Below, piece by piece: positions 1-64,000 of a stretch of DNA of 64,000 bases. Origin of the DNA: Capnocytophaga canimorsus. GTDB lineage: Bacteria; Bacteroidota; Bacteroidia; Flavobacteriales; Flavobacteriaceae. The position numbers were made by a program, and so were the translations under genes. The notes below the pieces were generated by a model. That model was not told the origin of the DNA, made no database searches, and was given only the letters and a program-made list of their open reading frames with translations. The stretch lies in NCBI RefSeq assembly GCF_002302565.1, contig NZ_CP022382.1:195001-259000 (forward strand), written 5' to 3'. The first letter of the stretch is position 1. Every line of letters begins with the position of its first letter.

Positions 1-302
1 CTTTTAGGAATAATAAGTAAATGATTAGCTCTTAGTATATTAAAAAATTTATCTCTACCTATTTTTAACATTTTCAATTCCTCTTTTAAAAGAGAATAAA
101 GTTTTCTTCCGCCCATTTTGGGACTGTGTTTTCTTATTTCTGCTACCATTGCCACTACTTGTTTTGCGTTGTTTTTACGCGTATCTCTACGCTTTAAATT
201 GCGATAATAAACCTGTCTATCCACCCCGAACAGCTGACAGGCAAAACTTACTGTTTCTTGTTCTTTTTCTCGGAAAGTTTCGATAGTTCGGGGGTGAGTT
301 TT
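1..302 (-). CDS. IS3-family transposase OrfB, N-terminal part, cut by the window edge
   Basis: The minus-strand frame is open from just after a TAA at 303-305 to the left edge. It encodes a peptide containing FGVDRQVYYR and KMGGRKLYSLLKEEL, the usual start of IS3-family OrfB before the DDE integrase core. The catalytic DDE residues would lie beyond the edge, so activity cannot be judged. It overlaps the end of OrfA by about 85 bases. There is no ATG early in the frame, so it is probably made by recoding from OrfA or from a weak start. The OrfB frame is +1 relative to OrfA, whereas IS3 elements normally use a -1 shift; a small indel in this copy is an alternative explanation. Confidence 0.8.
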
Positions 303-717
303 TTAGTTCGTGTATTTTATTTTTTTCAATAGGACTCACTGAATGTTTCACATTTCGTATATCAATTTGATATTCTTGTTGGGCAAGGTCAATCATCATA
401 TCGAAAATAATTGATTTCTTATCCGATACATAGGCTTGTCTTTCGAGCAGTGCTTTTTGTTTTTTTAGGAGTTTTACTTCTGCTTCAAGCTCCATTATCC
501 TTTGTTCTGGTGATTTAGGCATATTTGATGGGGTTTGATTTTCCCAGTCAAAGTTACCAAATTTTCTCAACCAATTCATAACTGTACTTCGTGACTGAAT
601 GCCATATTTTTTACAGGCACCACAGGTCGATAAGCTGCCTGATTCAATCTCTTTTACAATATTGAGTTTAAAACTCATACTGTAATCTCGTTGAGTGCGT
701 TTTACATATTTATCCAT
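217..717 (-). CDS. IS3-family transposase OrfA (helix-turn-helix, leucine-zipper type)
   Basis: This 166-residue protein resembles IS3/IS150-type OrfA. A helix-turn-helix spans about residues 10-55 (YSMSFKLNIVKEIESG, then KYGIQSRSTVMNWLRKFG). A heptad-rich coiled coil follows at about 70-95 (ELEAEVKLLKKQKALLE), where such proteins dimerise, and then the conserved FDMMIDLA segment. In this family OrfA binds the element ends and regulates the OrfAB transposase. Residues after about 125 look like the out-of-frame overlap with OrfB rather than a conserved domain. The start ATG lies about 40 bases inside the likely element end at 757. Confidence 0.85.
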   Translation of the reverse strand: MDKYVKRTQRDYSMSFKLNIVKEIESGSLSTCGACKKYGIQSRSTVMNWLRKFGNFDWENQTPSNMPKSPEQRIMELEAEVKLLKKQKALLERQAYVSDKKSIIFDMMIDLAQQEYQIDIRNVKHSVSPIEKNKIHELKNSPPNYRNFPRKRTRNSKFCLSAVRGG

Positions 718-730
718 AATAACGATTTTT

Positions 731-757
731 TTTGTATCGATATTTCAGGATAAGACA
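731..757 (-). repeat. Possible terminal inverted repeat (left end) of the IS3 element
   Basis: Read on the minus strand, the sequence ahead of OrfA begins TGTCTTATCCTGAAATATCG. It starts with the TG dinucleotide typical of IS3-family ends and sits at the expected distance upstream of OrfA. The partner end lies outside the window, so neither the repeat nor a target duplication can be confirmed. Confidence 0.4.
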
Positions 758-776
758 GCTTTCTTTAAAGAAAAGG

Positions 777-804
777 CTGATTCAAAACGAATCAGGCTTT
801 TTTT
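777..804 (+). terminator. Hairpin with T tract next to the IS end
   Basis: The arms CTGATTC (777-783) and GAATCAG (789-795) surround a five-base loop and are followed by a run of T. This looks like a rho-independent terminator on the plus strand. No plus-strand gene lies upstream of it, so it may have belonged to a gene displaced by the insertion sequence. Confidence 0.5.
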
Positions 805-810
805 GTTTTT

Positions 811-905
811 AAAGCCTTTTTTAAATTTCGAGTAAAATTTTTATAGTGGATAATTTGACCATACTCCTTAAGTTTTTCCTATAAAGTAGTTTGTAATTTT
901 TATAC
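811..905. repeat. Dispersed repeat copy A (about 95 bp)
   Basis: A segment starting AAAGCCT and containing TTTTTATAGTGGATAATTTG matches a segment at 40822-40925. The central 34 bases (830-863 against 40845-40878) differ at only one position, and the flanks align more loosely with small gaps. On the minus strand both copies can encode a similar peptide (MVKLS-S/A-IKILL). It sits beside an insertion sequence here and inside mobile-element debris at the other copy. Its identity is unknown. Confidence 0.6.
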
Positions 906-1166
906 GATTTTAGAGCATTGTCTATCCAAGAAAAAGTACATTTTTAATATGTTTCGTATAAATTTTATTTTACAAATTTCTATAATTTAATTTTTAAATA
1001 GGCTCTAATCCTAATTGCTGAAAAGTTGGTATCCATCAAAGCTTTTTTCCTTTTTGCACTAATAAGCGTAATATGATGATTAATTTGTAAAAAATCACCA
1101 ACTATTTTTCAGTACATTACCTTTTTAAATTCTATTGCAATAAAAGAGAAAACTATCAGTAATAAA
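905..1166. other. Intergenic stretch with one unrecognised short open segment
   Basis: No gene is recognised here. On the minus strand about 38 codons (roughly 988-1104) are open and encode a peptide with the segment INHHITLISAKRKKALMDT. It lacks a clear start and may be a decayed gene end. The rest is AT-rich and shows nothing else. Confidence 0.3.
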
Positions 1167-1193
1167 ATAGGTTGACCTTTTTGGACAACCTAT
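1167..1193 (-). terminator. Terminator downstream of the DUF4300 lipoprotein gene
   Basis: ATAGGTTG (1167-1174) pairs with CAACCTAT (1186-1193) around an AT-rich loop. It lies 27 bases beyond the stop codon of the minus-strand lipoprotein gene. The T-rich sequence that follows on the minus strand is short. Confidence 0.5.
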
Positions 1194-1220
1194 GAAAGCA
1201 AATAAAAACTTTTAAAAAAA

Positions 1221-2171
1221 TCATTGTTTTACCTTATTTTCATTTGGGCGATAGCCTTCTAGTAAATCATCGTTTTCAAATATAAATGGAATTGACGTAG
1301 GTTGATTCCATTCTACATCGTAACGATGCATCAAAAAATCGTTTAGCTCAGTACGATTGTTAAATTTCACCGCTTGGTAAGGCTCTTGGAAAGATAATTT
1401 TTCGATAAAAATAAGTTTATTATCCGTTGTTGGAACTAAAACCCCCACGTGACCTACAAATAACTCACTTTCCTCAGGAGTAATTGCCGAATGGAAAAAA
1501 ACTGAAATGAGCGACGCTTTGGCTCTATCATTTTTATGAGGAAACGTGATGCCTTTCTCTTTCCAAGTTTTTCGTGCATTTTCAATATGTTTTTGAGTAT
1601 CAGAAACGTACGGAGTTGGGAAATTGGTGTATAAATTCATAAAAACTTCCTTTTCCCTCTCAGAAAATACCCTTTTAGGATTGTTCTCCAATGCGTCATT
1701 ATCCACAAATAGATTTAAACCAACATCAGTTTTAGGCTCTTTAACCTCGACAAAATCACGTAATAAATCCAAAGAAGTAATTCTGCAATTATAACCAGGA
1801 AAATTAGGGTGTTTTTTATCCCAACGTTCTATAACACTAACTTGGTCATACTTAGGAGTTAAGTTATCTGAAGTAGAAAACCCTTGCTGAACCAATCCTA
1901 CATCGCCCACCAAATTATTAAAATAGTTTACATTTTCAAAGAAAGCTTCAATATTAGCTTGAGCAATTCCAGCATTGGCAAATGCCTGTTTTACTTCTTC
2001 CTGACTGGCTTTATCCACCAAATTAGAATATTCCATTTGCTTTAAAAAAGGCTGATTTTCAACATTTTCTTGTTTGGTAAGTGAATTTATGTTTGTCGTC
2101 TGTTTATTTTGTTGATTACAAGCTACAAAAGCAACTGCCAACCCCATAATTAAAATACTTTTTCCTTTCAT
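1221..2171 (-). CDS. DUF4300-family lipoprotein
   Basis: The protein has a lipoprotein signal peptide ending in the lipobox FVAC, so it is probably anchored to a membrane facing the periplasm or cell surface. The rest matches my memory of DUF4300: an N-terminal YSNLVDKASQEEV segment, a central GYNCRITSL, then KASLISVFFHS, GHVGVLVPT and EPYQAVKFNNRTELNDFL. This family is known in Streptococcus and other host-associated bacteria, and its function is not established. The open frame extends upstream to 2249, but a promoter lies inside that extension, so the ATG at 2171 in front of the signal peptide is preferred. It appears monocistronic. Confidence 0.8.
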   Translation of the reverse strand: MKGKSILIMGLAVAFVACNQQNKQTTNINSLTKQENVENQPFLKQMEYSNLVDKASQEEVKQAFANAGIAQANIEAFFENVNYFNNLVGDVGLVQQGFSTSDNLTPKYDQVSVIERWDKKHPNFPGYNCRITSLDLLRDFVEVKEPKTDVGLNLFVDNDALENNPKRVFSEREKEVFMNLYTNFPTPYVSDTQKHIENARKTWKEKGITFPHKNDRAKASLISVFFHSAITPEESELFVGHVGVLVPTTDNKLIFIEKLSFQEPYQAVKFNNRTELNDFLMHRYDVEWNQPTSIPFIFENDDLLEGYRPNENKVKQ

Positions 2172-2196
2172 AATGATTTCCTTAAGATTTAAAGTG

Positions 2197-2226
2197 CTAA
2201 TGTAAATTATTTTTTTGATTTTCAAA
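2197..2226 (-). promoter_or_regulatory. Bacteroidota-type promoter of the DUF4300 gene
   Basis: On the minus strand TTTG (2223-2226) is followed after about 18 bases by TACATTAG (2197-2204), close to the TTTG / TAnnTTTG consensus. It lies about 25 bases ahead of the ATG at 2171 and argues against a longer upstream start. Confidence 0.55.
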
Positions 2227-2312
2227 GCAATGTTTTTGTTATTTCCCACAGATTTCCCAGATATTCACTAATTCCTATTTCATTCAAAACAATACAAAAA
2301 TATACTAATGAC

Positions 2313-2438
2313 AATATTTTAGGTTATGATGAGTATTTTTTAGGTTCAAGAAACAATATTTTAGCTTCCAATGACTATTTTTTAGATTCAGAAAGCAATA
2401 ATTTAGATTTTGATTAGTATTTTTATTCTTTAATAAAG
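2313..2438. repeat. Degenerate 21-bp tandem array, copy set 1 (5-6 units)
   Basis: Five clear units of 21 bases run from 2313 to 2417, and a sixth weaker one reaches 2438. Units look like AATATTTTAGCTTCCAATGAC or TATTTTTTAGATTCAGAAAGC. They belong to the same family as the larger array at 3431-3822. The two arrays lie on either side of the DUF4595-like lipoprotein gene. The array is not coding. Confidence 0.8.
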
Positions 2439-2550
2439 ATATTCCATATCAATTGAAGTCTAATAAATTAATTTGATTGCTTTATCATACTATTTTTTTC
2501 GTTTCGATTCGATTCTTAAAAGTAGAAGGGAAAAATTAAAAAAGATTCTA

Positions 2551-2558
2551 TACATTTG
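2551..2558 (+). promoter_or_regulatory. Promoter -7 element of the DUF4595-like lipoprotein gene
   Basis: TACATTTG fits the Bacteroidota -7 consensus TAnnTTTG and lies 29 bases ahead of the ATG at 2587. No clear -33 TTTG is seen. Confidence 0.5.
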
Positions 2559-2586
2559 TGCTTTCAACAGATAAAAATTGAGTAAA

Positions 2587-3336
2587 ATGAAAAAAAGTGT
2601 TTTAAAAATGATTTTTTTAGTAGTGTCATTAGCTACTATTTCTTGTGGAAAGGATACCGATAGTCCAAAACCTAATGAAAATGATTCAACTCCCGTAAAA
2701 CTTATTAAGTCAATAAAAATCAACGGCGGAGAAGAGAATTTAAAAGAAGCTATAATTCATTATACATACAATAATGAAAATAAAATTACTAAAATAGGTG
2801 ATGTAATTGATATATCTTACTCAAAAAATAAGATTGAGGTTGAAACATTTAAGATATCAGCTACAATTAACGAAAAAGGAAATGTCGTTTCTTTAATAAA
2901 AAAAGAAACTTACGATAAAAAATATGAATATAAATACAATGCTGACAATCAATTAATTCAAGAAACCAAAAAAGCAGCCGAAGGAACCATCGATAAAGAT
3001 GAAATATATAATTATCATTGGGAAAATGGTAATTTTGTAGCTTTAGGGGACAAAAATAATCCTGCTGTAAGAATTGAATATGGAAAAAATGTCAATAAAA
3101 ACAATTTTTCATTAATTTTAAGTCGTTCTCATTATTATAAAATGTTTTTAATTTATTTACCTTTTCCTGTAGGAAAAAACTCAAAAATGCTTCCTACTAA
3201 AGTTTCTTCAGATGCATACACTTACACTTATGAATACGAATTCGATAAGGAAGGCTATGTTACCAAAATCACTGAAAATTACGAAAATACTCGGAATAAA
3301 GAAAAATACGTAACTACAATCGAAATCAATTACTAA
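2587..3336 (+). CDS. Lipoprotein with YD-like repeats (DUF4595-like)
   Basis: A lipoprotein signal peptide ends at the lipobox ATISC, followed by a charged linker. The body carries repeated Y-x-Y beta-strand motifs (HYTYNNENKITKI, EYKYNADNQLIQE, YEYEFDKEGYVTKI), as in DUF4595 and RHS-like beta-sheet lipoproteins of Bacteroidota. It is probably an exported surface protein of unknown role. The ATG at 2587 is chosen over a TTG nine bases upstream because it begins the signal peptide. The gene stands alone between two members of a 21-bp repeat family and ends in a strong terminator. Confidence 0.65.
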   Translation: MKKSVLKMIFLVVSLATISCGKDTDSPKPNENDSTPVKLIKSIKINGGEENLKEAIIHYTYNNENKITKIGDVIDISYSKNKIEVETFKISATINEKGNVVSLIKKETYDKKYEYKYNADNQLIQETKKAAEGTIDKDEIYNYHWENGNFVALGDKNNPAVRIEYGKNVNKNNFSLILSRSHYYKMFLIYLPFPVGKNSKMLPTKVSSDAYTYTYEYEFDKEGYVTKITENYENTRNKEKYVTTIEINY

Positions 3337-3355
3337 ATAAAATATCAAAATAGAG

Positions 3356-3394
3356 AAAAGGTTATCAATTCAGAAAGAATGATAACCTTTTTTC
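3356..3394 (+). terminator. Terminator of the DUF4595-like gene
   Basis: AAAGGTTATCA pairs with TGATAACCTTT around a 12-base loop and is followed by a T run. It lies 20 bases after the stop codon. Confidence 0.85.
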
Positions 3395-3430
3395 TTTTAG
3401 CTTTTTTTAAAATAAAATTGTTTTTAAAAC

Positions 3431-3822
3431 AATATTTTAGATTCCAATGACTAAAATTTAGATTCCATAATCAATATTTTAAATTCTGATGACTATTTTT
3501 TAGATTCAGAAAGCAATAATTTAGATTCCGAAAACAATATTTTTGATTCCAGAAGCAATATTTTAGATTCTGATGACTATATTTTAGCTTCCGATGACTA
3601 TTTTTTAGTTTCCGAAGACAATATTTTTGATTCCAGAAGCAATATTTTTGATTCCAAAAGCAATATTTTTGATTCCAAAAGCAATATTTTAGGTTCTGAT
3701 GACAATATTTTAGCTTCTATAATCAATAATTTAGGTTATGATGACTAAATTTTAGCTTCTGATGACTATTTTTTAGCTTCTGATGACTAAATTTTAGGTT
3801 CCAGAACCTATTTTTTAGCTTC
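3431..3822. repeat. Degenerate 21-bp tandem array, copy set 2 (18 units)
   Basis: Eighteen consecutive 21-base units run without any length drift from 3431 to 3808, followed by a partial one. The rough consensus is WAWWTTTTAGNTTCNGAWGAC, and adjacent units differ at several positions. Most of the changes are at fixed sites: AAT or TAT at the start, GAC or AGC at the end. The exact unit length with diverged sequence suggests selection on spacing or an old expansion. An AT tract recurs every 21 bases, which is two helical turns and could bend the DNA. It fills the gap between two convergent genes and is not coding. Confidence 0.9.
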
Positions 3823-3863
3823 TTTAAATTCTTTTTTTGCTTTTTTCGACTTTCTTCCAGTGT

Positions 3864-3902
3864 ATAAAAAAAACTCCGAACACAAAATATGCATTCGGAG
3901 TT
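3864..3902 (-). terminator. Terminator of the ABC-F gene
   Basis: AACTCCGAA (3872-3880) and TTCGGAGTT (3894-3902) form a nine-base stem. On the minus strand this is followed by a T run. It lies about 35 bases beyond the ABC-F stop. Confidence 0.85.
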
Positions 3903-3936
3903 GTTTATTGTAATTCTTTTTAGTTTCTGAAAGCGT

Positions 3937-5571
<1,635 letters not shown>

Positions 5572-5583
5572 TTAAATCGGGTG

Positions 5584-5591
5584 CAAAAGTA
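5584..5591 (-). promoter_or_regulatory. Promoter -7 element of the ABC-F gene
   Basis: On the minus strand TACTTTTG matches TAnnTTTG, 24 bases ahead of the ATG at 5559. Confidence 0.6.
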
Positions 5592-6353
5592 ATCAAAAAT
5601 AATGATATATCTAAAACCCTTTTATCGATTCACCTTTCTGTGAAAATTTTGTCTTGTTGTATTTTTATTTTTCGATTGATGAAAATGCAATAAAATTGTT
5701 AAAAAAATGATTCGACTTATTTCTGTTTTTTATGCAGATTTTTTTGTTTTTTAGTTAATAGATTGTTAATAATTAGAAAGAGAATTTTTAAAACAAAATT
5801 TGTTTTTCTATCAGTTTTAAAAAGTAATAAAGTGTAGGAGGGAAGCAATGTTTTTTATCTGTTAATGCTACTACTTTATCTATTTAATATCGGGTAGGTA
5901 CAACAACCATTTTTTTTGTATCAAAAATCAATCACCTTAAATCGGATTTTTCACTCGTTAGAAGTAAAAGTAAAAAATAGGGTTTATTTTTTATTTATAC
6001 TACTGATTATAATTGTTTTATATTTAATTTTTAAAGAAATCATTTAATTTTATTTGTTTTAGTGTTTTATCCTGTTATCAATGAAGGTGTTCTAAAAATG
6101 TTTTTTGTAAGCTAAATCCTTTTATTTTAAGAGAATTTGTACATTTTATAAGGGGAAGTTCATTTGGAGTATGACAGTTTGTCAGTTGTTATCAAAATGT
6201 TATCTTTATTGAATAAATGATTTAATTTTATAGTTATTAAAATCTAATTTTCAGTGTTTTTATTATTTATTTTTGATTGTGATGTGTTTTTCTTTGATTG
6301 TGTAGTGAATTGTTTTTATAAATGCGATATTTTTCAGTTTCAAAAACAATTTT
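5592..6353. other. Long AT-rich intergenic region between divergent genes
   Basis: About 760 bases separate the ABC-F promoter from the corA promoter. I see only short reading frames, homopolymer runs and no RNA gene or repeat I can name. Confidence 0.5.
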
Positions 6354-6361
6354 TACTTTTG
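6354..6361 (+). promoter_or_regulatory. Promoter -7 element of corA
   Basis: TACTTTTG matches TAnnTTTG and lies 24 bases ahead of the ATG at 6386. It falls inside the longer open frame, which supports the shorter start. Confidence 0.6.
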
Positions 6362-6385
6362 TTCTATCGTAATAAAACAAGGGTT

Positions 6386-7477
6386 ATGACGAAAAAGATG
6401 AACTTACGTGCGGGTAAAAAACGAAAATCTAACAAGATTAAAAAAGTAGGAATGCCTCCTGGAACGTTGATGTATATGGGGGATAAACAAGAAAAACCCA
6501 TTACTATTGATGTGCTTTCTTTTAACGATAATTTAGTAAAGTTACAGCAAATAAATAGCATTTCGGAGGCTTTTTCTTTTGTGAGTGAAGAAAGTGTAAC
6601 TTGGATAAATGTTAATGGTTTAACAGATATTGGGCAAATAAATGAAATGGGTAATTTTACTCAACTTCATTCCCTTTTGTTAGAAGATATTTTGGATACT
6701 GAACACCGTCCTAAGCTCGAAATACTTGATGATAATCTGCTAATAATCATAAAAATGCTTTACGAGGGCAAAGACGGTCAATTGGTTGTCGAGCATTTGG
6801 CTTTGCTCTTAGGGCAAAACTATGTAATTAGCCTTCAAGAAGTGGAAGGGGAGGACGTTTTTTCGGTGCTTAGAAAGCGCATACAAAACGAAAATAATAC
6901 CATTCGTAAACGTAAATCAGACTATCTGCTTTACGGATTACTTGATGCCATTGTAGATAATTACTTTTTAGTTTTGGATAAAATTAGTGAGCAAATTCAG
7001 CAGATTGAACACCAAATTCTTGCTAATCCGCAAGAAGAAATGATTTTTCAAATTCAAAATCTGAAAAAAGAAGCCATTGCTTTGCGCAAAACCATACATC
7101 CTACTCGTGAGTTGGTGAGTAAACTTGAAAAACTGGAACATCCGCTAATTAGTTCGGAAACTCATCTTTTTCTAAAAGATTTGTACGAGCATAGCATTCA
7201 TATTTCTGAAACTTTGGAAAGCTATCGTGATATGCTTTGGGGGCTTACCGATACTTTTATGGGGGCAATGAGCAATAAAATGAATAATGTGATGCGTTTG
7301 CTTACGCTCATATCTACCATTTTCATTCCGCTGACTTTCATAGCTGGAGTTTATGGGATGAACTTCAAGTATATGCCCGAGTTGGAGTATCAATGGGCAT
7401 ATCCTGTAGTTTTGATAACAATGTTTTTGATTGGCGCGATGATGTTTTTGTATTTTAAAAGTAAAAAATGGCTATAG
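6386..7477 (+). CDS. corA: CorA-family magnesium/cobalt transporter
   Basis: The protein has the CorA plan: a long cytoplasmic alpha/beta and helical N-terminal domain, then two C-terminal membrane helices separated by the signature loop YGMNF. The first helix is ISTIFIPLTFIAGV and the second WAYPVVLITMFLIGAMMF. CorA forms pentameric channels for Mg2+ and other divalent ions. The loop lacks the usual acidic residue of MPEL... only partly (FKYMPELEYQW follows), which is normal for the family. The open frame runs upstream to 6254, but a promoter inside it points to the ATG at 6386, giving 363 residues. The last codons overlap a bidirectional terminator. Confidence 0.93.
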   Translation: MTKKMNLRAGKKRKSNKIKKVGMPPGTLMYMGDKQEKPITIDVLSFNDNLVKLQQINSISEAFSFVSEESVTWINVNGLTDIGQINEMGNFTQLHSLLLEDILDTEHRPKLEILDDNLLIIIKMLYEGKDGQLVVEHLALLLGQNYVISLQEVEGEDVFSVLRKRIQNENNTIRKRKSDYLLYGLLDAIVDNYFLVLDKISEQIQQIEHQILANPQEEMIFQIQNLKKEAIALRKTIHPTRELVSKLEKLEHPLISSETHLFLKDLYEHSIHISETLESYRDMLWGLTDTFMGAMSNKMNNVMRLLTLISTIFIPLTFIAGVYGMNFKYMPELEYQWAYPVVLITMFLIGAMMFLYFKSKKWL

Positions 7478-7487
7478 AAGCCATTTT
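7465..7487. terminator. Bidirectional terminator between corA and the SRPBCC gene
   Basis: AAAATGGC (7465-7472) and GCCATTTT (7480-7487) flank a loop that contains the corA stop codon. A run of T follows on the plus strand and a run of A precedes it, so it can serve both convergent genes. Confidence 0.8.
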
Positions 7488-7488
7488 T

Positions 7489-8049
7489 TTATTTTACATC
7501 AGAAGTTTTATTACTTTCCATAATGTTTTTAAGGTTTTGCAAACTTAGTGCAATATCATCGCCAATGTCTTCTTCAAAATCTTCAAAAAGTAGCCGTAAA
7601 TTTTCAGGAAAATCAAGTTTCCCGCTAAAACCCCATTGCACCTGAGTTTGATTCTCTGAAATGGCTTGAGTTTTTATGTAAACAGGTTTTACAGTTTTAT
7701 AAGGTCTGAAAAAGCGCATCTCGTAGAGAATACTTTCATTTTCGGTAATTTTCGTGATTTTATGTTCGCCTTTACCTATTCTTTCATTATCGCTTTCCCA
7801 AGCGGCGATATACCCCTCTGTGCCATCAAATCCTAAATAAGAACGCTTCATATTGGGGTCTAAATCCGTCCATATTCCGTAATTGTCCATATTTCGGATG
7901 TATTTGACATAATCAAAAACTTCCTTTTGTGGCTTATTGATGACAATTTCACGTTTAACCGCATAATCTTTTTTTGTGAAAAAAGCCATAACCAGCGGAA
8001 TTGCCGTTAATATGAACAAAACAACAAATGTATTTTGTAAACTTTTCAT
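7489..8049 (-). CDS. Membrane-anchored SRPBCC (START-like) domain protein
   Basis: A single N-terminal hydrophobic helix (FVVLFILTAIPLVMAFF) is followed by an SRPBCC or polyketide-cyclase-like fold: VINKPQKEVFDYVKYIRNMDNYGIW, then GEHKITKI and a VQWGFSGKLDFPENL strand. Such domains bind hydrophobic ligands in a helix-grip cavity. The ligand and role here are unknown. It is a lone gene convergent with corA. Confidence 0.75.
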   Translation of the reverse strand: MKSLQNTFVVLFILTAIPLVMAFFTKKDYAVKREIVINKPQKEVFDYVKYIRNMDNYGIWTDLDPNMKRSYLGFDGTEGYIAAWESDNERIGKGEHKITKITENESILYEMRFFRPYKTVKPVYIKTQAISENQTQVQWGFSGKLDFPENLRLLFEDFEEDIGDDIALSLQNLKNIMESNKTSDVK

Positions 8050-8199
8050 AAAAAACTATGTTGGGAGTTCAAAAATACATAAAAGTTTCATAAATACAAT
8101 AATTTTAACTTTTTTGTGATTGTTAAAAAAGAACTTTAAAACGATAAGTTATTGATTTTTAGTGTTTTATTTGGTTTTTGTGTGTTGATATTTGCTGTA

Positions 8200-8715
8200 C
8201 TAAAACTCCCAATTCCCTTGTAGCTTAAGCACTTGAGTAATAACATCGCGTACACAACCTTGTCCGCCGTGCAGATGTGAAATATAATGAGCTACAGCTT
8301 TTACCTCAGCAGCAGCATCTTGCGGACAAGTAGCCATTCCTGAAACCTGCATCGGAGCAATATCAGGTAAATCATCGCCCATATATAAAATTTCTTCTTT
8401 TTTAAGATTTTTAAGGCTTTGATATTCTAAAAAAGTATCCAATTTACGATGACGTTGCATATAAATATCTGTAATTCCTAAATCTTCCAATCGTTTTTTT
8501 GCGCCTAAGTTATTTCCACCAGTAATGATACAAATGTTATAGCCTTTTTCTAATGCTAATTTCATAGCGAATCCGTCTTTTACATTCATACTTCGTAACA
8601 ATTCGCCTTCGTTGGTTACCAAAACTTGAGCGTTAGTAAGTACACCATCGACATCAAAAACAAAAGTGGTAATGTTTTTAAGATATTCTTTATAGCTTTT
8701 CTTTTCCATAATCAT
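8200..8715 (-). CDS. kdsC: KDO-8-phosphate phosphatase, HAD family
   Basis: This 171-residue HAD phosphatase of the YrbI/KdsC type has the nucleophile motif FDVDGVLT (around residue 20), the IITGG threonine motif and the acidic GDDLPD motif. KdsC removes phosphate from KDO-8-phosphate in lipopolysaccharide core synthesis and has no cap domain, which fits this length. The first in-frame starts are ATG at 8715 and a second ATG six bases later. It overlaps the 3' end of the upstream DUF2520 gene by about 20-26 bases, so the two are probably translated from one message. Confidence 0.85.
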   Translation of the reverse strand: MIMEKKSYKEYLKNITTFVFDVDGVLTNAQVLVTNEGELLRSMNVKDGFAMKLALEKGYNICIITGGNNLGAKKRLEDLGITDIYMQRHRKLDTFLEYQSLKNLKKEEILYMGDDLPDIAPMQVSGMATCPQDAAAEVKAVAHYISHLHGGQGCVRDVITQVLKLQGNWEF

Positions 8716-9469
8716 CTAAAATAGCATTGGTTATCTGTTTATATAATTCGCCTTGCGAGGCATTTAATAATTGTAAATGTTCGTGTATGGTTTTTTTATC
8801 GTCGCGTCGTGCAGGACCTGTTTGTGCCTGAGCAGGAGCGATATGTTTTATTTTCTGAAAAGTTTCTTCAATCAGTGGTGACAAAATTTCAAACGGAATA
8901 TGCTGTTGCTGACAGATTTGTTGGCTAACAGCTAGCATATAATTGGTGAAATTATTAGCAAACACCGCCGAAATGTGTAAATATTTACGTTGTTTACTAT
9001 CCATAAAGTACACCTTTTCCGATAGCAATCTTGCTATTTTTTCCAGCAATTGAAGGTCTGTTTTATTTTCGGCTTCCAAACAAATGGGAATATTCTTAAA
9101 ATCAACCGATTTCGATTTTGAAAATGATTGTAGTGGATAAAAGACTCCTATGTTGTTTTTGCCTTTTAGTATTTCCATTTCCGTATTTCCAGAGGTATGA
9201 ACTATTAAATTATCAGAAAAGGGAATATTTTGAGCTATTTGCGCAATAGCTTCGTCTTTTACCGCAATAAAACACACATCAACAGGTTTTAAATCAGTAA
9301 GATTATGTATTTTTTCTATCGGAAAAATATCAAAATCCGAAGAAAAATCACTTCGGTTATATATCTGTTTTACAATGATTTCACTTTTTTTGTATAACGC
9401 ATTGAGAAGGTGGAAAGCTACATTGCCACCACCAATGACACTGATTGTTATTTGTTTTGTTGTTTTCAA
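8690..9469 (-). CDS. Rossmann-fold DUF2520 protein
   Basis: An N-terminal NAD(P)-binding Rossmann fold (ISVIGGGNVAFHLLNAL, residues 8-24) is followed by VDVCFIAVKDEAI and a C-terminal helical DUF2520 domain (residues about 130-250) with a conserved KYLHISAVFANNFTNYM. The family resembles ketopantoate or F420-dependent reductases, but no substrate is established. Its gene overlaps kdsC and follows a lipoprotein gene by 12 bases, forming a three-gene operon. Confidence 0.85.
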   Translation of the reverse strand: MKTTKQITISVIGGGNVAFHLLNALYKKSEIIVKQIYNRSDFSSDFDIFPIEKIHNLTDLKPVDVCFIAVKDEAIAQIAQNIPFSDNLIVHTSGNTEMEILKGKNNIGVFYPLQSFSKSKSVDFKNIPICLEAENKTDLQLLEKIARLLSEKVYFMDSKQRKYLHISAVFANNFTNYMLAVSQQICQQQHIPFEILSPLIEETFQKIKHIAPAQAQTGPARRDDKKTIHEHLQLLNASQGELYKQITNAILDDYGKEKL

Positions 9470-9481
9470 AAAGAGGTTTTT

Positions 9482-10036
9482 TTACAAGTCCCAATTGATG
9501 GTAATACGAGAAGGTTTTGCCTCATCAGAGATATCTTCTTTCCCGATTTGAGAAGAAATTCCGAATTTTGAGGTCTTCAAAGCCGATTTATCAAAAGTGA
9601 AAAAATAATTTTCGTTAGGTAAAATGATAAGTACACTATTCAATGTTTGCTGAATATTGAATTCAGGATGATTGTTTTTAATGTCTTTATAAGTGCTTTG
9701 TAGCGAAATACCTTTATCGGTAGTATAGCGATTATCAAGTACTAAAACGCTCTCCACTACTTTTGTATTTTCACTGTTGATTCCAGGGGTAATTTCTAAT
9801 AATTGTTTTCCTCCTTTTTCGAACAAAATGATACGCTCGTTACTTGCATAGCGTAGTTCTCCCTCAAAAGCAGAACTTGCAATGGAATCCTTAACAAAAA
9901 TAGAGTCCAATTGCTCAATCTTGGTATTTTTATGTAGTAAGCCTACTTTGTCATTGGTGATTTCAAATTTGGTATCTGTTTTTTTACAGGCGGTCAAACA
10001 TAGCCCTGTTAGTAAACCAAACAATATTTTATTCAT
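9482..10036 (-). CDS. Uncharacterised lipoprotein
   Basis: The signal peptide ends at the lipobox LTAC followed by KK. The mature protein of about 165 residues has no domain I recognise. It is rich in short beta-strand-like segments and ends NWDL. It is the first gene of the unit with the DUF2520 gene (12 bases downstream) and kdsC. Confidence 0.6.
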   Translation of the reverse strand: MNKILFGLLTGLCLTACKKTDTKFEITNDKVGLLHKNTKIEQLDSIFVKDSIASSAFEGELRYASNERIILFEKGGKQLLEITPGINSENTKVVESVLVLDNRYTTDKGISLQSTYKDIKNNHPEFNIQQTLNSVLIILPNENYFFTFDKSALKTSKFGISSQIGKEDISDEAKPSRITINWDL

Positions 10037-10095
10037 AATATGTTATATGATTTTAAATGTTAATAATTTGATTTTTATTGAATTATGAGTTGTTT

Positions 10096-11610
10096 TTATT
10101 TCATCATTTTATTGAGTACACCAAAAACACCACGGATAAAGGTAGCGCTGGTAACCATTTTCAGTATAGGGTTTTGTGCCGTACTTTTTCGTCCAGAAGC
10201 GGAAGTAGAAGTTTTTCTTGTAGTGGTTTCTTTTATAGGTGAATCTTGTTTTTGAGCATTTTCTATTTTTTGATTCAGTATTTCGTAAGCACTTTCACGA
10301 TCAATAACCTTATTGTATTTATCCACCAATTCTGAATGGTTTATTAGTTTATCTATTTCCCCTTCGGAAAGAATATCCATACGACTCATAGGCGCTCTTA
10401 ACATTGTAGCAGCCAGTGGGGTAGGAATTCCTTTTTCATTCAGTACCGTGACGAAAGCTTCTCCAGTTCCTAATGCGGTGAGGGTCTCGGCAGTATTATA
10501 AAATTCCGAAATGGGATAGTTTTCGGCGGTTAACTTGATGGCTTTTCGGTCTTTAGCGGTAAAAGCACGAAGTGCGTGTTGTACTTTCATACCCAATTGA
10601 GCAAGTACCGCATCGGGTACGTCGGTGGGGTTTTGGGTACAGAAAATAAGCCCCACTCCTTTAGAACGAATCAATTTTACGATATTTTCAAGCTGATTTA
10701 AAAGCGTTTTGGTGGCTTCGCTAAAAATCAAGTGGGCTTCATCAATAAAAATAACCAATTTAGGCTTTTGCAGGTCGCCTTCCTCAGGGAAAGTCATATA
10801 AATTTCCGCCAAAAGACTTAGCATAAATGTAGAAAACATTTTGGGGCGGTCTTGAATATCGGTAAGACGAATGATATTCACATATCCTTTTCCTTGGTTA
10901 TCGGTACGTAACAAATCTTGAGGGTCGAAACTTTTCTCTCCGAAGAATAACTCGGCTCCTTGATGTTCCAATTCAACGATTTTCCGAAGAATGGCGCTGG
11001 TGGAAGTCTTGGCGATGCTTCCGTATTCTTTTTCAAAATCTGATTTTCCTTCTTCGGTGGCGTATTGCAGTATTTTTTTTAAGTCTTTTAAGTCGAGTAG
11101 GGGGTAGTTGTGGTCATCACAATATTTGAAAATTACAGCCAAAACTCCTTCTTGTACATCTGAAAGGTTCAGAATACGAGAAAGCAACACAGCACCAAAC
11201 TCAGAAACGGTAGCGCGCAGACGTACTCCTTTTTGTTCGGAAATGGTAAGTAATTCTACAGGAAAATGTTGTGCCTTGTAAGGGATGCCTATTTTTTGAT
11301 GTCGTTCGGTAATGAAGGATTTCTCTTCTCCGGCTTGGGCAAGTCCGCTAAGATCGCCTTTCAAGTCCATCAAGAGCACAGGGACTCCTTTTTCAGAAAG
11401 ATTTTCGGCAATTACTTGTAAGGTTTTGGTTTTTCCTGTTCCGGTTGCTCCTGCGATAAGTCCGTGTCTGTTAAGTGTTTTTAAAGGAAGGTTAACCAAG
11501 GTATCGTTTACGACTTCGCCATTGAGCATTGCTCCGCCAAGAGAGATGAAATCGCCTTTACAAGCGTATCCTGTGGTTATGGTTTGTTTGAATTTGTCTT
11601 GTGTTGTCAT
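10096..11610 (-). CDS. HerA/FtsK-like ATPase of the DUF853 (YjgR) family
   Basis: This 504-residue P-loop ATPase has Walker A GATGTGKTKTLQ (about residues 54-65) and Walker B LVIFIDEAHLIF (about 285-296), followed by FCTQNPTDVPDAVL, a block typical of DUF853. The N-terminal segment ISLGGAMLNGEVV is also conserved. The C-terminal 60 residues are low-complexity and Ser/Thr/Lys-rich before a final hydrophobic helix. The cellular role of the family is not settled; the fold suggests DNA translocation. It is conserved broadly, so it is not by itself a sign of a defence island. Confidence 0.85.
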   Translation of the reverse strand: MTTQDKFKQTITTGYACKGDFISLGGAMLNGEVVNDTLVNLPLKTLNRHGLIAGATGTGKTKTLQVIAENLSEKGVPVLLMDLKGDLSGLAQAGEEKSFITERHQKIGIPYKAQHFPVELLTISEQKGVRLRATVSEFGAVLLSRILNLSDVQEGVLAVIFKYCDDHNYPLLDLKDLKKILQYATEEGKSDFEKEYGSIAKTSTSAILRKIVELEHQGAELFFGEKSFDPQDLLRTDNQGKGYVNIIRLTDIQDRPKMFSTFMLSLLAEIYMTFPEEGDLQKPKLVIFIDEAHLIFSEATKTLLNQLENIVKLIRSKGVGLIFCTQNPTDVPDAVLAQLGMKVQHALRAFTAKDRKAIKLTAENYPISEFYNTAETLTALGTGEAFVTVLNEKGIPTPLAATMLRAPMSRMDILSEGEIDKLINHSELVDKYNKVIDRESAYEILNQKIENAQKQDSPIKETTTRKTSTSASGRKSTAQNPILKMVTSATFIRGVFGVLNKMMK

Positions 11611-11666
11611 ATTTGGTTCAAATTTTATATAATACTTTTGAAAATTGAATAACTATTTTTTAGGTA

Positions 11667-12440
11667 TTAATTGGTTTGTATGATGCGTTTCATCATTCGT
11701 AATTGATGTGAATAATTACGTATTTCAGTATTAAATATGCCCACGTGGTCAATACGATCAATACGCACCTTGCCGTGAGCGTGGATAATTCGGTTGTCGC
11801 CCAAGAGAATTCCTACGTGAATGATTTTTCCTTCTTCATTGTCAAAAAAAGCCAAATCACCAGGGGCGCTTTCCTCAATGAAGCTAATGAGTTCTCCCTG
11901 TGAGGCTTGTTGCCAAGCATCTCTTAAAAGAGCGATTCCGTTGAGTTTATACACCATTTGCACAAAGCCTGAACAGTCTATCCCGAAAGGCGTTCTTCCT
12001 CCCCATAGGTAAGGTACTTCCAGGTATTCCATAGCGGTGGCGATAATTCCTATATTTTTTGGTTTTTGATTACGCATACCCACCTTTAAAAGCGAGTTAT
12101 GGGTAAAGTCAGCCCCCTTAGGAATTTGTAAAAAACTGCCAGAGAGCTGTTTTACAGGTAATTTCGTGACCAAATTATGAGCGTAGCGTATCCTCTTTTT
12201 TAGGGCTTTCCGATATTCTTTGTCTGAAATTTCTAAAAATTGTTTATTACTTACCCAACCTTCATACCCGTCAAATAAAATGCGAATTAGACTCCAGCTT
12301 TCTTGTTTTTCAATTACTTGAAGTAATTCTCCAAAAAGCAACTGGGTGCACATTTCAGCCGTGTGTGAAGGCTCGGAGCGTACTGGCACTACACTTTGGT
12401 TGCAAATTCCGTAAGGAGTTATAAAAATCTTTCTTTCCAT
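11667..12440 (-). CDS. NlpC/P60 cysteine peptidase with SH3 domains
   Basis: The protein begins with SH3-like domains (about residues 5-75, with VPVRSEPSHTAEM) and ends with an NlpC/P60 domain carrying DCSGFVQMV (catalytic Cys), HVGILLG (His) and a second IIHAHG. These enzymes cleave stem peptides of cell-wall muropeptides, between D-Glu and the diamino acid. There is no clear signal peptide, which fits cytoplasmic recycling enzymes of the YkfC type. The ATG at 12440 is preferred to a TTG at 12449, because a -7 element ends just ahead of it. Confidence 0.85.
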   Translation of the reverse strand: MERKIFITPYGICNQSVVPVRSEPSHTAEMCTQLLFGELLQVIEKQESWSLIRILFDGYEGWVSNKQFLEISDKEYRKALKKRIRYAHNLVTKLPVKQLSGSFLQIPKGADFTHNSLLKVGMRNQKPKNIGIIATAMEYLEVPYLWGGRTPFGIDCSGFVQMVYKLNGIALLRDAWQQASQGELISFIEESAPGDLAFFDNEEGKIIHVGILLGDNRIIHAHGKVRIDRIDHVGIFNTEIRNYSHQLRMMKRIIQTN

Positions 12441-12446
12441 CAGTTG

Positions 12447-12454
12447 CAAAAGTA
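12447..12454 (-). promoter_or_regulatory. Promoter -7 element abutting the NlpC/P60 start
   Basis: TACTTTTG on the minus strand ends seven bases before the ATG at 12440. Transcription would begin at or within a few bases of the start codon, so the message may be leaderless. Confidence 0.55.
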
Positions 12455-12514
12455 AAAAAATAAGGACTATAAATCAATATAATCCTTATTTTAAAATGGT
12501 ATTTAAAGCGTATT

Positions 12515-13369
12515 TTATTTTTGTTTATTTACGTGAAAAGCCACTAGCCCGTCAATAGGTTTGCGAAGTACGTTTCCGATTTTTAGGTTGTTTTCAGTAA
12601 GTACTTCTTTTAGAATGTCTTGCAAGTAAAATGCAATACTTCCTACAAAATTGATAGGCACTTCATATCGGGCTTCGTATTGAGAAATCCAATGATCTAC
12701 AAATAACTGCATTCCATTTCTAATGATATTTCTGCAATATTCGTGATTTTTATTTTCGACAATAAATTTAGCAAATGTGGCTAAATAGCTGTTCGGATTA
12801 GGCAACTTGTACAAATGATTTTTAATAACGTCAGAATTCAAATCATATTGTTTCTCAAAATTTTGTGCCAAATCTTTTGGCATTTTATTAAAGAAATAAT
12901 CAATAATGAGTCGTTTTCCGTAGAAATTTCCACTGAATTCGTCCATCAAAATATAGCCTAATGAATCCACTGCTTGAACCAATTTTTCACCATTCCAATA
13001 TGAGCAATTGGCACCAGTTCCTAAAATACAAACGATGGCTTTGTCAGCAGGGTTTGTAGTGGCATAAACCGCTGCGAAAGTGTCTTCTTTTACGTCGATT
13101 ACAGCTTCAGTAAAGAACGATTTAAGTACGCGCTCGGTAAAGGCAACCATACGTTGCGTACCACACCCAGCACCATAAAAATACACGTGGGTAACCACTT
13201 TCCGATTTTCAAATAATTGATAGTTATTAGTAATACGCTCAATCATAATCTCTTCGGTTAACACTTCCGGATTTAAACCAAGAGTTTGGGTGAAAAATAC
13301 TTTTTCACCATCGGGGTTTAAGGCTGTCCAGTCGGCTTTTGTGGCACCACTATCTACAATAAGTATCAT
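12515..13369 (-). CDS. BadF/BadG-type N-acetylglucosamine kinase-like ATPase
   Basis: This is an actin-like ATPase fold of the BadF/BcrA kinase family. The phosphate-1 loop is ILIVDSGATKADW (residues 2-14), phosphate 2 is VCILGTGANCSYW and the adenosine motif region is INFVGSIAFYL. Members phosphorylate N-acetylglucosamine or related sugars, and in Bacteroidota this gene is often near glycolytic or cell-wall recycling genes. Here it lies between an NlpC/P60 recycling peptidase and GAPDH. The exact sugar is not determined. Confidence 0.8.
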   Translation of the reverse strand: MILIVDSGATKADWTALNPDGEKVFFTQTLGLNPEVLTEEIMIERITNNYQLFENRKVVTHVYFYGAGCGTQRMVAFTERVLKSFFTEAVIDVKEDTFAAVYATTNPADKAIVCILGTGANCSYWNGEKLVQAVDSLGYILMDEFSGNFYGKRLIIDYFFNKMPKDLAQNFEKQYDLNSDVIKNHLYKLPNPNSYLATFAKFIVENKNHEYCRNIIRNGMQLFVDHWISQYEARYEVPINFVGSIAFYLQDILKEVLTENNLKIGNVLRKPIDGLVAFHVNKQK

Positions 13370-13633
13370 ATCAAATTTTTTATGAACTTTTCATTTGAAT
13401 AAAATTACAAGAACTTTTAGAAGTAAGACAAGAATTTTAGGCTCCGACTTCGCTTAGCTAGACAAAAATTGTATCTATTATACTTTTTTTCTTCTTGTAA
13501 TTTTGTTGAATTTTATAAACAATAAAAATTCTTTGTAAGTTCGGTTAATAATATTTTGTTAAAGAACCATTTTAATACTCTCGAAGATATACGAAAACAA
13601 ACATAATAAAACGAAAGTATTGAGGTTAAAATT
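13370..13633. other. Intergenic region without recognised features
   Basis: The gap between the kinase gene and the gap gene is AT-rich. It holds no reading frame worth calling and no repeat apart from the hairpin that follows gap. Confidence 0.4.
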
Positions 13634-13662
13634 AAGGCTGTTTGACTTTGCCAAACAGCCTT
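13634..13662 (-). terminator. Hairpin downstream of gap
   Basis: AAGGCTGTTTG (13634-13644) pairs perfectly with CAAACAGCCTT (13652-13662) around a seven-base loop, 12 bases past the gap stop. The T tract that follows on the minus strand is weak, but the position fits a terminator. Confidence 0.75.
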
Positions 13663-13674
13663 GAAAGTATGCTA

Positions 13675-14694
<1,020 letters not shown>

Positions 14695-14787
14695 TTATTA
14701 AATTATTTTTAGCAATTAGCTTTTTATGTTACAATCTTTATATTTTTTTTCAATTTTGAAAATCCTTATTAAATTCTATTGTTTTTA

Positions 14788-15261
14788 TTAAAATTCACTA
14801 TAAAACGCTGGCGGTTCAATACCCAATGCTCGCAAGTAAACATATCCTTGCCCTCTGTGATGAATTTCGTTTTGCAAAAGGTAATCTAAATTATGAATAA
14901 TTGGATAGTTAAACATTCCAAACACGTTAAACTCTTCACGAAAACGCTCCAAAGAAGTATTGGTAAAAAATGTATTAATTTGTTCGGTAAGTTTATCCCA
15001 ATTTGACAAAATCTCGGCTTTGGTTTTTCCAGCATAATTATCGTGATTTTCAAAAGTAATTATTTCATTTTCAGAAAATTGTCTAAGAGCAATAACACCA
15101 AGATAGATCAATTCATCAACTATTTTTGAAAACGGACGCATTCCACCAACGGAAAATTCAAACAATTCCCTCTCGGGAAAAGCCTCAATCACTTTGCGAG
15201 TTAATCGGCGATTTATTTGCCAATTGTCTAACCATTCTTGTTTTGTAACTAACTCCACCAT
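14788..15261 (-). CDS. DinB-family protein
   Basis: A 157-residue four-helix-bundle protein of the DinB/YfiT type. The metal-binding histidines are suggested by HNLDYLLQNEIHHRGQGYVYL near the C terminus. Some members are thiol transferases or hydrolases, and others have unknown roles. It lies alone on the minus strand between gap and pfkA. Confidence 0.8.
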   Translation of the reverse strand: MVELVTKQEWLDNWQINRRLTRKVIEAFPERELFEFSVGGMRPFSKIVDELIYLGVIALRQFSENEIITFENHDNYAGKTKAEILSNWDKLTEQINTFFTNTSLERFREEFNVFGMFNYPIIHNLDYLLQNEIHHRGQGYVYLRALGIEPPAFYSEF

Positions 15262-15349
15262 TTTTACATCCTAATAAAATTATTGCCTAATTATCTACGT
15301 TAAATGTGTGATATTTCTGCATAAAAACAATTTCCCGAATTACGAGAAA

Positions 15350-16339
15350 TTAAATACTCATAATCTCTGCTACACGAACAAGTTCCATATCCAACTTACT
15401 TCCGCCCTTGATAGCTTTTTCAAGTGGAGTTAAATCAATTACATCATTGTTGATTCCTACCATATAGTTCGATTTTCCTTCCAAAAGCGTTTCTACCGCT
15501 TTCACTCCCATACGACTGGCAAGAACACGGTCATAACAAGAAGGAGCTCCACCACGTTGCATATGCCCTAAAATGGCTACACGAATGTCGTACTCTGGGT
15601 GTTTTTTCTCAACATATTCTTTTAATTCAAAAATATTTTTACCCGTTTTATCTCCTTCAGCAACCACGATGATGTTAGAAGTTTTTCCTTTGGCGTGACC
15701 TTCCTCAATATCTTGCAAAAGTTCTTCGATAGGCGTGTCTTCCTCTGGAATAAGGATACGCTCTGCTCCGCCACCAATACCCGTATTTAGTGCGATAAAC
15801 CCAGCGTCACGCCCCATAACCTCAATGAAAAACATTCGGTTGTGAGAGCTTGCTGTGTCGCGGATTTTGTCAATAGCTTCTACCGCTGTATTAAGTGCAG
15901 TATCGTAACCCAAGGTATGGCTTGTTCCATAAATATCATTATCAATAGTTCCAGGAATTCCCATCACTGGAAAATTATGCTCTTCATTGAAAAGCAAAGC
16001 CCCTGTAAATGAACCATCTCCACCGATAACAACTAAGGCATCTACATTGTGTTTTTTAAGATTTTCGTAAGCTTTTTGGCGACCTTCTTTAGTTCGGAAA
16101 TCCTTAGAACGTGCTGATTTCAAGAAAGTTCCTCCTTTATTGATGGTATCACGAACGCTACGAGCATTCAATTCTACAAAATCTTCTTCAATCATTCCTT
16201 GATAACCACGATACACCCCCAAAACGGCAACATCGTGATACGCACACGTACGAACCACCGCACGGATGGCAGCGTTCATTCCTGGAGCATCACCACCAGA
16301 GGTTAAAACTGCTATTTTCTTAATCTTTTTTTCTGACAT
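15350..16339 (-). CDS. pfkA: 6-phosphofructokinase, ATP-dependent
   Basis: The 329-residue enzyme shows the N-terminal SGGDAPGMN (residues 14-22), GGDGSFTGA (ATP binding), the catalytic GTIDND and MGRDAGFIA, as in bacterial PfkA. It phosphorylates fructose-6-phosphate and commits sugar to glycolysis. It is divergent from a sugar permease gene 256 bases away, so the two may share control by carbohydrate supply, although no operator was identified. Confidence 0.96.
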   Translation of the reverse strand: MSEKKIKKIAVLTSGGDAPGMNAAIRAVVRTCAYHDVAVLGVYRGYQGMIEEDFVELNARSVRDTINKGGTFLKSARSKDFRTKEGRQKAYENLKKHNVDALVVIGGDGSFTGALLFNEEHNFPVMGIPGTIDNDIYGTSHTLGYDTALNTAVEAIDKIRDTASSHNRMFFIEVMGRDAGFIALNTGIGGGAERILIPEEDTPIEELLQDIEEGHAKGKTSNIIVVAEGDKTGKNIFELKEYVEKKHPEYDIRVAILGHMQRGGAPSCYDRVLASRMGVKAVETLLEGKSNYMVGINNDVIDLTPLEKAIKGGSKLDMELVRVAEIMSI

Positions 16340-16595
16340 TTAATATATACATTATTTTTTCGTTTGTAAAATTACGGCTTTTTTTTTGAATAATAAGACT
16401 TAATTGCCTTTTTTTGATCAAAAATTAACTTTAACGTTTTCGGTTGGTTATAAAATTGTAATTATACTTCTCAATACAAGGAAAAAATTGTAATTTAGCG
16501 CCCCACAAAGACATTATAATCTTACAATGAAGGACTTTTATATTTAAAAAATTAACTAATCAATAAATATTTTTAACTATTAAAAAATAAACATA

Positions 16596-17831
16596 ATGAG
16601 TACAAAAAAACAAAATTTCGCCACTGCGTTGGCATTTATTGGGTTGATGTTTTTCTCCATTGGGTTTGCTTTTGGGATTAACTCGTATCTGATTCCTGTT
16701 TTGAAAGGAACTTTGGATATTTCATCAGCAGGGAGTTATATGCTTTTAGCAGCTGCTTTTATTCCATTTTTAATTTTTGGATACCCAGCTTCGATGTTGA
16801 TAAAAAAAATTGGGTATAAAAAAACAATGGCTTTTTCATTTTTACTCTTTGCCATTGCTTTTGGAATTTTTGCTAATGCATCGAACTTTTATACTTTTTT
16901 ATTGGCATCTTTTGTAAGTGGGACGGCTAATACATTTTTACAAGCTTCGGTAAACCCTTATACTACGATTTTAGGTCCGATTGAAAGTGCTGCAAAACGT
17001 ATCAGTATAATGGGGATTTGTAACAAATTGGCTTGGCCTGTGGCTCCTTTGTTTTTAGCCTTTGTTATCGGTAAAGAGCTTGACAATGTAGCTCCTGCCG
17101 ACTTGCAAATGCCTTTTTACATCATTGTTGGGGTATTTTTACTTTTAGGAGTGATTTCGCTTATGGCTCCGCTTCCTGAGGTAAAAGCCGAAGGTGAAGA
17201 AGAGCAAGTAGATACACCTGAAGTGCTTTATATCCAAAAACAATCTGCATTTGATTTTCCATATTTGCTTTTAGGAGTTTTAGCTTTATTCTTCTATGTG
17301 GGAGTTGAAACCATTTCGTTGGCAACTATTGTAGATTATGCCAAAGTTTTGGGGGTTGATAATCATATAATTTCGATTTTTGGTTTTGAAGTAAGTTTTG
17401 GCAGACTAGCAGCTTTCATTCCTTCTATTGGGTTGATTATTGGTTATATCTGTGGAGCTTTGTTCATTCCGAAATACATTTCACAATCTACGGCTCTTAA
17501 AATTTGCTCTTTAATTGCTATTTTTGGAACCATTGCAGTTGGACTTGCTCCGGCTGAGTATTCAATCTACTTCATTTCATTTATGGCTTTGGGGTGCTCG
17601 TTAATGTGGCCTGCCATCTGGCCTTTGGCTATGGAAGGATTAGGAAAATTCACCAAAACGGGAGCTTCTCTTTTAACGATGGCGATTGCCGGAGGGGCTG
17701 TACTTCCGCTTATTTTCGGATGGTTAAAAGATAGTTACGGAATGCAAAACGCTTATTGGATTTGTTTCCCTTGTTTCCTATTTATTTTATATTACGGTAT
17801 GGCAGGACACAAAGTAGGCAAGAAGCAATAG
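16596..17831 (+). CDS. Sugar:proton symporter of the FHS family (FucP/GlcP-like)
   Basis: An MFS permease with about 12 hydrophobic segments. The first helix region (GFAFGINSYLIPVLK) and the segment ASVNPYTTILGP are typical of the fucose/glucose/galactose (FHS) symporters of Bacteroidota, as are the cytoplasmic loop after helix 6 and the GYICGALFIP block. The transported sugar could be glucose, galactose or N-acetylglucosamine. It is divergent from pfkA and ends at a strong terminator. Confidence 0.88.
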   Translation: MSTKKQNFATALAFIGLMFFSIGFAFGINSYLIPVLKGTLDISSAGSYMLLAAAFIPFLIFGYPASMLIKKIGYKKTMAFSFLLFAIAFGIFANASNFYTFLLASFVSGTANTFLQASVNPYTTILGPIESAAKRISIMGICNKLAWPVAPLFLAFVIGKELDNVAPADLQMPFYIIVGVFLLLGVISLMAPLPEVKAEGEEEQVDTPEVLYIQKQSAFDFPYLLLGVLALFFYVGVETISLATIVDYAKVLGVDNHIISIFGFEVSFGRLAAFIPSIGLIIGYICGALFIPKYISQSTALKICSLIAIFGTIAVGLAPAEYSIYFISFMALGCSLMWPAIWPLAMEGLGKFTKTGASLLTMAIAGGAVLPLIFGWLKDSYGMQNAYWICFPCFLFILYYGMAGHKVGKKQ

Positions 17832-17857
17832 TATTTGATTTGAAAAAAATCATAATA

Positions 17858-17898
17858 AAAAATTCCCCAAAGAAAATACCTTCTTTGGGGAATTTTTT
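17858..17898 (+). terminator. Terminator of the sugar permease gene
   Basis: A perfect 16-base stem AAAATTCCCCAAAGAA / TTCTTTGGGGAATTTT around a six-base loop is followed by T, 27 bases after the stop. Confidence 0.92.
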
Positions 17899-18052
17899 AG
17901 CTAAATACCAAACAACTTTTGAATTTACTGTAATCATCATTGGATGCTTTCACTTGGCTCAGCAAGACAAATTCCGTGTTAATTTGAGCGAAGTCGAAGA
18001 TTTTTATTTCAGTAATTTTAAATTCAAAATCGTTTATCTGTAGTAATATTAA

Positions 18053-18145
18053 ATATAAACAGGACTTGCTCCTTCACCGTGTGGGTCAACTTCCAATATA
18101 ATATCTTCATCTGCTTCGATATTGGCTTTGGTTATGTGAAGTGAA
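18053..18145 (-). pseudogene. Remnant of a third lipoprotein C-terminus (tentative)
   Basis: The minus strand encodes a short peptide ending NIEADEDIILEVDPHGEGASP followed by VYI and a stop. Its layout resembles the end of the neighbouring lipoprotein, which closes with IIEADIDPESSQVWM. It has no start and is only about 28 codons long. I read it as the tail of a lost paralogue, placed downstream of the pair. The similarity is short, so this is tentative. Confidence 0.35.
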
Positions 18146-18162
18146 ATATTATATAAAGTAAA

Positions 18163-18200
18163 AAAAATCTATTCTAAGGAAATTCTTAGAATAGATTTTT
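18163..18200. terminator. Terminator downstream of the metal-cluster lipoproteins
   Basis: AAAAATCTATTCTAAG (18163-18178) and CTTAGAATAGATTTTT (18185-18200) form a perfect 16-base stem with A and T flanks. It terminates the minus-strand lipoprotein unit and could act both ways. Confidence 0.9.
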
Positions 18201-18225
18201 TATTATAGCCAATCGAATTGAAAAA

Positions 18226-19077
18226 TCACATCCAAACTTGACTTGACTCAGGGTCTATATCTGCCTCAATTATTGTTTCCAACTCTTTTTCAGCTTCTTG
18301 AATAGTTATTTTAAACTCATCTGCCATATCTTGTAATGTAACACTCTCCTTTTCTAAACGATCATTGTAGATACGAATTGGAATTTGTACTTCAAACTCT
18401 CTTGCTGCAATATTTGGTGAAGGTAATTCATTATAAGCAAGATACTTTTCACCTTGTTTCTTATTCCCTGAAAGGAAGTGAGCTAATGTAACTTTTAAGT
18501 TAAATGTTAAATAATTCTGTTTAACGTGAAAATATCCTTTCAAACCTACTGGATTATCTAACAAACGTGCATCAGAACCTTTGGTATAATACTTATTTTC
18601 AGGATTTGTATCTCTGTATAGATAAGAAGCTATTGTGTTATTATCAGCTGGTAGCTCTCCTGTTTTAATTGTTTTTACATCCTGAAACTGAAAGAAATGC
18701 TGATGTGAGTTAGCGTGTTCAATATATTCGCTATTGATACGCTCTCCTTTTTCATTATAATAAACGATTTCTAAACCATAATAAGAGCTCTGTCTCCAAC
18801 GAATGACATCTGCACCTGAAGCCTCCCATTTTTTATCTTTAAACTCAAAAGTTACTTTTTGCTGATTAACCAAGTATTTGACTCCTTCATATTTGGGGTC
18901 ACCGTGAAATGAAAGTCCGTGGGTGTGTCCTTCCGTGAAAATGAAATCCACCTTATGAAATTCGGGCTCTTGATGATTCAAATCAGGAGTAACCACCTCA
19001 TTATTATCTTTTGAACAACTTACTAAAGTGGTAATTAAACCTACTGCAACTACTATTTTATTTACTATACGTTTCAT
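18226..19077 (-). CDS. Lipoprotein with conserved HQHFF motif, paralogue 2
   Basis: The lipobox is LVSC, and the mature protein starts SKDNN. It aligns by eye with the next gene upstream through VDFIFTEGH, YYGLEIVYYNEKG, HQHFFQF, YRDTNPE, PVGLKGYFHVKQ and VTLAHFLSG. Histidines are frequent, including HTHGLSFHGD and the HxHFF motif. The C-terminal acidic tail of about 45 residues is absent from the paralogue. It lies 26 bases after that paralogue and downstream of the ZnuD-like receptor, so a surface metal-binding or receptor-partner role is plausible but not shown. Confidence 0.65.
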   Translation of the reverse strand: MKRIVNKIVVAVGLITTLVSCSKDNNEVVTPDLNHQEPEFHKVDFIFTEGHTHGLSFHGDPKYEGVKYLVNQQKVTFEFKDKKWEASGADVIRWRQSSYYGLEIVYYNEKGERINSEYIEHANSHQHFFQFQDVKTIKTGELPADNNTIASYLYRDTNPENKYYTKGSDARLLDNPVGLKGYFHVKQNYLTFNLKVTLAHFLSGNKKQGEKYLAYNELPSPNIAAREFEVQIPIRIYNDRLEKESVTLQDMADEFKITIQEAEKELETIIEADIDPESSQVWM

Positions 19078-19103
19078 ATTTTATTCTATTTTGTTAATTA
19101 TTT

Positions 19104-19820
19104 TTATTTATTGATACTTATTGGAATGATTACTGTAGCATCTGACGAGAAAAAATTACTTGAAGGCAGTTCATTATAGTTTTGAATTGCTCCGTCTTTC
19201 AATTTGTTGAAGCCACGTTCTGCACCCAAAAAGTGAGCTAAGGTAACTTGCAAATCAACTTTACCAATTTCTTGCTTTACTGAAAAAATACCTTTCAGAC
19301 CTATCGGGTCGATTGCTTCAGGATTGTTTTTATCCCAACTACGTTTGCGAAGTGTTACTCCATTTTGACCTAATATTCCGCTTTCAGGATTGGTATCGCG
19401 GTAAGTGTAAGTTACAATAGCATTCATCTGCTCAGTCTTTTTCCCTTTCAAAAGAAAGAAATGCTGATGTATCGGAGCCATTTCTGCAGTTACAAACTCT
19501 CCATTCATACGTGTACCAGCCTTATTATAATATATAATTTCAAGATGGTAATGTGTACCAGCTTCCCATACAATATCATCACCTTGTGGTTGAACTCCAG
19601 CGACTCCATTCATCTGATAGATACGTTTTTGAACAACATCTGTAAATGAAAAATCATCTCCATTCTTTATTACTTTAGTAAAGATAAACTCTACTCTATC
19701 TGGATTTTCGTGTCCCTTATCTATTGATTCATCGGTAGGTGCTGGAGGTTCTTTAGAGCAACCTATCAAAGCCACTAAAATGGTTATTAAAAAACCAAAT
19801 CTAACTATGTTTTTCATCAT
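19104..19820 (-). CDS. Lipoprotein with conserved HQHFF motif, paralogue 1
   Basis: The lipobox LIGC is at about residue 21. The body shares VEFIFTK, THYHLEIIYYNKAG, HQHFFLL, YRDTNPE, PIGLKGIFSVKQ and VTLAHFLG with its neighbour, showing a duplication. It ends about 45 residues earlier, at ISINK. The family is one I know only as lipoproteins accompanying TonB-dependent receptors in Bacteroidota. Between it and the receptor gene lies a 21-bp tandem array. Confidence 0.65.
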   Translation of the reverse strand: MMKNIVRFGFLITILVALIGCSKEPPAPTDESIDKGHENPDRVEFIFTKVIKNGDDFSFTDVVQKRIYQMNGVAGVQPQGDDIVWEAGTHYHLEIIYYNKAGTRMNGEFVTAEMAPIHQHFFLLKGKKTEQMNAIVTYTYRDTNPESGILGQNGVTLRKRSWDKNNPEAIDPIGLKGIFSVKQEIGKVDLQVTLAHFLGAERGFNKLKDGAIQNYNELPSSNFFSSDATVIIPISINK

Positions 19821-19935
19821 TTAATTTTATTTTTATTTGTTATTAAATTTGTTTTGAAAGTTTCTATTACCGAAATAGTATTCTTCAGTTAAAAAAACAT
19901 TCCTTTTTACATTAAAATCATCTTTTCTTTTAAAA

Positions 19936-20124
19936 GAAACAACTTGCTTCATACAGAAAACCATTTGCTTCACATCGGGAATTACCTACTTCATATCAGA
20001 AACTCCTTGCTTCACTTCGGAAATTGTTTGCTTCACTTCGGAAATCACTTTCCGCAGTTAAGAAATCTTTTCCGCAAGATAAAAAACTTCCTTCCTGATA
20101 TAAAAAACATTCTGACCGACATCG
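19936..20124. repeat. Second, unrelated 21-bp tandem array (9 units)
   Basis: Nine consecutive 21-base units run from 19936 to 20124 with no length drift. Typical units are GAAACTCCTTGCTTCACTTCG and GAAATCTTTTCCGCAAGATAA. The early units keep TTGCTTCA, while the later ones drift to TTCC. The sequence is unrelated to the array at 2.3-3.8 kb, but the period is identical. It fills the gap between the metal receptor gene and the paired lipoproteins. A seven-codon frame runs through it but has no sign of being a gene. Confidence 0.85.
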
Positions 20125-20162
20125 TTCATTGTTCACTCCACATTGTTTATTTCATTCTTCAT

Positions 20163-22454
20163 TTAGAACTTATAAGTCAATCGAAGTTGCACGTTTCGCC
20201 CTAAGTCGTGAGCATAATATCGGAAGCGGTTGGTGTATTCCTTATACAATCTATCAAAAAGATTCTCAACGGAAAGATGCACCGCAAGTGATTGCGTCTG
20301 TCCAAACGGAAAGCGAAAACCTCCCCCCACATCGAGCAAATGATACGCATCAGGGGTTGTGCTTACCAACTCTTGTTTCGGGTCGAAACGCAGTTGTTTT
20401 GCAACAAACGTATGCTTTGCCGAAATGTACACATTATGAAGCCTTCCCATCTTCGGTAATTCCCAATGCAACTCCTGTTGGATTCTCTCCGAAGGAATGA
20501 AAGGAAAATACCGCTTCGTTTTGAGTTCATTAGCATACACCACCGAACCTTGCAGACCATACTTCCATTGAGGTAAAAACTGATAACTCATCTCTAAATC
20601 CATACCGCGAAAGAAAGCATCGGCTTGTGCGTAACGAAAAATCGGATATACTCCTGAAAAAAGCGTTTTGGTTTCACCTGTCGGAGCATCGTAAATATAG
20701 TTTCTGATAAGTTGTGCAAAGAAATCCACATTAAGCGACCATTTTTCCTGCTCGAACTTTACCGAAGTAATCCATTTTACGCCTCGCTCTGATTGTAAAT
20801 TTTCATCGCCAATATCGTACGTTCCTGCCCCGTGATGAAGCCCATTGCTATACAATTCGCTCACGTGAGGCGAACGCCACGCCACTCCTACATTAGATGT
20901 GAACGACCATTGCTCACTTGGAGCATAGCTTCCTCCAACAGAGTACGTTATATTGTGAAATGAATGATTTCCTCCGTAACGTTGCGAAAAAGCGTTGTAA
21001 CCATCGGCATTGAATGATTTATAATCGTACCGAAGTCCGCCTTCTATTTCCCAAGCTCCGCCATCATACTTTTGAATGGCGAAACCTCCGTATCCGAAAG
21101 AGGCAAAATTCGGAATCACTGGAACAACTCCCGTACCAGGTGAATTATAATTGACCTGTTGTGAGGCACTTACTCCAAGATGAGACTTCCATTTGCCATA
21201 ATGATTCTCCCACGAAGCATCAAATAAATGTGTTGAAAGTTCCATATTCAACGCTGGGATACGTGTTCGCTCCAATCGGCGAACGTTAAATTCTTTTCGG
21301 ATATCATCTTGGAAAGCATACTGAGCTGTGAACTTTCCTCCGAAAGGAAGTCGCACAAATCCTTTTACTTTCAGCAAATGATGCGTAACTTCTTGCTTAG
21401 GTGCTTCTATCTGATAGGAAAACGGATAAGTCGTTAGCGGACGTCCGATTTCAAATCGGGCAAGTAGGTCATCTAAATTCCCAATATGCGAACCATAAAA
21501 AACACCCGTTTCATTGTAATACCTACTATAGAAAGCCTCCACACCCCATTGCTCCTTTTCCACGCCAGTTGCTACAGAAAAGTTTTTTTCTTGCTGAGCA
21601 GTATTATTCAGATGATAATCTGCCGTCTGAACATCTCCAGAACGTTTCGCACTTGCCTGAACTCGCCACGCCCATTGCGGAAGAGTTGGCACAGCTGTTT
21701 CGAGCTTCAAGGAAGTTGCCATTTTTCGTCCGTTAGATGCCCACGAAGGAGAAACTTCTCCGTGAAGAGCATCGCCATACGGAAGTTTTTCAGGTGAAAT
21801 AACGACAACACCTCCCAAAGCATCGGAACCATATCGGACAGCATCGGCACCTTTCACCACAGCAATGCGATTTGCCATCGCAGGGTCGATTTCAGGTGCG
21901 TGGTCTGCTCCCCATTGTTGCCCTTCTTGCCGAACTTCATTATTAAGTATGAGAATTCGGTTGCTATGTAGCCCGTGAATTACGGGTTTTGCGATAGTGG
22001 CTCCGGTTTGTATCATCGACACTCCCCGAACTGAAGCAAGTAATTCGGCTAATGATTCCCCTGATTTCTTTTGTAGGTCATCTTTACCCAAAACAGAAGC
22101 AACATTATTGCGAGATGTCATTCGGCTTTGCTCTTGAACCACCACCATTTCTGACAGTTCGTTGATACTCTCCTGCATCTGGATAATCACAGGACGCTGC
22201 TGGGGAAGAGTGATTTTCAAGAGATATTCTTCAAATCCCAAATAAGTGATTTTCAGAGTATGTTGCCCCGACTTTGCTGCTGAAATGATTACCTTCCCCG
22301 AAGGGTCAGAAACATAGTGCTTGCCCAAAAAATGAACCACTGCACCATTGAGAGGAGCATTATGTTGGTCATTTATCTGTAATTGGAGAGGGTGTTGCGC
22401 ATATCCTGAAAAAAATCCTAAAAAATACAATACAAATGCGTATGTTTTTTGCAT
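20163..22454 (-). CDS. TonB-dependent outer-membrane receptor, ZnuD-like, probable zinc or metal uptake
   Basis: A 763-residue receptor: signal peptide (MQKTYAFVLYFLGFFSGYAQ), a carboxypeptidase-regulatory-like domain (about 22-100), a plug (about 105-230) and a 22-strand barrel ending in LRLTYKF. The plug motif WGADHAPEIDP resembles the His/Asp-bearing segment of the zinc receptor ZnuD. The extended frame begins at 22505; the ATG at 22454 starts the signal peptide. Two small His/Cys-rich exported proteins lie just upstream and paired His-rich lipoproteins downstream, supporting a metal role. Regulation by a zinc sensor is likely, but I could not identify a binding site. The exact ligand (zinc, or a metal complex) is inference. 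Confidence 0.8.
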   Translation of the reverse strand: MQKTYAFVLYFLGFFSGYAQHPLQLQINDQHNAPLNGAVVHFLGKHYVSDPSGKVIISAAKSGQHTLKITYLGFEEYLLKITLPQQRPVIIQMQESINELSEMVVVQEQSRMTSRNNVASVLGKDDLQKKSGESLAELLASVRGVSMIQTGATIAKPVIHGLHSNRILILNNEVRQEGQQWGADHAPEIDPAMANRIAVVKGADAVRYGSDALGGVVVISPEKLPYGDALHGEVSPSWASNGRKMATSLKLETAVPTLPQWAWRVQASAKRSGDVQTADYHLNNTAQQEKNFSVATGVEKEQWGVEAFYSRYYNETGVFYGSHIGNLDDLLARFEIGRPLTTYPFSYQIEAPKQEVTHHLLKVKGFVRLPFGGKFTAQYAFQDDIRKEFNVRRLERTRIPALNMELSTHLFDASWENHYGKWKSHLGVSASQQVNYNSPGTGVVPVIPNFASFGYGGFAIQKYDGGAWEIEGGLRYDYKSFNADGYNAFSQRYGGNHSFHNITYSVGGSYAPSEQWSFTSNVGVAWRSPHVSELYSNGLHHGAGTYDIGDENLQSERGVKWITSVKFEQEKWSLNVDFFAQLIRNYIYDAPTGETKTLFSGVYPIFRYAQADAFFRGMDLEMSYQFLPQWKYGLQGSVVYANELKTKRYFPFIPSERIQQELHWELPKMGRLHNVYISAKHTFVAKQLRFDPKQELVSTTPDAYHLLDVGGGFRFPFGQTQSLAVHLSVENLFDRLYKEYTNRFRYYAHDLGRNVQLRLTYKF

Positions 22455-22522
22455 AAAATCGTTTTTCTTTTGATGATTTGTTTTATTGTCGTGTTGTATG
22501 AACAAGTAAAAAAGCTTTTATT

Positions 22523-22870
22523 CTAGCCAATTCGGGTAGGGGGAGCCCTTGAAGGAGTAAAAATGGATTTTATAAAAGTATAATCTTTTGTAAAATAAGC
22601 AATATCAGATGACGGATATATCGTATGTATGTAATAGCCATCAAAAATACCATCAAAAAAAGGATGTAACTGATGAAAAATACAATCTGAATGATACTTT
22701 ATGGCAGAAAAGTGGGTTTTATGAGTACATTTTTGCTTTGAATTTTGGGTACAGACTTCCGCATCCGATTGATGATGATGAAAGTATTCTCCAATAGGGA
22801 AGCCTACTTTAAGCATACCAATCAGTACAACTAAATTGATAAGTTGAATATGTTTTTTATTGTTTTTCAA
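22523..22870 (-). CDS. Small His/Cys-rich exported protein (metal cluster)
   Basis: A short protein with an N-terminal hydrophobic segment (LINLVVLIGML) and then a His/Cys-rich body: EYFHHHQSD, CTQNSKQKCTHKTH, HSDCIFHQLHPF. It ends with the RAPP motif (SRAPPTRIG). This RAPP or RGPP ending recalls DUF2946-type proteins found near metal receptors. It stops 69 bases before the receptor start. The longest frame begins at a TTG inside a likely promoter element, so the TTG at 22870 (TTGAAAAAC) is proposed. A role in metal binding or sensing is inference. Confidence 0.55.
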   Translation of the reverse strand: MKNNKKHIQLINLVVLIGMLKVGFPIGEYFHHHQSDAEVCTQNSKQKCTHKTHFSAIKYHSDCIFHQLHPFFDGIFDGYYIHTIYPSSDIAYFTKDYTFIKSIFTPSRAPPTRIG

Positions 22871-22878
22871 GCTATTTG

Positions 22879-22886
22879 CAAATAAA
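22879..22886 (-). promoter_or_regulatory. Possible promoter -7 element of the first small metal gene
   Basis: On the minus strand TTTATTTG followed by CA matches TAnnTTTG at seven of eight positions. It overlaps the apparent 5' end of the longest frame. Confidence 0.4.
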
Positions 22887-22966
22887 ACCAATGTTGATTT
22901 TCGTTTAAAAAATCAAATTTTAAAATCTTTTTTAAGAGGAAATACTCTTGAATATTTTGGTTTTGT

Positions 22967-23308
22967 TTAGCAAATAGGAGGTGCGCGAAGTGAGCTACAC
23001 CCTAATATGAGTTTGTGAGGTAATTCTTGATAATAATTAGGCAGGGTAGTAGGGGAGGTAATCCATTCTATTGAAAAATCAAAACTAGCAATAACTGCCT
23101 CAAGATGTTTTGTTTGTTCAGATAGAATAAAATCACAATAGTTACAAGTTGACGACTCATCATCAGAAGGATGAGCGTGTGAAACCTCAGAGCAATGATG
23201 CGATTCTTCCGTTGCCCAATGCCAGAGACTATGAACGGGGGTTAGTGCCAAAAAGTAGCAACACAACACCCAAATATTTACTAATATTTTAAATCTTTCT
23301 GTTTTCAA
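22967..23308 (-). CDS. Small His/Cys-rich exported protein, DUF2946-like
   Basis: The proposed start TTG at 23308 gives MKTERFKILVNIWVLCCYF, a plausible signal peptide ending near PVHS. The mature part has HHCSEVSHAHPSDDE and CNYCDF, a probable metal-binding patch, and it ends LRAPPIC. It resembles its downstream neighbour in layout and ending, though sequence identity is low. The frame extends to 23359, but a TATATTTG promoter element lies in that extension. It heads the metal receptor cluster. Confidence 0.55.
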   Translation of the reverse strand: MKTERFKILVNIWVLCCYFLALTPVHSLWHWATEESHHCSEVSHAHPSDDESSTCNYCDFILSEQTKHLEAVIASFDFSIEWITSPTTLPNYYQELPHKLILGCSSLRAPPIC

Positions 23309-23346
23309 ACGGATTTTACTAAACGCTCTAATAGATAACAAGCGTG

Positions 23347-23354
23347 CAAATATA
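23347..23354 (-). promoter_or_regulatory. Promoter -7 element of the metal receptor cluster
   Basis: On the minus strand TATATTTG, followed by CA, is an exact TAnnTTTG match 39 bases upstream of the proposed TTG start at 23308. Confidence 0.55.
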
Positions 23355-23390
23355 ATCAAAAAAAATAAAAGTGAAGCTACTTAAATGCGT

Positions 23391-23675
23391 TTAAAACTGC
23401 AAATACAGAATAAACAAAGCCAACATAAAGGAAGCTAAAAGTACGCCTTTGGCTCTTTCATCGCGTTTTATTCGTAGAAAACCGAAAAATGTTAATAGAT
23501 TCAGAATTCCTCCCAGACCAATTAAAGCCCCTAAAATGCCTTGCTGGTAAGCTAATTTCAAAGTAGTTTCTATGCCGTATTTGGAAAAGATTAAAACATA
23601 AAGCAAAATCCCGAAGGCATTGGCAATAAGTCCTGCCAAAAAGCCTATTAAAATTTCTTTTCTGACTGAATTCAT
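23391..23675 (-). CDS. Small three-helix membrane protein
   Basis: A 94-residue hydrophobic protein with three predicted membrane segments: ILIGFLAGLIANAFGILLYV, GILGALIGLGGILNLLTFFG and VLLASFMLALFILYL. A basic cytoplasmic loop (RIKRDERAKG) precedes the last helix. No family is recognised. It starts 16 bases after surE and is probably cotranscribed with it. Confidence 0.7.
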   Translation of the reverse strand: MNSVRKEILIGFLAGLIANAFGILLYVLIFSKYGIETTLKLAYQQGILGALIGLGGILNLLTFFGFLRIKRDERAKGVLLASFMLALFILYLQF

Positions 23676-23691
23676 TTTATTTATGGATTAT

Positions 23692-24480
23692 TCAGGGGTT
23701 AAACTGCCAAGTGTGTAATTCTTGTATGGCGTGGTAGGCAGTTAGGTCGTACTGTACGGGTACCACGGAAATATATCCGTTTGCCAAAGCCCACTCATCG
23801 GTATCTTCACCTTTGTCTTCATTGTTGAATTTTCCTGTCATCCAATAGTAGGTTCTACCTTGAGGGCTAACGCGTTTATCAAACTCTTCCGACCATCGTG
23901 CGTTGGCTTGTCGGCAAATTTTGATGCCTTTGATGTTTTCTTTTTCAACTTTAGGAATATTAACGTTGAGCACCACTCCTTTGGGCAGTCCGTTTTGCAA
24001 TACGTTTAGTGCAATTTGTTTGATGAATTGTTGGGCGTGTTGAAAGTTGGCATCCCAACTATAATCCAACAGAGAAAAGCCAATAGCAGGAATGCCCTCA
24101 ATACCAGCTTCCACAGCGGCGCTCATTGTGCCGGAATAAATTACGTTTACCGATGAATTTGAACCGTGATTGATACCGCTTACACATAAGTCGGGTTTTC
24201 GGTCTAAAATTTCGTGGTTTGCCATTTTAACACAATCGGCGGGGGTGCCACTACAACTGTATTCTTTTTGTTTGCCATCATCAACACGAATAGGGTCGCA
24301 GTATAGGGTTGCGTTTAGGGTAACGGCGTGTCCCATACCGCTTTGTGGTGAGTCAGGAGCAACTACTACAACATCACCGATTTCGTTCATTATTCTAATC
24401 AGGCAACGAATACCAGGGGCGGTAATTCCGTCGTCATTGGTGACTAATATCAACGGTCTTTTTTCTATTTTTTTAGTCAT
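23692..24480 (-). CDS. surE: 5'/3'-nucleotidase SurE
   Basis: The 262-residue protein has the SurE metal-binding start LVTNDDGITAPGI (residues 12-24), SGMGHAVTLN, the NHGSNSSVNVIYSGTMSA block and the C-terminal WAL...YISVVPVQYDLT. SurE is a metal-dependent phosphatase for nucleoside monophosphates and short polyphosphate. It lies downstream of the Rel/SpoT gene across a 55-base gap holding an 8-bp repeat. Confidence 0.95.
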   Translation of the reverse strand: MTKKIEKRPLILVTNDDGITAPGIRCLIRIMNEIGDVVVVAPDSPQSGMGHAVTLNATLYCDPIRVDDGKQKEYSCSGTPADCVKMANHEILDRKPDLCVSGINHGSNSSVNVIYSGTMSAAVEAGIEGIPAIGFSLLDYSWDANFQHAQQFIKQIALNVLQNGLPKGVVLNVNIPKVEKENIKGIKICRQANARWSEEFDKRVSPQGRTYYWMTGKFNNEDKGEDTDEWALANGYISVVPVQYDLTAYHAIQELHTWQFNP

Positions 24481-24490
24481 TCAATCTCAT

Positions 24491-24530
24491 TTAATCTTTT
24501 AATCTTTTAATCATTTAATCTTTCAATCCC
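24491..24530. repeat. 8-bp tandem repeat between rel and surE
   Basis: Five 8-base units (TTAATCTT, TTAATCTT, TTAATCAT, TTAATCTT, TCAATCCC) fill most of the short gap between the two minus-strand genes. It is noncoding. Changes in copy number would alter spacing ahead of the surE start. Confidence 0.7.
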
Positions 24531-24535
24531 TCAAC

Positions 24536-26743
24536 TCACAATCGGGTAACTTTATCAATCCCTGATATGGCTTTGATGCTTTGCATCAGTTGTTTTAATG
24601 TGGTATTGTTGTTAATGGTTACGGATACCTTTCCTTTGAACATATTTCCTTCGGCATCTACGTTGATATTGGTAAGCTTAACGAATTTGCAATCGGAAAT
24701 GGCTTTTGAAATATCAGCAATGAGTCCAGCTCTATCCAAACCGCTGATACGCAGAGCTACCTTGAACTCTTGCTCTTCTGATTTTACCCATTTTGCCGTC
24801 ATAATCCGGTAGGCGTAGTTGGACTGCATTGAGATGGCATTGGGGCAGTTCTTTTTGTGAACTTTTACTCCTTCATTTATGGTGATAAAACCAAAGATAG
24901 GATCACCAGCAATGGGGTTGCAACATTTCGCAAATGAGTAGTCCAGCGACTCTCCTTCTTTACCAAATACGATATGGTCATAATGTTCGTTAGCCTCTTG
25001 TGTTACTTCTTGTGGTGTGGAAGAGGCCTTACGTGTGATTTTACTTTTAAGAAAATTAAAGATAGACGAACGCTTGGAGGCAAACTCACGTAACATTTGG
25101 TTACTGATTTCCCCTGTACCTACTTGGTAGAAAACATCTAAACTTGAACGCGTTTTAAAATGATTAACTAGTTCATTTACTACATCTTCATTGAGGTTGA
25201 TTTTTAATTGTTTCAACTTGCGAACCAATAATTCTTTTCCTTCGGCAGCTACTTGTTTTACTTCTTCTTTTAGCGAAGATTTAATTTTGCTTCGTGCTTT
25301 GGCTGTGGTGGCATATTCTAGCCAGTTTTTGTTCGGTTTTGCATTTTCCGAGGTGATAATTTCTACCTGATCTCCACTATGTAACCGATGGTTTAAGGGC
25401 ACGAGTTTGTTATTTACCTTGGCACCGCGTGTTTTCATTCCTACGGCTGTGTGAATATAAAACGCAAAGTCAATAGGCGTGGCTCCTTTGGGTAAAGATT
25501 TGATTTCGCCATTGGGGGTAAATACAAAAATTTCTTTTGCGTACAGATTGAGCTTAAAGTCTTCCACGAAGTCCACTGCATTTCCATCGCTATTTTCAAG
25601 CATTTCTTGTAATCGGTTGAGCCATACCTCAATACCTGCTTCTTCGTGGTTGCCGTGTTTGTATTTGAAGTGAGCGGCATATCCTTTTTCAGCGATTTCG
25701 TGCATACGTTCGCTACGTATCTGTACTTCGACCCAACGCCCTTTCGGACCCATAACGGTAATATGAAGTGCTTCATAACCTGTTGATTTTGGTGCAGATA
25801 TCCAGTCGCGTAAACGGGTAGGGTTGGGGCGGAAATGATCAGTGACGATAGAATATATCTTCCAAGCCAAAAACTTTTCTTCGGAAGGCTCACATTTGTA
25901 AATAATCCGTATGGCGAATTTGTCGTAAATTTCCTCAAAGGTTACGTTTTGTGCTTCCATTTTCCGGTGAATGGAATATATGGATTTGGGTCTTCCTTTG
26001 ATGTAATATTCTATCTTTTGATTATCTAATGAGGTTTTAATTACTTCTGAGAAAGATTCAATATAGGCTTTCTGTTCCTCTTTAGATTCTTCCATTTTAC
26101 CTAATATGCTGTAATATCGTTCAGAATCAGTGTATTTTAAGCCTAAATCTTCCAATTCGGTTTTGATATTATACAACCCGATGCGATGGGCGAGAGGTGC
26201 ATATATGTAAAGGGTTTCGGAGGCTATTTTGGCTTGTTTGTGTTCTGCCATAGCGTCCATAGTTTGCATATTGTGCAGACGGTCAGCAATTTTGATGATG
26301 ATAACCCGTACATCATCATTCATAGTGAGTAGCAACTTTCGGAAGTTTTCCGCCTGAAGAGAAACGTCTTTCTCTTTGCTTAGGTGTGAAATTTTGGTAA
26401 GTCCTTCAACAATGAGAGCTACAGTATCGCCGAAAAGCCTACGCATATCTTCTACGGTGTAGTCGGTATCTTCGACTACATCGTGTAATAGTGCAGCAGC
26501 AATAGAAACGGCATCTAAGCCAATTTGGGCTGCAACAATTTTAGCAACTGCAATAGGGTGAAGAATGTACGGTTCTCCACTTTTTCTGCGTTGCTCCTTA
26601 TGAGCATCAACAGCCGTATCAAAAGCCAAACGGATGAGCTTTTTGTCTTCATCGGTTAGTGTTTGATAGCTGATGCTGAGCAATTCCTTGTATTCACGAG
26701 CAATTGCTTTGTTTTCCTCCTCTATGTCGATTTTGTAATTCAT
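24536..26743 (-). CDS. Bifunctional (p)ppGpp synthetase/hydrolase (Rel/SpoT)
   Basis: The 735-residue stringent-response enzyme has all usual domains in order: an HD hydrolase (about 45-200) with LLHDVVEDTDYT and DRLHNMQTM, a synthetase (about 245-370) with GRPKSIYSIHRKM and YEALHITV, TGS (about 400-460) with EIFVFTPNGEIKSLPKGAT, a zinc-finger-like region with CCNPIAGDPI, and a C-terminal ACT domain. The intact HD motif suggests hydrolase activity as well as synthesis. It is the single long Rel-type gene in the window. Confidence 0.95.
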   Translation of the reverse strand: MNYKIDIEEENKAIAREYKELLSISYQTLTDEDKKLIRLAFDTAVDAHKEQRRKSGEPYILHPIAVAKIVAAQIGLDAVSIAAALLHDVVEDTDYTVEDMRRLFGDTVALIVEGLTKISHLSKEKDVSLQAENFRKLLLTMNDDVRVIIIKIADRLHNMQTMDAMAEHKQAKIASETLYIYAPLAHRIGLYNIKTELEDLGLKYTDSERYYSILGKMEESKEEQKAYIESFSEVIKTSLDNQKIEYYIKGRPKSIYSIHRKMEAQNVTFEEIYDKFAIRIIYKCEPSEEKFLAWKIYSIVTDHFRPNPTRLRDWISAPKSTGYEALHITVMGPKGRWVEVQIRSERMHEIAEKGYAAHFKYKHGNHEEAGIEVWLNRLQEMLENSDGNAVDFVEDFKLNLYAKEIFVFTPNGEIKSLPKGATPIDFAFYIHTAVGMKTRGAKVNNKLVPLNHRLHSGDQVEIITSENAKPNKNWLEYATTAKARSKIKSSLKEEVKQVAAEGKELLVRKLKQLKINLNEDVVNELVNHFKTRSSLDVFYQVGTGEISNQMLREFASKRSSIFNFLKSKITRKASSTPQEVTQEANEHYDHIVFGKEGESLDYSFAKCCNPIAGDPIFGFITINEGVKVHKKNCPNAISMQSNYAYRIMTAKWVKSEEQEFKVALRISGLDRAGLIADISKAISDCKFVKLTNINVDAEGNMFKGKVSVTINNNTTLKQLMQSIKAISGIDKVTRL

Positions 26744-26848
26744 ACCGATAAAATTACAATTATTTTACTAATGTCCAAAAAAATGTTTAATAAAAATTAA
26801 ATTGTACTTAAAAACGATTGTTTTTATGTAATCTGAGTACTCATTTTT

Positions 26849-27487
26849 TTAACTTTTTCTACCAAAATCGGCGGGGATTTCTCCCCAAGCTTTGGTTTCC
26901 CATTTTAAGATGCGGTTGCTAAAGGTGTTTTCATTTAGCCAAGTTTCAGCACGATCAATAAGTTCAAAGATTTTTTCGTTAGCTGCGGTAGGCTTGTTTT
27001 TGGTTTTACATTTTTTTAATCGTATCCAATTGATGGCTATTTGGCTATCACTATATATGGGTATATTGAGTTGCTTTTTTTTCAGCAGTGCTAAGGCGTG
27101 TACTAAGGCTAAAAATTCTCCAATATTGTTTGTGCCTTGTGCAAACGGACCGATACGGAATATTTCGTTGCCATCTTTGGTATTTACGCCTCGATACTCC
27201 ATAATACCTGGGTTTCCGCTACAGGCGGCATCTACCGAAATGGAAGGAGTTATAGGTTTGCCGATGCGTTGTAATTCGGTAGGGGAGAGTGTAATGGAAC
27301 TGATTTTCTTTCCCTTATAGTCATCATATCTTCCTTTTAGTGCTTTTTGGGCTTCTTGTAGCGTTGGGAATCCTTTGTATTTAGCGGTAGGATATCCGTG
27401 AACTACACGCTTACAAGCATTCCACGAATCGAATATCCCGATTTCATACCCTTCCCAAACCACATAATATTTATTTTTTGAAGCCAT
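26849..27487 (-). CDS. rnhA: Ribonuclease HI with N-terminal hybrid-binding (viroplasmin-like) domain
   Basis: The N-terminal 45 residues (YYVVWEGYEIGIFDSW, then FPTLQEAQKAL) are the caulimovirus-VI/viroplasmin-type hybrid-binding domain. The RNase H fold follows, with SVDAACSGNPG (first Asp), NIGEFLALVHAL (Glu) and IYSDSQIAINW (Asp). It cleaves the RNA strand of RNA-DNA hybrids. The two-domain form is common in Bacteroidota. It lies alone between rel and the divergent PadR gene. Confidence 0.9.
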   Translation of the reverse strand: MASKNKYYVVWEGYEIGIFDSWNACKRVVHGYPTAKYKGFPTLQEAQKALKGRYDDYKGKKISSITLSPTELQRIGKPITPSISVDAACSGNPGIMEYRGVNTKDGNEIFRIGPFAQGTNNIGEFLALVHALALLKKKQLNIPIYSDSQIAINWIRLKKCKTKNKPTAANEKIFELIDRAETWLNENTFSNRILKWETKAWGEIPADFGRKS

Positions 27488-27688
27488 ATAGTAATCAAGT
27501 ATTGGTTTTGTCGTGCGAATATACGTTTTTATTTCAAAGCATAAAGGAAAAATTAAGTTACAAGGAAAAAGTTGAAAAGGTGAAAAATTTAAGTGACCAG
27601 TTTTGTATTCTTTCTTAACTTTTAACCTTGGAACTTGAACCTTGATTCTCGGAACTTTAAACCTGAAACTTTTTTAAATATATTTTAG

Positions 27689-27707
27689 TACTATGTATTG
27701 CATAGTA
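27689..27707. promoter_or_regulatory. Candidate PadR operator
   Basis: A perfect dyad TACTATG (27689-27695), a five-base centre TATTG and CATAGTA (27701-27707) overlaps the -33 TTG of the PadR promoter. The size and position fit a PadR-type dimer site and negative autoregulation. Binding is inferred from symmetry and placement. Confidence 0.6.
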
Positions 27708-27720
27708 TTTTTTATTGTTA

Positions 27721-27728
27721 TATATTTG
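27721..27728 (+). promoter_or_regulatory. Promoter of the PadR-PspC operon
   Basis: TATATTTG is an exact -7 match, with TTG at 27698-27700 twenty bases upstream. It lies 24 bases ahead of the PadR start at 27753. Confidence 0.65.
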
Positions 27729-27752
27729 CCCTAACAAAATACCTTATATAAT

Positions 27753-28085
27753 ATGGAGACAATTAACACAGAAAAAACCAAAACACAGATGCGAAAAGGC
27801 ATCTTGGAGATGTGTATTCTTTCCATAATCAGCAAAAACAAAGAGGCATATGTTTCGGATATTATTGAGGCTCTGAAATCTGCTGATATGATTGTAGTTG
27901 AGGGAACACTTTACCCGCTTTTAACACGGTTAAAGAATGAAAAATTACTCGACTATAATTGGAAAGAATCCAATTCGGGACCACCCCGAAAATACTATGT
28001 GCTGACCGATAATGGCACAACTTTTCTGCAAGAAATCGTGAAATCGTGGCAAGAACTACAAACAATGGTTAATAAAATTATTTAG
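27753..28085 (+). CDS. PadR-family transcriptional regulator
   Basis: A 110-residue winged-helix regulator with RKGILEMCILSIISKNKEAY and the wing VEGTLYPLLTRLKNEKLLDY, then KYYVLTDNGTTFLQEI. PadR-family repressors respond to small molecules or stress. Its stop is two bases before the PspC-domain gene, so they form an operon, and the pair is typical of Bacteroidota envelope-stress modules. A dyad in the promoter suggests self-repression. Confidence 0.9.
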   Translation: METINTEKTKTQMRKGILEMCILSIISKNKEAYVSDIIEALKSADMIVVEGTLYPLLTRLKNEKLLDYNWKESNSGPPRKYYVLTDNGTTFLQEIVKSWQELQTMVNKII

Positions 28086-28087
28086 TT

Positions 28088-30016
28088 ATGGACAAAACAC
28101 ACAATATCAGTTTGGGCGGATTTTCATTTTTGATTGAAGATAAAGCCTATCAAGAACTTTCAAAATATTTAAACGAAGTACGTAAATCACTCGGAAATAC
28201 TTCTGATACCAACGAAATCATTTATGATGTGGAACAACGAATGGCTGAACTGCTCAAAGCTCAAATGAAGGGTAGGGAAGTGATTGTAAACCAAGATGTT
28301 GATTATTTAATCAGTGTTCTAGGGCGACCAGAACAATACGTTGATTTAGAAGAAGAAACTCAAAAAGAAGCGAAATTTACTACTAATGAAAAACAAAACC
28401 GAATAGTTGAATTCTTCCGACATAAGAAGCTATACAGAGATTTGGAGAACAAATTGTTAGCGGGTGTTTTTGCAGGATTCGGGCATTTTTTGGCAATTGA
28501 AAAAACGTGGTTGCGTTTTGCTTATCTTTGGTTGTTTGCACTTTCTGCACTTATTTTCAGACATATATTCTATTTTTCAAAGGTAGATTCTATTGTCGTG
28601 TTTTTTCCGTGGTTAGCAATTTATGTGCTTCTGGCACTGATAATTCCGTCAGCGAAAACCACTGCAGAGAAACTAGCAATGCACGGAAAAGCAGTAAATA
28701 TTGACACTATTTCTTCCATTAAGGAAATAAAAATGCAAAATGGTTTGCAACTCACTCGAAGCCTTGAAAGTCGAAAACTCTTTGGAGTTTTTGGAGGACT
28801 TAGCAAACATTATGGCTGGAATGTAACGGGCGTACGTATTGCTTATGTGATACTGACATTGGCAACTATCCCTTTATTTGAAGGTTTTTTCACTTTTGTA
28901 TTCATTTTATGTTATGTATTTTTGGTATTGTCAATGAACAAAAGAAAAACTATTTTTGAAAAAGAAGATGATTATCTAACTGAAGATGATTTTAATGTAG
29001 AAAGTGACTTTTCGCAGGAAAACACTCCAAAACAGAAAATGGAATTTGTGTATAAAAAATCAGATTTTAGCATCTGGAGCATCATACGCGGATTTTTCAA
29101 AGGCGTTTTGTATGTTATTATTGGTTTTGTGATATTGATATTATTATTTGTCTTCTTTTCACTTTTTTTGGTATTTTTGGGGGTAAATGTTGCTTTTTTA
29201 GGGGTAACAGGAGCTCTTGCAACGATGTACGATTATCTACCATTTTTATTTGCAGGTTCTTGGCAGTTATCAGCGGTTTATATCGCCTTAACGATGTTAC
29301 TATTTGTAGCGATTTGCGTTCCAACAATGGTGCTTATCCGATTGTTTTCATCGAAAAGCAAAAAGATTTCCAAAAACTGGGTGATTGCCAATGTATTGCT
29401 ATTTTTTATTGGAATAATAGTGATGTTGGTAGTTGCGGGAAATACAGCTCGAGATTTTCGTTATCACAGGTCAGTATCTAAAAATATTCCGTTAGAAAAT
29501 ATTGCAGATACGCTGAAAATCAAAGTCAAAAGATGGGATAATTATGGAGATTCTTGGAATCTTTATATAGAAGATGACGGGAAAGCAGTTATTGAAGATA
29601 ATAATTGGGTAGAAATAAAGCGAACAGAAAGAACTCCATTTTTGGAAATTTGGACCTCTTCTCAAGGAGCCAATGGCAGAGATGCTGAACAAAATGCTAA
29701 AAAAGTAGATTATCCACTGGAAATCAGCGGAAATACAATCACCATTCCTGAATATTACATCTTAGATAAAAATAACAAATTCCGAATGCAGAAAGTAACC
29801 CTATTGTTAAATGTTCCTGATAATGTAGTCTTTACAGTCGATTCAGATATTGATACTTTTTTTGAACAAAACTATTATTGGCTTAAAAAGGGCAATCACT
29901 ATCGCATATACAACGATAGCTTAGTAAATACTGCCACCAATCTAAAAGAAGATAGCAAACGAAAAGAGATTCGATTTCATAGTAGAGGTAGATGGCACAA
30001 ACAAACGGTAGATTAA
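28088..30016 (+). CDS. PspC-domain membrane protein
   Basis: The 642-residue protein has a cytoplasmic N terminus, two PspC-like blocks (RDLENKLLAGVFAGFGHFLA and RKLFGVFGGLSKHYGWN, each followed by a membrane helix pair), then several further membrane helices (about 340-475). The C-terminal 170 residues form a probable periplasmic beta domain. PspC proteins sense membrane stress in the phage-shock response. The PadR partner suggests that its expression is induced. The gene ends at a perfect 19-base hairpin. Confidence 0.85.
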   Translation: MDKTHNISLGGFSFLIEDKAYQELSKYLNEVRKSLGNTSDTNEIIYDVEQRMAELLKAQMKGREVIVNQDVDYLISVLGRPEQYVDLEEETQKEAKFTTNEKQNRIVEFFRHKKLYRDLENKLLAGVFAGFGHFLAIEKTWLRFAYLWLFALSALIFRHIFYFSKVDSIVVFFPWLAIYVLLALIIPSAKTTAEKLAMHGKAVNIDTISSIKEIKMQNGLQLTRSLESRKLFGVFGGLSKHYGWNVTGVRIAYVILTLATIPLFEGFFTFVFILCYVFLVLSMNKRKTIFEKEDDYLTEDDFNVESDFSQENTPKQKMEFVYKKSDFSIWSIIRGFFKGVLYVIIGFVILILLFVFFSLFLVFLGVNVAFLGVTGALATMYDYLPFLFAGSWQLSAVYIALTMLLFVAICVPTMVLIRLFSSKSKKISKNWVIANVLLFFIGIIVMLVVAGNTARDFRYHRSVSKNIPLENIADTLKIKVKRWDNYGDSWNLYIEDDGKAVIEDNNWVEIKRTERTPFLEIWTSSQGANGRDAEQNAKKVDYPLEISGNTITIPEYYILDKNNKFRMQKVTLLLNVPDNVVFTVDSDIDTFFEQNYYWLKKGNHYRIYNDSLVNTATNLKEDSKRKEIRFHSRGRWHKQTVD

Positions 30017-30027
30017 CGTAAAACCTA

Positions 30028-30069
30028 AAAACAGGGCAATTTTCAACTTCTTGAAAATTGCCCTGTTTT
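30028..30069. terminator. Bidirectional terminator between the PspC gene and menC
   Basis: A perfect 19-base stem with a CTTC loop; the arms begin AAAACAGGGC and end GCCCTGTTTT. It is positioned between the stops of the two convergent genes. Confidence 0.93.
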
Positions 30070-30087
30070 CTTATAAGTGATTAACTT

Positions 30088-31161
30088 TCAAGAGAAAGTC
30101 GTGCTTTGGCTGTGGTTTGTTGGTAATGGCATTACTTCCCACGGAATACTTGCTTTATAGCCTAAAGTACCCTTTTCTACTAACAAAGGGGAGGCAATGT
30201 TATTGGTATATAAAGCTCCTGTCCCTAATCCTTGAGGCATTGGATTATTAAGTGTAAAAGTCCATTGGGCAATGGCATTCAGTCCGATATTACTTTCTAA
30301 GGCACTGGTTATCCACCAACCTATTTTCTGTTTCTCGGCAAGGGAAATCCATTCTTCTGAATTTTTATATCCTCCTAAAAGAGAAGGTTTTATGATGATA
30401 TATTGCGGTTTTATTTCTTCCAAAAGCTTTTTTCTGTCAGAGAAGTGAATCACTCCAATAAGTTCTTCATCTAATGCAATCGGAATAGGTGTATTTTGAC
30501 AAAGAGTTGCCATTTGTTCAATCTGGTTTGCCTTAATTGGCTGTTCAATGGAATGTAACTCTAATTCACTCAGACGTTTTAATTTTTCCAAAGCTTCTTC
30601 TGGTGCAAATGCTCCATTAGCATCTACACGAATTTCAATATCTTGTGTCAAAAATTCTTTCCGTAGATTTTTCAAAATTTCATATTCCTGTTCAAAGGCA
30701 ATTGCCCCAATTTTCATTTTGATACAATGAAAACCCTGTACGAGTTTCTCTCGTATTTGCGATTTCATAAACTCGGGAGTACCCATCCAAATCAGTCCGT
30801 TAATAGGAATGTTAGACTTTCCTTGCGTAAAATCAGAAGGGAATAAAATATATTGATTATCAGATTTTAATGACCTAAAAGCTTGTTCTACACCAAATTG
30901 AATAGAAGGAAACTCGGTAAGTTCATTAAGTAAAGATGTTTCTCCTAATGCTATATTATCGCAGACCCACTGCAGTTTGTTTTCATAGTCGGGGCGGTCA
31001 TCAAAGCTTAATGATTTTAGCAAACCACATTCGCCAATTCCTTTTTTTTCTCCATCGGTAATTACTAAAAAATAGGTTTCTTTCTGGGTCAGTATTCCTC
31101 TTGATGTTCCCGACGGACGTTTGAAATTTAAAATATATTTTTCGTAAAAAGCGTTCATCAA
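30088..31161 (-). CDS. menC: o-Succinylbenzoate synthase-like enolase-superfamily enzyme
   Basis: An enolase-superfamily enzyme of about 357 residues. The catalytic lysine motif is KMKIG, metal ligands lie in VDANGA, SIEQPI and ALDEEL, and the second lysine is in IIKPSLLGGY. The N-terminal SRGILTQKETYFL and GIGECGLL fit the MenC/OSBS group of Bacteroidota. MenC dehydrates SHCHC to o-succinylbenzoate in menaquinone synthesis, the respiratory quinone of these bacteria. Dipeptide epimerase is the main alternative. It follows dnaE by 19 bases. Confidence 0.8.
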   Translation of the reverse strand: MMNAFYEKYILNFKRPSGTSRGILTQKETYFLVITDGEKKGIGECGLLKSLSFDDRPDYENKLQWVCDNIALGETSLLNELTEFPSIQFGVEQAFRSLKSDNQYILFPSDFTQGKSNIPINGLIWMGTPEFMKSQIREKLVQGFHCIKMKIGAIAFEQEYEILKNLRKEFLTQDIEIRVDANGAFAPEEALEKLKRLSELELHSIEQPIKANQIEQMATLCQNTPIPIALDEELIGVIHFSDRKKLLEEIKPQYIIIKPSLLGGYKNSEEWISLAEKQKIGWWITSALESNIGLNAIAQWTFTLNNPMPQGLGTGALYTNNIASPLLVEKGTLGYKASIPWEVMPLPTNHSQSTTFS

Positions 31162-31180
31162 TTTTTTTGATTGAAAGTAT

Positions 31181-34100
31181 TTAATTTTCTTCGATTAATT
31201 CAACTTCTAATTGCTCTTCTTCTTCGACTTCCTCTTTCTTTTTGGTAATCAATTTCTCCATTTTTCGGTCATTCAAGACGTATGAAACTGATTTTTGGTC
31301 TAGTTCTTCAAGAAATTCTTTTGAAATATCGACTTTCAGTTGTCCATTGTCCATATTTAGATGTATATTTTCTTCCATATTATGCACAATGAACGTAATT
31401 GGATAATTTCCTTGATGTTTTTCAATGATATTTTTATAATTTTCAATTAAATCTGTTGAAATATCTTTGATATTTAGATGTAAAGCGATTTTTTTTGCTA
31501 AACTAGCAAGTACATCTTGTAATTGTATCATCATTGTAAACTGAATGCGAGGTTCTGCCTTTTCGTTGCTATCTTTCTTCTGCCAACCTTCTTTGACTAG
31601 AAATTTACAATACAGAAAAGTACCTAAAATGAGGTAGTTACGAAATTTTAAATAATCATCATTAAATAATCTGAATTCGTGCGACCCTTCGTAATCTTCC
31701 AAAATAAATGACGCCCAACCTTTTCCGTTTTTAGAGGTACGATGCTGGACATCGGTAATCATTCCAGCAATACTTATTTCTCTGTTAATCAAGGGAGAAA
31801 GGTCTTGTAATTGTGTAAGTGATAAATTACAGAAATTGTCCAATGAATGTTTAAAATCATCTAACGGATGTCCTGAAATGTAAATTCCCACAACTTCTTT
31901 TTCACGACGTAATTGTTCCAAATTTCCCCAACTTTCACAATTCGGAATGGTAGGTTCAGGAATTTCAACTCCCGAACTCTCTCCGAATAAACTCATTTGA
32001 GGGGAGTTTTTGTTTTCCTGATATTTATTGCCATATCGGATAGCTTTTTCTAAAAAGACAATCCCATCGCCTTCATCGTGAAAATATTGAGCTCGATGCA
32101 CTTTGGTAAAAGAATCAAATCCACCTGCCAGAGCAATGTTTTCAAAGGCTTTTTTGTTAATATTTCTGAAATCTACACGTCTGGTTACATCAAAAATAGA
32201 AGTATAATTTCCATCTTTTCGGCTATCAACAATGGTTTCTACTGCATTTTTTCCAACCCCTTTGATGGCTCCCATTCCAAAGCGAATGTTTCCGTCTTTA
32301 TTTACAGTAAATTTATAAAACGATTCATTTACATCAGGGCTTAACACTTTGATTCCCATACGTTGACATTCTTCCAAAAAGAACGAAACTTGCTTAATAT
32401 CGTTCATATTATTGGAGAGTACCGCCGCCATAAATTCAGCAGGATAGTTGGCTTTCAAATATGCAGTTTGGTATGCAATCCAAGCATAACAAGTGGAATG
32501 CGATTTGTTAAAAGCATAACTTGCAAAGGCTTCCCAGTCCTTCCAAATTTTTTCTAAAATATCCGCAGGATGCCCGTTTTTGATACCTCCTTCCACAAAC
32601 TTAGGTTTTAGTTTTTCAAGCAAGGCGAAAATCTTTTTCCCCATTGCTTTACGAAGCATATCAGCATCACCTTTGGAAAAACCAGCCAACTTCTGAGAAA
32701 GTAACATTACTTGCTCCTGATATACCGTAATTCCGTAAGTTTCTTTGAGGTATTCTTCCATTGCATCAAGGTCATACACAATGGGTTCCGTCCCGTGTTT
32801 GCGTTTGATAAAACTCGGAATGTACTCCAAGGGTCCTGGTCGGTATAGGGCGTTCATCGCAATTAAATCAGCAAAAACAGTAGGTTTCAGCTCTCGCATA
32901 TATTTTTGCATTCCAGGCGACTCGTATTGGAAAATCCCCACAGTTTCACCACGTTGGAAAAGCTCGTACGTTTTTTTGTCATCAATCGGAATTTCATCAG
33001 GATTGATTTCTATGCCATTCCGCCTTTTTATAAGTTCGACAGAATCTTTAATCAAGGTGAGTGTCTTAAGCCCTAAAAAGTCCATTTTTAGCAGTCCAGC
33101 ACTTTCCACAACGGAGTTATCAAACTGAGTAACAAATAAATCCGAATCTTTAGCGACTGAAACAGGCACAAAATTGGTAATATCATCAGGAGTGATAATA
33201 ACGCCACAGGCGTGAATTCCCGTATTGCGAACAGAACCTTCCAGAACTTGAGCTTGTTGCAGCGTTTCGGCAGCCAAATCCGTACCTTCGGCTATTTGTT
33301 TGAGTTCGTTTACTTTTGGAAGTTCATCGGAACGTAGTTTTTCTTTCAGCTGTTTGTCGTCCATACTGAAAATCTTTGCCAATTTCATATTTGGCACGAG
33401 CTTGGCAATTCTGTCGGACTCGTGCAAAGGTAAATCCAGTACACGAGCGGTATCCCGAATGGAAGATTTCGCCGCCATCGTTCCGTAAGTGATGATTTGA
33501 GCCACCTGATTTTTTCCGTACTTGTTGATAACGTAATCCATTACTAATGAGCGTCCTTCGTCATCAAAGTCAATATCGATATCGGGCATACTTACGCGGT
33601 CAGGGTTGAGGAAACGCTCAAAAAGTAAGTCGTATTTGATTGGGTCTATGTTCGTAATTCCGAGGCAATAAGCTACTGCCGAACCTGCCGCTGACCCCCT
33701 TCCTGGACCTACGGAAACACCCATTTCACGAGCTGCTGCGATAAAGTCCTGAACGATAAGGAAATACCCAGGATATCCTGTTTTTTCAATAATCATCAAT
33801 TCAAAATCCAATCGCTCAATAACTTCTTCAGAAAGAGGAAGTTCGTAACGTTTTTCTGCTCCGAGATAAGTCAGATGTCGGAGATATTTGTTTTCTCCTT
33901 TTTTTCCGTCAGGGTCATCTTCTACCAGAAATTCGTCAGGAATTTGAAATTTCGGCAACAAAACCTCTCGAGCTAAGTTATAAATCTCAATTTTATCGAT
34001 GATTTCTTGAATATTTAGAATGGCTTCAGGAACGTCCTTAAACAAAGTTTTCATTTGCTCGGCGGACTTGTAATAATATTCCTGATTGGGCATCCCAAAA

Positions 34101-35641
34101 CGATATCCGCGACCTCTTCCGATGGGAGTTGCCTGTTTTTCTCCGTCCTTTACACACAGCAAAATATCGTGTGCGTTGGCATCTTTTTGGTTGATATAGA
34201 ATGTGTTATTGGTAGCTACAAGCTTTACTTGATGTTTTTTAGATAGCTCTATAAGTACTTGATTGACACGATTTTCATCTTCTTGATTGTGTCGCATTAG
34301 TTCAATGTAAAGGTCTTCACCGAAAAGATTTTTCCACCAAAGTAACGCTGTTTCGGCTTGTTTCTCTCCGATATTCAGCACTTTGGACGGAACTTCGCCA
34401 TTCATTCCACCTGTTAATACGATGAGGTTTTCTTTATATTTCTCAACGATATTTTTGTCAATTCTCGGTACGTAATAATAGCCGTCGGTATAAGCAATGG
34501 AAGCCATTTTTGCCAAATTGTGATAGCCATTTTTATTTTTAGCTAACATAACAACTTGGTAACCATTGTCTTGATGGCTTTTGTCTAAATGATTTTCACA
34601 GACATTAAATTCGCACCCGACAATGGGTTTAATTTCGATTTCGGAAGGAGTTTCGCCCTTTTCTATAGCTTCATCATTTTTGGCTTTGGCGGATTTGTTG
34701 TACCCCAAAACTTCCTTGATGAAATGAAAAGCCCCCATCATATTTCCGCTATCGGTCATTGCCACGGCAGACATTTTCTCTTGAATGGTTTTCTTAACCA
34801 GACTTTGTATAGATGTAGTAGCTTGTAATACAGAGAATTGTGTGTGATTATGCAAATGAGCGAATGGAGCTTTTTCCAACAAGGCGATATTTGCATTAAG
34901 CTCTTGCTCACTTAATCCGCTTCCTGATTGCTTTTGAATTTCTTTACGAATTTCTTCCGAAGCTTTTTTCAGGTTGATGTGTTTTAGCCCAATGGGTTGA
35001 ATTTCGGTTGGGTTATATTGTTGAAATTCAGTAATGTATTCAGCCGAAATATCTTTTGTTTCAAATCCTTGTCCGATGCGTATCAATTCAAAGAAACAAC
35101 GGGTAGTTGCTTCCACGTCGGCAGTGGCATTATGTGCTTCTGCAAAAGGAACATTGAACAGAAATTCGTGTAACTCGGTGAGTGTAGGTAATTTATAACG
35201 ACCACCACGTCCCCCAGGGATCTTGCAGAGTTCTGCTGTGATTTCGGTACAAGTATCCAAAACGGGCATATTAACAAGCGGACTATCAACACCATAGCGA
35301 TGAAATTCGGCACCCATAATATTGATATCAAACCCAATATTTTGCCCCACCACATAAGTTGATTTTTTTAGAGCTTCATTAAACTCTTCGAATACTTTTT
35401 GAATTGAAACTCCTTGTTGTTGAGCTAATTCGGTAGATATTCCGTGTACTTTTTCAGCATCGTACGGAATGTTAAAATCATCAGGTGTGATGAGAAAATC
35501 TTTATGCTCGATGAGTTTTCCGTGTCGGTCGTGCAACTGCCAAGCAATCTGTACGGCACGAGGCCAATTATCTGAATCTGTGATAGGTGCGTCCCAACGT
35601 TTTGGTAAACCTGTGGTTTCGGTATCGAAAATTAAGTACAT
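31181..35641 (-). CDS. dnaE: DNA polymerase III alpha subunit with N-terminal exonuclease domain
   Basis: A 1486-residue replicative polymerase. The first ~190 residues are a DnaQ-like 3'-5' exonuclease (FDTETTGLP at residue 5, GQNIGFDINIM, HNATADVEAT). The PHP domain follows (AHLHNHTQFSVLQ), then the polymerase palm with PGRGSAAGS and MPDIDIDFDDEGR, and the DNA-binding C-terminal part with an OB-fold (EISIAGMITDVQHRTSKNG). Fusion of proofreading exonuclease to DnaE is a known Bacteroidota arrangement. The original upstream neighbour was probably the WYL gene now found beyond 39.7 kb. Confidence 0.96.
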   Translation of the reverse strand: MYLIFDTETTGLPKRWDAPITDSDNWPRAVQIAWQLHDRHGKLIEHKDFLITPDDFNIPYDAEKVHGISTELAQQQGVSIQKVFEEFNEALKKSTYVVGQNIGFDINIMGAEFHRYGVDSPLVNMPVLDTCTEITAELCKIPGGRGGRYKLPTLTELHEFLFNVPFAEAHNATADVEATTRCFFELIRIGQGFETKDISAEYITEFQQYNPTEIQPIGLKHINLKKASEEIRKEIQKQSGSGLSEQELNANIALLEKAPFAHLHNHTQFSVLQATTSIQSLVKKTIQEKMSAVAMTDSGNMMGAFHFIKEVLGYNKSAKAKNDEAIEKGETPSEIEIKPIVGCEFNVCENHLDKSHQDNGYQVVMLAKNKNGYHNLAKMASIAYTDGYYYVPRIDKNIVEKYKENLIVLTGGMNGEVPSKVLNIGEKQAETALLWWKNLFGEDLYIELMRHNQEDENRVNQVLIELSKKHQVKLVATNNTFYINQKDANAHDILLCVKDGEKQATPIGRGRGYRFGMPNQEYYYKSAEQMKTLFKDVPEAILNIQEIIDKIEIYNLAREVLLPKFQIPDEFLVEDDPDGKKGENKYLRHLTYLGAEKRYELPLSEEVIERLDFELMIIEKTGYPGYFLIVQDFIAAAREMGVSVGPGRGSAAGSAVAYCLGITNIDPIKYDLLFERFLNPDRVSMPDIDIDFDDEGRSLVMDYVINKYGKNQVAQIITYGTMAAKSSIRDTARVLDLPLHESDRIAKLVPNMKLAKIFSMDDKQLKEKLRSDELPKVNELKQIAEGTDLAAETLQQAQVLEGSVRNTGIHACGVIITPDDITNFVPVSVAKDSDLFVTQFDNSVVESAGLLKMDFLGLKTLTLIKDSVELIKRRNGIEINPDEIPIDDKKTYELFQRGETVGIFQYESPGMQKYMRELKPTVFADLIAMNALYRPGPLEYIPSFIKRKHGTEPIVYDLDAMEEYLKETYGITVYQEQVMLLSQKLAGFSKGDADMLRKAMGKKIFALLEKLKPKFVEGGIKNGHPADILEKIWKDWEAFASYAFNKSHSTCYAWIAYQTAYLKANYPAEFMAAVLSNNMNDIKQVSFFLEECQRMGIKVLSPDVNESFYKFTVNKDGNIRFGMGAIKGVGKNAVETIVDSRKDGNYTSIFDVTRRVDFRNINKKAFENIALAGGFDSFTKVHRAQYFHDEGDGIVFLEKAIRYGNKYQENKNSPQMSLFGESSGVEIPEPTIPNCESWGNLEQLRREKEVVGIYISGHPLDDFKHSLDNFCNLSLTQLQDLSPLINREISIAGMITDVQHRTSKNGKGWASFILEDYEGSHEFRLFNDDYLKFRNYLILGTFLYCKFLVKEGWQKKDSNEKAEPRIQFTMMIQLQDVLASLAKKIALHLNIKDISTDLIENYKNIIEKHQGNYPITFIVHNMEENIHLNMDNGQLKVDISKEFLEELDQKSVSYVLNDRKMEKLITKKKEEVEEEEQLEVELIEEN

Positions 35642-35661
35642 AATTGTAAAAATCTGAACTA

Positions 35662-35669
35662 CAAAAATA
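35662..35669 (-). promoter_or_regulatory. Promoter -7 element of dnaE
   Basis: TATTTTTG on the minus strand matches TAnnTTTG, 20 bases ahead of the dnaE ATG. It lies only 26 bases from the island's left repeat, so insertion left it intact. Confidence 0.6.
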
Positions 35670-35695
35670 CGATTTTTTTAAGAAATAAACTATGA

Positions 35696-35733
35696 GTAAA
35701 ACTTGTGCATTTCAGCTACAATTTGCTGAATTT
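35696..35733. repeat. Left copy of a 38-bp direct repeat (putative attL), end of a WYL gene
   Basis: These 38 bases recur perfectly at 39715-39752. On the minus strand they encode IQQIVAEMHKFY, the C-terminal end of a WYL-domain protein, and here the frame continues with S and a stop codon. No WYL coding sequence lies next to it on the other side. It therefore looks like the displaced natural end of the WYL gene. Confidence 0.8.
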
Positions 35734-35884
35734 TTTTAATACATCTACATCTTTTTTGAGAAATAATTTAAAATTTTCACTACTTTTTTAGATGTTTTAG
35801 TGTTAGTTTCATTTTTTGTTTTTACAATGATAAATAGAATGAAAAATATTTTATATTCTAAACAATAAATAATTTTATATCAAA

Positions 35885-35915
35885 TTTTTGTTAATAATAA
35901 AAAAATGTAACTTTG
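35885..35915 (+). promoter_or_regulatory. Promoter of the methyltransferase-helicase gene
   Basis: TTTTTG (35885-35890), 17 bases, then TAACTTTG (35908-35915): an excellent match to the Bacteroidota promoter. It lies inside the repeat-bounded segment, so the island carries its own promoter. The leader is about 85 bases. Confidence 0.7.
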
Positions 35916-36006
35916 TTTTCAGAAAAAATCATAGTGTATTTTTTTAGTTTTAAGATAAGATTCTATTTTTTATTTATTAACTAACTCTAATAAATTAAGA
36001 TTAATT

Positions 36007-38550
36007 ATGGAAACCTATGAAAACATTCTTTATAGAAGAAAATTATTTGATATAAACCATATTATACAAATTTCAAAGGATTTAGTTCCTAATGATAGAA
36101 AAAGTAAACCTTGGCAGGAATTAAAACACGGAGAAGATTTATTAGAAGCAGAAGACGAATTAGCTTGCTATATCGCTGCTTATGGCGAAATGCATAAAAT
36201 AAAATGTTATGCAGCCTTTCAAAACTTCCCTTTCGATCAGTTAAACGAAGTTATTGAAATTGTAGATTGGGGATGTGGACAAGGAATAGCTTCTTTATGT
36301 TTCTTACAAGTTTTAAAGGAGCGAGACAAAGGCTATTATGAACAATTTATACGAAAAATAACACTTATAGAGCCTTCTAAATCAGCTTTACAAAGAGCTG
36401 TTTTTAATCTAAGTTTATATACGGAAGGGAAAATTAATATTGAAGTGTTTAATGAATATTTACCCTCTAATAACAACGTATCAGAAAATTTTAATCAATT
36501 ATCGTTTAATAGTCCGATTACAATTCATTTATTTTCAAATATTTTAGATATTATTTCTATTGATTTAGTGCGTTTGTTTGAATTGATACAAAAAGCAAGT
36601 AAAAGAGAAAAACATTTTGTTCTTTGTATAGGACCCAGAAATAATAATAGAATTCGTATTGATCATTTTTGTGAATTATTTAGCCCTATCTCTTTCTTTT
36701 CGAATATAGATAATCCAAATTATGGCTATACTTCGGACACGAAGCATCCTTTTACATGTTACACAAAGGGATTTGAGTTTAATAAGCAAGGGCTAAACAC
36801 AAACAATAATATCATTGAGAAAATACGTAAACAAAAATATGCTATTGAAGATACCTATACTGATTATGATGAAAAAATTGTAAATTATGGAGTTGATGAT
36901 GAATGGTATTCTTTCTATGCGAAAATTCGAGGTTGGCTAACAGAAAATGATACTCTTTTTGTAAAACCCAATATCAACGGTGATATTGTTGATATGATAA
37001 TTATTAGACCTAATGCGGGAATTTTACTAATAGGCTGTATAAAAGATTTTTTTAAAGAAGATGACAAAAGTGACATTTTAAGAAAAGTAGATAATATCCG
37101 TGATAATTTAGTTGATATGTATCTTGAAGGATTTAAGGAAAAAATGATCCTAAATAAAAATTTCCAAAAAGTAATAAAAAAAGTATTGTATTTTTGTAAC
37201 TACACAACCAAAGAAATAAACGAAATATTTAAGGGAACTGAAAAAAATAGAAATTATAATATCATATATGGCTATGATTATGATAAGAATTTCTTAGATA
37301 ATATATTACCCCAAAATCAGTTATTCATCCAAGATATATATGATAATTTTATAAAACTGTTGGGATTAAATTGGCATTCTTACAAAGAAGGTGTTGAAAT
37401 CAATTTAACCAAAGAACAAAAATTATTGTCTAAAAATAACTATTCTCAAAAAATAGCAGGGATAGCAGGTTGTGGAAAAACACAAGTTTTAGCGTTACGA
37501 GCGGTTAATGCACAAATTAGGTCAGGTAAAGACGTTTTAATACTATTATTTAATTTGACATTAGTCAACTATATAAAAAACAGATTAGCAGATGTTAGAG
37601 CTGATTTTTATTGGAATAAGTTTTATATAACGAGCTATCATCAATTTTTCAAAACACAAGCCAATAATTTAATGATAAAAGTTAAATCAATAGAGCCATT
37701 TGATGATGAGAATTATTTTGAAGAAGTAAAAGATCGATTACCAAAATTTCCGACTATTCTTATTGACGAAGTACAAGATTATTCACAACCTTGGCTTAGA
37801 ATAATAGAAAAATATTTTTTGGAAGAAAATGGAGAGCTAATAGTTTTTGGAGATGAGAAGCAAAATGTTTACAATAAAGAATTAGATGAACAAAAACAAA
37901 TTATTATACCAACAGTAAGTGGAAAATGGAATAGAAGTTTAAATAAAGGTTTTCGTTTCAGTAATATAAAACTAAAAGACTTAGCTGTTGCTTTTCAAAA
38001 AGAATTTTTTATAAACTACCCAATAGATGAAGCAATAGCTATAGACAAAATGAATTTCGATAAAAATTTAGTTGAATATATATGCAATGTAGCTATTCAC
38101 CCAATAGTTTGGATAGACCAAATATTGAAAAAATACAATTTAGAAGAAAATAAGTTTGTTATATTAGCTCCTACTCACAGATATTTGAGAATGATTGATT
38201 ATCATTATAGGAGAAAGTTAAACAAAGATGTTTTCACAACATTTGAAACTCAAGAAGTATACGATGAATTGAAAAAAAGATATGGCGGAGACACCTCATA
38301 TTTTTGGAATGAAATAAAAAAAGTTAGGCGTAATAAGAAGATAAACTTTACTGATAATTTTGAAGGATTAAAATTATCTTCCATTTATAGTTTCAAAGGC
38401 TGGGAAGCTGAAAATATCTTTTTGATTATAGAGTCTCCTTCGGATATGGAAACGGAAAAGGGTGAGAAATTTTTTGATTCTCCCCAACTGATATATACAG
38501 CCATTAACCAGAGCCAAAAGGAATTTATTTATTTTAAATTTAGGGAATGA
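36007..38550 (+). CDS. Methyltransferase-like / NERD-like / superfamily 1 helicase fusion protein
   Basis: Three parts are visible in 847 residues. Residues about 80-215 resemble a SAM-dependent methyltransferase: DWGCGQG (87-93), then ITLIEPS (118-124). Residues about 295-400 resemble a NERD nuclease-like fold: GDIVDMIIIRPNAG then LLIGCIKD, where the usual E-x-K has become G-C-I-K, so it is probably inactive. Residues 465-847 are a UvrD/Rep-type helicase: LTKEQ, Walker A AGIAGCGKT (484-492), LIDEVQDY (584-592), FGDEKQNVY (614-622), SFKGWEAENIFLI. The motif VI region reads TAINQSQ where Arg is expected. The start ATG follows a good promoter. The frame ends in TGA at 38548, but the +1 frame stays open to 38602 (see finding). 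I know no named system with this architecture. Confidence 0.75.
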   Translation: METYENILYRRKLFDINHIIQISKDLVPNDRKSKPWQELKHGEDLLEAEDELACYIAAYGEMHKIKCYAAFQNFPFDQLNEVIEIVDWGCGQGIASLCFLQVLKERDKGYYEQFIRKITLIEPSKSALQRAVFNLSLYTEGKINIEVFNEYLPSNNNVSENFNQLSFNSPITIHLFSNILDIISIDLVRLFELIQKASKREKHFVLCIGPRNNNRIRIDHFCELFSPISFFSNIDNPNYGYTSDTKHPFTCYTKGFEFNKQGLNTNNNIIEKIRKQKYAIEDTYTDYDEKIVNYGVDDEWYSFYAKIRGWLTENDTLFVKPNINGDIVDMIIIRPNAGILLIGCIKDFFKEDDKSDILRKVDNIRDNLVDMYLEGFKEKMILNKNFQKVIKKVLYFCNYTTKEINEIFKGTEKNRNYNIIYGYDYDKNFLDNILPQNQLFIQDIYDNFIKLLGLNWHSYKEGVEINLTKEQKLLSKNNYSQKIAGIAGCGKTQVLALRAVNAQIRSGKDVLILLFNLTLVNYIKNRLADVRADFYWNKFYITSYHQFFKTQANNLMIKVKSIEPFDDENYFEEVKDRLPKFPTILIDEVQDYSQPWLRIIEKYFLEENGELIVFGDEKQNVYNKELDEQKQIIIPTVSGKWNRSLNKGFRFSNIKLKDLAVAFQKEFFINYPIDEAIAIDKMNFDKNLVEYICNVAIHPIVWIDQILKKYNLEENKFVILAPTHRYLRMIDYHYRRKLNKDVFTTFETQEVYDELKKRYGGDTSYFWNEIKKVRRNKKINFTDNFEGLKLSSIYSFKGWEAENIFLIIESPSDMETEKGEKFFDSPQLIYTAINQSQKEFIYFKFRE

Positions 38551-38601
38551 TAAATATGATCCTTTTTTTGAAAAGTGTAAAAAAAATAATATCATATCAT
38601 A

Positions 38602-39654
38602 ATGCACGAAAAAATTATTATTACAACAGATAAAGGAGAGCAAGTAGAAGCCGTAGCTCCTGTGGTTATTTCTGCTTCTCGTGCTACGGATATTCCTGCT
38701 TTTTTTGCCAAATGGTTTTCTAATAGGCTGAAAGCAGGATATGTGGTTTGGTATAATCCATTTAATCAAAAGCCGATGTACGTTTCTTTTAAGAATTGTA
38801 AAGCGGTTGTTTTTTGGACTAAAAACCCTAAACCTTTGTTTTCTTATTTAAAAGAATTGGATGAGCAGGGCATACATTATTACTTTCAGTTTACCTTAAA
38901 TGACTACGATAAAGAAAATTTTGAAATTAATGTGCCAACCGTAGAAAAACGCATTGAAATCTTCAAAAAACTGTCAGAAATGATTGGAAAAGAGAAAGTA
39001 ATATGGCGTTTTGACCCAATGATAGTAACAGACGATATTCCTCCAAGGGAAATTCTTCGTCGCGTTTGGAATATCGGAAAACAATTGAAAGGATATACCG
39101 AAAAATTAGTGTTTAGTTATATCGATATTAATGGTTATCGAAAAGTTCAAAATAATTTGATAAAAACAACCAATCAGTTTAATAAAGAAAATATTGAAAA
39201 ATCAGAATTTACAAATGAACAAAAAATAGAAATTGCGGAAGGACTTTTGAAATTACGCGAATATTGGAAAAATCAAAATTGGTATCTTGAATTAGCGACT
39301 TGCTGTGAAGACATAGATTTGAGTTTCTACGGAATTTATCACAATCGTTGTGTTGATAGTGAATTAATGAAACGTATTTTTTCTCACGATACCGATTTTG
39401 TGTACTATCTTAACTACGGAAAATTCCCCGAGAAAAACACTCTTTTCCCATTAGAGAATTTAAAGCAATTGTCTCCCGAAAAAATGAAAGATAAAGGACA
39501 GCGAAAAGTATGTGGCTGTATGATTAGCAAAGATATAGGTATGTACAATACGTGTAGCTATTTCTGTGTGTATTGTTATGCCAATGCATCTCGCGATGCC
39601 GTAATTAAAAATAGAAAACTATTTAACGAAGATAACGAAAGCATTATCTATTGA
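38602..39654 (+). CDS. DUF1848 protein (radical-SAM-like, C-terminal cysteine cluster)
   Basis: A 350-residue DUF1848 member. The N-terminal block reads VISASRATDIPAFFAKWFSN, then FWTKNPKPL and YYFQFTLNDYD, all family hallmarks. The C terminus has the cysteine cluster CGCMISKDIG, then TCSYFCVYCYANAS, suggesting an iron-sulfur site. DUF1848 is related to radical-SAM and spore-photoproduct-lyase-like folds, and its reaction is unknown. The start overlaps by one base (TAATG) the stop of the restored helicase frame, so the two genes are probably coupled. No promoter is seen in the gap. It is within the repeat-bounded island. Confidence 0.85.
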   Translation: MHEKIIITTDKGEQVEAVAPVVISASRATDIPAFFAKWFSNRLKAGYVVWYNPFNQKPMYVSFKNCKAVVFWTKNPKPLFSYLKELDEQGIHYYFQFTLNDYDKENFEINVPTVEKRIEIFKKLSEMIGKEKVIWRFDPMIVTDDIPPREILRRVWNIGKQLKGYTEKLVFSYIDINGYRKVQNNLIKTTNQFNKENIEKSEFTNEQKIEIAEGLLKLREYWKNQNWYLELATCCEDIDLSFYGIYHNRCVDSELMKRIFSHDTDFVYYLNYGKFPEKNTLFPLENLKQLSPEKMKDKGQRKVCGCMISKDIGMYNTCSYFCVYCYANASRDAVIKNRKLFNEDNESIIY

Positions 39655-39714
39655 AGAATGCTATTCCTAGTTATAAAAATTATTTTTCTCTAACATTTTT
39701 ATGCTATTAAATTT

Positions 39715-39752
39715 GTAAAACTTGTGCATTTCAGCTACAATTTGCTGAATTT
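39715..39752. repeat. Right copy of the 38-bp direct repeat (putative attR)
   Basis: Identical to 35696-35733. Here the repeat lies in frame at the end of the WYL coding fragment (EVISPN, stop or WFRKE-like residues, then IQQIVAEMHKFY). On its other side the frame runs into unrelated sequence. The pair thus brackets the inserted 4 kb. Confidence 0.8.
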
Positions 39753-39945
39753 CCTTGCGAAACTAATTGGGTGAAATCACCTCAATTTCAGCTCCGTGAG
39801 AGAGAATTTCTTGTCGAAAATCATACGTTGGTCGTAAAAAATATTCAAAAAAGGTGTAATTATCTTCCGTTTCGATTTCTTTTTGAGAATGATGTAAACG
39901 TCTTTGAGTACCGACAGCTTGGTAATTACGCTCACAGGAGGTCAA
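39715..39945 (-). pseudogene. C-terminal fragment of a WYL-domain regulator
   Basis: The minus strand encodes LHHSQKEIETEDNYTFFEYF, LRPTYDFRQEILSHGAEIEV, then ISPN, an in-frame TAG-type stop at 39763-39765 and FRKEIQQIVAEMHKFY. This is the C-terminal half of a WYL-domain transcription factor. The N-terminal part, with its helix-turn-helix, is missing: the sequence breaks near 39945 against an ATPase fragment. WYL regulators often control defence loci. The fragment cannot be functional. Confidence 0.7.
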
Positions 39946-39978
39946 GGAAACTGAAAAACTCGCTTTGCCTTTCAGTTT

Positions 39979-40500
39979 ATGAATGACCTAGCACAGTGTT
40001 ACAAAGTAGGGCATATTTCTATCGAGGAGAATCCTGAAAGCCGTTTGTACAAGGAAAAAGCCTATCAGTATTTGAACCCCACGGCTCTGAACAATATCGA
40101 AGCTCACGATGTACGCTCACTTTCCGAAATTGATAAAATCATTCGTGAAAATGAGGTTATTGTGATAGATAGTTTTCAGAAAATCAAAGAGATTGACAGC
40201 AAATTTGAAGTGGATAAAGATTTGCGTAAAAAATACAACGGCAAATTGTTTTTAGTCATTTTCCAACAAACCACAGACGGCAAAATGCGAGGCGACAGCA
40301 AATCCCAATTTGATGGCGATATTATTCTTTTCACAGAAAAATTCCCGAATTATCAGGAAAATTATGTGTATCCAGACAAAAACCGATACAACCATATCCC
40401 CGCCGACCAACTGAAATACAATATTTTTCAGCAAAGGCTGTTACCTATTGAAACCGAAGAGCAAACAACTGAAAATCAAACGTATAATAAAATTTATTAA
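39979..40500 (+). pseudogene. Truncated mobile-element ATPase (AAA/RecA-like) fragment
   Basis: A 173-residue frame that starts in mid-domain. It contains VGHISIEENPESR, a Walker B-like VIVIDSFQKI, then LFLVIFQQTTDGKMRGDSKS and FDGDIILFTEKF, as in RecA/AAA-type ATPases with a primase or transfer role in integrative elements. The Walker A part is absent, and an in-frame stop lies 27 bases upstream of the ATG. It is probably a 5'-truncated relic. The breakpoint with the WYL fragment is near 39945-39960. Confidence 0.6.
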
Positions 40501-40629
40501 GAATATGTCAAAAGTTTTTATCACAAACGTTGAAAAGTTTCCTTTCAGATAGGAGTTGATTTATTAGGCTTCCCCCGTTATACTCCCTTTTATACTCAGT
40601 ACGGATTAAATGGGTAATATTCAACATAA

Positions 40630-40655
40630 AAAAATACGCCTAAAAGCGTATTTTT
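40630..40655 (-). terminator. Terminator of the tRNA-Met gene
   Basis: AAAAATACGC (40630-40639) pairs with GCGTATTTTT (40646-40655); on the minus strand it lies 18 bases after the tRNA and is followed by a T-rich tract. Confidence 0.85.
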
Positions 40656-40673
40656 CAAATAGTTATAACTTTG

Positions 40674-40746
<73 letters not shown>

Positions 40747-40821
40747 ATTTTCTGAGTGCAAATGTACAACAATATTTTATATTACCAAATTTATTTGCGA
40801 TTTTTTTTGAAGGGGCACATT

Positions 40822-40925
40822 AAAAGCCTATTTAAATTTTTATTGAGTAAAATTTTTATAGCGGATAATTTGACCATATTTTCTGAGTTTTCTAGCAGTA
40901 ATTCATAATTTCTACACAATGAAAA
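40822..40925. repeat. Dispersed repeat copy B
   Basis: Partner of 811-905. The core 40845-40878 matches 830-863 at 33 of 34 bases. Copy B abuts the broken end of the mobC-like fragment: the conserved QDFS of that protein is followed directly by the repeat. Confidence 0.6.
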
Positions 40926-41250
40926 ATCCTGAAATCCCAAACATACGGCTACTTTATTGCTTCGTGCGGTGGCGATAAGATTGTCCAATCCACGAAAATA
41001 AATGGAGGGAAGCTCATCGATAATCACGGAAGATTAGAGTTGTCCTTTTTTATTGATGAGTTTTACGATTCAGGAATTGTAGAGTCCCAAATCTGCCGAA
41101 TAGATGTTTTGCCTGTCGGGATTATTACTTACACAAAGGATTTTAGGTTCTTTGGGATTGTTAATATCCAATGAAAAATCATCACCTGTCATTACCCCTG
41201 ATACATCTAATTGTTTGGCAATAAATTTTTGGGATTTATTGCATTTAAGA
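40919..41250 (-). pseudogene. Decayed mobC/traG-like conjugation coupling protein fragment
   Basis: The minus strand encodes, in one frame, segments of a type IV coupling ATPase of conjugative elements: NPKEPKILCVSNNPDRQNIY, ALYNS-like LGLYNS, IVKLINKKGQL, VIIDELPSIYFRGLDNLI, ATARSNKVAVCLGFQDFS. Two in-frame stops interrupt it, TGA at 41070-41072 and TAA at 41034-41036. Each replaces an expected basic codon by a single base change. Both ends are missing. It is a relic of an integrative conjugative element next to tRNA-Met. Confidence 0.8.
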
Positions 41251-41342
41251 TATGCTTTTATTTCCGTATCTTTGCCCCAAAGTCAAATGTTCATATTTCA
41301 TTGTCTTATGTGGTTATTTGACAAAGGAATAACATTTTTTTG

Positions 41343-41375
41343 AAGAGAGAAAGTTTTTTACTTTCTCTCTTTTTC
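41343..41375 (+). terminator. Orphan terminator at the right end of the debris
   Basis: AAGAGAGAAAG (41343-41353) and CTTTCTCTCTT (41361-41371) form an 11-base stem followed by T on the plus strand. No plus-strand gene precedes it, so it probably ended a lost gene. Confidence 0.75.
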
Positions 41376-41485
41376 ATTTCAGCTACGCCTCCATTCATAA
41401 GAGAGAAAAACTATCCCAAAAAAATGCACTTACTAACGGAATTTAAGAATTATAGCGAACTAAAAATATTATTTGATATAAATAA

Positions 41486-42322
41486 TTATTCCAATCGTAA
41501 TTGCTGACCAGCTTGTATGTTATTGTTTATTAGATTGTTAAGTTGTATAATTCGTTCAATCGAAACGTTTTGTTCTCTTGAAATTTTATACAACGTATCG
41601 CCCGATTTCACAATGTAATATTTTGCTTTTGAGTTAGGTGATTGTTTCTTATCCTTTTTAATTCCTAAAACTTGCTCATCGTACTGATGGAGCTGATATT
41701 TGTGGATAAGAGAAATGAGTTTTTGCGGGTATTTGGGGTCGGTGGCATATCCTGCTTTTTTGAGTCCGTATGCCCAACCTTTGTAGTCGTCAGGGGCTAA
41801 CTCAAATAAAAAAGCATATCGACTTCTATTGGCAATGAAAATAGAATGGTCTTCAAAAGATTCATTGGGGTGTTTGTATCTTCGAAAACACTCTCCTTTT
41901 TCATCATCATCGTGTGAGATGGTTTTTCCTTCCCAGCCCAAATGACACTTGATACCAAAATGATTATTTCCGTAGCGAGCCAAACGACCTTGTCCACTAC
42001 CACTTTCCAAAATTGCCTGTGCCAAAGTGATACTTGCAGGAATTTTGTATCGTTGCATTTCAACCATTGAGATATCTTTGTAGGTTTCAATATATTGTCT
42101 AATTACAGCGGGTGTTACTTCGACTGCCGAGGTGGCTACTAAATATTCATCTTCATCATCGTTTTTGTGATTTTTTTCGATTTTTGAAGTGCTTTTTAGA
42201 ATGTGTTTTGATTGCGTATTTCTTTGGGTGATTTTTTTTGGATTTTTAGATTTCTTATAATATCTGGGAGAGCACGAAAGTGCCAATAATCCTAATAGTA
42301 AAAAGCTAAATTTCTTCATCAT
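41486..42322 (-). CDS. Glucosaminidase-domain lipoprotein with C-terminal LysM
   Basis: A lipoprotein signal (LLALSC) and a Lys-rich linker precede a mannosyl-glycoprotein endo-beta-N-acetylglucosaminidase-like domain (about 85-220): IPASITLAQAILESGSG, NNHFGIKCH, YKHPNESFEDHS, GLKKAGYATDP. The catalytic Glu is in ILESGSG. The C-terminal LysM (about 232-278) reads YYIVKSGDTLYKISREQ. Such enzymes cut peptidoglycan glycan strands at division. The start overlaps the stop of the PLP-enzyme gene upstream by 17 bases. Confidence 0.9.
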   Translation of the reverse strand: MMKKFSFLLLGLLALSCSPRYYKKSKNPKKITQRNTQSKHILKSTSKIEKNHKNDDEDEYLVATSAVEVTPAVIRQYIETYKDISMVEMQRYKIPASITLAQAILESGSGQGRLARYGNNHFGIKCHLGWEGKTISHDDDEKGECFRRYKHPNESFEDHSIFIANRSRYAFLFELAPDDYKGWAYGLKKAGYATDPKYPQKLISLIHKYQLHQYDEQVLGIKKDKKQSPNSKAKYYIVKSGDTLYKISREQNVSIERIIQLNNLINNNIQAGQQLRLE

Positions 42323-43232
42323 AAATAAGTGTCTTTCGGTGTTGTTTTTCTCGCTTCTGATTCAGTCCGGCAATGCCTTGCAATCCGCCAGTATGTATGG
42401 CTAATATTTTTGAATTGGCTTTAAAAAAACCTTTGTTTATGAGTGCAAAAATAGCAAAAATCATTTTTCCAGTATAAATAGGGTCTAAAGGGATTTTTGT
42501 TTTTTGATAAAAATCGTTTAAAAAGTGTACTAATTCATCGGAAACTTTAGCATATCCGCCAAAATTATAGTCGTGAATGAGTTTCCAATTGGTTTTTGAA
42601 ACGTATTTTTCTATTTCCGAATGCAGAAAATCTCCCTGCAAAGCCGGAAAACCAATTATGGTTTGGTGCGGAAAACTGGCGTTAATAATTCCCGACAGTG
42701 TACCTCCCGTACCCACAGCACAAGCAATAACATCGTATTTTGCGTCTTCTAAGGTAATGATTTCTTGGCAGCCTTTTACAGCCCAAGCATTGGTGCCTCC
42801 TTCGGGAACCAAATAAATATCTTCTCCGAACTGATTGTAAATCTGTTTGATAAAGGAAGAAGTGTTTTTTAAACGATATTCAGCTCTGCTTATAAAATGT
42901 AGTTGCATACCGCATTTTTGGGCGAAACTTAGGGTCGGATTTTCTTGTATTTTATCTTTGAGCTCGTCACCTCTAATGATGCCTATGGTTTTATAACCTG
43001 AAATTTGTCCCGCATAGGCTGTTGCCGAGATATGATTTGAAAAAGCACCTCCGAAAGTGAGCAATGTTTTTTTATTTTGTCGCTGAGCTTCTAACAGATT
43101 ATATTTCAGCTTTCGGTATTTATTACCTGATATAAAACGATGAATTTTGTCTTCTCGTTTGATATCAAGTGTTATTCCGTGAGGGAAACAAAGCTCAATA
43201 GGTTGATTTTCAACGCAGGTTATGTCAAGCAT
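42306..43232 (-). CDS. PLP-dependent deaminase/desulfhydrase of the ACC-deaminase type
   Basis: A fold-type II PLP enzyme of 308 residues. The Schiff-base lysine is in FISGNKYRKLKYNL, the substrate loop is TFGGAFSNHISATAYAG and the phosphate-binding glycines are in AVGTGGTLSGI. These match 1-aminocyclopropane-1-carboxylate deaminase / D-cysteine desulfhydrase-like proteins of Bacteroidota. The true substrate is uncertain. It forms an operon with the glucosaminidase gene, overlapping by 17 bases. Confidence 0.85.
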   Translation of the reverse strand: MLDITCVENQPIELCFPHGITLDIKREDKIHRFISGNKYRKLKYNLLEAQRQNKKTLLTFGGAFSNHISATAYAGQISGYKTIGIIRGDELKDKIQENPTLSFAQKCGMQLHFISRAEYRLKNTSSFIKQIYNQFGEDIYLVPEGGTNAWAVKGCQEIITLEDAKYDVIACAVGTGGTLSGIINASFPHQTIIGFPALQGDFLHSEIEKYVSKTNWKLIHDYNFGGYAKVSDELVHFLNDFYQKTKIPLDPIYTGKMIFAIFALINKGFFKANSKILAIHTGGLQGIAGLNQKREKQHRKTLIYDEEI

Positions 43233-43235
43233 AGA

Positions 43236-44894
43236 TTAAAATTGGAAATATATAAAAGGCTGAAAATCCGAAGAATACGCCTGATAACAGATAATAACTG
43301 TAATCACAGCAATAGCTCCTTTAACAATGATATGACTTTCAGAGAATTTTCGTTCAATATGGTCTTTGAAATTTTGGGGTAACCAATGGGTTACATAGCC
43401 AATGAACATCACCAGAAAAACCCAGCGGTGATGCCAAACTACCTCCCAAGCAGATCCCCAATCCATATTGTACAGTACTTGATTGAACCATAAGGAGATA
43501 CGCTGCATATCCTCACCTCGGAAAAAAATTCGAACTAAAGTGATGAAAATAAAAGTAATAGCTATTTTCCAAGTAGTAGCTAACCAAGAGATTGATTTCT
43601 CATAAGGACTTATTTTTCGCCAAAATTTGTACACCAAAATACCCAAGCCGTTAAGTCCGCCCCAAATCACAAACTTCCAAGAAGCTCCGTGCCACAATCC
43701 TCCAATGAGCATCGTGAGCATAATATTTATATTGGTGGAAATATGTCGTTCAAAATTTTTGTTTATAAAAGCCAAAATAGTTCCGATAACCAATATAACT
43801 CCTACAGAAATAGTGAAATACATATTATTAAAAGCGATAACAACACCTATTATCAATAAACAAGAAATAATAATTGAAGCCCAAGAACTACCACGATTTC
43901 CTCCTAAAGGAATATACAAATAATCACGTAACCAAGTAGATAATGAAATGTGCCAACGTTTCCAGAAATCGCCACAATTTATAGCTTTATAAGGAGAATT
44001 AAAATTGGTAGGGAGTTGGAAGCCCATTAAAAGAGCCAAACCAATGGCTATGTCGGTATATCCTGAAAAATCGCCATAAATTTGTAAAGAATATCCTATT
44101 AAAGCCATCATATTGGAAAATCCTGTAAATAGAGTAGGGGAATCGAAGACTTTATCCAAAAAATGCATTGCGATGAAGTCTGCAAAAATCATTTTTTTGA
44201 TTAAACCTTTGAGAATCATATAAATTCCCTTGTTAAAATGTGAGGCATCAATTTGGGTGTTTGCCGTTATTTGAGGTACGAAACTTTCTGCACGAACGAT
44301 AGGTCCTGCTACTAATTGAGGGAAAAAACTCACATAAAAACCAAAGTCAAGAATCGAATTTAAGGGGGCTACCTTTTTACGATAAATATCTACCGTATAG
44401 CTGATGGTTTGGAAAGTGAAGAAAGAAATCCCTACAGGTAAAATGATAGTATCTACTTTAAAGTATCCTTCTGAATTAAAACCATTTGCCCAATAAGCCA
44501 AATAGTTAAATACTTCATTATTAGTATGAAAAAAGAAATTAAAACTATCGGTAAAAAAGTAGGCGTACTTAAAATAACAAAGTACTAACAGATTGATAAT
44601 GATACTGATAGTTACAGCACTTTTTCGCAAATACTGACGAGTTTGATTATAGATGTATTTTCCTAAGAAAAAATCAGTAACTGTACTGAATATCAGTAAT
44701 AACACGAATAAACCACTGGTTTTGTAGTAAAAGAATAAACTCGCTAATAGCAAAAAGGCATTCCGAATGTGATTTCTTTTATAAATTAAGGAAAAAACAA
44801 AATAAACTACAGCAAAAAATATCCAGAAGTTAATTCGAGTGAAAATCAGCGGATTTTTATCAGAAAAAGCAAAAATATCTTGTAACAATTCCAT
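43236..44894 (-). CDS. MBOAT O-acyltransferase (AlgI/DltB-like)
   Basis: A protein of 552 residues with about 11-12 membrane helices. The family blocks are ISFFTFQTISYTVDIYR, FWKRWHISLSTWLRDYLYIP and the catalytic histidine segment GLWHGASWKFVIWGG. MBOAT proteins of this group carry acetyl groups across the membrane to modify polysaccharides, such as alginate or peptidoglycan. The next gene, two bases upstream, is a GDS-lipase-like partner. The ATG at 44894 is preferred to a TTG six bases earlier. Confidence 0.9.
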   Translation of the reverse strand: MELLQDIFAFSDKNPLIFTRINFWIFFAVVYFVFSLIYKRNHIRNAFLLLASLFFYYKTSGLFVLLLIFSTVTDFFLGKYIYNQTRQYLRKSAVTISIIINLLVLCYFKYAYFFTDSFNFFFHTNNEVFNYLAYWANGFNSEGYFKVDTIILPVGISFFTFQTISYTVDIYRKKVAPLNSILDFGFYVSFFPQLVAGPIVRAESFVPQITANTQIDASHFNKGIYMILKGLIKKMIFADFIAMHFLDKVFDSPTLFTGFSNMMALIGYSLQIYGDFSGYTDIAIGLALLMGFQLPTNFNSPYKAINCGDFWKRWHISLSTWLRDYLYIPLGGNRGSSWASIIISCLLIIGVVIAFNNMYFTISVGVILVIGTILAFINKNFERHISTNINIMLTMLIGGLWHGASWKFVIWGGLNGLGILVYKFWRKISPYEKSISWLATTWKIAITFIFITLVRIFFRGEDMQRISLWFNQVLYNMDWGSAWEVVWHHRWVFLVMFIGYVTHWLPQNFKDHIERKFSESHIIVKGAIAVITVIICYQAYSSDFQPFIYFQF

Positions 44895-44896
44895 AA

Positions 44897-46381
44897 TCAA
44901 TCAATAGTTAAAAGGTCTTCTTGAAGACATTGTACCAAAAGTTCTGCCATTAGGCGAGTTCCTTCAGGGCGAAAATGAATGTAATCGGGTGAAGCGTACC
45001 CTTTTTCTACCCAAGAAACCATTGAATTTTCACCACCCATAGCCTCAAAAAGGCTCCAATACGCCATACCGTTTTGTAAACTCTGTTTTTTCATTTCATC
45101 GTTAAGTAAAGGTAAAAACGGATAGGTCACCATTTCACCATTTACTGAAGTTGCCATATCCCCTGGACCAATTAAAAGACACAAAGCCTCTGGATTACTG
45201 TCTTTTACCCACATGATGTTTCGCATTAGGGTTCTAACATAGCCTCCAACTTGTTTTTCTTCATTGATGTATGGAATAGTATTTCCACCATATTGGAAGA
45301 TGATAATATCGGCTTTTCGTTGGTTTGCCATTTGTCGGAAATTTTCCTGATTCATTTTTATGAAAAAACGCCCTGATTCTCCGCGCATAGCCACGTTATC
45401 CATACGTATTCCTGTAATGTCATCTAAAGTAATTCCGTAAAAATCAGGACTTATCTTGCCTTCTAATTCTACTTTAATTTCTTGTGGCGTACTTTGAAAG
45501 TCAATCTGAAACAAATGATGTCTGCCGTCAGTTTTTAAAGAATCACGCATTAAGATATTTCCGTTTTCATAAACGGTAATAAAAGTTGGTGTGTGATTGT
45601 TACCATAATGTATTCCCATCTTATGAAATTTCTGTAGTCGCTGAAATGCCTTTTTAGAGGGTTTTATGGTAAATGTTGCTTTTTCGGTAGGCATTAGTGC
45701 AACTTTTGCCGAGTCAGTAATCGTATTTAGGTGAGGAGTAAATCTTGAAAGGCTACCATAAATACCATATTTGGCGTGGTTTAAATACTTTTGTTTTCGG
45801 TCAAAGGCAGCATACCGAAGCCAGTTAGGGCTACTTGTAATATCAATGCTATTTTGTTCGTAAGCTACTTTTATAGGGAAAAATCCTGGTCCACCACCCC
45901 CAAAAAGCCCTTGTAATCGGTTTCGGGTATAGGAAGTAATTCTATCTCCTTCAATCTGAGAATCACCGTAATGAATAATTTGGCATCGTGAGGCCTTGAG
46001 CTTTTGTTTGAGTTTAGTAATAAAACCGATGATACTATCGGGGTAGTATATTCGCCCTTCGGTATTTGTTTTTAGAGCTTCTTTTTTATCTGTTTTTGCA
46101 AATATTAAAGAATCTCGTTTTTCTTGGCTTTCATCATTTTTTTCTTCGGTATCGTTACTGATGATGTGGGTTTCATTGATAATACTGGCAACTTTGTCAT
46201 TTTTATCCGCTTTTTTACTTAGTAACAAGCTCGTGGTAGGGTATTTAATAAGGGCTACTTTTATGTTAAACCCTTCATTAACGGTTCCTTTTTCTGTTTG
46301 GTGCAGACCACTCAAAAACGTGATTCCAAACAAAACTAAAAGAACCGATACAATGAAAAAAGATATTTTTTTAGGATTCAT
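44897..46381 (-). CDS. SGNH/GDSL hydrolase-like periplasmic partner of the MBOAT protein
   Basis: An N-terminal anchor helix (FFIVSVLLVLFGITFL) precedes a periplasmic SGNH domain. The nucleophile block is IHYGDSQIEGD, the oxyanion Asn is in FQYGGNTIP and the C-terminal Asp-His is SPDYIHFRPEGT. In paired systems such as PatA/PatB or AlgI/AlgJ, this protein transfers the acetyl group to the glycan. The target here is unknown: peptidoglycan, capsule or an exported glycan. The two genes are adjacent and probably cotranscribed. Confidence 0.85.
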   Translation of the reverse strand: MNPKKISFFIVSVLLVLFGITFLSGLHQTEKGTVNEGFNIKVALIKYPTTSLLLSKKADKNDKVASIINETHIISNDTEEKNDESQEKRDSLIFAKTDKKEALKTNTEGRIYYPDSIIGFITKLKQKLKASRCQIIHYGDSQIEGDRITSYTRNRLQGLFGGGGPGFFPIKVAYEQNSIDITSSPNWLRYAAFDRKQKYLNHAKYGIYGSLSRFTPHLNTITDSAKVALMPTEKATFTIKPSKKAFQRLQKFHKMGIHYGNNHTPTFITVYENGNILMRDSLKTDGRHHLFQIDFQSTPQEIKVELEGKISPDFYGITLDDITGIRMDNVAMRGESGRFFIKMNQENFRQMANQRKADIIIFQYGGNTIPYINEEKQVGGYVRTLMRNIMWVKDSNPEALCLLIGPGDMATSVNGEMVTYPFLPLLNDEMKKQSLQNGMAYWSLFEAMGGENSMVSWVEKGYASPDYIHFRPEGTRLMAELLVQCLQEDLLTID

Positions 46382-46551
46382 TTTCGTTTTTGTTAAATCT
46401 GAGGTGTCAATCTACAATTTTGTTTCCTGTTGAATTGAATTTTGTGTGCGAAAATACGTATTTTTAGATATTTGCCAATTTTTAGTAGTCAAAAAATACA
46501 ATAAAAATTTCAAAAAGATTCTCTTTTGTACAGAATTGTTAAAAATTGTGA

Positions 46552-48465
46552 TTAAAAATCAAGCTCTTCTTGCAATTGCTCCCACGTTTGCATCAGTGAT
46601 TCCAATTCCTTTTTCTTGTTTTCATATCGAATAAAAAACGCATCATCAATGTTCTGAGTTGACATTTGTTCATTCATTTTTTCAATTTCTTTTTCAATTT
46701 CATCGATTGATTTTTCTACTTTATTGAGTTTGTTTTGTAGTGTTTTCTGTTGTTTTTGTTGTTCGTAAGAAATCTTTTCTTCTGATTTTTTTTCAGAAGT
46801 TGAAGTCGTTTTGGTTTCGTTATTGCTTTTTTCAACTTCCCGAAAATCAGTAGCGTTACGATACTCTAAATAGAAATCAATATCTCCTAAAAATTCCTTA
46901 ATTTGTTTGTCTTTGAACTCATACACCTTATCGGTTAATCCTTGCAAAAAGTCACGGTCGTGTGAAACGATAATTAACGTTCCTTCAAAATTTTGTAAGG
47001 CTTGTTTCAATACATTTTTCGATTTGATATCCAAATGGTTAGTAGGTTCGTCCATCACTAAAACATTAAAATCGGAAAGTAACATTTTGGCTAAAGCCAA
47101 CCGATTCCGCTCACCTCCAGAAAGTACTTTTACTTTTTTCTCAACATCGTCACCGCGAAATAAAAAAGAGCCTAAAATATCTCTGATTTTCATTCTGTTA
47201 GAATCGTTAGCCGCATAAAACATAGTATCTAAGATACTCATATCACCATCTAAATAATTTGCTTGATTTTGAGCAAAATACCCCAATTGTACGTTATGCC
47301 CCAATTTGATATTTCCTTCAAATGGAATTTCTCCAACAATCATTTTAGCTAAAGTGGTTTTGCCTTGTCCGTTTTGCCCTACAAAAGCAATTTTACTACC
47401 TCTTTCTATCAGTAAATCAATGTTTTGTAATACTTGTTTTTCACCATAATTTTTTGAAGCTGAAGCGATTTCAAGCACTACTTTTCCTGGTGTGACCGAT
47501 ACAGGGAAGCGTAAGTGCATCACGCTGTTATCTTGTTCGTCCACTTCAATACGTTCAATTTTGTCTAATTTTTTGATAAGCGATTGAGCCATAGAGGCTT
47601 TTGAGGCTTTTGCGCGAAATTTTTCAATAAGCTTTTCGGTTTGTTGTATCTTTTTTTCTTGATTTTTTTGTGCAGCAAGTTGTTGCTGTTTAATTTCTTC
47701 ACGAAGTTGCAAAAATTGTGAATAGGCTTTGGGGTAATCGTAAATTTTTCCAACTGAAATTTCAATGGTTCTATTGGTAACATTATCCAAAAACATTTTA
47801 TCGTGTGAGACAATAACTACTGCTCCGCTATAGGTGGTTAAAAACTGTTCTAACCAAATGATGGATTCGATATCCAAGTGATTGGTAGGCTCGTCTAACA
47901 AAAGAATGTCATTTTTTTGTAATAGAAGTTTTGCCAATTCAATACGCATACGCCATCCTCCTGAAAAGGCGTCGGTTTGTCTATCGAAATCGTTACGTTT
48001 AAAGCCTAATCCGAATAAAACTTTTTCGGTATCTCCTTGATAATGATATCCTCCAAGAATTTCATAACGATGTGTAATGTCAGTAAGCGAATCGATAAGG
48101 TTGTGATAATGAAGGCTTTCATAATCCGATCGAGCTTCGAGTTGTCGTTGTATTTCTTGCATTTGACTTTCAATGATTTTGATTTCGGTAAATGCTTGAT
48201 AAGCCTCTTGCAAAATTGTTCTTCCGTTCTCAAAATCAATATCCTGCTTTAAAAATCCGATTTTAACAGATTTATCAGCTGCAATAGTACCCGAATCGGG
48301 CTTCATTTCTTTAGCAAGTAATTTTAGAAGCGTCGATTTTCCAGCGCCATTTTTCCCAATAAGTCCTACTCGGTCACCAGCATTGAGCATAAAAGCCACT
48401 TCTTCAAATAAAAATTCTCCTTGAAAAGAAACTGACAAATCGTGTACATTTAGCATAATATTCAT
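46552..48465 (-). CDS. ABC-F family ATPase (Uup/YheS-like)
   Basis: This second ABC-F protein has 637 residues and two complete ATPase domains: Walker A GLIGKNGAGKSTLL and FVGQNGQGKTTLA, signatures FSGGWRMRIELA and LSGGERNRLALA, and Walker B LLLDEPTNHLD and LVMDEPTNHLD. A C-terminal acidic coiled coil (about 555-637) is the Uup-type extension that binds DNA or the ribosome. Unlike the ABC-F at 3.9 kb, neither site is degenerate. Two in-frame ATGs lie at 48465 and 48456. Confidence 0.93.
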   Translation of the reverse strand: MNIMLNVHDLSVSFQGEFLFEEVAFMLNAGDRVGLIGKNGAGKSTLLKLLAKEMKPDSGTIAADKSVKIGFLKQDIDFENGRTILQEAYQAFTEIKIIESQMQEIQRQLEARSDYESLHYHNLIDSLTDITHRYEILGGYHYQGDTEKVLFGLGFKRNDFDRQTDAFSGGWRMRIELAKLLLQKNDILLLDEPTNHLDIESIIWLEQFLTTYSGAVVIVSHDKMFLDNVTNRTIEISVGKIYDYPKAYSQFLQLREEIKQQQLAAQKNQEKKIQQTEKLIEKFRAKASKASMAQSLIKKLDKIERIEVDEQDNSVMHLRFPVSVTPGKVVLEIASASKNYGEKQVLQNIDLLIERGSKIAFVGQNGQGKTTLAKMIVGEIPFEGNIKLGHNVQLGYFAQNQANYLDGDMSILDTMFYAANDSNRMKIRDILGSFLFRGDDVEKKVKVLSGGERNRLALAKMLLSDFNVLVMDEPTNHLDIKSKNVLKQALQNFEGTLIIVSHDRDFLQGLTDKVYEFKDKQIKEFLGDIDFYLEYRNATDFREVEKSNNETKTTSTSEKKSEEKISYEQQKQQKTLQNKLNKVEKSIDEIEKEIEKMNEQMSTQNIDDAFFIRYENKKKELESLMQTWEQLQEELDF

Positions 48466-48476
48466 TTTTAAGTTTG

Positions 48477-48484
48477 CAAAAGTA
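48477..48484 (-). promoter_or_regulatory. Promoter -7 element of the Uup-like gene
   Basis: TACTTTTG on the minus strand ends 12 bases before the first ATG at 48465, implying a very short leader. Confidence 0.55.
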
Positions 48485-48579
48485 TGGAAAAGTGTATAAA
48501 ATCACTCTTAAAAATGAAAAAACACAATACTTTATTTAAATCATCGGTATGAATTGTTCATTTCATTTCAAAAAATAAT

Positions 48580-48587
48580 TACCTTTG
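48580..48587 (+). promoter_or_regulatory. Promoter -7 element of the PgpH-like gene
   Basis: TACCTTTG is an exact TAnnTTTG match, 71 bases ahead of the ATG at 48658 and divergent from the Uup-like promoter. Confidence 0.5.
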
Positions 48588-48657
48588 TAAGATTGAAGAA
48601 AATCTCAAGTAAATATACTTTTTTGCTAAAGATTGTGATTTTTAAATCAGACATTTT

Positions 48658-50694
48658 ATGAGAAAATATTGGCAAAAATTAAATATAAATCCTCTATTTT
48701 TAAAGATTTTGATTGCTGTCATTACAGTAGTTTTGGTGGTGCAGGTATTCCCTAAAAAGGCCAAATTTAAGTATGAATTTCAGAAAGGAAAACTTTGGCA
48801 GCACGAAACTTTTTATGCTCCTTTTGAATTTCCTCTAAAAAAAAGCGAAGAGCAAATAGCTAAAGAAACTGAACAAATAGTCAGTAAATCAGTGGTTTAT
48901 TATACTAAAGATACGTTGGTCTATCAGCACGTACTTCAACGCTTACCCGACAAGATTACCACCTATTTCGGAGATAAAATTTCAGAAAACAGAAGACAGG
49001 AAATCATTGATAAAGTAACTGAATTCTTGAAAAAATCTTATCGGGTAGGGGTATTTATCAATTCGCAGGGATTTACCTCAGGTACAGTTATGATTATAGG
49101 TAAGCAAAATCAAGTGAGTGAGTTACTTACATCAGAGGTGTTTTTTTTGGAACAGCTCAATGATTATGTAACCAAAGAACTTGCCTTTGAACCTCAGTAT
49201 CGTAAAAATTACCAAGCATTGCTTTTCGAGATTATGCAACCTGACCTTCGTGTGGAACAGAAGTTTACACAAAAGGCTCTTGATGAGAATCTTAAAGATT
49301 TGGTTTATACCTACGGGATAGTCAATCAAGGGCAACTTATCATCGCTAAGGGCGAAATGGTGGAGGGAGAACGCTTGGCGATGCTCGAATCACTTCAATC
49401 GGAATACGAATCCGAAACGTGGAATCAGAGCAATTACTATTGGTCTTTATTAGGGTATTACACTTTAGTAAGCATCTGTATTTTTATCGTTTTGGTATAT
49501 TTGCAACGCTATGCTATTGACATTTATAACGATAACATCAAGCTCAGTTTTATTTTCTTCAATGTTCTGTTAATCATTTATTTGGTGAGTTTTTTTATAA
49601 AAACATTCCCCGATTATATCTATGTAGCTCCCGTTTGTTTAATGCTGATGATTCTGAAATCATTTTTTGATTTACGCACAGCAATTTTTGTGTTTGTCAT
49701 CACGATTTTGTTAACCGGATTTATAACCCCTAATAGTTTTCAATTTATTTTTATTCAGATAATTGCTGGGGCATTCATCATCTTAAATACCAAAGATACG
49801 CAATATCGTTTAAATAATTTTATATCAGCAGCATATACTACAATTGCTTATCTGTTTACCTATATGGCTTTCCATTTAATTACAGAAGGTCAGCTCCATA
49901 ATTTACACGTTTCATTTTTGATTATGTTTCTTTTAAACGGAATGGGAATGCTTTTTTCTCAACCACTTACTTATATTTATGAAAGAGTTTTTGGTTTGGT
50001 TTGTGATGCTTCCCTTTTAGAATTGACAGACACTAACTCCAAACTTTTACGTGAACTTTCCGAAAAAGCTCCGGGTACCTTCCAACATTCTATGCAGGTG
50101 GCTAATTTGGCGGAAGCCGCAGCCGTTGAAATTAAAGCTAATGCATTATTGGTAAGGGTAGGAGCCTTGTATCACGATATCGGGAAAATGAAAAACCCTG
50201 TTTACTTTATTGAAAATCAGAAAACAAATATAAATCCGCACGACTGCTTAACCCCAACTGAAAGTGCCCGTATTATCATCAATCACGTAGCTGAAGGAGT
50301 TGAAATTGCCCGAAAGCACAAGCTTCCCGAGCGAATTATCGAATTTATTAAAACACATCACGGCAATAGCTTGGTATATTACTTCTACCGAAAGGAGATG
50401 GAACAAAATGAGCAGGTTATAGAGAGTGATTTCCGTTATGCAGGTCCTATACCTTCCTCCAAAGAAACAGCTATTTTGATGATGGCAGACTCGGTGGAGG
50501 CAGCTTCCCGAAGCCTTAAAAACCCAACTTACCCAATGATTGATGAGTTCGTTGAGAGTATAATCAAAAAACAATTTGACGACCATCAATTTATGAATTC
50601 CGACATTACCCTCAAAGAAATAGAACGTATAAAAGCCGTATTTAAAGATAAACTTACTAACATTTATCATTTGCGTATCCCATATCCGAAGTAA
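48658..50694 (+). CDS. 7TM-HD family cyclic-di-AMP phosphodiesterase (PgpH-like)
   Basis: The 678-residue protein has an N-terminal membrane anchor, a periplasmic 7TMR-HDED domain (about 45-260), seven membrane helices (about 260-430) and a C-terminal HD domain with LYHDIGKMKNP, IINHVAEGVEIA and FIKTHHGNSLVYYFY. In Firmicutes PgpH hydrolyses cyclic di-AMP. In Bacteroidota the same domain plan is widespread, and cyclic di-AMP turnover is the likely role. Confidence 0.9.
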   Translation: MRKYWQKLNINPLFLKILIAVITVVLVVQVFPKKAKFKYEFQKGKLWQHETFYAPFEFPLKKSEEQIAKETEQIVSKSVVYYTKDTLVYQHVLQRLPDKITTYFGDKISENRRQEIIDKVTEFLKKSYRVGVFINSQGFTSGTVMIIGKQNQVSELLTSEVFFLEQLNDYVTKELAFEPQYRKNYQALLFEIMQPDLRVEQKFTQKALDENLKDLVYTYGIVNQGQLIIAKGEMVEGERLAMLESLQSEYESETWNQSNYYWSLLGYYTLVSICIFIVLVYLQRYAIDIYNDNIKLSFIFFNVLLIIYLVSFFIKTFPDYIYVAPVCLMLMILKSFFDLRTAIFVFVITILLTGFITPNSFQFIFIQIIAGAFIILNTKDTQYRLNNFISAAYTTIAYLFTYMAFHLITEGQLHNLHVSFLIMFLLNGMGMLFSQPLTYIYERVFGLVCDASLLELTDTNSKLLRELSEKAPGTFQHSMQVANLAEAAAVEIKANALLVRVGALYHDIGKMKNPVYFIENQKTNINPHDCLTPTESARIIINHVAEGVEIARKHKLPERIIEFIKTHHGNSLVYYFYRKEMEQNEQVIESDFRYAGPIPSSKETAILMMADSVEAASRSLKNPTYPMIDEFVESIIKKQFDDHQFMNSDITLKEIERIKAVFKDKLTNIYHLRIPYPK

Positions 50695-50761
50695 TGAGAT
50701 GTTTATCAATGAATATCCTTTCAAACTTTACAAGGATTAAACTCAATTGCTGTAAAAAGGT

Positions 50762-50769
50762 TATATTTG
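50762..50769 (+). promoter_or_regulatory. Promoter -7 element of the porD-like gene
   Basis: TATATTTG is an exact match, 16 bases ahead of the ATG at 50786. Confidence 0.5.
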
Positions 50770-50785
50770 GCATAAAATTATCACT

Positions 50786-51667
50786 ATGAAGAAAATTATA
50801 TTCGTTTTAATGAGCTGTTTTTTGGGGCAGTTGCATTCGCAAGAGCTCAATTGCACCTTTTCGGTGGATGCCCGTCAGATAAACATAACCGACAAACGCG
50901 TGTTTAAAACACTTGAAAAGTCGGTACAAGACTTTATCAATCAAACCTCTTGGAGCAATATTAAAAACACCTCCAAAGAAAGAATACAATGTAATATGAC
51001 TTTGGTACTGACAAAGTTTGAAGGCAATCAATTTGAAGGTAATTTGCTGGTTCAGGCAATGCGCCCAGTGTATAATGCAGTATATCAATCTCCTGTATTA
51101 AACCTACAAGACAAGCAAGTTGCCTTTACGTATCAAGAGCACGAACCCTTGTCGTTTAATAACAATACGTTTAGCTCTAATTTGACCTCCGTGTTGGCTT
51201 TCTATGCTTACGTCATTTTAGGTTTTGATAGGGATACTTTTGCTCCATCTGCTGGGCATCCGATGTTTTTACAAGCCCAATCAGTACTTATCAATGCTCA
51301 AAGTAGTGGGTTTGGCGGGTGGACAGATGATGGCACCAACAACCGTTGGCGATTACTTGATGAACTTCTTTCCGAAAGTTATAGCCAATTTCATCAAGTA
51401 TTGTATCAGTACCATCGTTTTGGTATGGACTTGATGAGTTCTGATACCAAAAAAGCTAAAGAAGAGATTCAAAAAGCCTTAATTTCGCTTTCCGAAATCG
51501 CTAATGTACGGCTCAACTCATACACCACAAACCTATTTTTTGATGCCAAAGCCGATGAAATAAAGGCAATATTTGCTGCAGGGGCGCTTATCAATACACA
51601 AGTCTTGAAGGAGAAACTCCAAAAGATGGCGCCGCTACATACCTCAAAATGGAACGAAATCAAGTAA
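50786..51667 (+). CDS. porD: PorD-like type IX secretion protein (DUF4835)
   Basis: A signal peptide ends near LHSQ, then a 275-residue periplasmic domain of the DUF4835/PorD family: ELNCTFSVDARQI, FINQTSWSNIKN, ERIQCNMTLVLTKF, FGGWTDDGTNNRWRLLDEL. PorD is required for type IX secretion and gliding in Bacteroidota. It lies just ahead of recN, an arrangement I recall as conserved in the order, usually with coaBC-like genes upstream. The gap to recN is 29 bases. Confidence 0.8.
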   Translation: MKKIIFVLMSCFLGQLHSQELNCTFSVDARQINITDKRVFKTLEKSVQDFINQTSWSNIKNTSKERIQCNMTLVLTKFEGNQFEGNLLVQAMRPVYNAVYQSPVLNLQDKQVAFTYQEHEPLSFNNNTFSSNLTSVLAFYAYVILGFDRDTFAPSAGHPMFLQAQSVLINAQSSGFGGWTDDGTNNRWRLLDELLSESYSQFHQVLYQYHRFGMDLMSSDTKKAKEEIQKALISLSEIANVRLNSYTTNLFFDAKADEIKAIFAAGALINTQVLKEKLQKMAPLHTSKWNEIK

Positions 51668-51696
51668 TTCATTAAAATCATAACGTTATATACCCG

Positions 51697-53355
51697 ATGC
51701 TAACTTCACTTTCTATAAAAAACTATGCTCTTATTGACGACTTGCAGATTGATTTCCCCGAAGGGTTCATCATCATCACTGGGGAGACCGGCGCTGGAAA
51801 ATCCATTCTATTAGATGCCTTATCGTTGGTGTTGGGCAAACGAGCCGACTTGTCCGCTTTACGAAATACCGATGAAAAATGTATCATTGAGGCTGAGTTC
51901 GCCTTAGAAAAATATGACTTTGAGTCTGTTTTTACCGAATTGGATATCGATTATGCCCCAGATACATTTCTACGTAGGGAGATACTGCCCTCTGGGAAGT
52001 CACGTGCTTTCATCAATGATACCCCCGTAACGCTGGACGTTCTGCAGCAATTGGGGCAACTCTTGGTGGACATACATTCTCAGCACCAAACCTTAGCTTT
52101 GGGTAGCTTGGAATACCAGTTTCAAATCATTGATGCCATAGCGAATAATCAGCATTTAAAATCAGTATATGCCCAGCAACTCAAAGCTCTAAAACAAAGC
52201 GAAAAGAAACTTTCAGAGCTTATTGAGTTTCAAAAGAATGCTAATAAGGAATATGACTATAACCTCCACCTGCTCAAAGAATTAAAATCAGCACCTTTAC
52301 AAGCCGGTATTCAAAGCGAATTGGAAGAAATATACGAACAGGCTGCCAATGTTGAGGAGATAAAGGAGCGCATCTCTGAAGCCCTTCAACGGCTTTCAGA
52401 TGAAAATATCGGTGTGATAAGTCAGTTGCGTGAGCTTAAAGGTATCTTCGGTAGGCTAGAAAACTATTCCCAGCAGTACAAGCAGTGGTTCGAGCGTACC
52501 GAATCGGTATTGATTGAGATGGAAGATTTACAATCAGAGGTCTTTGATGTTGAAGAAAATATAGAAACAGACCCCGAGGTGTTAGCTGAAACCTCTCGGA
52601 AGCTACAGCTCATATACGATTTACAGAAGAAACATCAAGTAAGTACGGTGGAGGAATTGATGCTGATACAAGATAAATTGGAAACGTTGGTAAGCCAAGT
52701 AGAGAATAGTGCCGATTCAATTACTCAACAAGAGCAGCAAGTAGCCTTGCAGCGTACACAAACTCTTGCAACGGCTTCACAAATACATCAACTACGCCAA
52801 GATGTTTTACCTGAGTTAGATGCTCGTCTGACCTCATTTATGAGTGAATTAGGAATGCCTAATGCTCGTTTTTCAATAACATTGACCCCCACAGAGAGTT
52901 TCTATGCTAATGGAACAGATGAATTGTCCTTTTTATTCTCTGCCAATAAGGGCGGAAGCTTTGGGCAACTCAAAAAGGTAGCCTCTGGTGGTGAGCTTTC
53001 GCGCATAATGTTGGCTGTCAAAGCCATTTTGGCAGCACATACAGCACTGCCTACCATTATGTTTGATGAGATTGATACGGGAGTTTCAGGGGAAATTTCA
53101 CAAAAAATGGGAGCGATTATGAAGCAAATGAGTGGTAACCGACAGGTATTTGCCATTACCCATTTGCCTCAAGTTGCGGCTAAGGGAAGTACTCACTTTA
53201 AGGTATTTAAGGAAGATATTGACGGGAAGACCACCACTCAATTAAAACGATTAACCCAAGAGGAACGCATTGATGAAATTTCTCAAATGCTTGGAGGAAA
53301 AGATAGTGCTAACTCTGCCCGAAATCACGCAATTGAGCTTATTCGTAAAGGGTAA
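51697..53355 (+). CDS. recN: DNA repair protein RecN
   Basis: An SMC-like ATPase of 552 residues. Walker A is ITGETGAGKSILLDAL (residues 28-43), a long coiled coil spans about 150-360, the signature reads VASGGELSRIMLA and Walker B is TIMFDEIDTGVSG, with HLPQVAAK near the end. RecN organises broken DNA ends during recombinational repair. It follows the porD gene by 29 bases and is probably cotranscribed. Confidence 0.95.
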   Translation: MLTSLSIKNYALIDDLQIDFPEGFIIITGETGAGKSILLDALSLVLGKRADLSALRNTDEKCIIEAEFALEKYDFESVFTELDIDYAPDTFLRREILPSGKSRAFINDTPVTLDVLQQLGQLLVDIHSQHQTLALGSLEYQFQIIDAIANNQHLKSVYAQQLKALKQSEKKLSELIEFQKNANKEYDYNLHLLKELKSAPLQAGIQSELEEIYEQAANVEEIKERISEALQRLSDENIGVISQLRELKGIFGRLENYSQQYKQWFERTESVLIEMEDLQSEVFDVEENIETDPEVLAETSRKLQLIYDLQKKHQVSTVEELMLIQDKLETLVSQVENSADSITQQEQQVALQRTQTLATASQIHQLRQDVLPELDARLTSFMSELGMPNARFSITLTPTESFYANGTDELSFLFSANKGGSFGQLKKVASGGELSRIMLAVKAILAAHTALPTIMFDEIDTGVSGEISQKMGAIMKQMSGNRQVFAITHLPQVAAKGSTHFKVFKEDIDGKTTTQLKRLTQEERIDEISQMLGGKDSANSARNHAIELIRKG

Positions 53356-53538
53356 AGTGAAATAAAAACAAAGGTAAAGTACCATCAAGTGTAATAAGCA
53401 ATTTTGTAAATTTTTAGATACATACCTATTAGTAATAGATATTGACATAGGATTGATATGATAAATAACTAAAACTTTTGATAGTCTTTTAAAGTAGTAT
53501 TATAATCCTACCTAAAACAAATGAAAAGTAGGCTCACA

Positions 53539-53710
53539 TACATTAGTATCGTAGGTTTAAGATATAGAAAATAGGTTTTTATAGGTTGGTATCATACTTT
53601 CAGTATATAGAAAATGGATTTCTATACGTTAGTATCGTAGATTTAGGGTATAAAAAATAGTGTTTTATACGTTAGTATTGCAGTTCAATGCTATAAAAAA
53701 TACCCTCCTA
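53539..53710. repeat. 43-bp tandem repeat (4 units) downstream of recN
   Basis: Four units of exactly 43 bases start at 53539, 53582, 53625 and 53668. Each opens TACRTTAGTAT-like and contains TATARAAAATRG-like AT-rich blocks; adjacent units differ at several positions. The last unit forms the left arm of the terminator at 53695. It is not coding. The repeat shows no similarity to the 21-bp arrays, though 43 is close to twice their period. Confidence 0.8.
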
Positions 53711-53733
53711 ACCATTAGGAGGGTATTTTTTAT
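53695..53733 (+). terminator. Terminator after recN and the 43-bp repeat
   Basis: TACCCTCCTA (53701-53710) pairs with TAGGAGGGTA (53716-53725) and is followed by T. It is 340 bases after the recN stop, with the repeat between. Confidence 0.85.
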
Positions 53734-54008
53734 ATAATGAATATAGGATACTAAGGTTTCTTATCATAGGTTTTACTCCTTTAAGGTATAGTATATATTA
53801 TTATTAAGATATATATTATAAATTAGGCAATCCAATACTTATTTTTATAGTGTATTTACTAAATATAAAATAAAGTTATTGATACATATTGTAATAGGAG
53901 TTCATATAAATGATTTATTAACATAAATAGTAGTATATAAATTTGTTTTATTAAAAATACATTCCTATATTTACTGCATTATAAATCACTTATATAAAAT
54001 AAATAATT
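53734..54008. other. AT-rich leader region of the DUF6261 gene
   Basis: No gene, RNA or further repeat is recognised. A weak promoter-like TATATTTA lies near 53970, ahead of the DUF6261 start. Confidence 0.3.
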
Positions 54009-54791
54009 ATGAAGACTGTTTTAGAGATTAAGAAAGCAAATTTCGAGCTACTCAATAGTATAGAGTATGCCCATTTTATCAAAAGTATGCTTGATTTGGT
54101 TAAGCATACAGATTTAGAGCATTTAAACTTGGAGCAAGAAGTATATGACCAACTTCTGAAATGCCACGAAGACCTTACTGAAGGCACTCGTCAAGTTCGT
54201 TTTAGTAGTGAAACACAAAAAATAAATAATTTAGATAAACAAAGGGGTGATTATGTGGTGTTCTTGCTTTCTGCTTTTCGTTTTGAACAAAAAAATTCAT
54301 TAGAAAGCAGAAAAGAAGCAGCTAAAATACTTCATAAAACACTAAAAAATTATGCAGGTATTCAGTCCTTACCCTCAGGACAAAAGACACAAACTATTGA
54401 AGGCTTTTTAGTAGATATTAAAAAACCTGAATTAAATACTTATGTAGAAGCCTTAGGGATTAGCCACGTGATTAACTCACTAACTGAAGCAAATAAAGAG
54501 TATCAAAAATTAGTATCTGGTAGGGCTGAGAGTCAGCTTACGAATGTACTTATCAATTCAAGGAAAGTACGTAAAGAGGCTACTAAGCTATATCGGTATC
54601 TGATAAAATGTGTGGAAGGGCAACACATAGTTACGCAATCTTCCGAAAGTGCTAATTTTATAAATCTTTTAAATAAGCTAATTGCTGATACAATGAATGC
54701 TAATAAACAGCGGTTATCACAAAGTACTATCAATAAAAAATCAACTATTAGCAAAGAAGAAAAGAATCTATCTTCTGAAGAAAAAGTATAG
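54009..54791 (+). CDS. DUF6261-family protein
   Basis: A 260-residue helical protein with no signal peptide or membrane segment. KKANFELLNSIEYAHFIKSM at the N terminus and RKVRKEATKLYRYLIKCVEG near residue 205 recall DUF6261 (Bacteroidota). The function of the family is unknown. A Ser/Lys-rich tail ends the protein. It stands alone, flanked by about 650 and 400 bases of AT-rich noncoding DNA. Confidence 0.6.
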   Translation: MKTVLEIKKANFELLNSIEYAHFIKSMLDLVKHTDLEHLNLEQEVYDQLLKCHEDLTEGTRQVRFSSETQKINNLDKQRGDYVVFLLSAFRFEQKNSLESRKEAAKILHKTLKNYAGIQSLPSGQKTQTIEGFLVDIKKPELNTYVEALGISHVINSLTEANKEYQKLVSGRAESQLTNVLINSRKVRKEATKLYRYLIKCVEGQHIVTQSSESANFINLLNKLIADTMNANKQRLSQSTINKKSTISKEEKNLSSEEKV

Positions 54792-55191
54792 TCATTTGTT
54801 GATATACTAATGGTAAACCCAAAGTTAGTATTTATATTTTCTATGTCTATAAAGATATAAAATAAAATTTTAAGTATTGAATACATTGCTTTTTAAGTCT
54901 GATAGTAATATGAGTATTTTAGTTAATTTCTATTGAAGTAAAGGAACTACTAATAATCATATCAAGTCAAGTTTAAAAAGTAATGTATCTATTTCGTTTG
55001 TATAGAACTTTTTTAAATCAGAAATAAAAAGAAAAATTATATAAGGATAATCTAATTCTGTAGTAGCTCTAAGAAGATATCCTGTAATATAGAGTACTTA
55101 ATCATCAATAAAAAGTATTTTAGTTAAAATATTGTTCATAGCTTATATCGAGTTAGTTACTAGTAGTATTGTTTAATGTAAAAGAAGAAAT
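54792..55191. other. AT-rich intergenic region
   Basis: No gene, repeat or promoter that I can defend is seen in these 400 bases. Confidence 0.4.
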
Positions 55192-56205
55192 ATGTATCAA
55201 AAAGTAGTAGCCTTAGTGATGCTTTTACAAGTATGTGTTTGGAGTATGGCTCAAAATCAGCCACTTTTGAAAGGATTAGCTTCAATAAATAAGGAAGCTG
55301 CAATGGCTCACGTTGAGTTTTTAGCCAGTGATGAGCTGCAAGGACGGGAATCAGGGTTCTTAGGTAGTCGTGTGGCAGCAGCTTATATAGTCTCACAATT
55401 GCGTCAGTATGGGATATCACCTTTATTATCTGAGGGATATTATCAGCCTTTTAGTGCTTATCGGGTGGATAGTCAGTCTAAAGAAAACAAACGATATACG
55501 GTAGTGGATAGTCTGATTACAGACTTGAAAGAAAAAACACACTACAAACTTGAAATGGCAAACGTATTAGGCGTAATTTGGGGTAAAAAAACAGATGAAT
55601 ACGTCATCGTAGGAGCACATTTTGACCACTTAGGTACTGATGTATATCTACACGGCGACCAAATTTACAATGGTGCAGATGACAATGCTTCGGGGGTTTC
55701 GGCAGTATTGCAACTTGCCAAAGCCTTTAAAGTTTCGGGCAAACAACCTGAAAGAACAATCATTTTTGCTTTCTGGGACGGTGAGGAGCGTGGGTTATTA
55801 GGGTCACAGTATTTTACCAACCATTGTGAATTTTTATCTCAGATAAAAGGATATCTGAACTATGATATGATTGGTAGAAATCATCGGGAAGACCAGCCTG
55901 AATATGTGGTTTATTTTTATACGGCGGCACACCCTGCTTTCGGAGCGTGGCTCAAGAAAGATATAGCTCAATATGGCTTTCGTTTACAACCCGATTATCG
56001 GGCGTGGGATAACCCAATAGGCGGAAGTGATAATGGTTCCTTTGCCCGATTTAAAATACCTATCATTTGGTGGCATACCGATGGGCATCCGGACTATCAT
56101 AAACCTTCTGACCATCCGCACCTTCTGAATTGGGATAAAATGGTAGAAATCACTAAGGCTTCCTATTTAAACTTGTGGCGGTTAGCCAACGAGAAGCATT
56201 ATTAG
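55192..56205 (+). CDS. Secreted M28-family aminopeptidase
   Basis: A signal peptide (LVMLLQVCVWSMAQ) precedes a 315-residue M28 zinc peptidase. The metal ligands and catalytic residues are visible in order: GAHFDHLG (His), GADDNASGVSA (bridging Asp), FAFWDGEERGLLGS (catalytic and ligand Glu), NYDMIGR (Asp) and WHTDGHPDYHKPSD (His). It probably removes N-terminal residues from peptides in the periplasm or outside. It is convergent with tamB across four bases. Confidence 0.9.
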   Translation: MYQKVVALVMLLQVCVWSMAQNQPLLKGLASINKEAAMAHVEFLASDELQGRESGFLGSRVAAAYIVSQLRQYGISPLLSEGYYQPFSAYRVDSQSKENKRYTVVDSLITDLKEKTHYKLEMANVLGVIWGKKTDEYVIVGAHFDHLGTDVYLHGDQIYNGADDNASGVSAVLQLAKAFKVSGKQPERTIIFAFWDGEERGLLGSQYFTNHCEFLSQIKGYLNYDMIGRNHREDQPEYVVYFYTAAHPAFGAWLKKDIAQYGFRLQPDYRAWDNPIGGSDNGSFARFKIPIIWWHTDGHPDYHKPSDHPHLLNWDKMVEITKASYLNLWRLANEKHY

Positions 56206-56209
56206 AGCT

Positions 56210-59200
56210 TTATTGCTTCTCAATAATCTTCCCGCCTTTTCCGAAGATTTTATGGATTAGCTCTTTGAAGGTGTTGAAGTCCACATTATAGCTGATACCC
56301 ACCCCTTGGGTGTAAACCACATCGTCCACCACGTATTGTTGCCATTCATTTTCCCGATTGAAAACTTTGGCGGTAAGGCTTCCGTCTTCTGTAAGTCGTA
56401 ATAAAACTTCAACATCTCCAGCCACAGCAGTTCGGGTAACTCCACCTACAGGGATACCCACTTTGGCGTTTATACTAATCCAGTCGTCAATTTGTGTGGA
56501 GACAGAAAAACCCAATCGGTCGCTATTTTCATATTCGGCAGAACTATCAGTAGCTCCAGCTTCGTAAGACACCCCTAAATTGAGTTTATTATCTTCATCT
56601 GAAAGAATCTGGTTAAACAGCCCTGCGGCGGTCTCAAATAGGTTATAAGCCAGTAGTCTGTTATCTGTATTTCGTTCGCTCATAAATGAACCTTGAGCAA
56701 GTAGTGAAAAGGCTTGTAGTTGCTTACGGTCTTGGTCTTCCAAACGGTAGTTGAGCTCTGAGACTAGCCCTGCATTACTTTCCGGAAAGTTGATATCGAA
56801 AAGGGTTTCGGGTTTCATTAGTTCGCCTTCTAACTTAATGACCACCTGAGTAGGTATCTTTCGGTTGTATTGTGATGATTCCAGAAGTGCCGCTGGGTTC
56901 GCATTAAGCATATAGGCAGCACGTAGGTTGCGCAAGGTAGCCTTCAATGGGTCGCCATCCCACGAAATAGAACCTCCAGGAAGTACTTCAAAGCGCTTGT
57001 CAATAATGTTTTCATATTTGAAATTGTAATACCCAGAGTAGGTGATAAAGTCTCCCCATAGGTTGAATTTTCCATTGGTGTTGATTTCTATAAGTACGGT
57101 TCCTTCTCCTCTGCCCACCAAGTTACTCCCTGTTTTTTTATCAAGGATGATTTCCACTTCGGCGGTGGGGCGTATGCCTAAATCAAACTGTAATTCCAAC
57201 CCTTTGATGGATTGTAACACACGCTCGGTCTGTACCTGTGTTTTATTTTTTTCTACAAAATTGATAAAGGATTCATCACCTATGCTTTGATTGTCACTTA
57301 GCGGTATTTTAAAACTTGTTCCTTCGGAAGTTATAGCATTTACACTGATTACCAGTTCGTCTAAAGCACCACGAATACTTGCCTTTCCGTTGATAAAACC
57401 TGTTCCGTAGAATAAGGCATCATCGGTATATGGGGTATTGAGCACCAGAAATCGCTTGTTTTGAGTATCTAACGATAAGTCAAAGAACCAATCGGATAGG
57501 TTATTGTGGCGTACACTTCCGCTAACTAGGGCTTGAGTGCTGTGTACAGTATCGGTAAGTAACCAATTATCAAGCTCAAAGGTTTGTTTTTTAACGATGA
57601 TTTTGGCATTGTCTTGTGCCGCTGTGTTTACATTCAAATAGCTGATTCCAAACCCTCCTTTATTGATGCTTAATTCGCCTTCCATCACTGGATTTTCAAT
57701 ATAGCCTTCAATGTCTATACCACCAGATACCCAGCCACGTAGGTCATATAAAATATCTTTAGCCAAAGGACTGAAAGGTGCTAAGTTGAAATCAATAAAT
57801 CGCGTTTTTAGGTCCAAAGAAGTACCTTTTTGGTTGTCCAAAAAGATGTTTCCACCGAGTTGGAAACCTGCTGTTTTTCCGTTAATGAGATGGGCTTGTA
57901 CTTTAAATGCTGAGAGGTCATTATTCCCAAACACGCTGGCTTCAAGATCGCCATAATCGTATCCGTTTAGTCGTAATCGTTTGATAAATAAATCAGAGGA
58001 AGGGAAAAAGAGCTTCTCTTTCTGAATCAGAGACATATGTCCGTTCAGAGTACCTTTCAAGTCAATTCCTTCCATTTCTGGGGTTACTTTATCCAAAGAA
58101 ATATTATTGGCAACGATGTGTAAATTTTTGTATTCGGGAGAGGCAATTAGTCCGCTTACACTTAAATATTGATTGCGGTGAGCCATTTTAAAGTTGTTGA
58201 TTTTTATGGAATCGGCAGTGCGATTAATAATGATTTTATTGCGCTGGTCATCATTTTCACGATTGATAAACCAATTGTTTCCTCTAAAATTGATTTCCGA
58301 TTTTTTTATACCAATAACCGATTCCTGTTTCTGCGTTAAGGTGTGGTAGAAACTCAGAGCATAAGAGTCATTATTGGTAACCCCACCTTTGAACTCGGTT
58401 CTAAAAAATAGTGTGTCTTTAATGGTGGTGTTAATTAGGTTAAAATCATTGATTTTGTAAACGCCTAAATCAACATCACCTACCTCTAAATAGGTGTTGT
58501 ACAATGGGTTCTTATTGTCAATTTTAAGATTGATATTTTTGATTTTATAATCATAAGCCTTAATATCCGATGATTTGAATTGCATTTTAAAGCTACCATC
58601 ATCGGCGACGATTTTTCCTTGTAGTGAAGTATTTTTTCCGATTTGTACCTCTGGAGCAAAAATTTCGATAATTTTGTTATTGACTGTAAAATCAAAATTG
58701 ATAAACTGATTTTCAGCAATTTTGTATGGTTTGAAATGTGCATAAATACTTCCAAAGGCATTTTGGAAGATTTTTTTTATTTCGGCAACTTTATACGTTC
58801 CTGTAACGTAACCATTGATAATGTCGGGAGAATTGATTTGTATTTTTTTTATTCCTTCATTATCCATTGAGGATTTCACTTCAAAGTTTTCTAAAGTATA
58901 GTTTCCTCTTGAATTTGTGTATTGTAAATCTCGGAATTGTATTTCTCCAATAACGTTATCAATGCTATTGCCTTGACCATCAATGATGATATTTCCTTTG
59001 AATTTTGAAATAGAATCGTTTTGAACAAAATTGAGTGCGTGTAAATCAGCGTGTTTTACTTTCACTCCGAAATCAAATTTTGACTCTTTCTTAGAAAGGT
59101 CTGCCAAGCCTTTAAATTCGAAATCTAAATTGGAGTCTTTGGCTTTTACAATTCCGTTAAATAGTTGATTTTTAAAGTCTCCAGTAAAGTAGATATTATT

Positions 59201-60622
59201 GTATCGGTAATTGTTGTACACAAAGGAATGTACATCGCCTTTAGCCCGAGCAAATAACGATTTTGGGGTAAATCCGCTACCTTGTATTTCAATATCTGTG
59301 GTTAAAGTTCCTATGGTAGGGTCTTTAAGTAGCGCTCCAACATTAAGGTTATTTACCGAAACTTTACCATTATAAACCGTTTTGTCTAAATCTTCTAATC
59401 CGTCTAAAATCATCATAGCGTGAGCTTTACCTTTGCTGGAGGTCAGTTGCAGATTGGTTTCGAGAGCCGTTGTGGTGTAGTTAAAAAAGCCTTTTGCAGA
59501 GAAAAAGCCCAATTCTTTAATGATTTCAGGTAAATTACTTCCGATTAGATTGGGCATTAGTGTAGCTAAATCATTGTAGATACTACTAAATTCTTGAATG
59601 TTTCCTATGATTTCGATATTTTTTTCACTATCCAACAGATTTTTGAATCTCAAAAATCCGTCAAAAGTAGTATTCTGATACTGAATACTTCCTTGTGTAA
59701 TGCTAAAATCGTTTAACGGACCTCTCAGTTCCAAATTGTTACTGTAAATAGTTTTGCCTTTGCCAAAACCATCGTAAAATAAGTTGATGTCTTCTGTAGC
59801 AATTAAAGCCTCGGAAAGATAAACGTGTAAATCAACACTATTGCCAAAATCAGAGAAACCCTTTTGAGTCAAATATAAATCAAAATCTCCGCGAATTTCC
59901 GAAAAATTAGTTTTAATAGTACTATTACAAGCACTCACAAATTGCTGGGAAAACACAAAATCAGTTTGTAATTGATTGATATTTATATTTTTGTTAAGTA
60001 ATAAATTTCCAGAATCCAAACGGAATGAAATATCTGAATTCAAAATATTAAAATCTAGAATTTTAGCCTGAAGCCTATCAATTTGAAAAACTGTTGGTTC
60101 AGTTTGGTTTTGGTCGATAATTCTGAAATAGGTGTCATTAAGGGTGATTTTTGGAGATTTCATCAAAAAATCGCCACTACTGGGGCTTTCGGAAGCGAAT
60201 TTTTCGATAAAAACATCAAGGTTTGATAAGCTATCGCCACGATGTGTTTTTAAGTTAAAAATCAGATTATCAATATCTAAGTTGCCAAACAATAAGTTTC
60301 CTTTAATAAGCTGACCTACGCGGGTTAGTGACGTCTTTATCCGTTTTGATGCTAAAAGGGTATCTTGCTTATGGTCTCGAACTAAAATATTTTTTACACG
60401 TACACTTCCATTGATTTGAAGATGCACTTTTTCTATCTCAATATCAATATTATATTCCTTATTTAACCAACTAACCACGCCTTTAGCTAAATAATTTTGA
60501 GTAAATGGCATAGCTAGAAATAGAGCCATCACTCCTAAAATAATACCAATGGTAAGGAGGGTTCGTAATAAAAATCGTTTTAAAGAAAATCGTTTTGTAT
60601 TATTTGTATTTTGTTCGTTCAT
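56210..60622 (-). CDS. tamB: TamB-domain outer-membrane/lipid transport protein
   Basis: A 1470-residue AsmA/TamB-like protein. A single N-terminal membrane helix (LLTIGIILGVMALFLAMPF) is followed by a very long beta-helical periplasmic body of short alternating strands. The C-terminal DUF490 domain (from about 1180) has YSGYYNFKYENIIDKRFEVL, GGSISWDGDPL and a last strand region. Such proteins form a hydrophobic groove between the membranes and take part in phospholipid transport or outer-membrane assembly. It is divergent from tsaD over 90 bases with a promoter in each direction. Confidence 0.9.
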   Translation of the reverse strand: MNEQNTNNTKRFSLKRFLLRTLLTIGIILGVMALFLAMPFTQNYLAKGVVSWLNKEYNIDIEIEKVHLQINGSVRVKNILVRDHKQDTLLASKRIKTSLTRVGQLIKGNLLFGNLDIDNLIFNLKTHRGDSLSNLDVFIEKFASESPSSGDFLMKSPKITLNDTYFRIIDQNQTEPTVFQIDRLQAKILDFNILNSDISFRLDSGNLLLNKNININQLQTDFVFSQQFVSACNSTIKTNFSEIRGDFDLYLTQKGFSDFGNSVDLHVYLSEALIATEDINLFYDGFGKGKTIYSNNLELRGPLNDFSITQGSIQYQNTTFDGFLRFKNLLDSEKNIEIIGNIQEFSSIYNDLATLMPNLIGSNLPEIIKELGFFSAKGFFNYTTTALETNLQLTSSKGKAHAMMILDGLEDLDKTVYNGKVSVNNLNVGALLKDPTIGTLTTDIEIQGSGFTPKSLFARAKGDVHSFVYNNYRYNNIYFTGDFKNQLFNGIVKAKDSNLDFEFKGLADLSKKESKFDFGVKVKHADLHALNFVQNDSISKFKGNIIIDGQGNSIDNVIGEIQFRDLQYTNSRGNYTLENFEVKSSMDNEGIKKIQINSPDIINGYVTGTYKVAEIKKIFQNAFGSIYAHFKPYKIAENQFINFDFTVNNKIIEIFAPEVQIGKNTSLQGKIVADDGSFKMQFKSSDIKAYDYKIKNINLKIDNKNPLYNTYLEVGDVDLGVYKINDFNLINTTIKDTLFFRTEFKGGVTNNDSYALSFYHTLTQKQESVIGIKKSEINFRGNNWFINRENDDQRNKIIINRTADSIKINNFKMAHRNQYLSVSGLIASPEYKNLHIVANNISLDKVTPEMEGIDLKGTLNGHMSLIQKEKLFFPSSDLFIKRLRLNGYDYGDLEASVFGNNDLSAFKVQAHLINGKTAGFQLGGNIFLDNQKGTSLDLKTRFIDFNLAPFSPLAKDILYDLRGWVSGGIDIEGYIENPVMEGELSINKGGFGISYLNVNTAAQDNAKIIVKKQTFELDNWLLTDTVHSTQALVSGSVRHNNLSDWFFDLSLDTQNKRFLVLNTPYTDDALFYGTGFINGKASIRGALDELVISVNAITSEGTSFKIPLSDNQSIGDESFINFVEKNKTQVQTERVLQSIKGLELQFDLGIRPTAEVEIILDKKTGSNLVGRGEGTVLIEINTNGKFNLWGDFITYSGYYNFKYENIIDKRFEVLPGGSISWDGDPLKATLRNLRAAYMLNANPAALLESSQYNRKIPTQVVIKLEGELMKPETLFDINFPESNAGLVSELNYRLEDQDRKQLQAFSLLAQGSFMSERNTDNRLLAYNLFETAAGLFNQILSDEDNKLNLGVSYEAGATDSSAEYENSDRLGFSVSTQIDDWISINAKVGIPVGGVTRTAVAGDVEVLLRLTEDGSLTAKVFNRENEWQQYVVDDVVYTQGVGISYNVDFNTFKELIHKIFGKGGKIIEKQ

Positions 60623-60643
60623 TATCTTTTAGGGCATATACCA

Positions 60644-60651
60644 AAGGTACA
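60644..60651 (-). promoter_or_regulatory. Promoter -7 element of tamB
   Basis: TACCTTTG on the minus strand lies 21 bases ahead of the tamB ATG at 60622. Confidence 0.6.
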
Positions 60652-60680
60652 AAAATACATAATAATATCTTTTTTTACAC

Positions 60681-60688
60681 TATCTTTG
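60681..60688 (+). promoter_or_regulatory. Promoter -7 element of tsaD
   Basis: TATCTTTG on the plus strand is an exact TAnnTTTG match, 25 bases ahead of the tsaD ATG at 60713. Confidence 0.6.
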
Positions 60689-60712
60689 TCCGGAAATTTA
60701 TTTGAATAACTT

Positions 60713-61744
60713 ATGGAAAGTTCAGAGGTGTTGATTTTAGCCATAGAATCATCTTGTGACGATACTTCAGCTGCGGTTTTGAAGGGAAATACTGTGCTAT
60801 CCAACGTGATTGCCAGTCAAAAGGTTCACCAACAATACGGAGGGGTGGTTCCTGAATTGGCTTCGAGAGCACACTTGCAACATATTGTTCCAGTGGTGCA
60901 TCAAGCCGTTGAGCAATCAGGTGTTTCGTTAGGTGATGTTTCGGCAATTGCCTTTACACAAGGACCAGGGCTTATGGGTTCTTTGCTGGTAGGAACTTCT
61001 TTTGCAAAGTCATTGGCAATGGGGCTTGATGTTCCTCTCATTGAAGTCAATCATATGCAAGCACACATTTTGGCTCATTTTATTGAACAAGGCACTCCGC
61101 AACCTCAATTTCCTTTTTTGGCGATGACCATCAGCGGAGGGCATACTCAAATTGTTCGCGTAGAGCATTTTTTTAAAATGGAAGTTATTGGTGAAACTTT
61201 AGATGATGCTGTGGGTGAGGCTTTTGACAAAACAGCAAAAATTTTAGGATTGCCTTATCCAGGAGGTCCTTTAATTGACCGATATGCACAAAACGGAAAT
61301 CCTAAGGCTTTTACTTTTACTAAACCTCAAACCTCAGGGCTTGATTTTAGTTTTTCGGGTCTGAAAACGGCGGTACTTTATTTTATTCAAAAGCAAGTTT
61401 CTGAAAATCCGAATTTTATAGAAGAAAATTTACCTGATATATGTGCCAGCATACAACATACCATTGTTAAAATTCTGATGGACAAACTTTTCAAAGCGGT
61501 TAAACAAACGGGAATAAAACAAGTAGCTATCGGTGGAGGAGTTTCTGCCAATTCGGGTATTCGATCGGCATTGCAAAATTACGGTCAGAAATATGGTTGG
61601 CAAACCTATATTCCCAAATTTGAATATTGTACTGATAACGCTGCAATGATTGGTATTGTAGGGCATTACAAATTTCTGCAAAATCAGTTCACCAATAATG
61701 CAGTAACTGCTAAGGCAAGGTTACATCTTTCTCAGCCAGAATAG
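60713..61744 (+). CDS. tsaD: tRNA threonylcarbamoyladenosine transferase TsaD
   Basis: The 343-residue protein has the ASKHA fold of TsaD: LAIESSCDDTSAAVL (residues 8-22), the iron-binding HMQAHILAHF, GPGLMGSLLVGTSFAK, ISGGHTQIV and the late GGGVSANSGIR and CTDNAAMIG. It completes the t6A37 modification of ANN-decoding tRNAs. It is essential in most bacteria. The gene is divergent from tamB. Confidence 0.96.
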   Translation: MESSEVLILAIESSCDDTSAAVLKGNTVLSNVIASQKVHQQYGGVVPELASRAHLQHIVPVVHQAVEQSGVSLGDVSAIAFTQGPGLMGSLLVGTSFAKSLAMGLDVPLIEVNHMQAHILAHFIEQGTPQPQFPFLAMTISGGHTQIVRVEHFFKMEVIGETLDDAVGEAFDKTAKILGLPYPGGPLIDRYAQNGNPKAFTFTKPQTSGLDFSFSGLKTAVLYFIQKQVSENPNFIEENLPDICASIQHTIVKILMDKLFKAVKQTGIKQVAIGGGVSANSGIRSALQNYGQKYGWQTYIPKFEYCTDNAAMIGIVGHYKFLQNQFTNNAVTAKARLHLSQPE

Positions 61745-61859
61745 AGAGACAAGTTACAAGGACGATAGATAAAGTGAAAAGTAAAGTTACTTATTCTATT
61801 TCCTAGTGGCTATGCCTCAATTTATGATATATATCATAGGCAAAAGCAAGAGTATTTGA

Positions 61860-61867
61860 TACCTTTG
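61860..61867 (+). promoter_or_regulatory. Promoter -7 element of the porin gene
   Basis: TACCTTTG lies 16 bases ahead of the ATG at 61883 and inside the longer open frame, supporting the later start. Confidence 0.55.
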
Positions 61868-61882
61868 GCGAAAAATCTTAAA

Positions 61883-63154
61883 ATGATGAAGATTCGGTAT
61901 TTGTTTGCTTTTGTTTTGTTTTCAGCTTTTTCTTCTTCGCTTTGTGCACAATACTTGCGTCGGAATTTTGATGAAAGCGGAACTACTTATGTGAAAGCTG
62001 CTGTTCGAGCCAATTTCTGGGCAAGGCATTATGCAACCAATCCAGGTACGTTGATGGGACGAGAGGCAACCAATCAAATTACCGATTTTTCAATCCGTAG
62101 GCTTCGGATGAATTTCGAATCTCAAATCACACCTAAATTATTCTTTTATAGTAATTTTGGTTGTAATAATATCAATATGGTTACCCAAAAAAGTATCCGT
62201 TTTGATATTATGGATATGTATGTGCAGTATGCCTTTTCACCCAAATTTGCCTTAGGAATGGGAGAAATTGGTTGGGGAGCAAGTCGTGGTACAATGCGTA
62301 GTAGCAAATCGATGATGGGACTTGACACACCGTTGTTTACTTTATTTACTGTCAATAAAAATGATGATGCTGCCCGAAGTTTAGGAATGTTTGCCAAAGG
62401 AAATGTAGGTAAGTGGAATTATGTATTTACGGTAAAAAATCCGATAAAAATGAGTGCACTTCCTAAAGAAAATGTTGTAGATTATGCCTTAGTTTCAAAC
62501 AAGCAATATTCAGGATATTTGAAATATGACTTTTGGCAAACCGAAAGTAATAAAACATCTTATAGCGGAGGGGCTGGGACTTATATAGGAGCTAAAAAAA
62601 TATGTAATCTGGCAATAGGCGGAGTTTATCAATCTGAAATGATGTCAGAATTGGTAGGCGGAAAACCCAAATATTATGATTATCGTAATTTTTCTTCCGA
62701 ATTGTTTATTGATACGCCAATTTCCGAGCGAAATACAGCGATTACGGCTTATTTAGGCTATTTTTATACTGATTTCGGGAGGAATTATGTCCGAAATTTG
62801 GGGGCAAATGATGTTGCTGATGCTTCAGGAGGGACTTCTTTCAATGGTAGCGGCAATGATTTTCCGATGATGGGAACAGGAAGTACACTCTTTTTACAAA
62901 CCGGATATTTACTGCCTAAATCGGATAAATTTAAAGCACGAATACAACCTCATATGAGTATTCAACACTCTAATTTTGACGGACTGAAACAAGCAATGAC
63001 CGTTTACGATTTGGGGCTAAATGTATTTTTTAAAGGACACGACCGAAAGCTGACACTATCATACCAAAATCGTCCTATTTTTTCTAAAGAAACTACCGAA
63101 GTCATTTCCCGAAAGGGAATGCTCGTTTTGCAGTTTCAAGTAGAAATCAATTAA
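61883..63154 (+). CDS. Outer-membrane porin-like protein (phosphate-selective porin O/P type)
   Basis: A signal peptide (IRYLFAFVLFSAFSSSLCAQ) precedes a 400-residue beta-barrel rich in aromatic-ended strands. Family-like blocks include FSIRRLRMNFESQITPKLFF, DMYVQYAFSPKF and a final MLVLQFQVEIN. It resembles the OprO/P-like porins of Bacteroidota; substrate specificity cannot be read from the sequence. The frame begins at 61856 but the promoter placement favours ATG 61883 (or the next ATG three bases on). Confidence 0.75.
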   Translation: MMKIRYLFAFVLFSAFSSSLCAQYLRRNFDESGTTYVKAAVRANFWARHYATNPGTLMGREATNQITDFSIRRLRMNFESQITPKLFFYSNFGCNNINMVTQKSIRFDIMDMYVQYAFSPKFALGMGEIGWGASRGTMRSSKSMMGLDTPLFTLFTVNKNDDAARSLGMFAKGNVGKWNYVFTVKNPIKMSALPKENVVDYALVSNKQYSGYLKYDFWQTESNKTSYSGGAGTYIGAKKICNLAIGGVYQSEMMSELVGGKPKYYDYRNFSSELFIDTPISERNTAITAYLGYFYTDFGRNYVRNLGANDVADASGGTSFNGSGNDFPMMGTGSTLFLQTGYLLPKSDKFKARIQPHMSIQHSNFDGLKQAMTVYDLGLNVFFKGHDRKLTLSYQNRPIFSKETTEVISRKGMLVLQFQVEIN

Positions 63155-63163
63155 AGGCATTTT

Positions 63164-64000
63164 TTATCGTGATGCGGTAAGCTGTGAAAAAAGCTGCTCT
63201 AAATCTTGGTGTTTGTGATTGATTTGAAGTATTTTAAGTCCGTTTTCATTGGCAAAATCAAAAACTTTTGAGCGCATATCCTCCTGCGTATCAAAGTGTA
63301 AATGATATAAAAATTCAAAAATGTTTTCTACCGAAACCACATTAGGGATTTGCCGTAGGAGTTTTTCCTCTATGCGATAATCAAAAGCAACTTCAATGAT
63401 TTGTTTTTCATTTTTGAGTGCTTCCATTTTTTTATCTAATACCAAATTACCTTGGTGAATAACAATAACGCGGTCGCAAACGGCTTGAATTTCCTGCATA
63501 ATATGCGAGGATAGCAACACGATTTTGTCTTTACCCAAATTTTTGATGATTTGACGGATTTCTATAAGTTGGTTGGGGTCGAGCCCTGTGGTAGGTTCAT
63601 CAAGGATTAGGATTTCAGGGTCGTGAATGAGGGCTGCGGCAAGTCCTACACGTTGCCGATAACCTTTTGAGAGTTGTTCTATTTTTTTATGGCTTTCAGT
63701 ACTAAGCCCTGTAAGGGTGATAATTTCTTCTACTCTTTGAGCGGAAACGCCACCGTATAAATCCCCCATAAACGAAAGATACTCACGAATGTACATCTCT
63801 AAATACAACGGATTATGCTCGGGTAAGTATCCTATTTTTTTCTGTGCTGGAATCGGATTTTTAAGCATATCAAAACCACTTATGGTTACCTCACCCGAGT
63901 CGGGCAACAAGGCGCCAGTAATGATTTTCATCGTGGTGGATTTTCCCGCTCCATTCGGACCTAAAAATCCAGTAATTTCTCCTTTATTGAGTGAAAAACT
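63164..64000 (-). CDS. gldA: Gliding motility ABC transporter ATP-binding protein GldA, cut by the right edge
   Basis: A single ABC ATPase domain. Walker A continues upstream of the first in-window ATG: the frame reads FLGPNGAGKSTTMKIITGAL, so the start lies past the window edge. The signature is LSKGYRQRVGLAAAL and Walker B LILDEPTTGLD. The C-terminal DUF4162-like extension fits GldA, the ATPase of the gliding transporter GldAFG. Gliding and type IX secretion genes elsewhere in the window fit this. A generic ABC-2 ATPase is the alternative. Confidence 0.85.
   Translation of the reverse strand, partial: SFSLNKGEITGFLGPNGAGKSTTMKIITGALLPDSGEVTISGFDMLKNPIPAQKKIGYLPEHNPLYLEMYIREYLSFMGDLYGGVSAQRVEEIITLTGLSTESHKKIEQLSKGYRQRVGLAAALIHDPEILILDEPTTGLDPNQLIEIRQIIKNLGKDKIVLLSSHIMQEIQAVCDRVIVIHQGNLVLDKKMEALKNEKQIIEVAFDYRIEEKLLRQIPNVVSVENIFEFLYHLHFDTQEDMRSKVFDFANENGLKILQINHKHQDLEQLFSQLTASR

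Follow-up and report, generated by a model that had tools for sequence, protein, structure and literature searches.

The question raised by this locus is whether two neighbouring genes of Capnocytophaga canimorsus, one encoding a methyltransferase (MTase) joined to a NERD-like segment and a UvrD-type helicase and the other a DUF1848 protein, belong together and, if so, what they do. An earlier note had described an 847-residue fusion of this kind followed by DUF1848, and both genes were confirmed, at 36007–38550 and 38602–39654 of the window (the whole 64,000-nucleotide stretch of DNA that was analysed), with 51 nt between them. The pair is framed by a direct repeat:

35696..35733, + strand: direct repeat of 38 bp, perfect, left copy; equivalent to the 3′-terminal part of a − strand WYL-WCX regulator gene
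35734..39714, no strand: inserted segment between the repeats, with the two genes as its sole content
39715..39752, + strand: right copy of the 38-bp repeat, identical to the left copy, at a spacing of 4019
39715..39975, − strand: remnant of the WYL-WCX regulator at the insertion point, its last ~85 codons, with an internal stop

Counted between the first bases of the two repeats, the insertion is 4,019 bp long; none of 100 shuffles of the window gave a comparable repeat pair, and the 32-bp core of the repeat has only two matches in the whole genome at up to 3 mismatches. The corresponding empty site was found in a close relative (genome G398, locus L202), in which the window segments 34718–35724 and 39715–39897 meet within one repeat copy and the regulator is intact as an open 309-aa gene at 9000–9929 (WYL, E 3.3e-15; WCX, E 1.1e-9). 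As judged from the repeats and the empty site, the fusion and DUF1848 entered the C. canimorsus genome as one block, at the 3′ end of the WYL-WCX gene. The plasmid records contained no near DNA match to the 4,019-bp insertion, and no weight is given to a candidate Bacteroidota-type promoter at 35887–35915, the window containing 7 matches to the consensus versus 4.2 expected, a number equalled in 11 of 100 shuffles.

A full-length match to the fusion is present in a single genome of the 20 examined in the genus, namely the window's own, the other 19 being without it, and in 1 of 395 genomes of the class, where DUF1848 exceeds the cut-off in 6 of 395. IMG/VR yielded two relatives of the fusion; 35 plasmid records match it, none with one place covering 80%, and all ten plasmid matches listed fall within residues 311–843, that is, the NERD-UvrD part. 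For DUF1848 alone, matches came from 8 records in a set of 50,697 from phages and from 6 in a set of 72,556 from plasmids. According to the database record descriptions, the module resides mostly in Bacteroidota of animal guts. The sporadic occurrence and the insertion as a block would fit a role in defence.

The fusion protein consists of the following parts:

36007..38550, + strand: fusion gene, MTase + NERD-like + UvrD helicase, 847 codons
36124..36786, + strand: class I SAM-methyltransferase domain (residues ~40–260), with motif I and the predicted fold order; constant module of the family
36904..37056, + strand: NERD-like core (residues 300–350), nuclease residues missing
37384..38547, + strand: UvrD-type SF1 helicase (residues 460–847), Walker A at 37459–37482, Walker B at 37756–37779
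38506..38550, + strand: out-of-frame end of the fusion, from alignment with P0001 and others and from the DNA

Motif I of the MTase (DWGCGQ) is kept in all 37 aligned proteins and, although the earlier note had allowed that structure prediction might reveal no MTase fold, the predicted whole-protein model displays the alternating β/α order of a class I SAM methyltransferase. The [NDS]PP[YFW] motif of DNA amino-methyltransferases occurs in none of the 37, and a sequence search of solved structures returned nothing real for either the fusion or DUF1848, the best MTase row (profile A6, built from 19 of the 25 rows of A5) having an E of 0.33; the fold-comparison lists of the whole fusion model were filled by helicases. 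Lacking both a sequence-related solved structure and the amino-methyltransferase motif, the MTase may therefore have RNA, protein or a small molecule as its substrate.

The NERD-like segment is present, as had been claimed, but has lost its nuclease residues: in one MAFFT alignment with two possibly overlapping sets of MTase-fused proteins, the K of the E-x-K motif is found in 0/37 and 0/42 and the E in 0/37 and 1/42, whereas the free-standing NERD-UvrD relatives keep both residues (4/4). Free-standing homologues of 608–724 aa occur at loci L003–L006, and NERD-UvrD genes are also carried by plasmids. In the NERD-UvrD branch a methyltransferase has thus apparently taken the place of the nuclease on the same helicase. 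Both Walker motifs of the helicase are kept (37/37); the T-R of motif VI, seen in 33 of the 34 aligned rows with letters at that point, is absent from the window copy, in which a loss of frame over the final codons has removed motif VI. Unless this frame loss is a sequencing error, the helicase encoded here has probably ceased to function.

The second gene contributes two features:

38602..39654, + strand: DUF1848 gene (PF08902, E 5e-89), predicted circularly permuted radical-SAM enzyme
39553..39576, + strand: CxxxCxxC motif (C318, C322, C325), invariant in 42/42

DUF1848 had been presented as an uncharacterised protein with a C-terminal cysteine cluster; the cluster is borne out, while the protein is less featureless than this implies. 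Four further cysteines (C234, C250, C304 and C306) are invariant, all seven being kept in 42/42, and CxxxCxxC recurs in 133 of the 134 DUF1848 proteins from the loci. The AF2 model (pLDDT 90.2) has a (β/α) barrel, and the first 14 rows of its structural comparison are all radical-SAM proteins. The usual radical-SAM order, with cysteines before the barrel, is not found, those of DUF1848 being C-terminal; in the 14 rows the match pairs a start at model residue 1–18 with a start at target residue 46–167, a point that the targets' own cysteines presumably precede. Since the match begins after the targets' cysteines and those of DUF1848 are C-terminal, the relationship would be one of circular permutation, and the cysteine motif and modelled fold together predict a circularly permuted radical-SAM enzyme. 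We know of no enzyme activity or function of DUF1848, which is mentioned nowhere in the literature searched; the family is large, 7,423 of 8,000 scored candidates being relatives.

Is the pairing more than local? The earlier note had reckoned with the two genes rarely occurring together; in the best 80 of 203 loci containing relatives of the MTase, a same-strand DUF1848 accompanies it in 76, as expected of the two-gene unit that had been proposed. Among these same 80 loci, DUF1848 comes first and within 100 nt of the MTase gene in 64, lies more than 100 nt away in 12 (in 4 of which it follows the MTase gene), and the order seen in the window, fusion before DUF1848, is rare (4/80). A sample picked by DUF1848 alone (62 loci, comprising 4 of the 8 matched class genomes and 58 of the stretches around the stronger order-level places, some ending at contig ends) includes 13 loci where the MTase domain lies no further than 5 kb away, on the same strand in 13/13, and 49 with no such MTase over that distance; two genomes are common to both samples (L030/L167 and L050/L186). 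Given this frequent lack of an MTase, and given that one order-level sample has a DUF1848 match in 76 of 393 genomes, DUF1848 has other work too and is not rare in that order.

The MTase domain, traced with our own HMM, occurs in several architectures, in some N-terminal and in others C-terminal. A stand-alone 253-aa MTase adjoins DUF1848 at L188, and at L164 a single 898-codon ORF of one genome joins DUF1848, MTase and LRR. Taken alone, this direct fusion would be a weak argument: no other of 18 genomes of that family has one open match spanning DUF1848 and MTase, and in four genomes (G794, G796, G803 and G804) the two are adjacent, a stop or a change of frame separating them. Split layouts and an AlkB–DUF1848–MTase·helicase operon also occur, as do two MTase-SF2 loci with AlkB and without DUF1848 (L106, L107). 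On comparison of these loci, DUF1848 and the MTase-helicase genes almost certainly form a genuine two-gene module. What had been proposed as a system therefore survives as a pairing and not as this particular fusion, for across the layouts compared the constant core is DUF1848 plus MTase, with exchangeable helicases.

Indeed, the helicase joined to the MTase is either NERD-UvrD or an unrelated DpdF/PsyrT-like SF2 enzyme, the four SF2 proteins scanned with full helicase matches scoring 3e-68 to about 1e-72 against DpdF and 6e-50 to 1.5e-54 against PsyrT. A quick DUF1848 tree with several long branches, its partner labels taken from our own HMMs (L034 and the split loci labelled by hand), needs the UvrD label to change 25 times and the SF2 label 20 times, starred branches forcing at least 11 and at least 8 of these changes, respectively. 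The DUF1848 of the window groups apart, in a clade of 26 rows (99*) that otherwise consists of 2 split-layout loci, 4 loci lacking the MTase and 19 database proteins whose context is unknown, a composition suggesting a separate pairing with a UvrD fusion. On the evidence of this tree, the helicase part is repeatedly swapped between two unrelated superfamilies while DUF1848 and MTase stay.

Additional partners are found at some loci: an AlkB-like protein (PF13532) in 6/148 versus 0/20 control stretches, its gene lying directly upstream of DUF1848 in four and of the MTase-SF2 gene in two; a NERD-SF1 helicase beside DUF1848 (L173, L092, L093); an ADP-ribosyltransferase (L155 and L180 by Pfam, with a homologue in L158); and a YhcG nuclease. 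As to flanking genes, 145 of the 469 eligible ones (no longer than 900 aa, out of 493 lying within 5 kb) from the best 80 of 203 loci were compared with 138 of 210 genes in 20 control stretches (PADLOC, E≤1e-10). The models matched numbered 175 and 77, respectively, with 25 families listed and the matched genes not countable; no family exceeded 2/145 neighbours or 3/138 controls, so that no enrichment of known defence genes was demonstrable.

What, then, could the module do? The reading that we prefer, and to which we give about an even chance of being right, is a modular nucleic-acid-modification system, most likely serving to protect against phages or other mobile DNA. The helicase would locate and open a nucleic-acid structure, such as a free end or a fork, in DNA that is invading or replicating; the MTase and the radical-SAM enzyme would then work one after the other on the strand laid bare, one methylating and the other remodelling it, which would put an end to copying and transcription of the target. 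For the NERD-UvrD branch, such chemistry would replace the nuclease still carried by the free-standing relatives, and AlkB, ADP-ribosyltransferase, YhcG nuclease and the second NERD helicase would be optional parts. We infer both the modification chemistry and the defence role. More tentatively, immunity might operate by chemical tailoring, the permuted radical-SAM enzyme and the MTase building an unusual base or adduct on the invading nucleic acid to which interchangeable helicases deliver them; the MTase would then stand where an older NERD-helicase system had its cutting nuclease.

In weighing these matters, the helicases of most layouts, AlkB, the NERD-SF1 helicase and the ADP-ribosyltransferase were counted for action on nucleic acid, and the WYL regulator at the insertion site for modification and defence; counted against were the flanking-gene comparison, the lack of a DUF1848 activity known to us, the MTase's want of a solved relative by sequence and of the amino-methyltransferase motif, the DUF1848 loci without MTase, L106/L107 and the damaged window copy.

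An alternative that we consider unlikely is a damage-reversal module, spread by transfer because of its benefit under stress, in which DUF1848 reverses a base lesion like spore photoproduct lyase, AlkB strips off alkyl groups, the helicase gives access to the site and the MTase senses or marks damage. The name “DNA repair photolyase”, given in one source to 7 of 120 listed DUF1848 relatives, speaks for it, as do the AlkB-like oxygenase in the same operon and the UvrD type of the helicase; on the other hand, the sporadic presence in the genus and the quick helicase change argue against it, the ADP-ribosyltransferase, NERD and YhcG partners fit conflict better, and the loss of nuclease residues upon fusion is left unexplained. 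It is rather improbable that the pair is a toxin–antitoxin system in which a PsyrT-like toxic MTase-helicase is restrained by DUF1848, translated first and coupled, and freed when a phage shuts off the host. The SF2 versions do match PsyrT (2.3e-52, 6.3e-50, 9e-52 and 1.5e-54), the pair moved as a block and DUF1848 mostly comes first at close spacing, yet the full conservation of its seven cysteines points to an enzyme over a binding inhibitor, and the loci with a distant, following or missing DUF1848 fit poorly. Action on RNA, with DUF1848 modifying or repairing tRNA like the Elp3-type radical-SAM enzymes and the MTase finishing the modified base, seems more doubtful still. That two unrelated cargo genes were inserted together by accident, as the rarity of the window order and the many DUF1848 loci without MTase might suggest, is next to impossible in view of the shared strand in both samples, the mostly close spacing and the repeated re-pairing in the DUF1848 tree.

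Returning to the modification system, if the modification is real, the chemistry on nucleic acid would be new, and it could be reached by expressing two genes anaerobically. In any case, a recurrent partner in the genome and a fold prediction are gained for DUF1848, a large family with no function known to us, and the module defined here, not named as one system in the libraries searched, provides a clear instance in which a methyltransferase has apparently been substituted for a nuclease while the helicase stayed the same.

Several known systems share parts of this module. NERD-UvrD (PADLOC candidate C3a187) has the same NERD + UvrD order (5.7e-18 for the window protein, 1.8e-35 for the relative at L018), whereas the window fusion has an extra N-terminal MTase, a DUF1848 partner and no nuclease residues. 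DpdF, of the DNA 7-deazapurine system, and PsyrT match the SF2 half of the sister architecture (the helicase protein alone being compared), which differs in having the MTase fused in front and DUF1848 alongside. The DRT-associated DUF1848 (PADLOC RTasDUF1848) belongs to the same protein family as that of the window (4.6e-39), whose partner is instead an MTase-helicase; the insertion having no third gene, there is no reverse transcriptase, unlike in DRT. Gabija was considered and set aside, no GajA (OLD nuclease) match being found among the three window proteins scanned and the insertion consisting of two genes. Prokaryotic viperins differ from DUF1848, which is permuted and stands beside an MTase-helicase. 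ARMADA, DISARM and BREX are reported likewise to combine a methyltransferase with helicases in anti-phage systems (PMC12458937, PMC12839542), the ARMADA MTase ArmB being PglX-like with an NPPW motif (PMC12458937); the present module differs in having no such motif (0/37), a radical-SAM-like protein and two genes only. The libraries and literature searched contained no described system with the DUF1848 and MTase-helicase pair, as the earlier note had supposed, and the module gives the impression of a hitherto undescribed system for nucleic-acid modification, probably directed against phages.

The DUF1848 gene and the methyltransferase (MTase) domain form a genuine pair. A scan for MTase peptides of one genome per species (84,980 species) yielded 203 relatives, and among the best 80 of these DUF1848 lies on the same strand in 76 and is both first and no more than 100 nt away in 64, i.e., in 36 of the 43 loci of the UvrD type, 27 of the 35 of the SF2 type (the two helicase versions joined to the MTase) and one of the two others, so that the rare co-occurrence which the earlier note had regarded as fatal to its proposal is not what is found. 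The DUF1848 profile search gave no match in the remaining four loci, one of which (L029; L-numbers denote loci in the genomes of relatives) is cut by a contig end and displays a 46-residue DUF1848 tail. Furthermore, in a second sample of 62 loci picked via DUF1848 alone from two genome sets (76 of 393 genomes matching in one set), an MTase domain lies within 5 kb of DUF1848 in 13 loci, invariably on the same strand (13/13); the other 49 lack such an MTase within 5 kb, so that DUF1848 occurs independently of the MTase too. The partner of DUF1848 in L188 is a bare 253-aa MTase, and in L164 the two are contained, with leucine-rich repeats, in a single 898-codon ORF, being adjacent reading frames in four other genomes of the same family.

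The pair of the window, each gene of which is single-copy in the genome (one 2.41-Mb contig), comprises:

36007-38550, + strand: fusion ORF of 847 codons, class I MTase, NERD-like segment and UvrD helicase
38506-38550, + strand: out-of-frame end of the fusion, last 14 codons, helicase motif VI absent
38602-39654, + strand: DUF1848 ORF of 350 codons (PF08902, E 5e-89)

Thus, both the presence of the three parts in one protein and the position of DUF1848 directly 3' of it, as originally described, are borne out. Motif VI, present in 33 of the 34 aligned rows having letters there, is lost from the window fusion by decay or sequencing error, the frame loss being known from one assembly; relatives have intact copies, the closest being P0001 (861 aa, 95% identical, named C. 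canimorsus by its source). This name makes a Capnocytophaga near C. canimorsus the probable source of the window. The G+C content is 27.6% for the fusion and 32.3% for DUF1848, compared to 38.3% for dnaE and 35.1% for the window. A full-length fusion is found in one of 20 genus genomes and one of 395 class genomes, in either case the window's own, the second match in the genus being a 91-residue helicase stretch and partial matches occurring in 14 other genomes of the class.

The two genes entered the window genome as one block. They are bracketed by a perfect 38-bp direct repeat (35696-35733 and 39715-39752, spacing 4,019 bp) whose 32-bp core has only these two genome matches at ≤3 mismatches and did not occur in 100 shuffles of the window. 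In the genome nearest by dnaE among the 20 of the genus (G398, 98% over 300 aa), the site is empty, and sequences corresponding to 34718-35724 (95.4% identical) and 39715-39897 (93.4%) join within one repeat copy, leaving open a WYL-WCX regulator of 309 aa (WYL E 3.3e-15) that terminates 48 nt ahead of dnaE. The repeat corresponds to the last part (3' end) of this regulator gene, of which the window has a remnant with an internal stop. No integrase gene lies within the insertion. Another genome of the genus (G413) lacks the pair and has, at the same place, two WYL-like ORFs enclosing other genes. With its WYL-type regulators and cargo differing among genus genomes, this position ahead of dnaE (also L203 3838-9871) looks like a cargo hotspot. 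Also present in the window are:

39979-40500: ORF of 173 aa beside the insertion, no Pfam match at E <0.1
40673-40746: tRNA-Met
40750-41260, - strand: broken coding remnant adjoining the tRNA-Met, apparently a fragment of a TraG-like conjugation gene

DUF1848 and the MTase domain are the sole parts common to these loci as a whole, the remainder of the MTase protein being variable:

Layout A: NERD-like segment and UvrD after the MTase, the window type
Layout B: DpdF/PsyrT-like SF2 helicase, mostly 1,370-1,890 aa, with lengths of 872 and 993 aa in two shorter cases; L071 and L096 additionally carry WG repeats
Layout C: Sel1 or leucine-rich repeats, no helicase match (L110, L159, L160, L169)
Layout D: separate genes for DUF1848, a mini-UvrD (355-388 aa), an ADP-ribosyltransferase protein (L155 11675-13327; L158 2024-3799; L180 1724-3406) and a protein with C-terminal MTase

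Pfam assigns the ADP-ribosyltransferase of L155 and that of L180 to 2CompART, the latter having also the glycohydrolase domain 2CompARG; the L158 protein is assigned by homology. In L108, L145, L154 and L156, DUF1848 is instead accompanied by a mini-UvrD, a 663-755 aa protein of no assigned family and an MTase-like protein of another kind (268 aa in the case of L108). Of the unit initially proposed, the two-gene arrangement stands, with an exchangeable helicase part in place of the one particular fusion. Indeed, a DUF1848 tree of 154 rows, made by a quick method and having several long branches, requires 25 changes of the UvrD label, of which at least 11 are forced by well-supported branches, and 20 for SF2, at least eight being so forced; it follows that the helicase has been exchanged repeatedly. 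The well-supported clade (99) of the window DUF1848 contains, among its 26 rows, 19 database proteins without known context, four MTase-less loci and two split-layout loci; the window protein is 47-53% identical to UvrD partners in the DUF1848 alignment, and the order fusion then DUF1848 is shared by four of the 80 loci. These data suggest that the window DUF1848 and fusion represent a separate pairing event. The sister of this DUF1848 (P0121, 89% identical) and a relative of the fusion (P0002, 63% identical) both have a longest contig of 4,183 and may therefore lie on one contig bearing the same pair.

The nuclease residues E, D, E and K are all present in the four free-standing NERD-UvrD relatives (L003-L006). 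Among MTase-fused proteins K is found in 0/42 of the locus set and 0/37 of the database set, and the E of E-x-K in 1/42 and 0/37, respectively (the sets may overlap). Judging from these residues, the MTase seems to occupy the place formerly held by the nuclease.

Additional genes accompany the pair in some loci. In six of 148 loci, vs none of 20 control stretches, the gene of an AlkB-like oxygenase (PF13532; E 2.4e-32 for L165) lies immediately 5' of DUF1848 (L165, L019, L094 and L097) or, where DUF1848 is absent, immediately 5' of the MTase-SF2 gene (L106 and L107). L173, L092 and L093 feature a NERD-SF1 helicase (about 1,640 aa) as a further DUF1848 partner, its gene adjoining DUF1848 in L173 (4452-9386; 1,645 aa) and lying between DUF1848 and the MTase-SF2 gene in L092 (5087-9970) and L093 (5090-9970). 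A YhcG nuclease separates DUF1848 from the fusion in L036 and L050/L186, YhcG matches occurring anywhere in the locus in 11 of 148. On a Parabacteroides distasonis plasmid (L254 8001-10206) the DUF1848 gene is followed by one annotated as DNA/RNA non-specific endonuclease.

The data show that the two genes are linked and arrived as one block, that the nuclease residues were lost, and which folds are predicted. A mechanism can be envisaged in which the helicase would load at a structure in DNA that is invading or replicating, the MTase and the predicted radical-SAM enzyme DUF1848 would modify the opened strand, and the target so modified would be disabled. Rival explanations are that the pair represents a repair module, a toxin-antitoxin pair or an RNA modification module.

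As to known systems, the literature searched (5.39 million papers) yielded no mention of DUF1848 and no title or abstract on its combination with an MTase-helicase; since subscription papers and most preprints fall outside this scope, a description of the pair elsewhere is possible. The earlier statement that no described system with this pair is known agrees with these results and with PADLOC 2.0, which, leaving the combination unnamed among the matches seen, holds its parts, namely the NERD-UvrD candidate C3a187, the DRT-associated RTasDUF1848 and the SF2 helicases DpdF and PsyrT.
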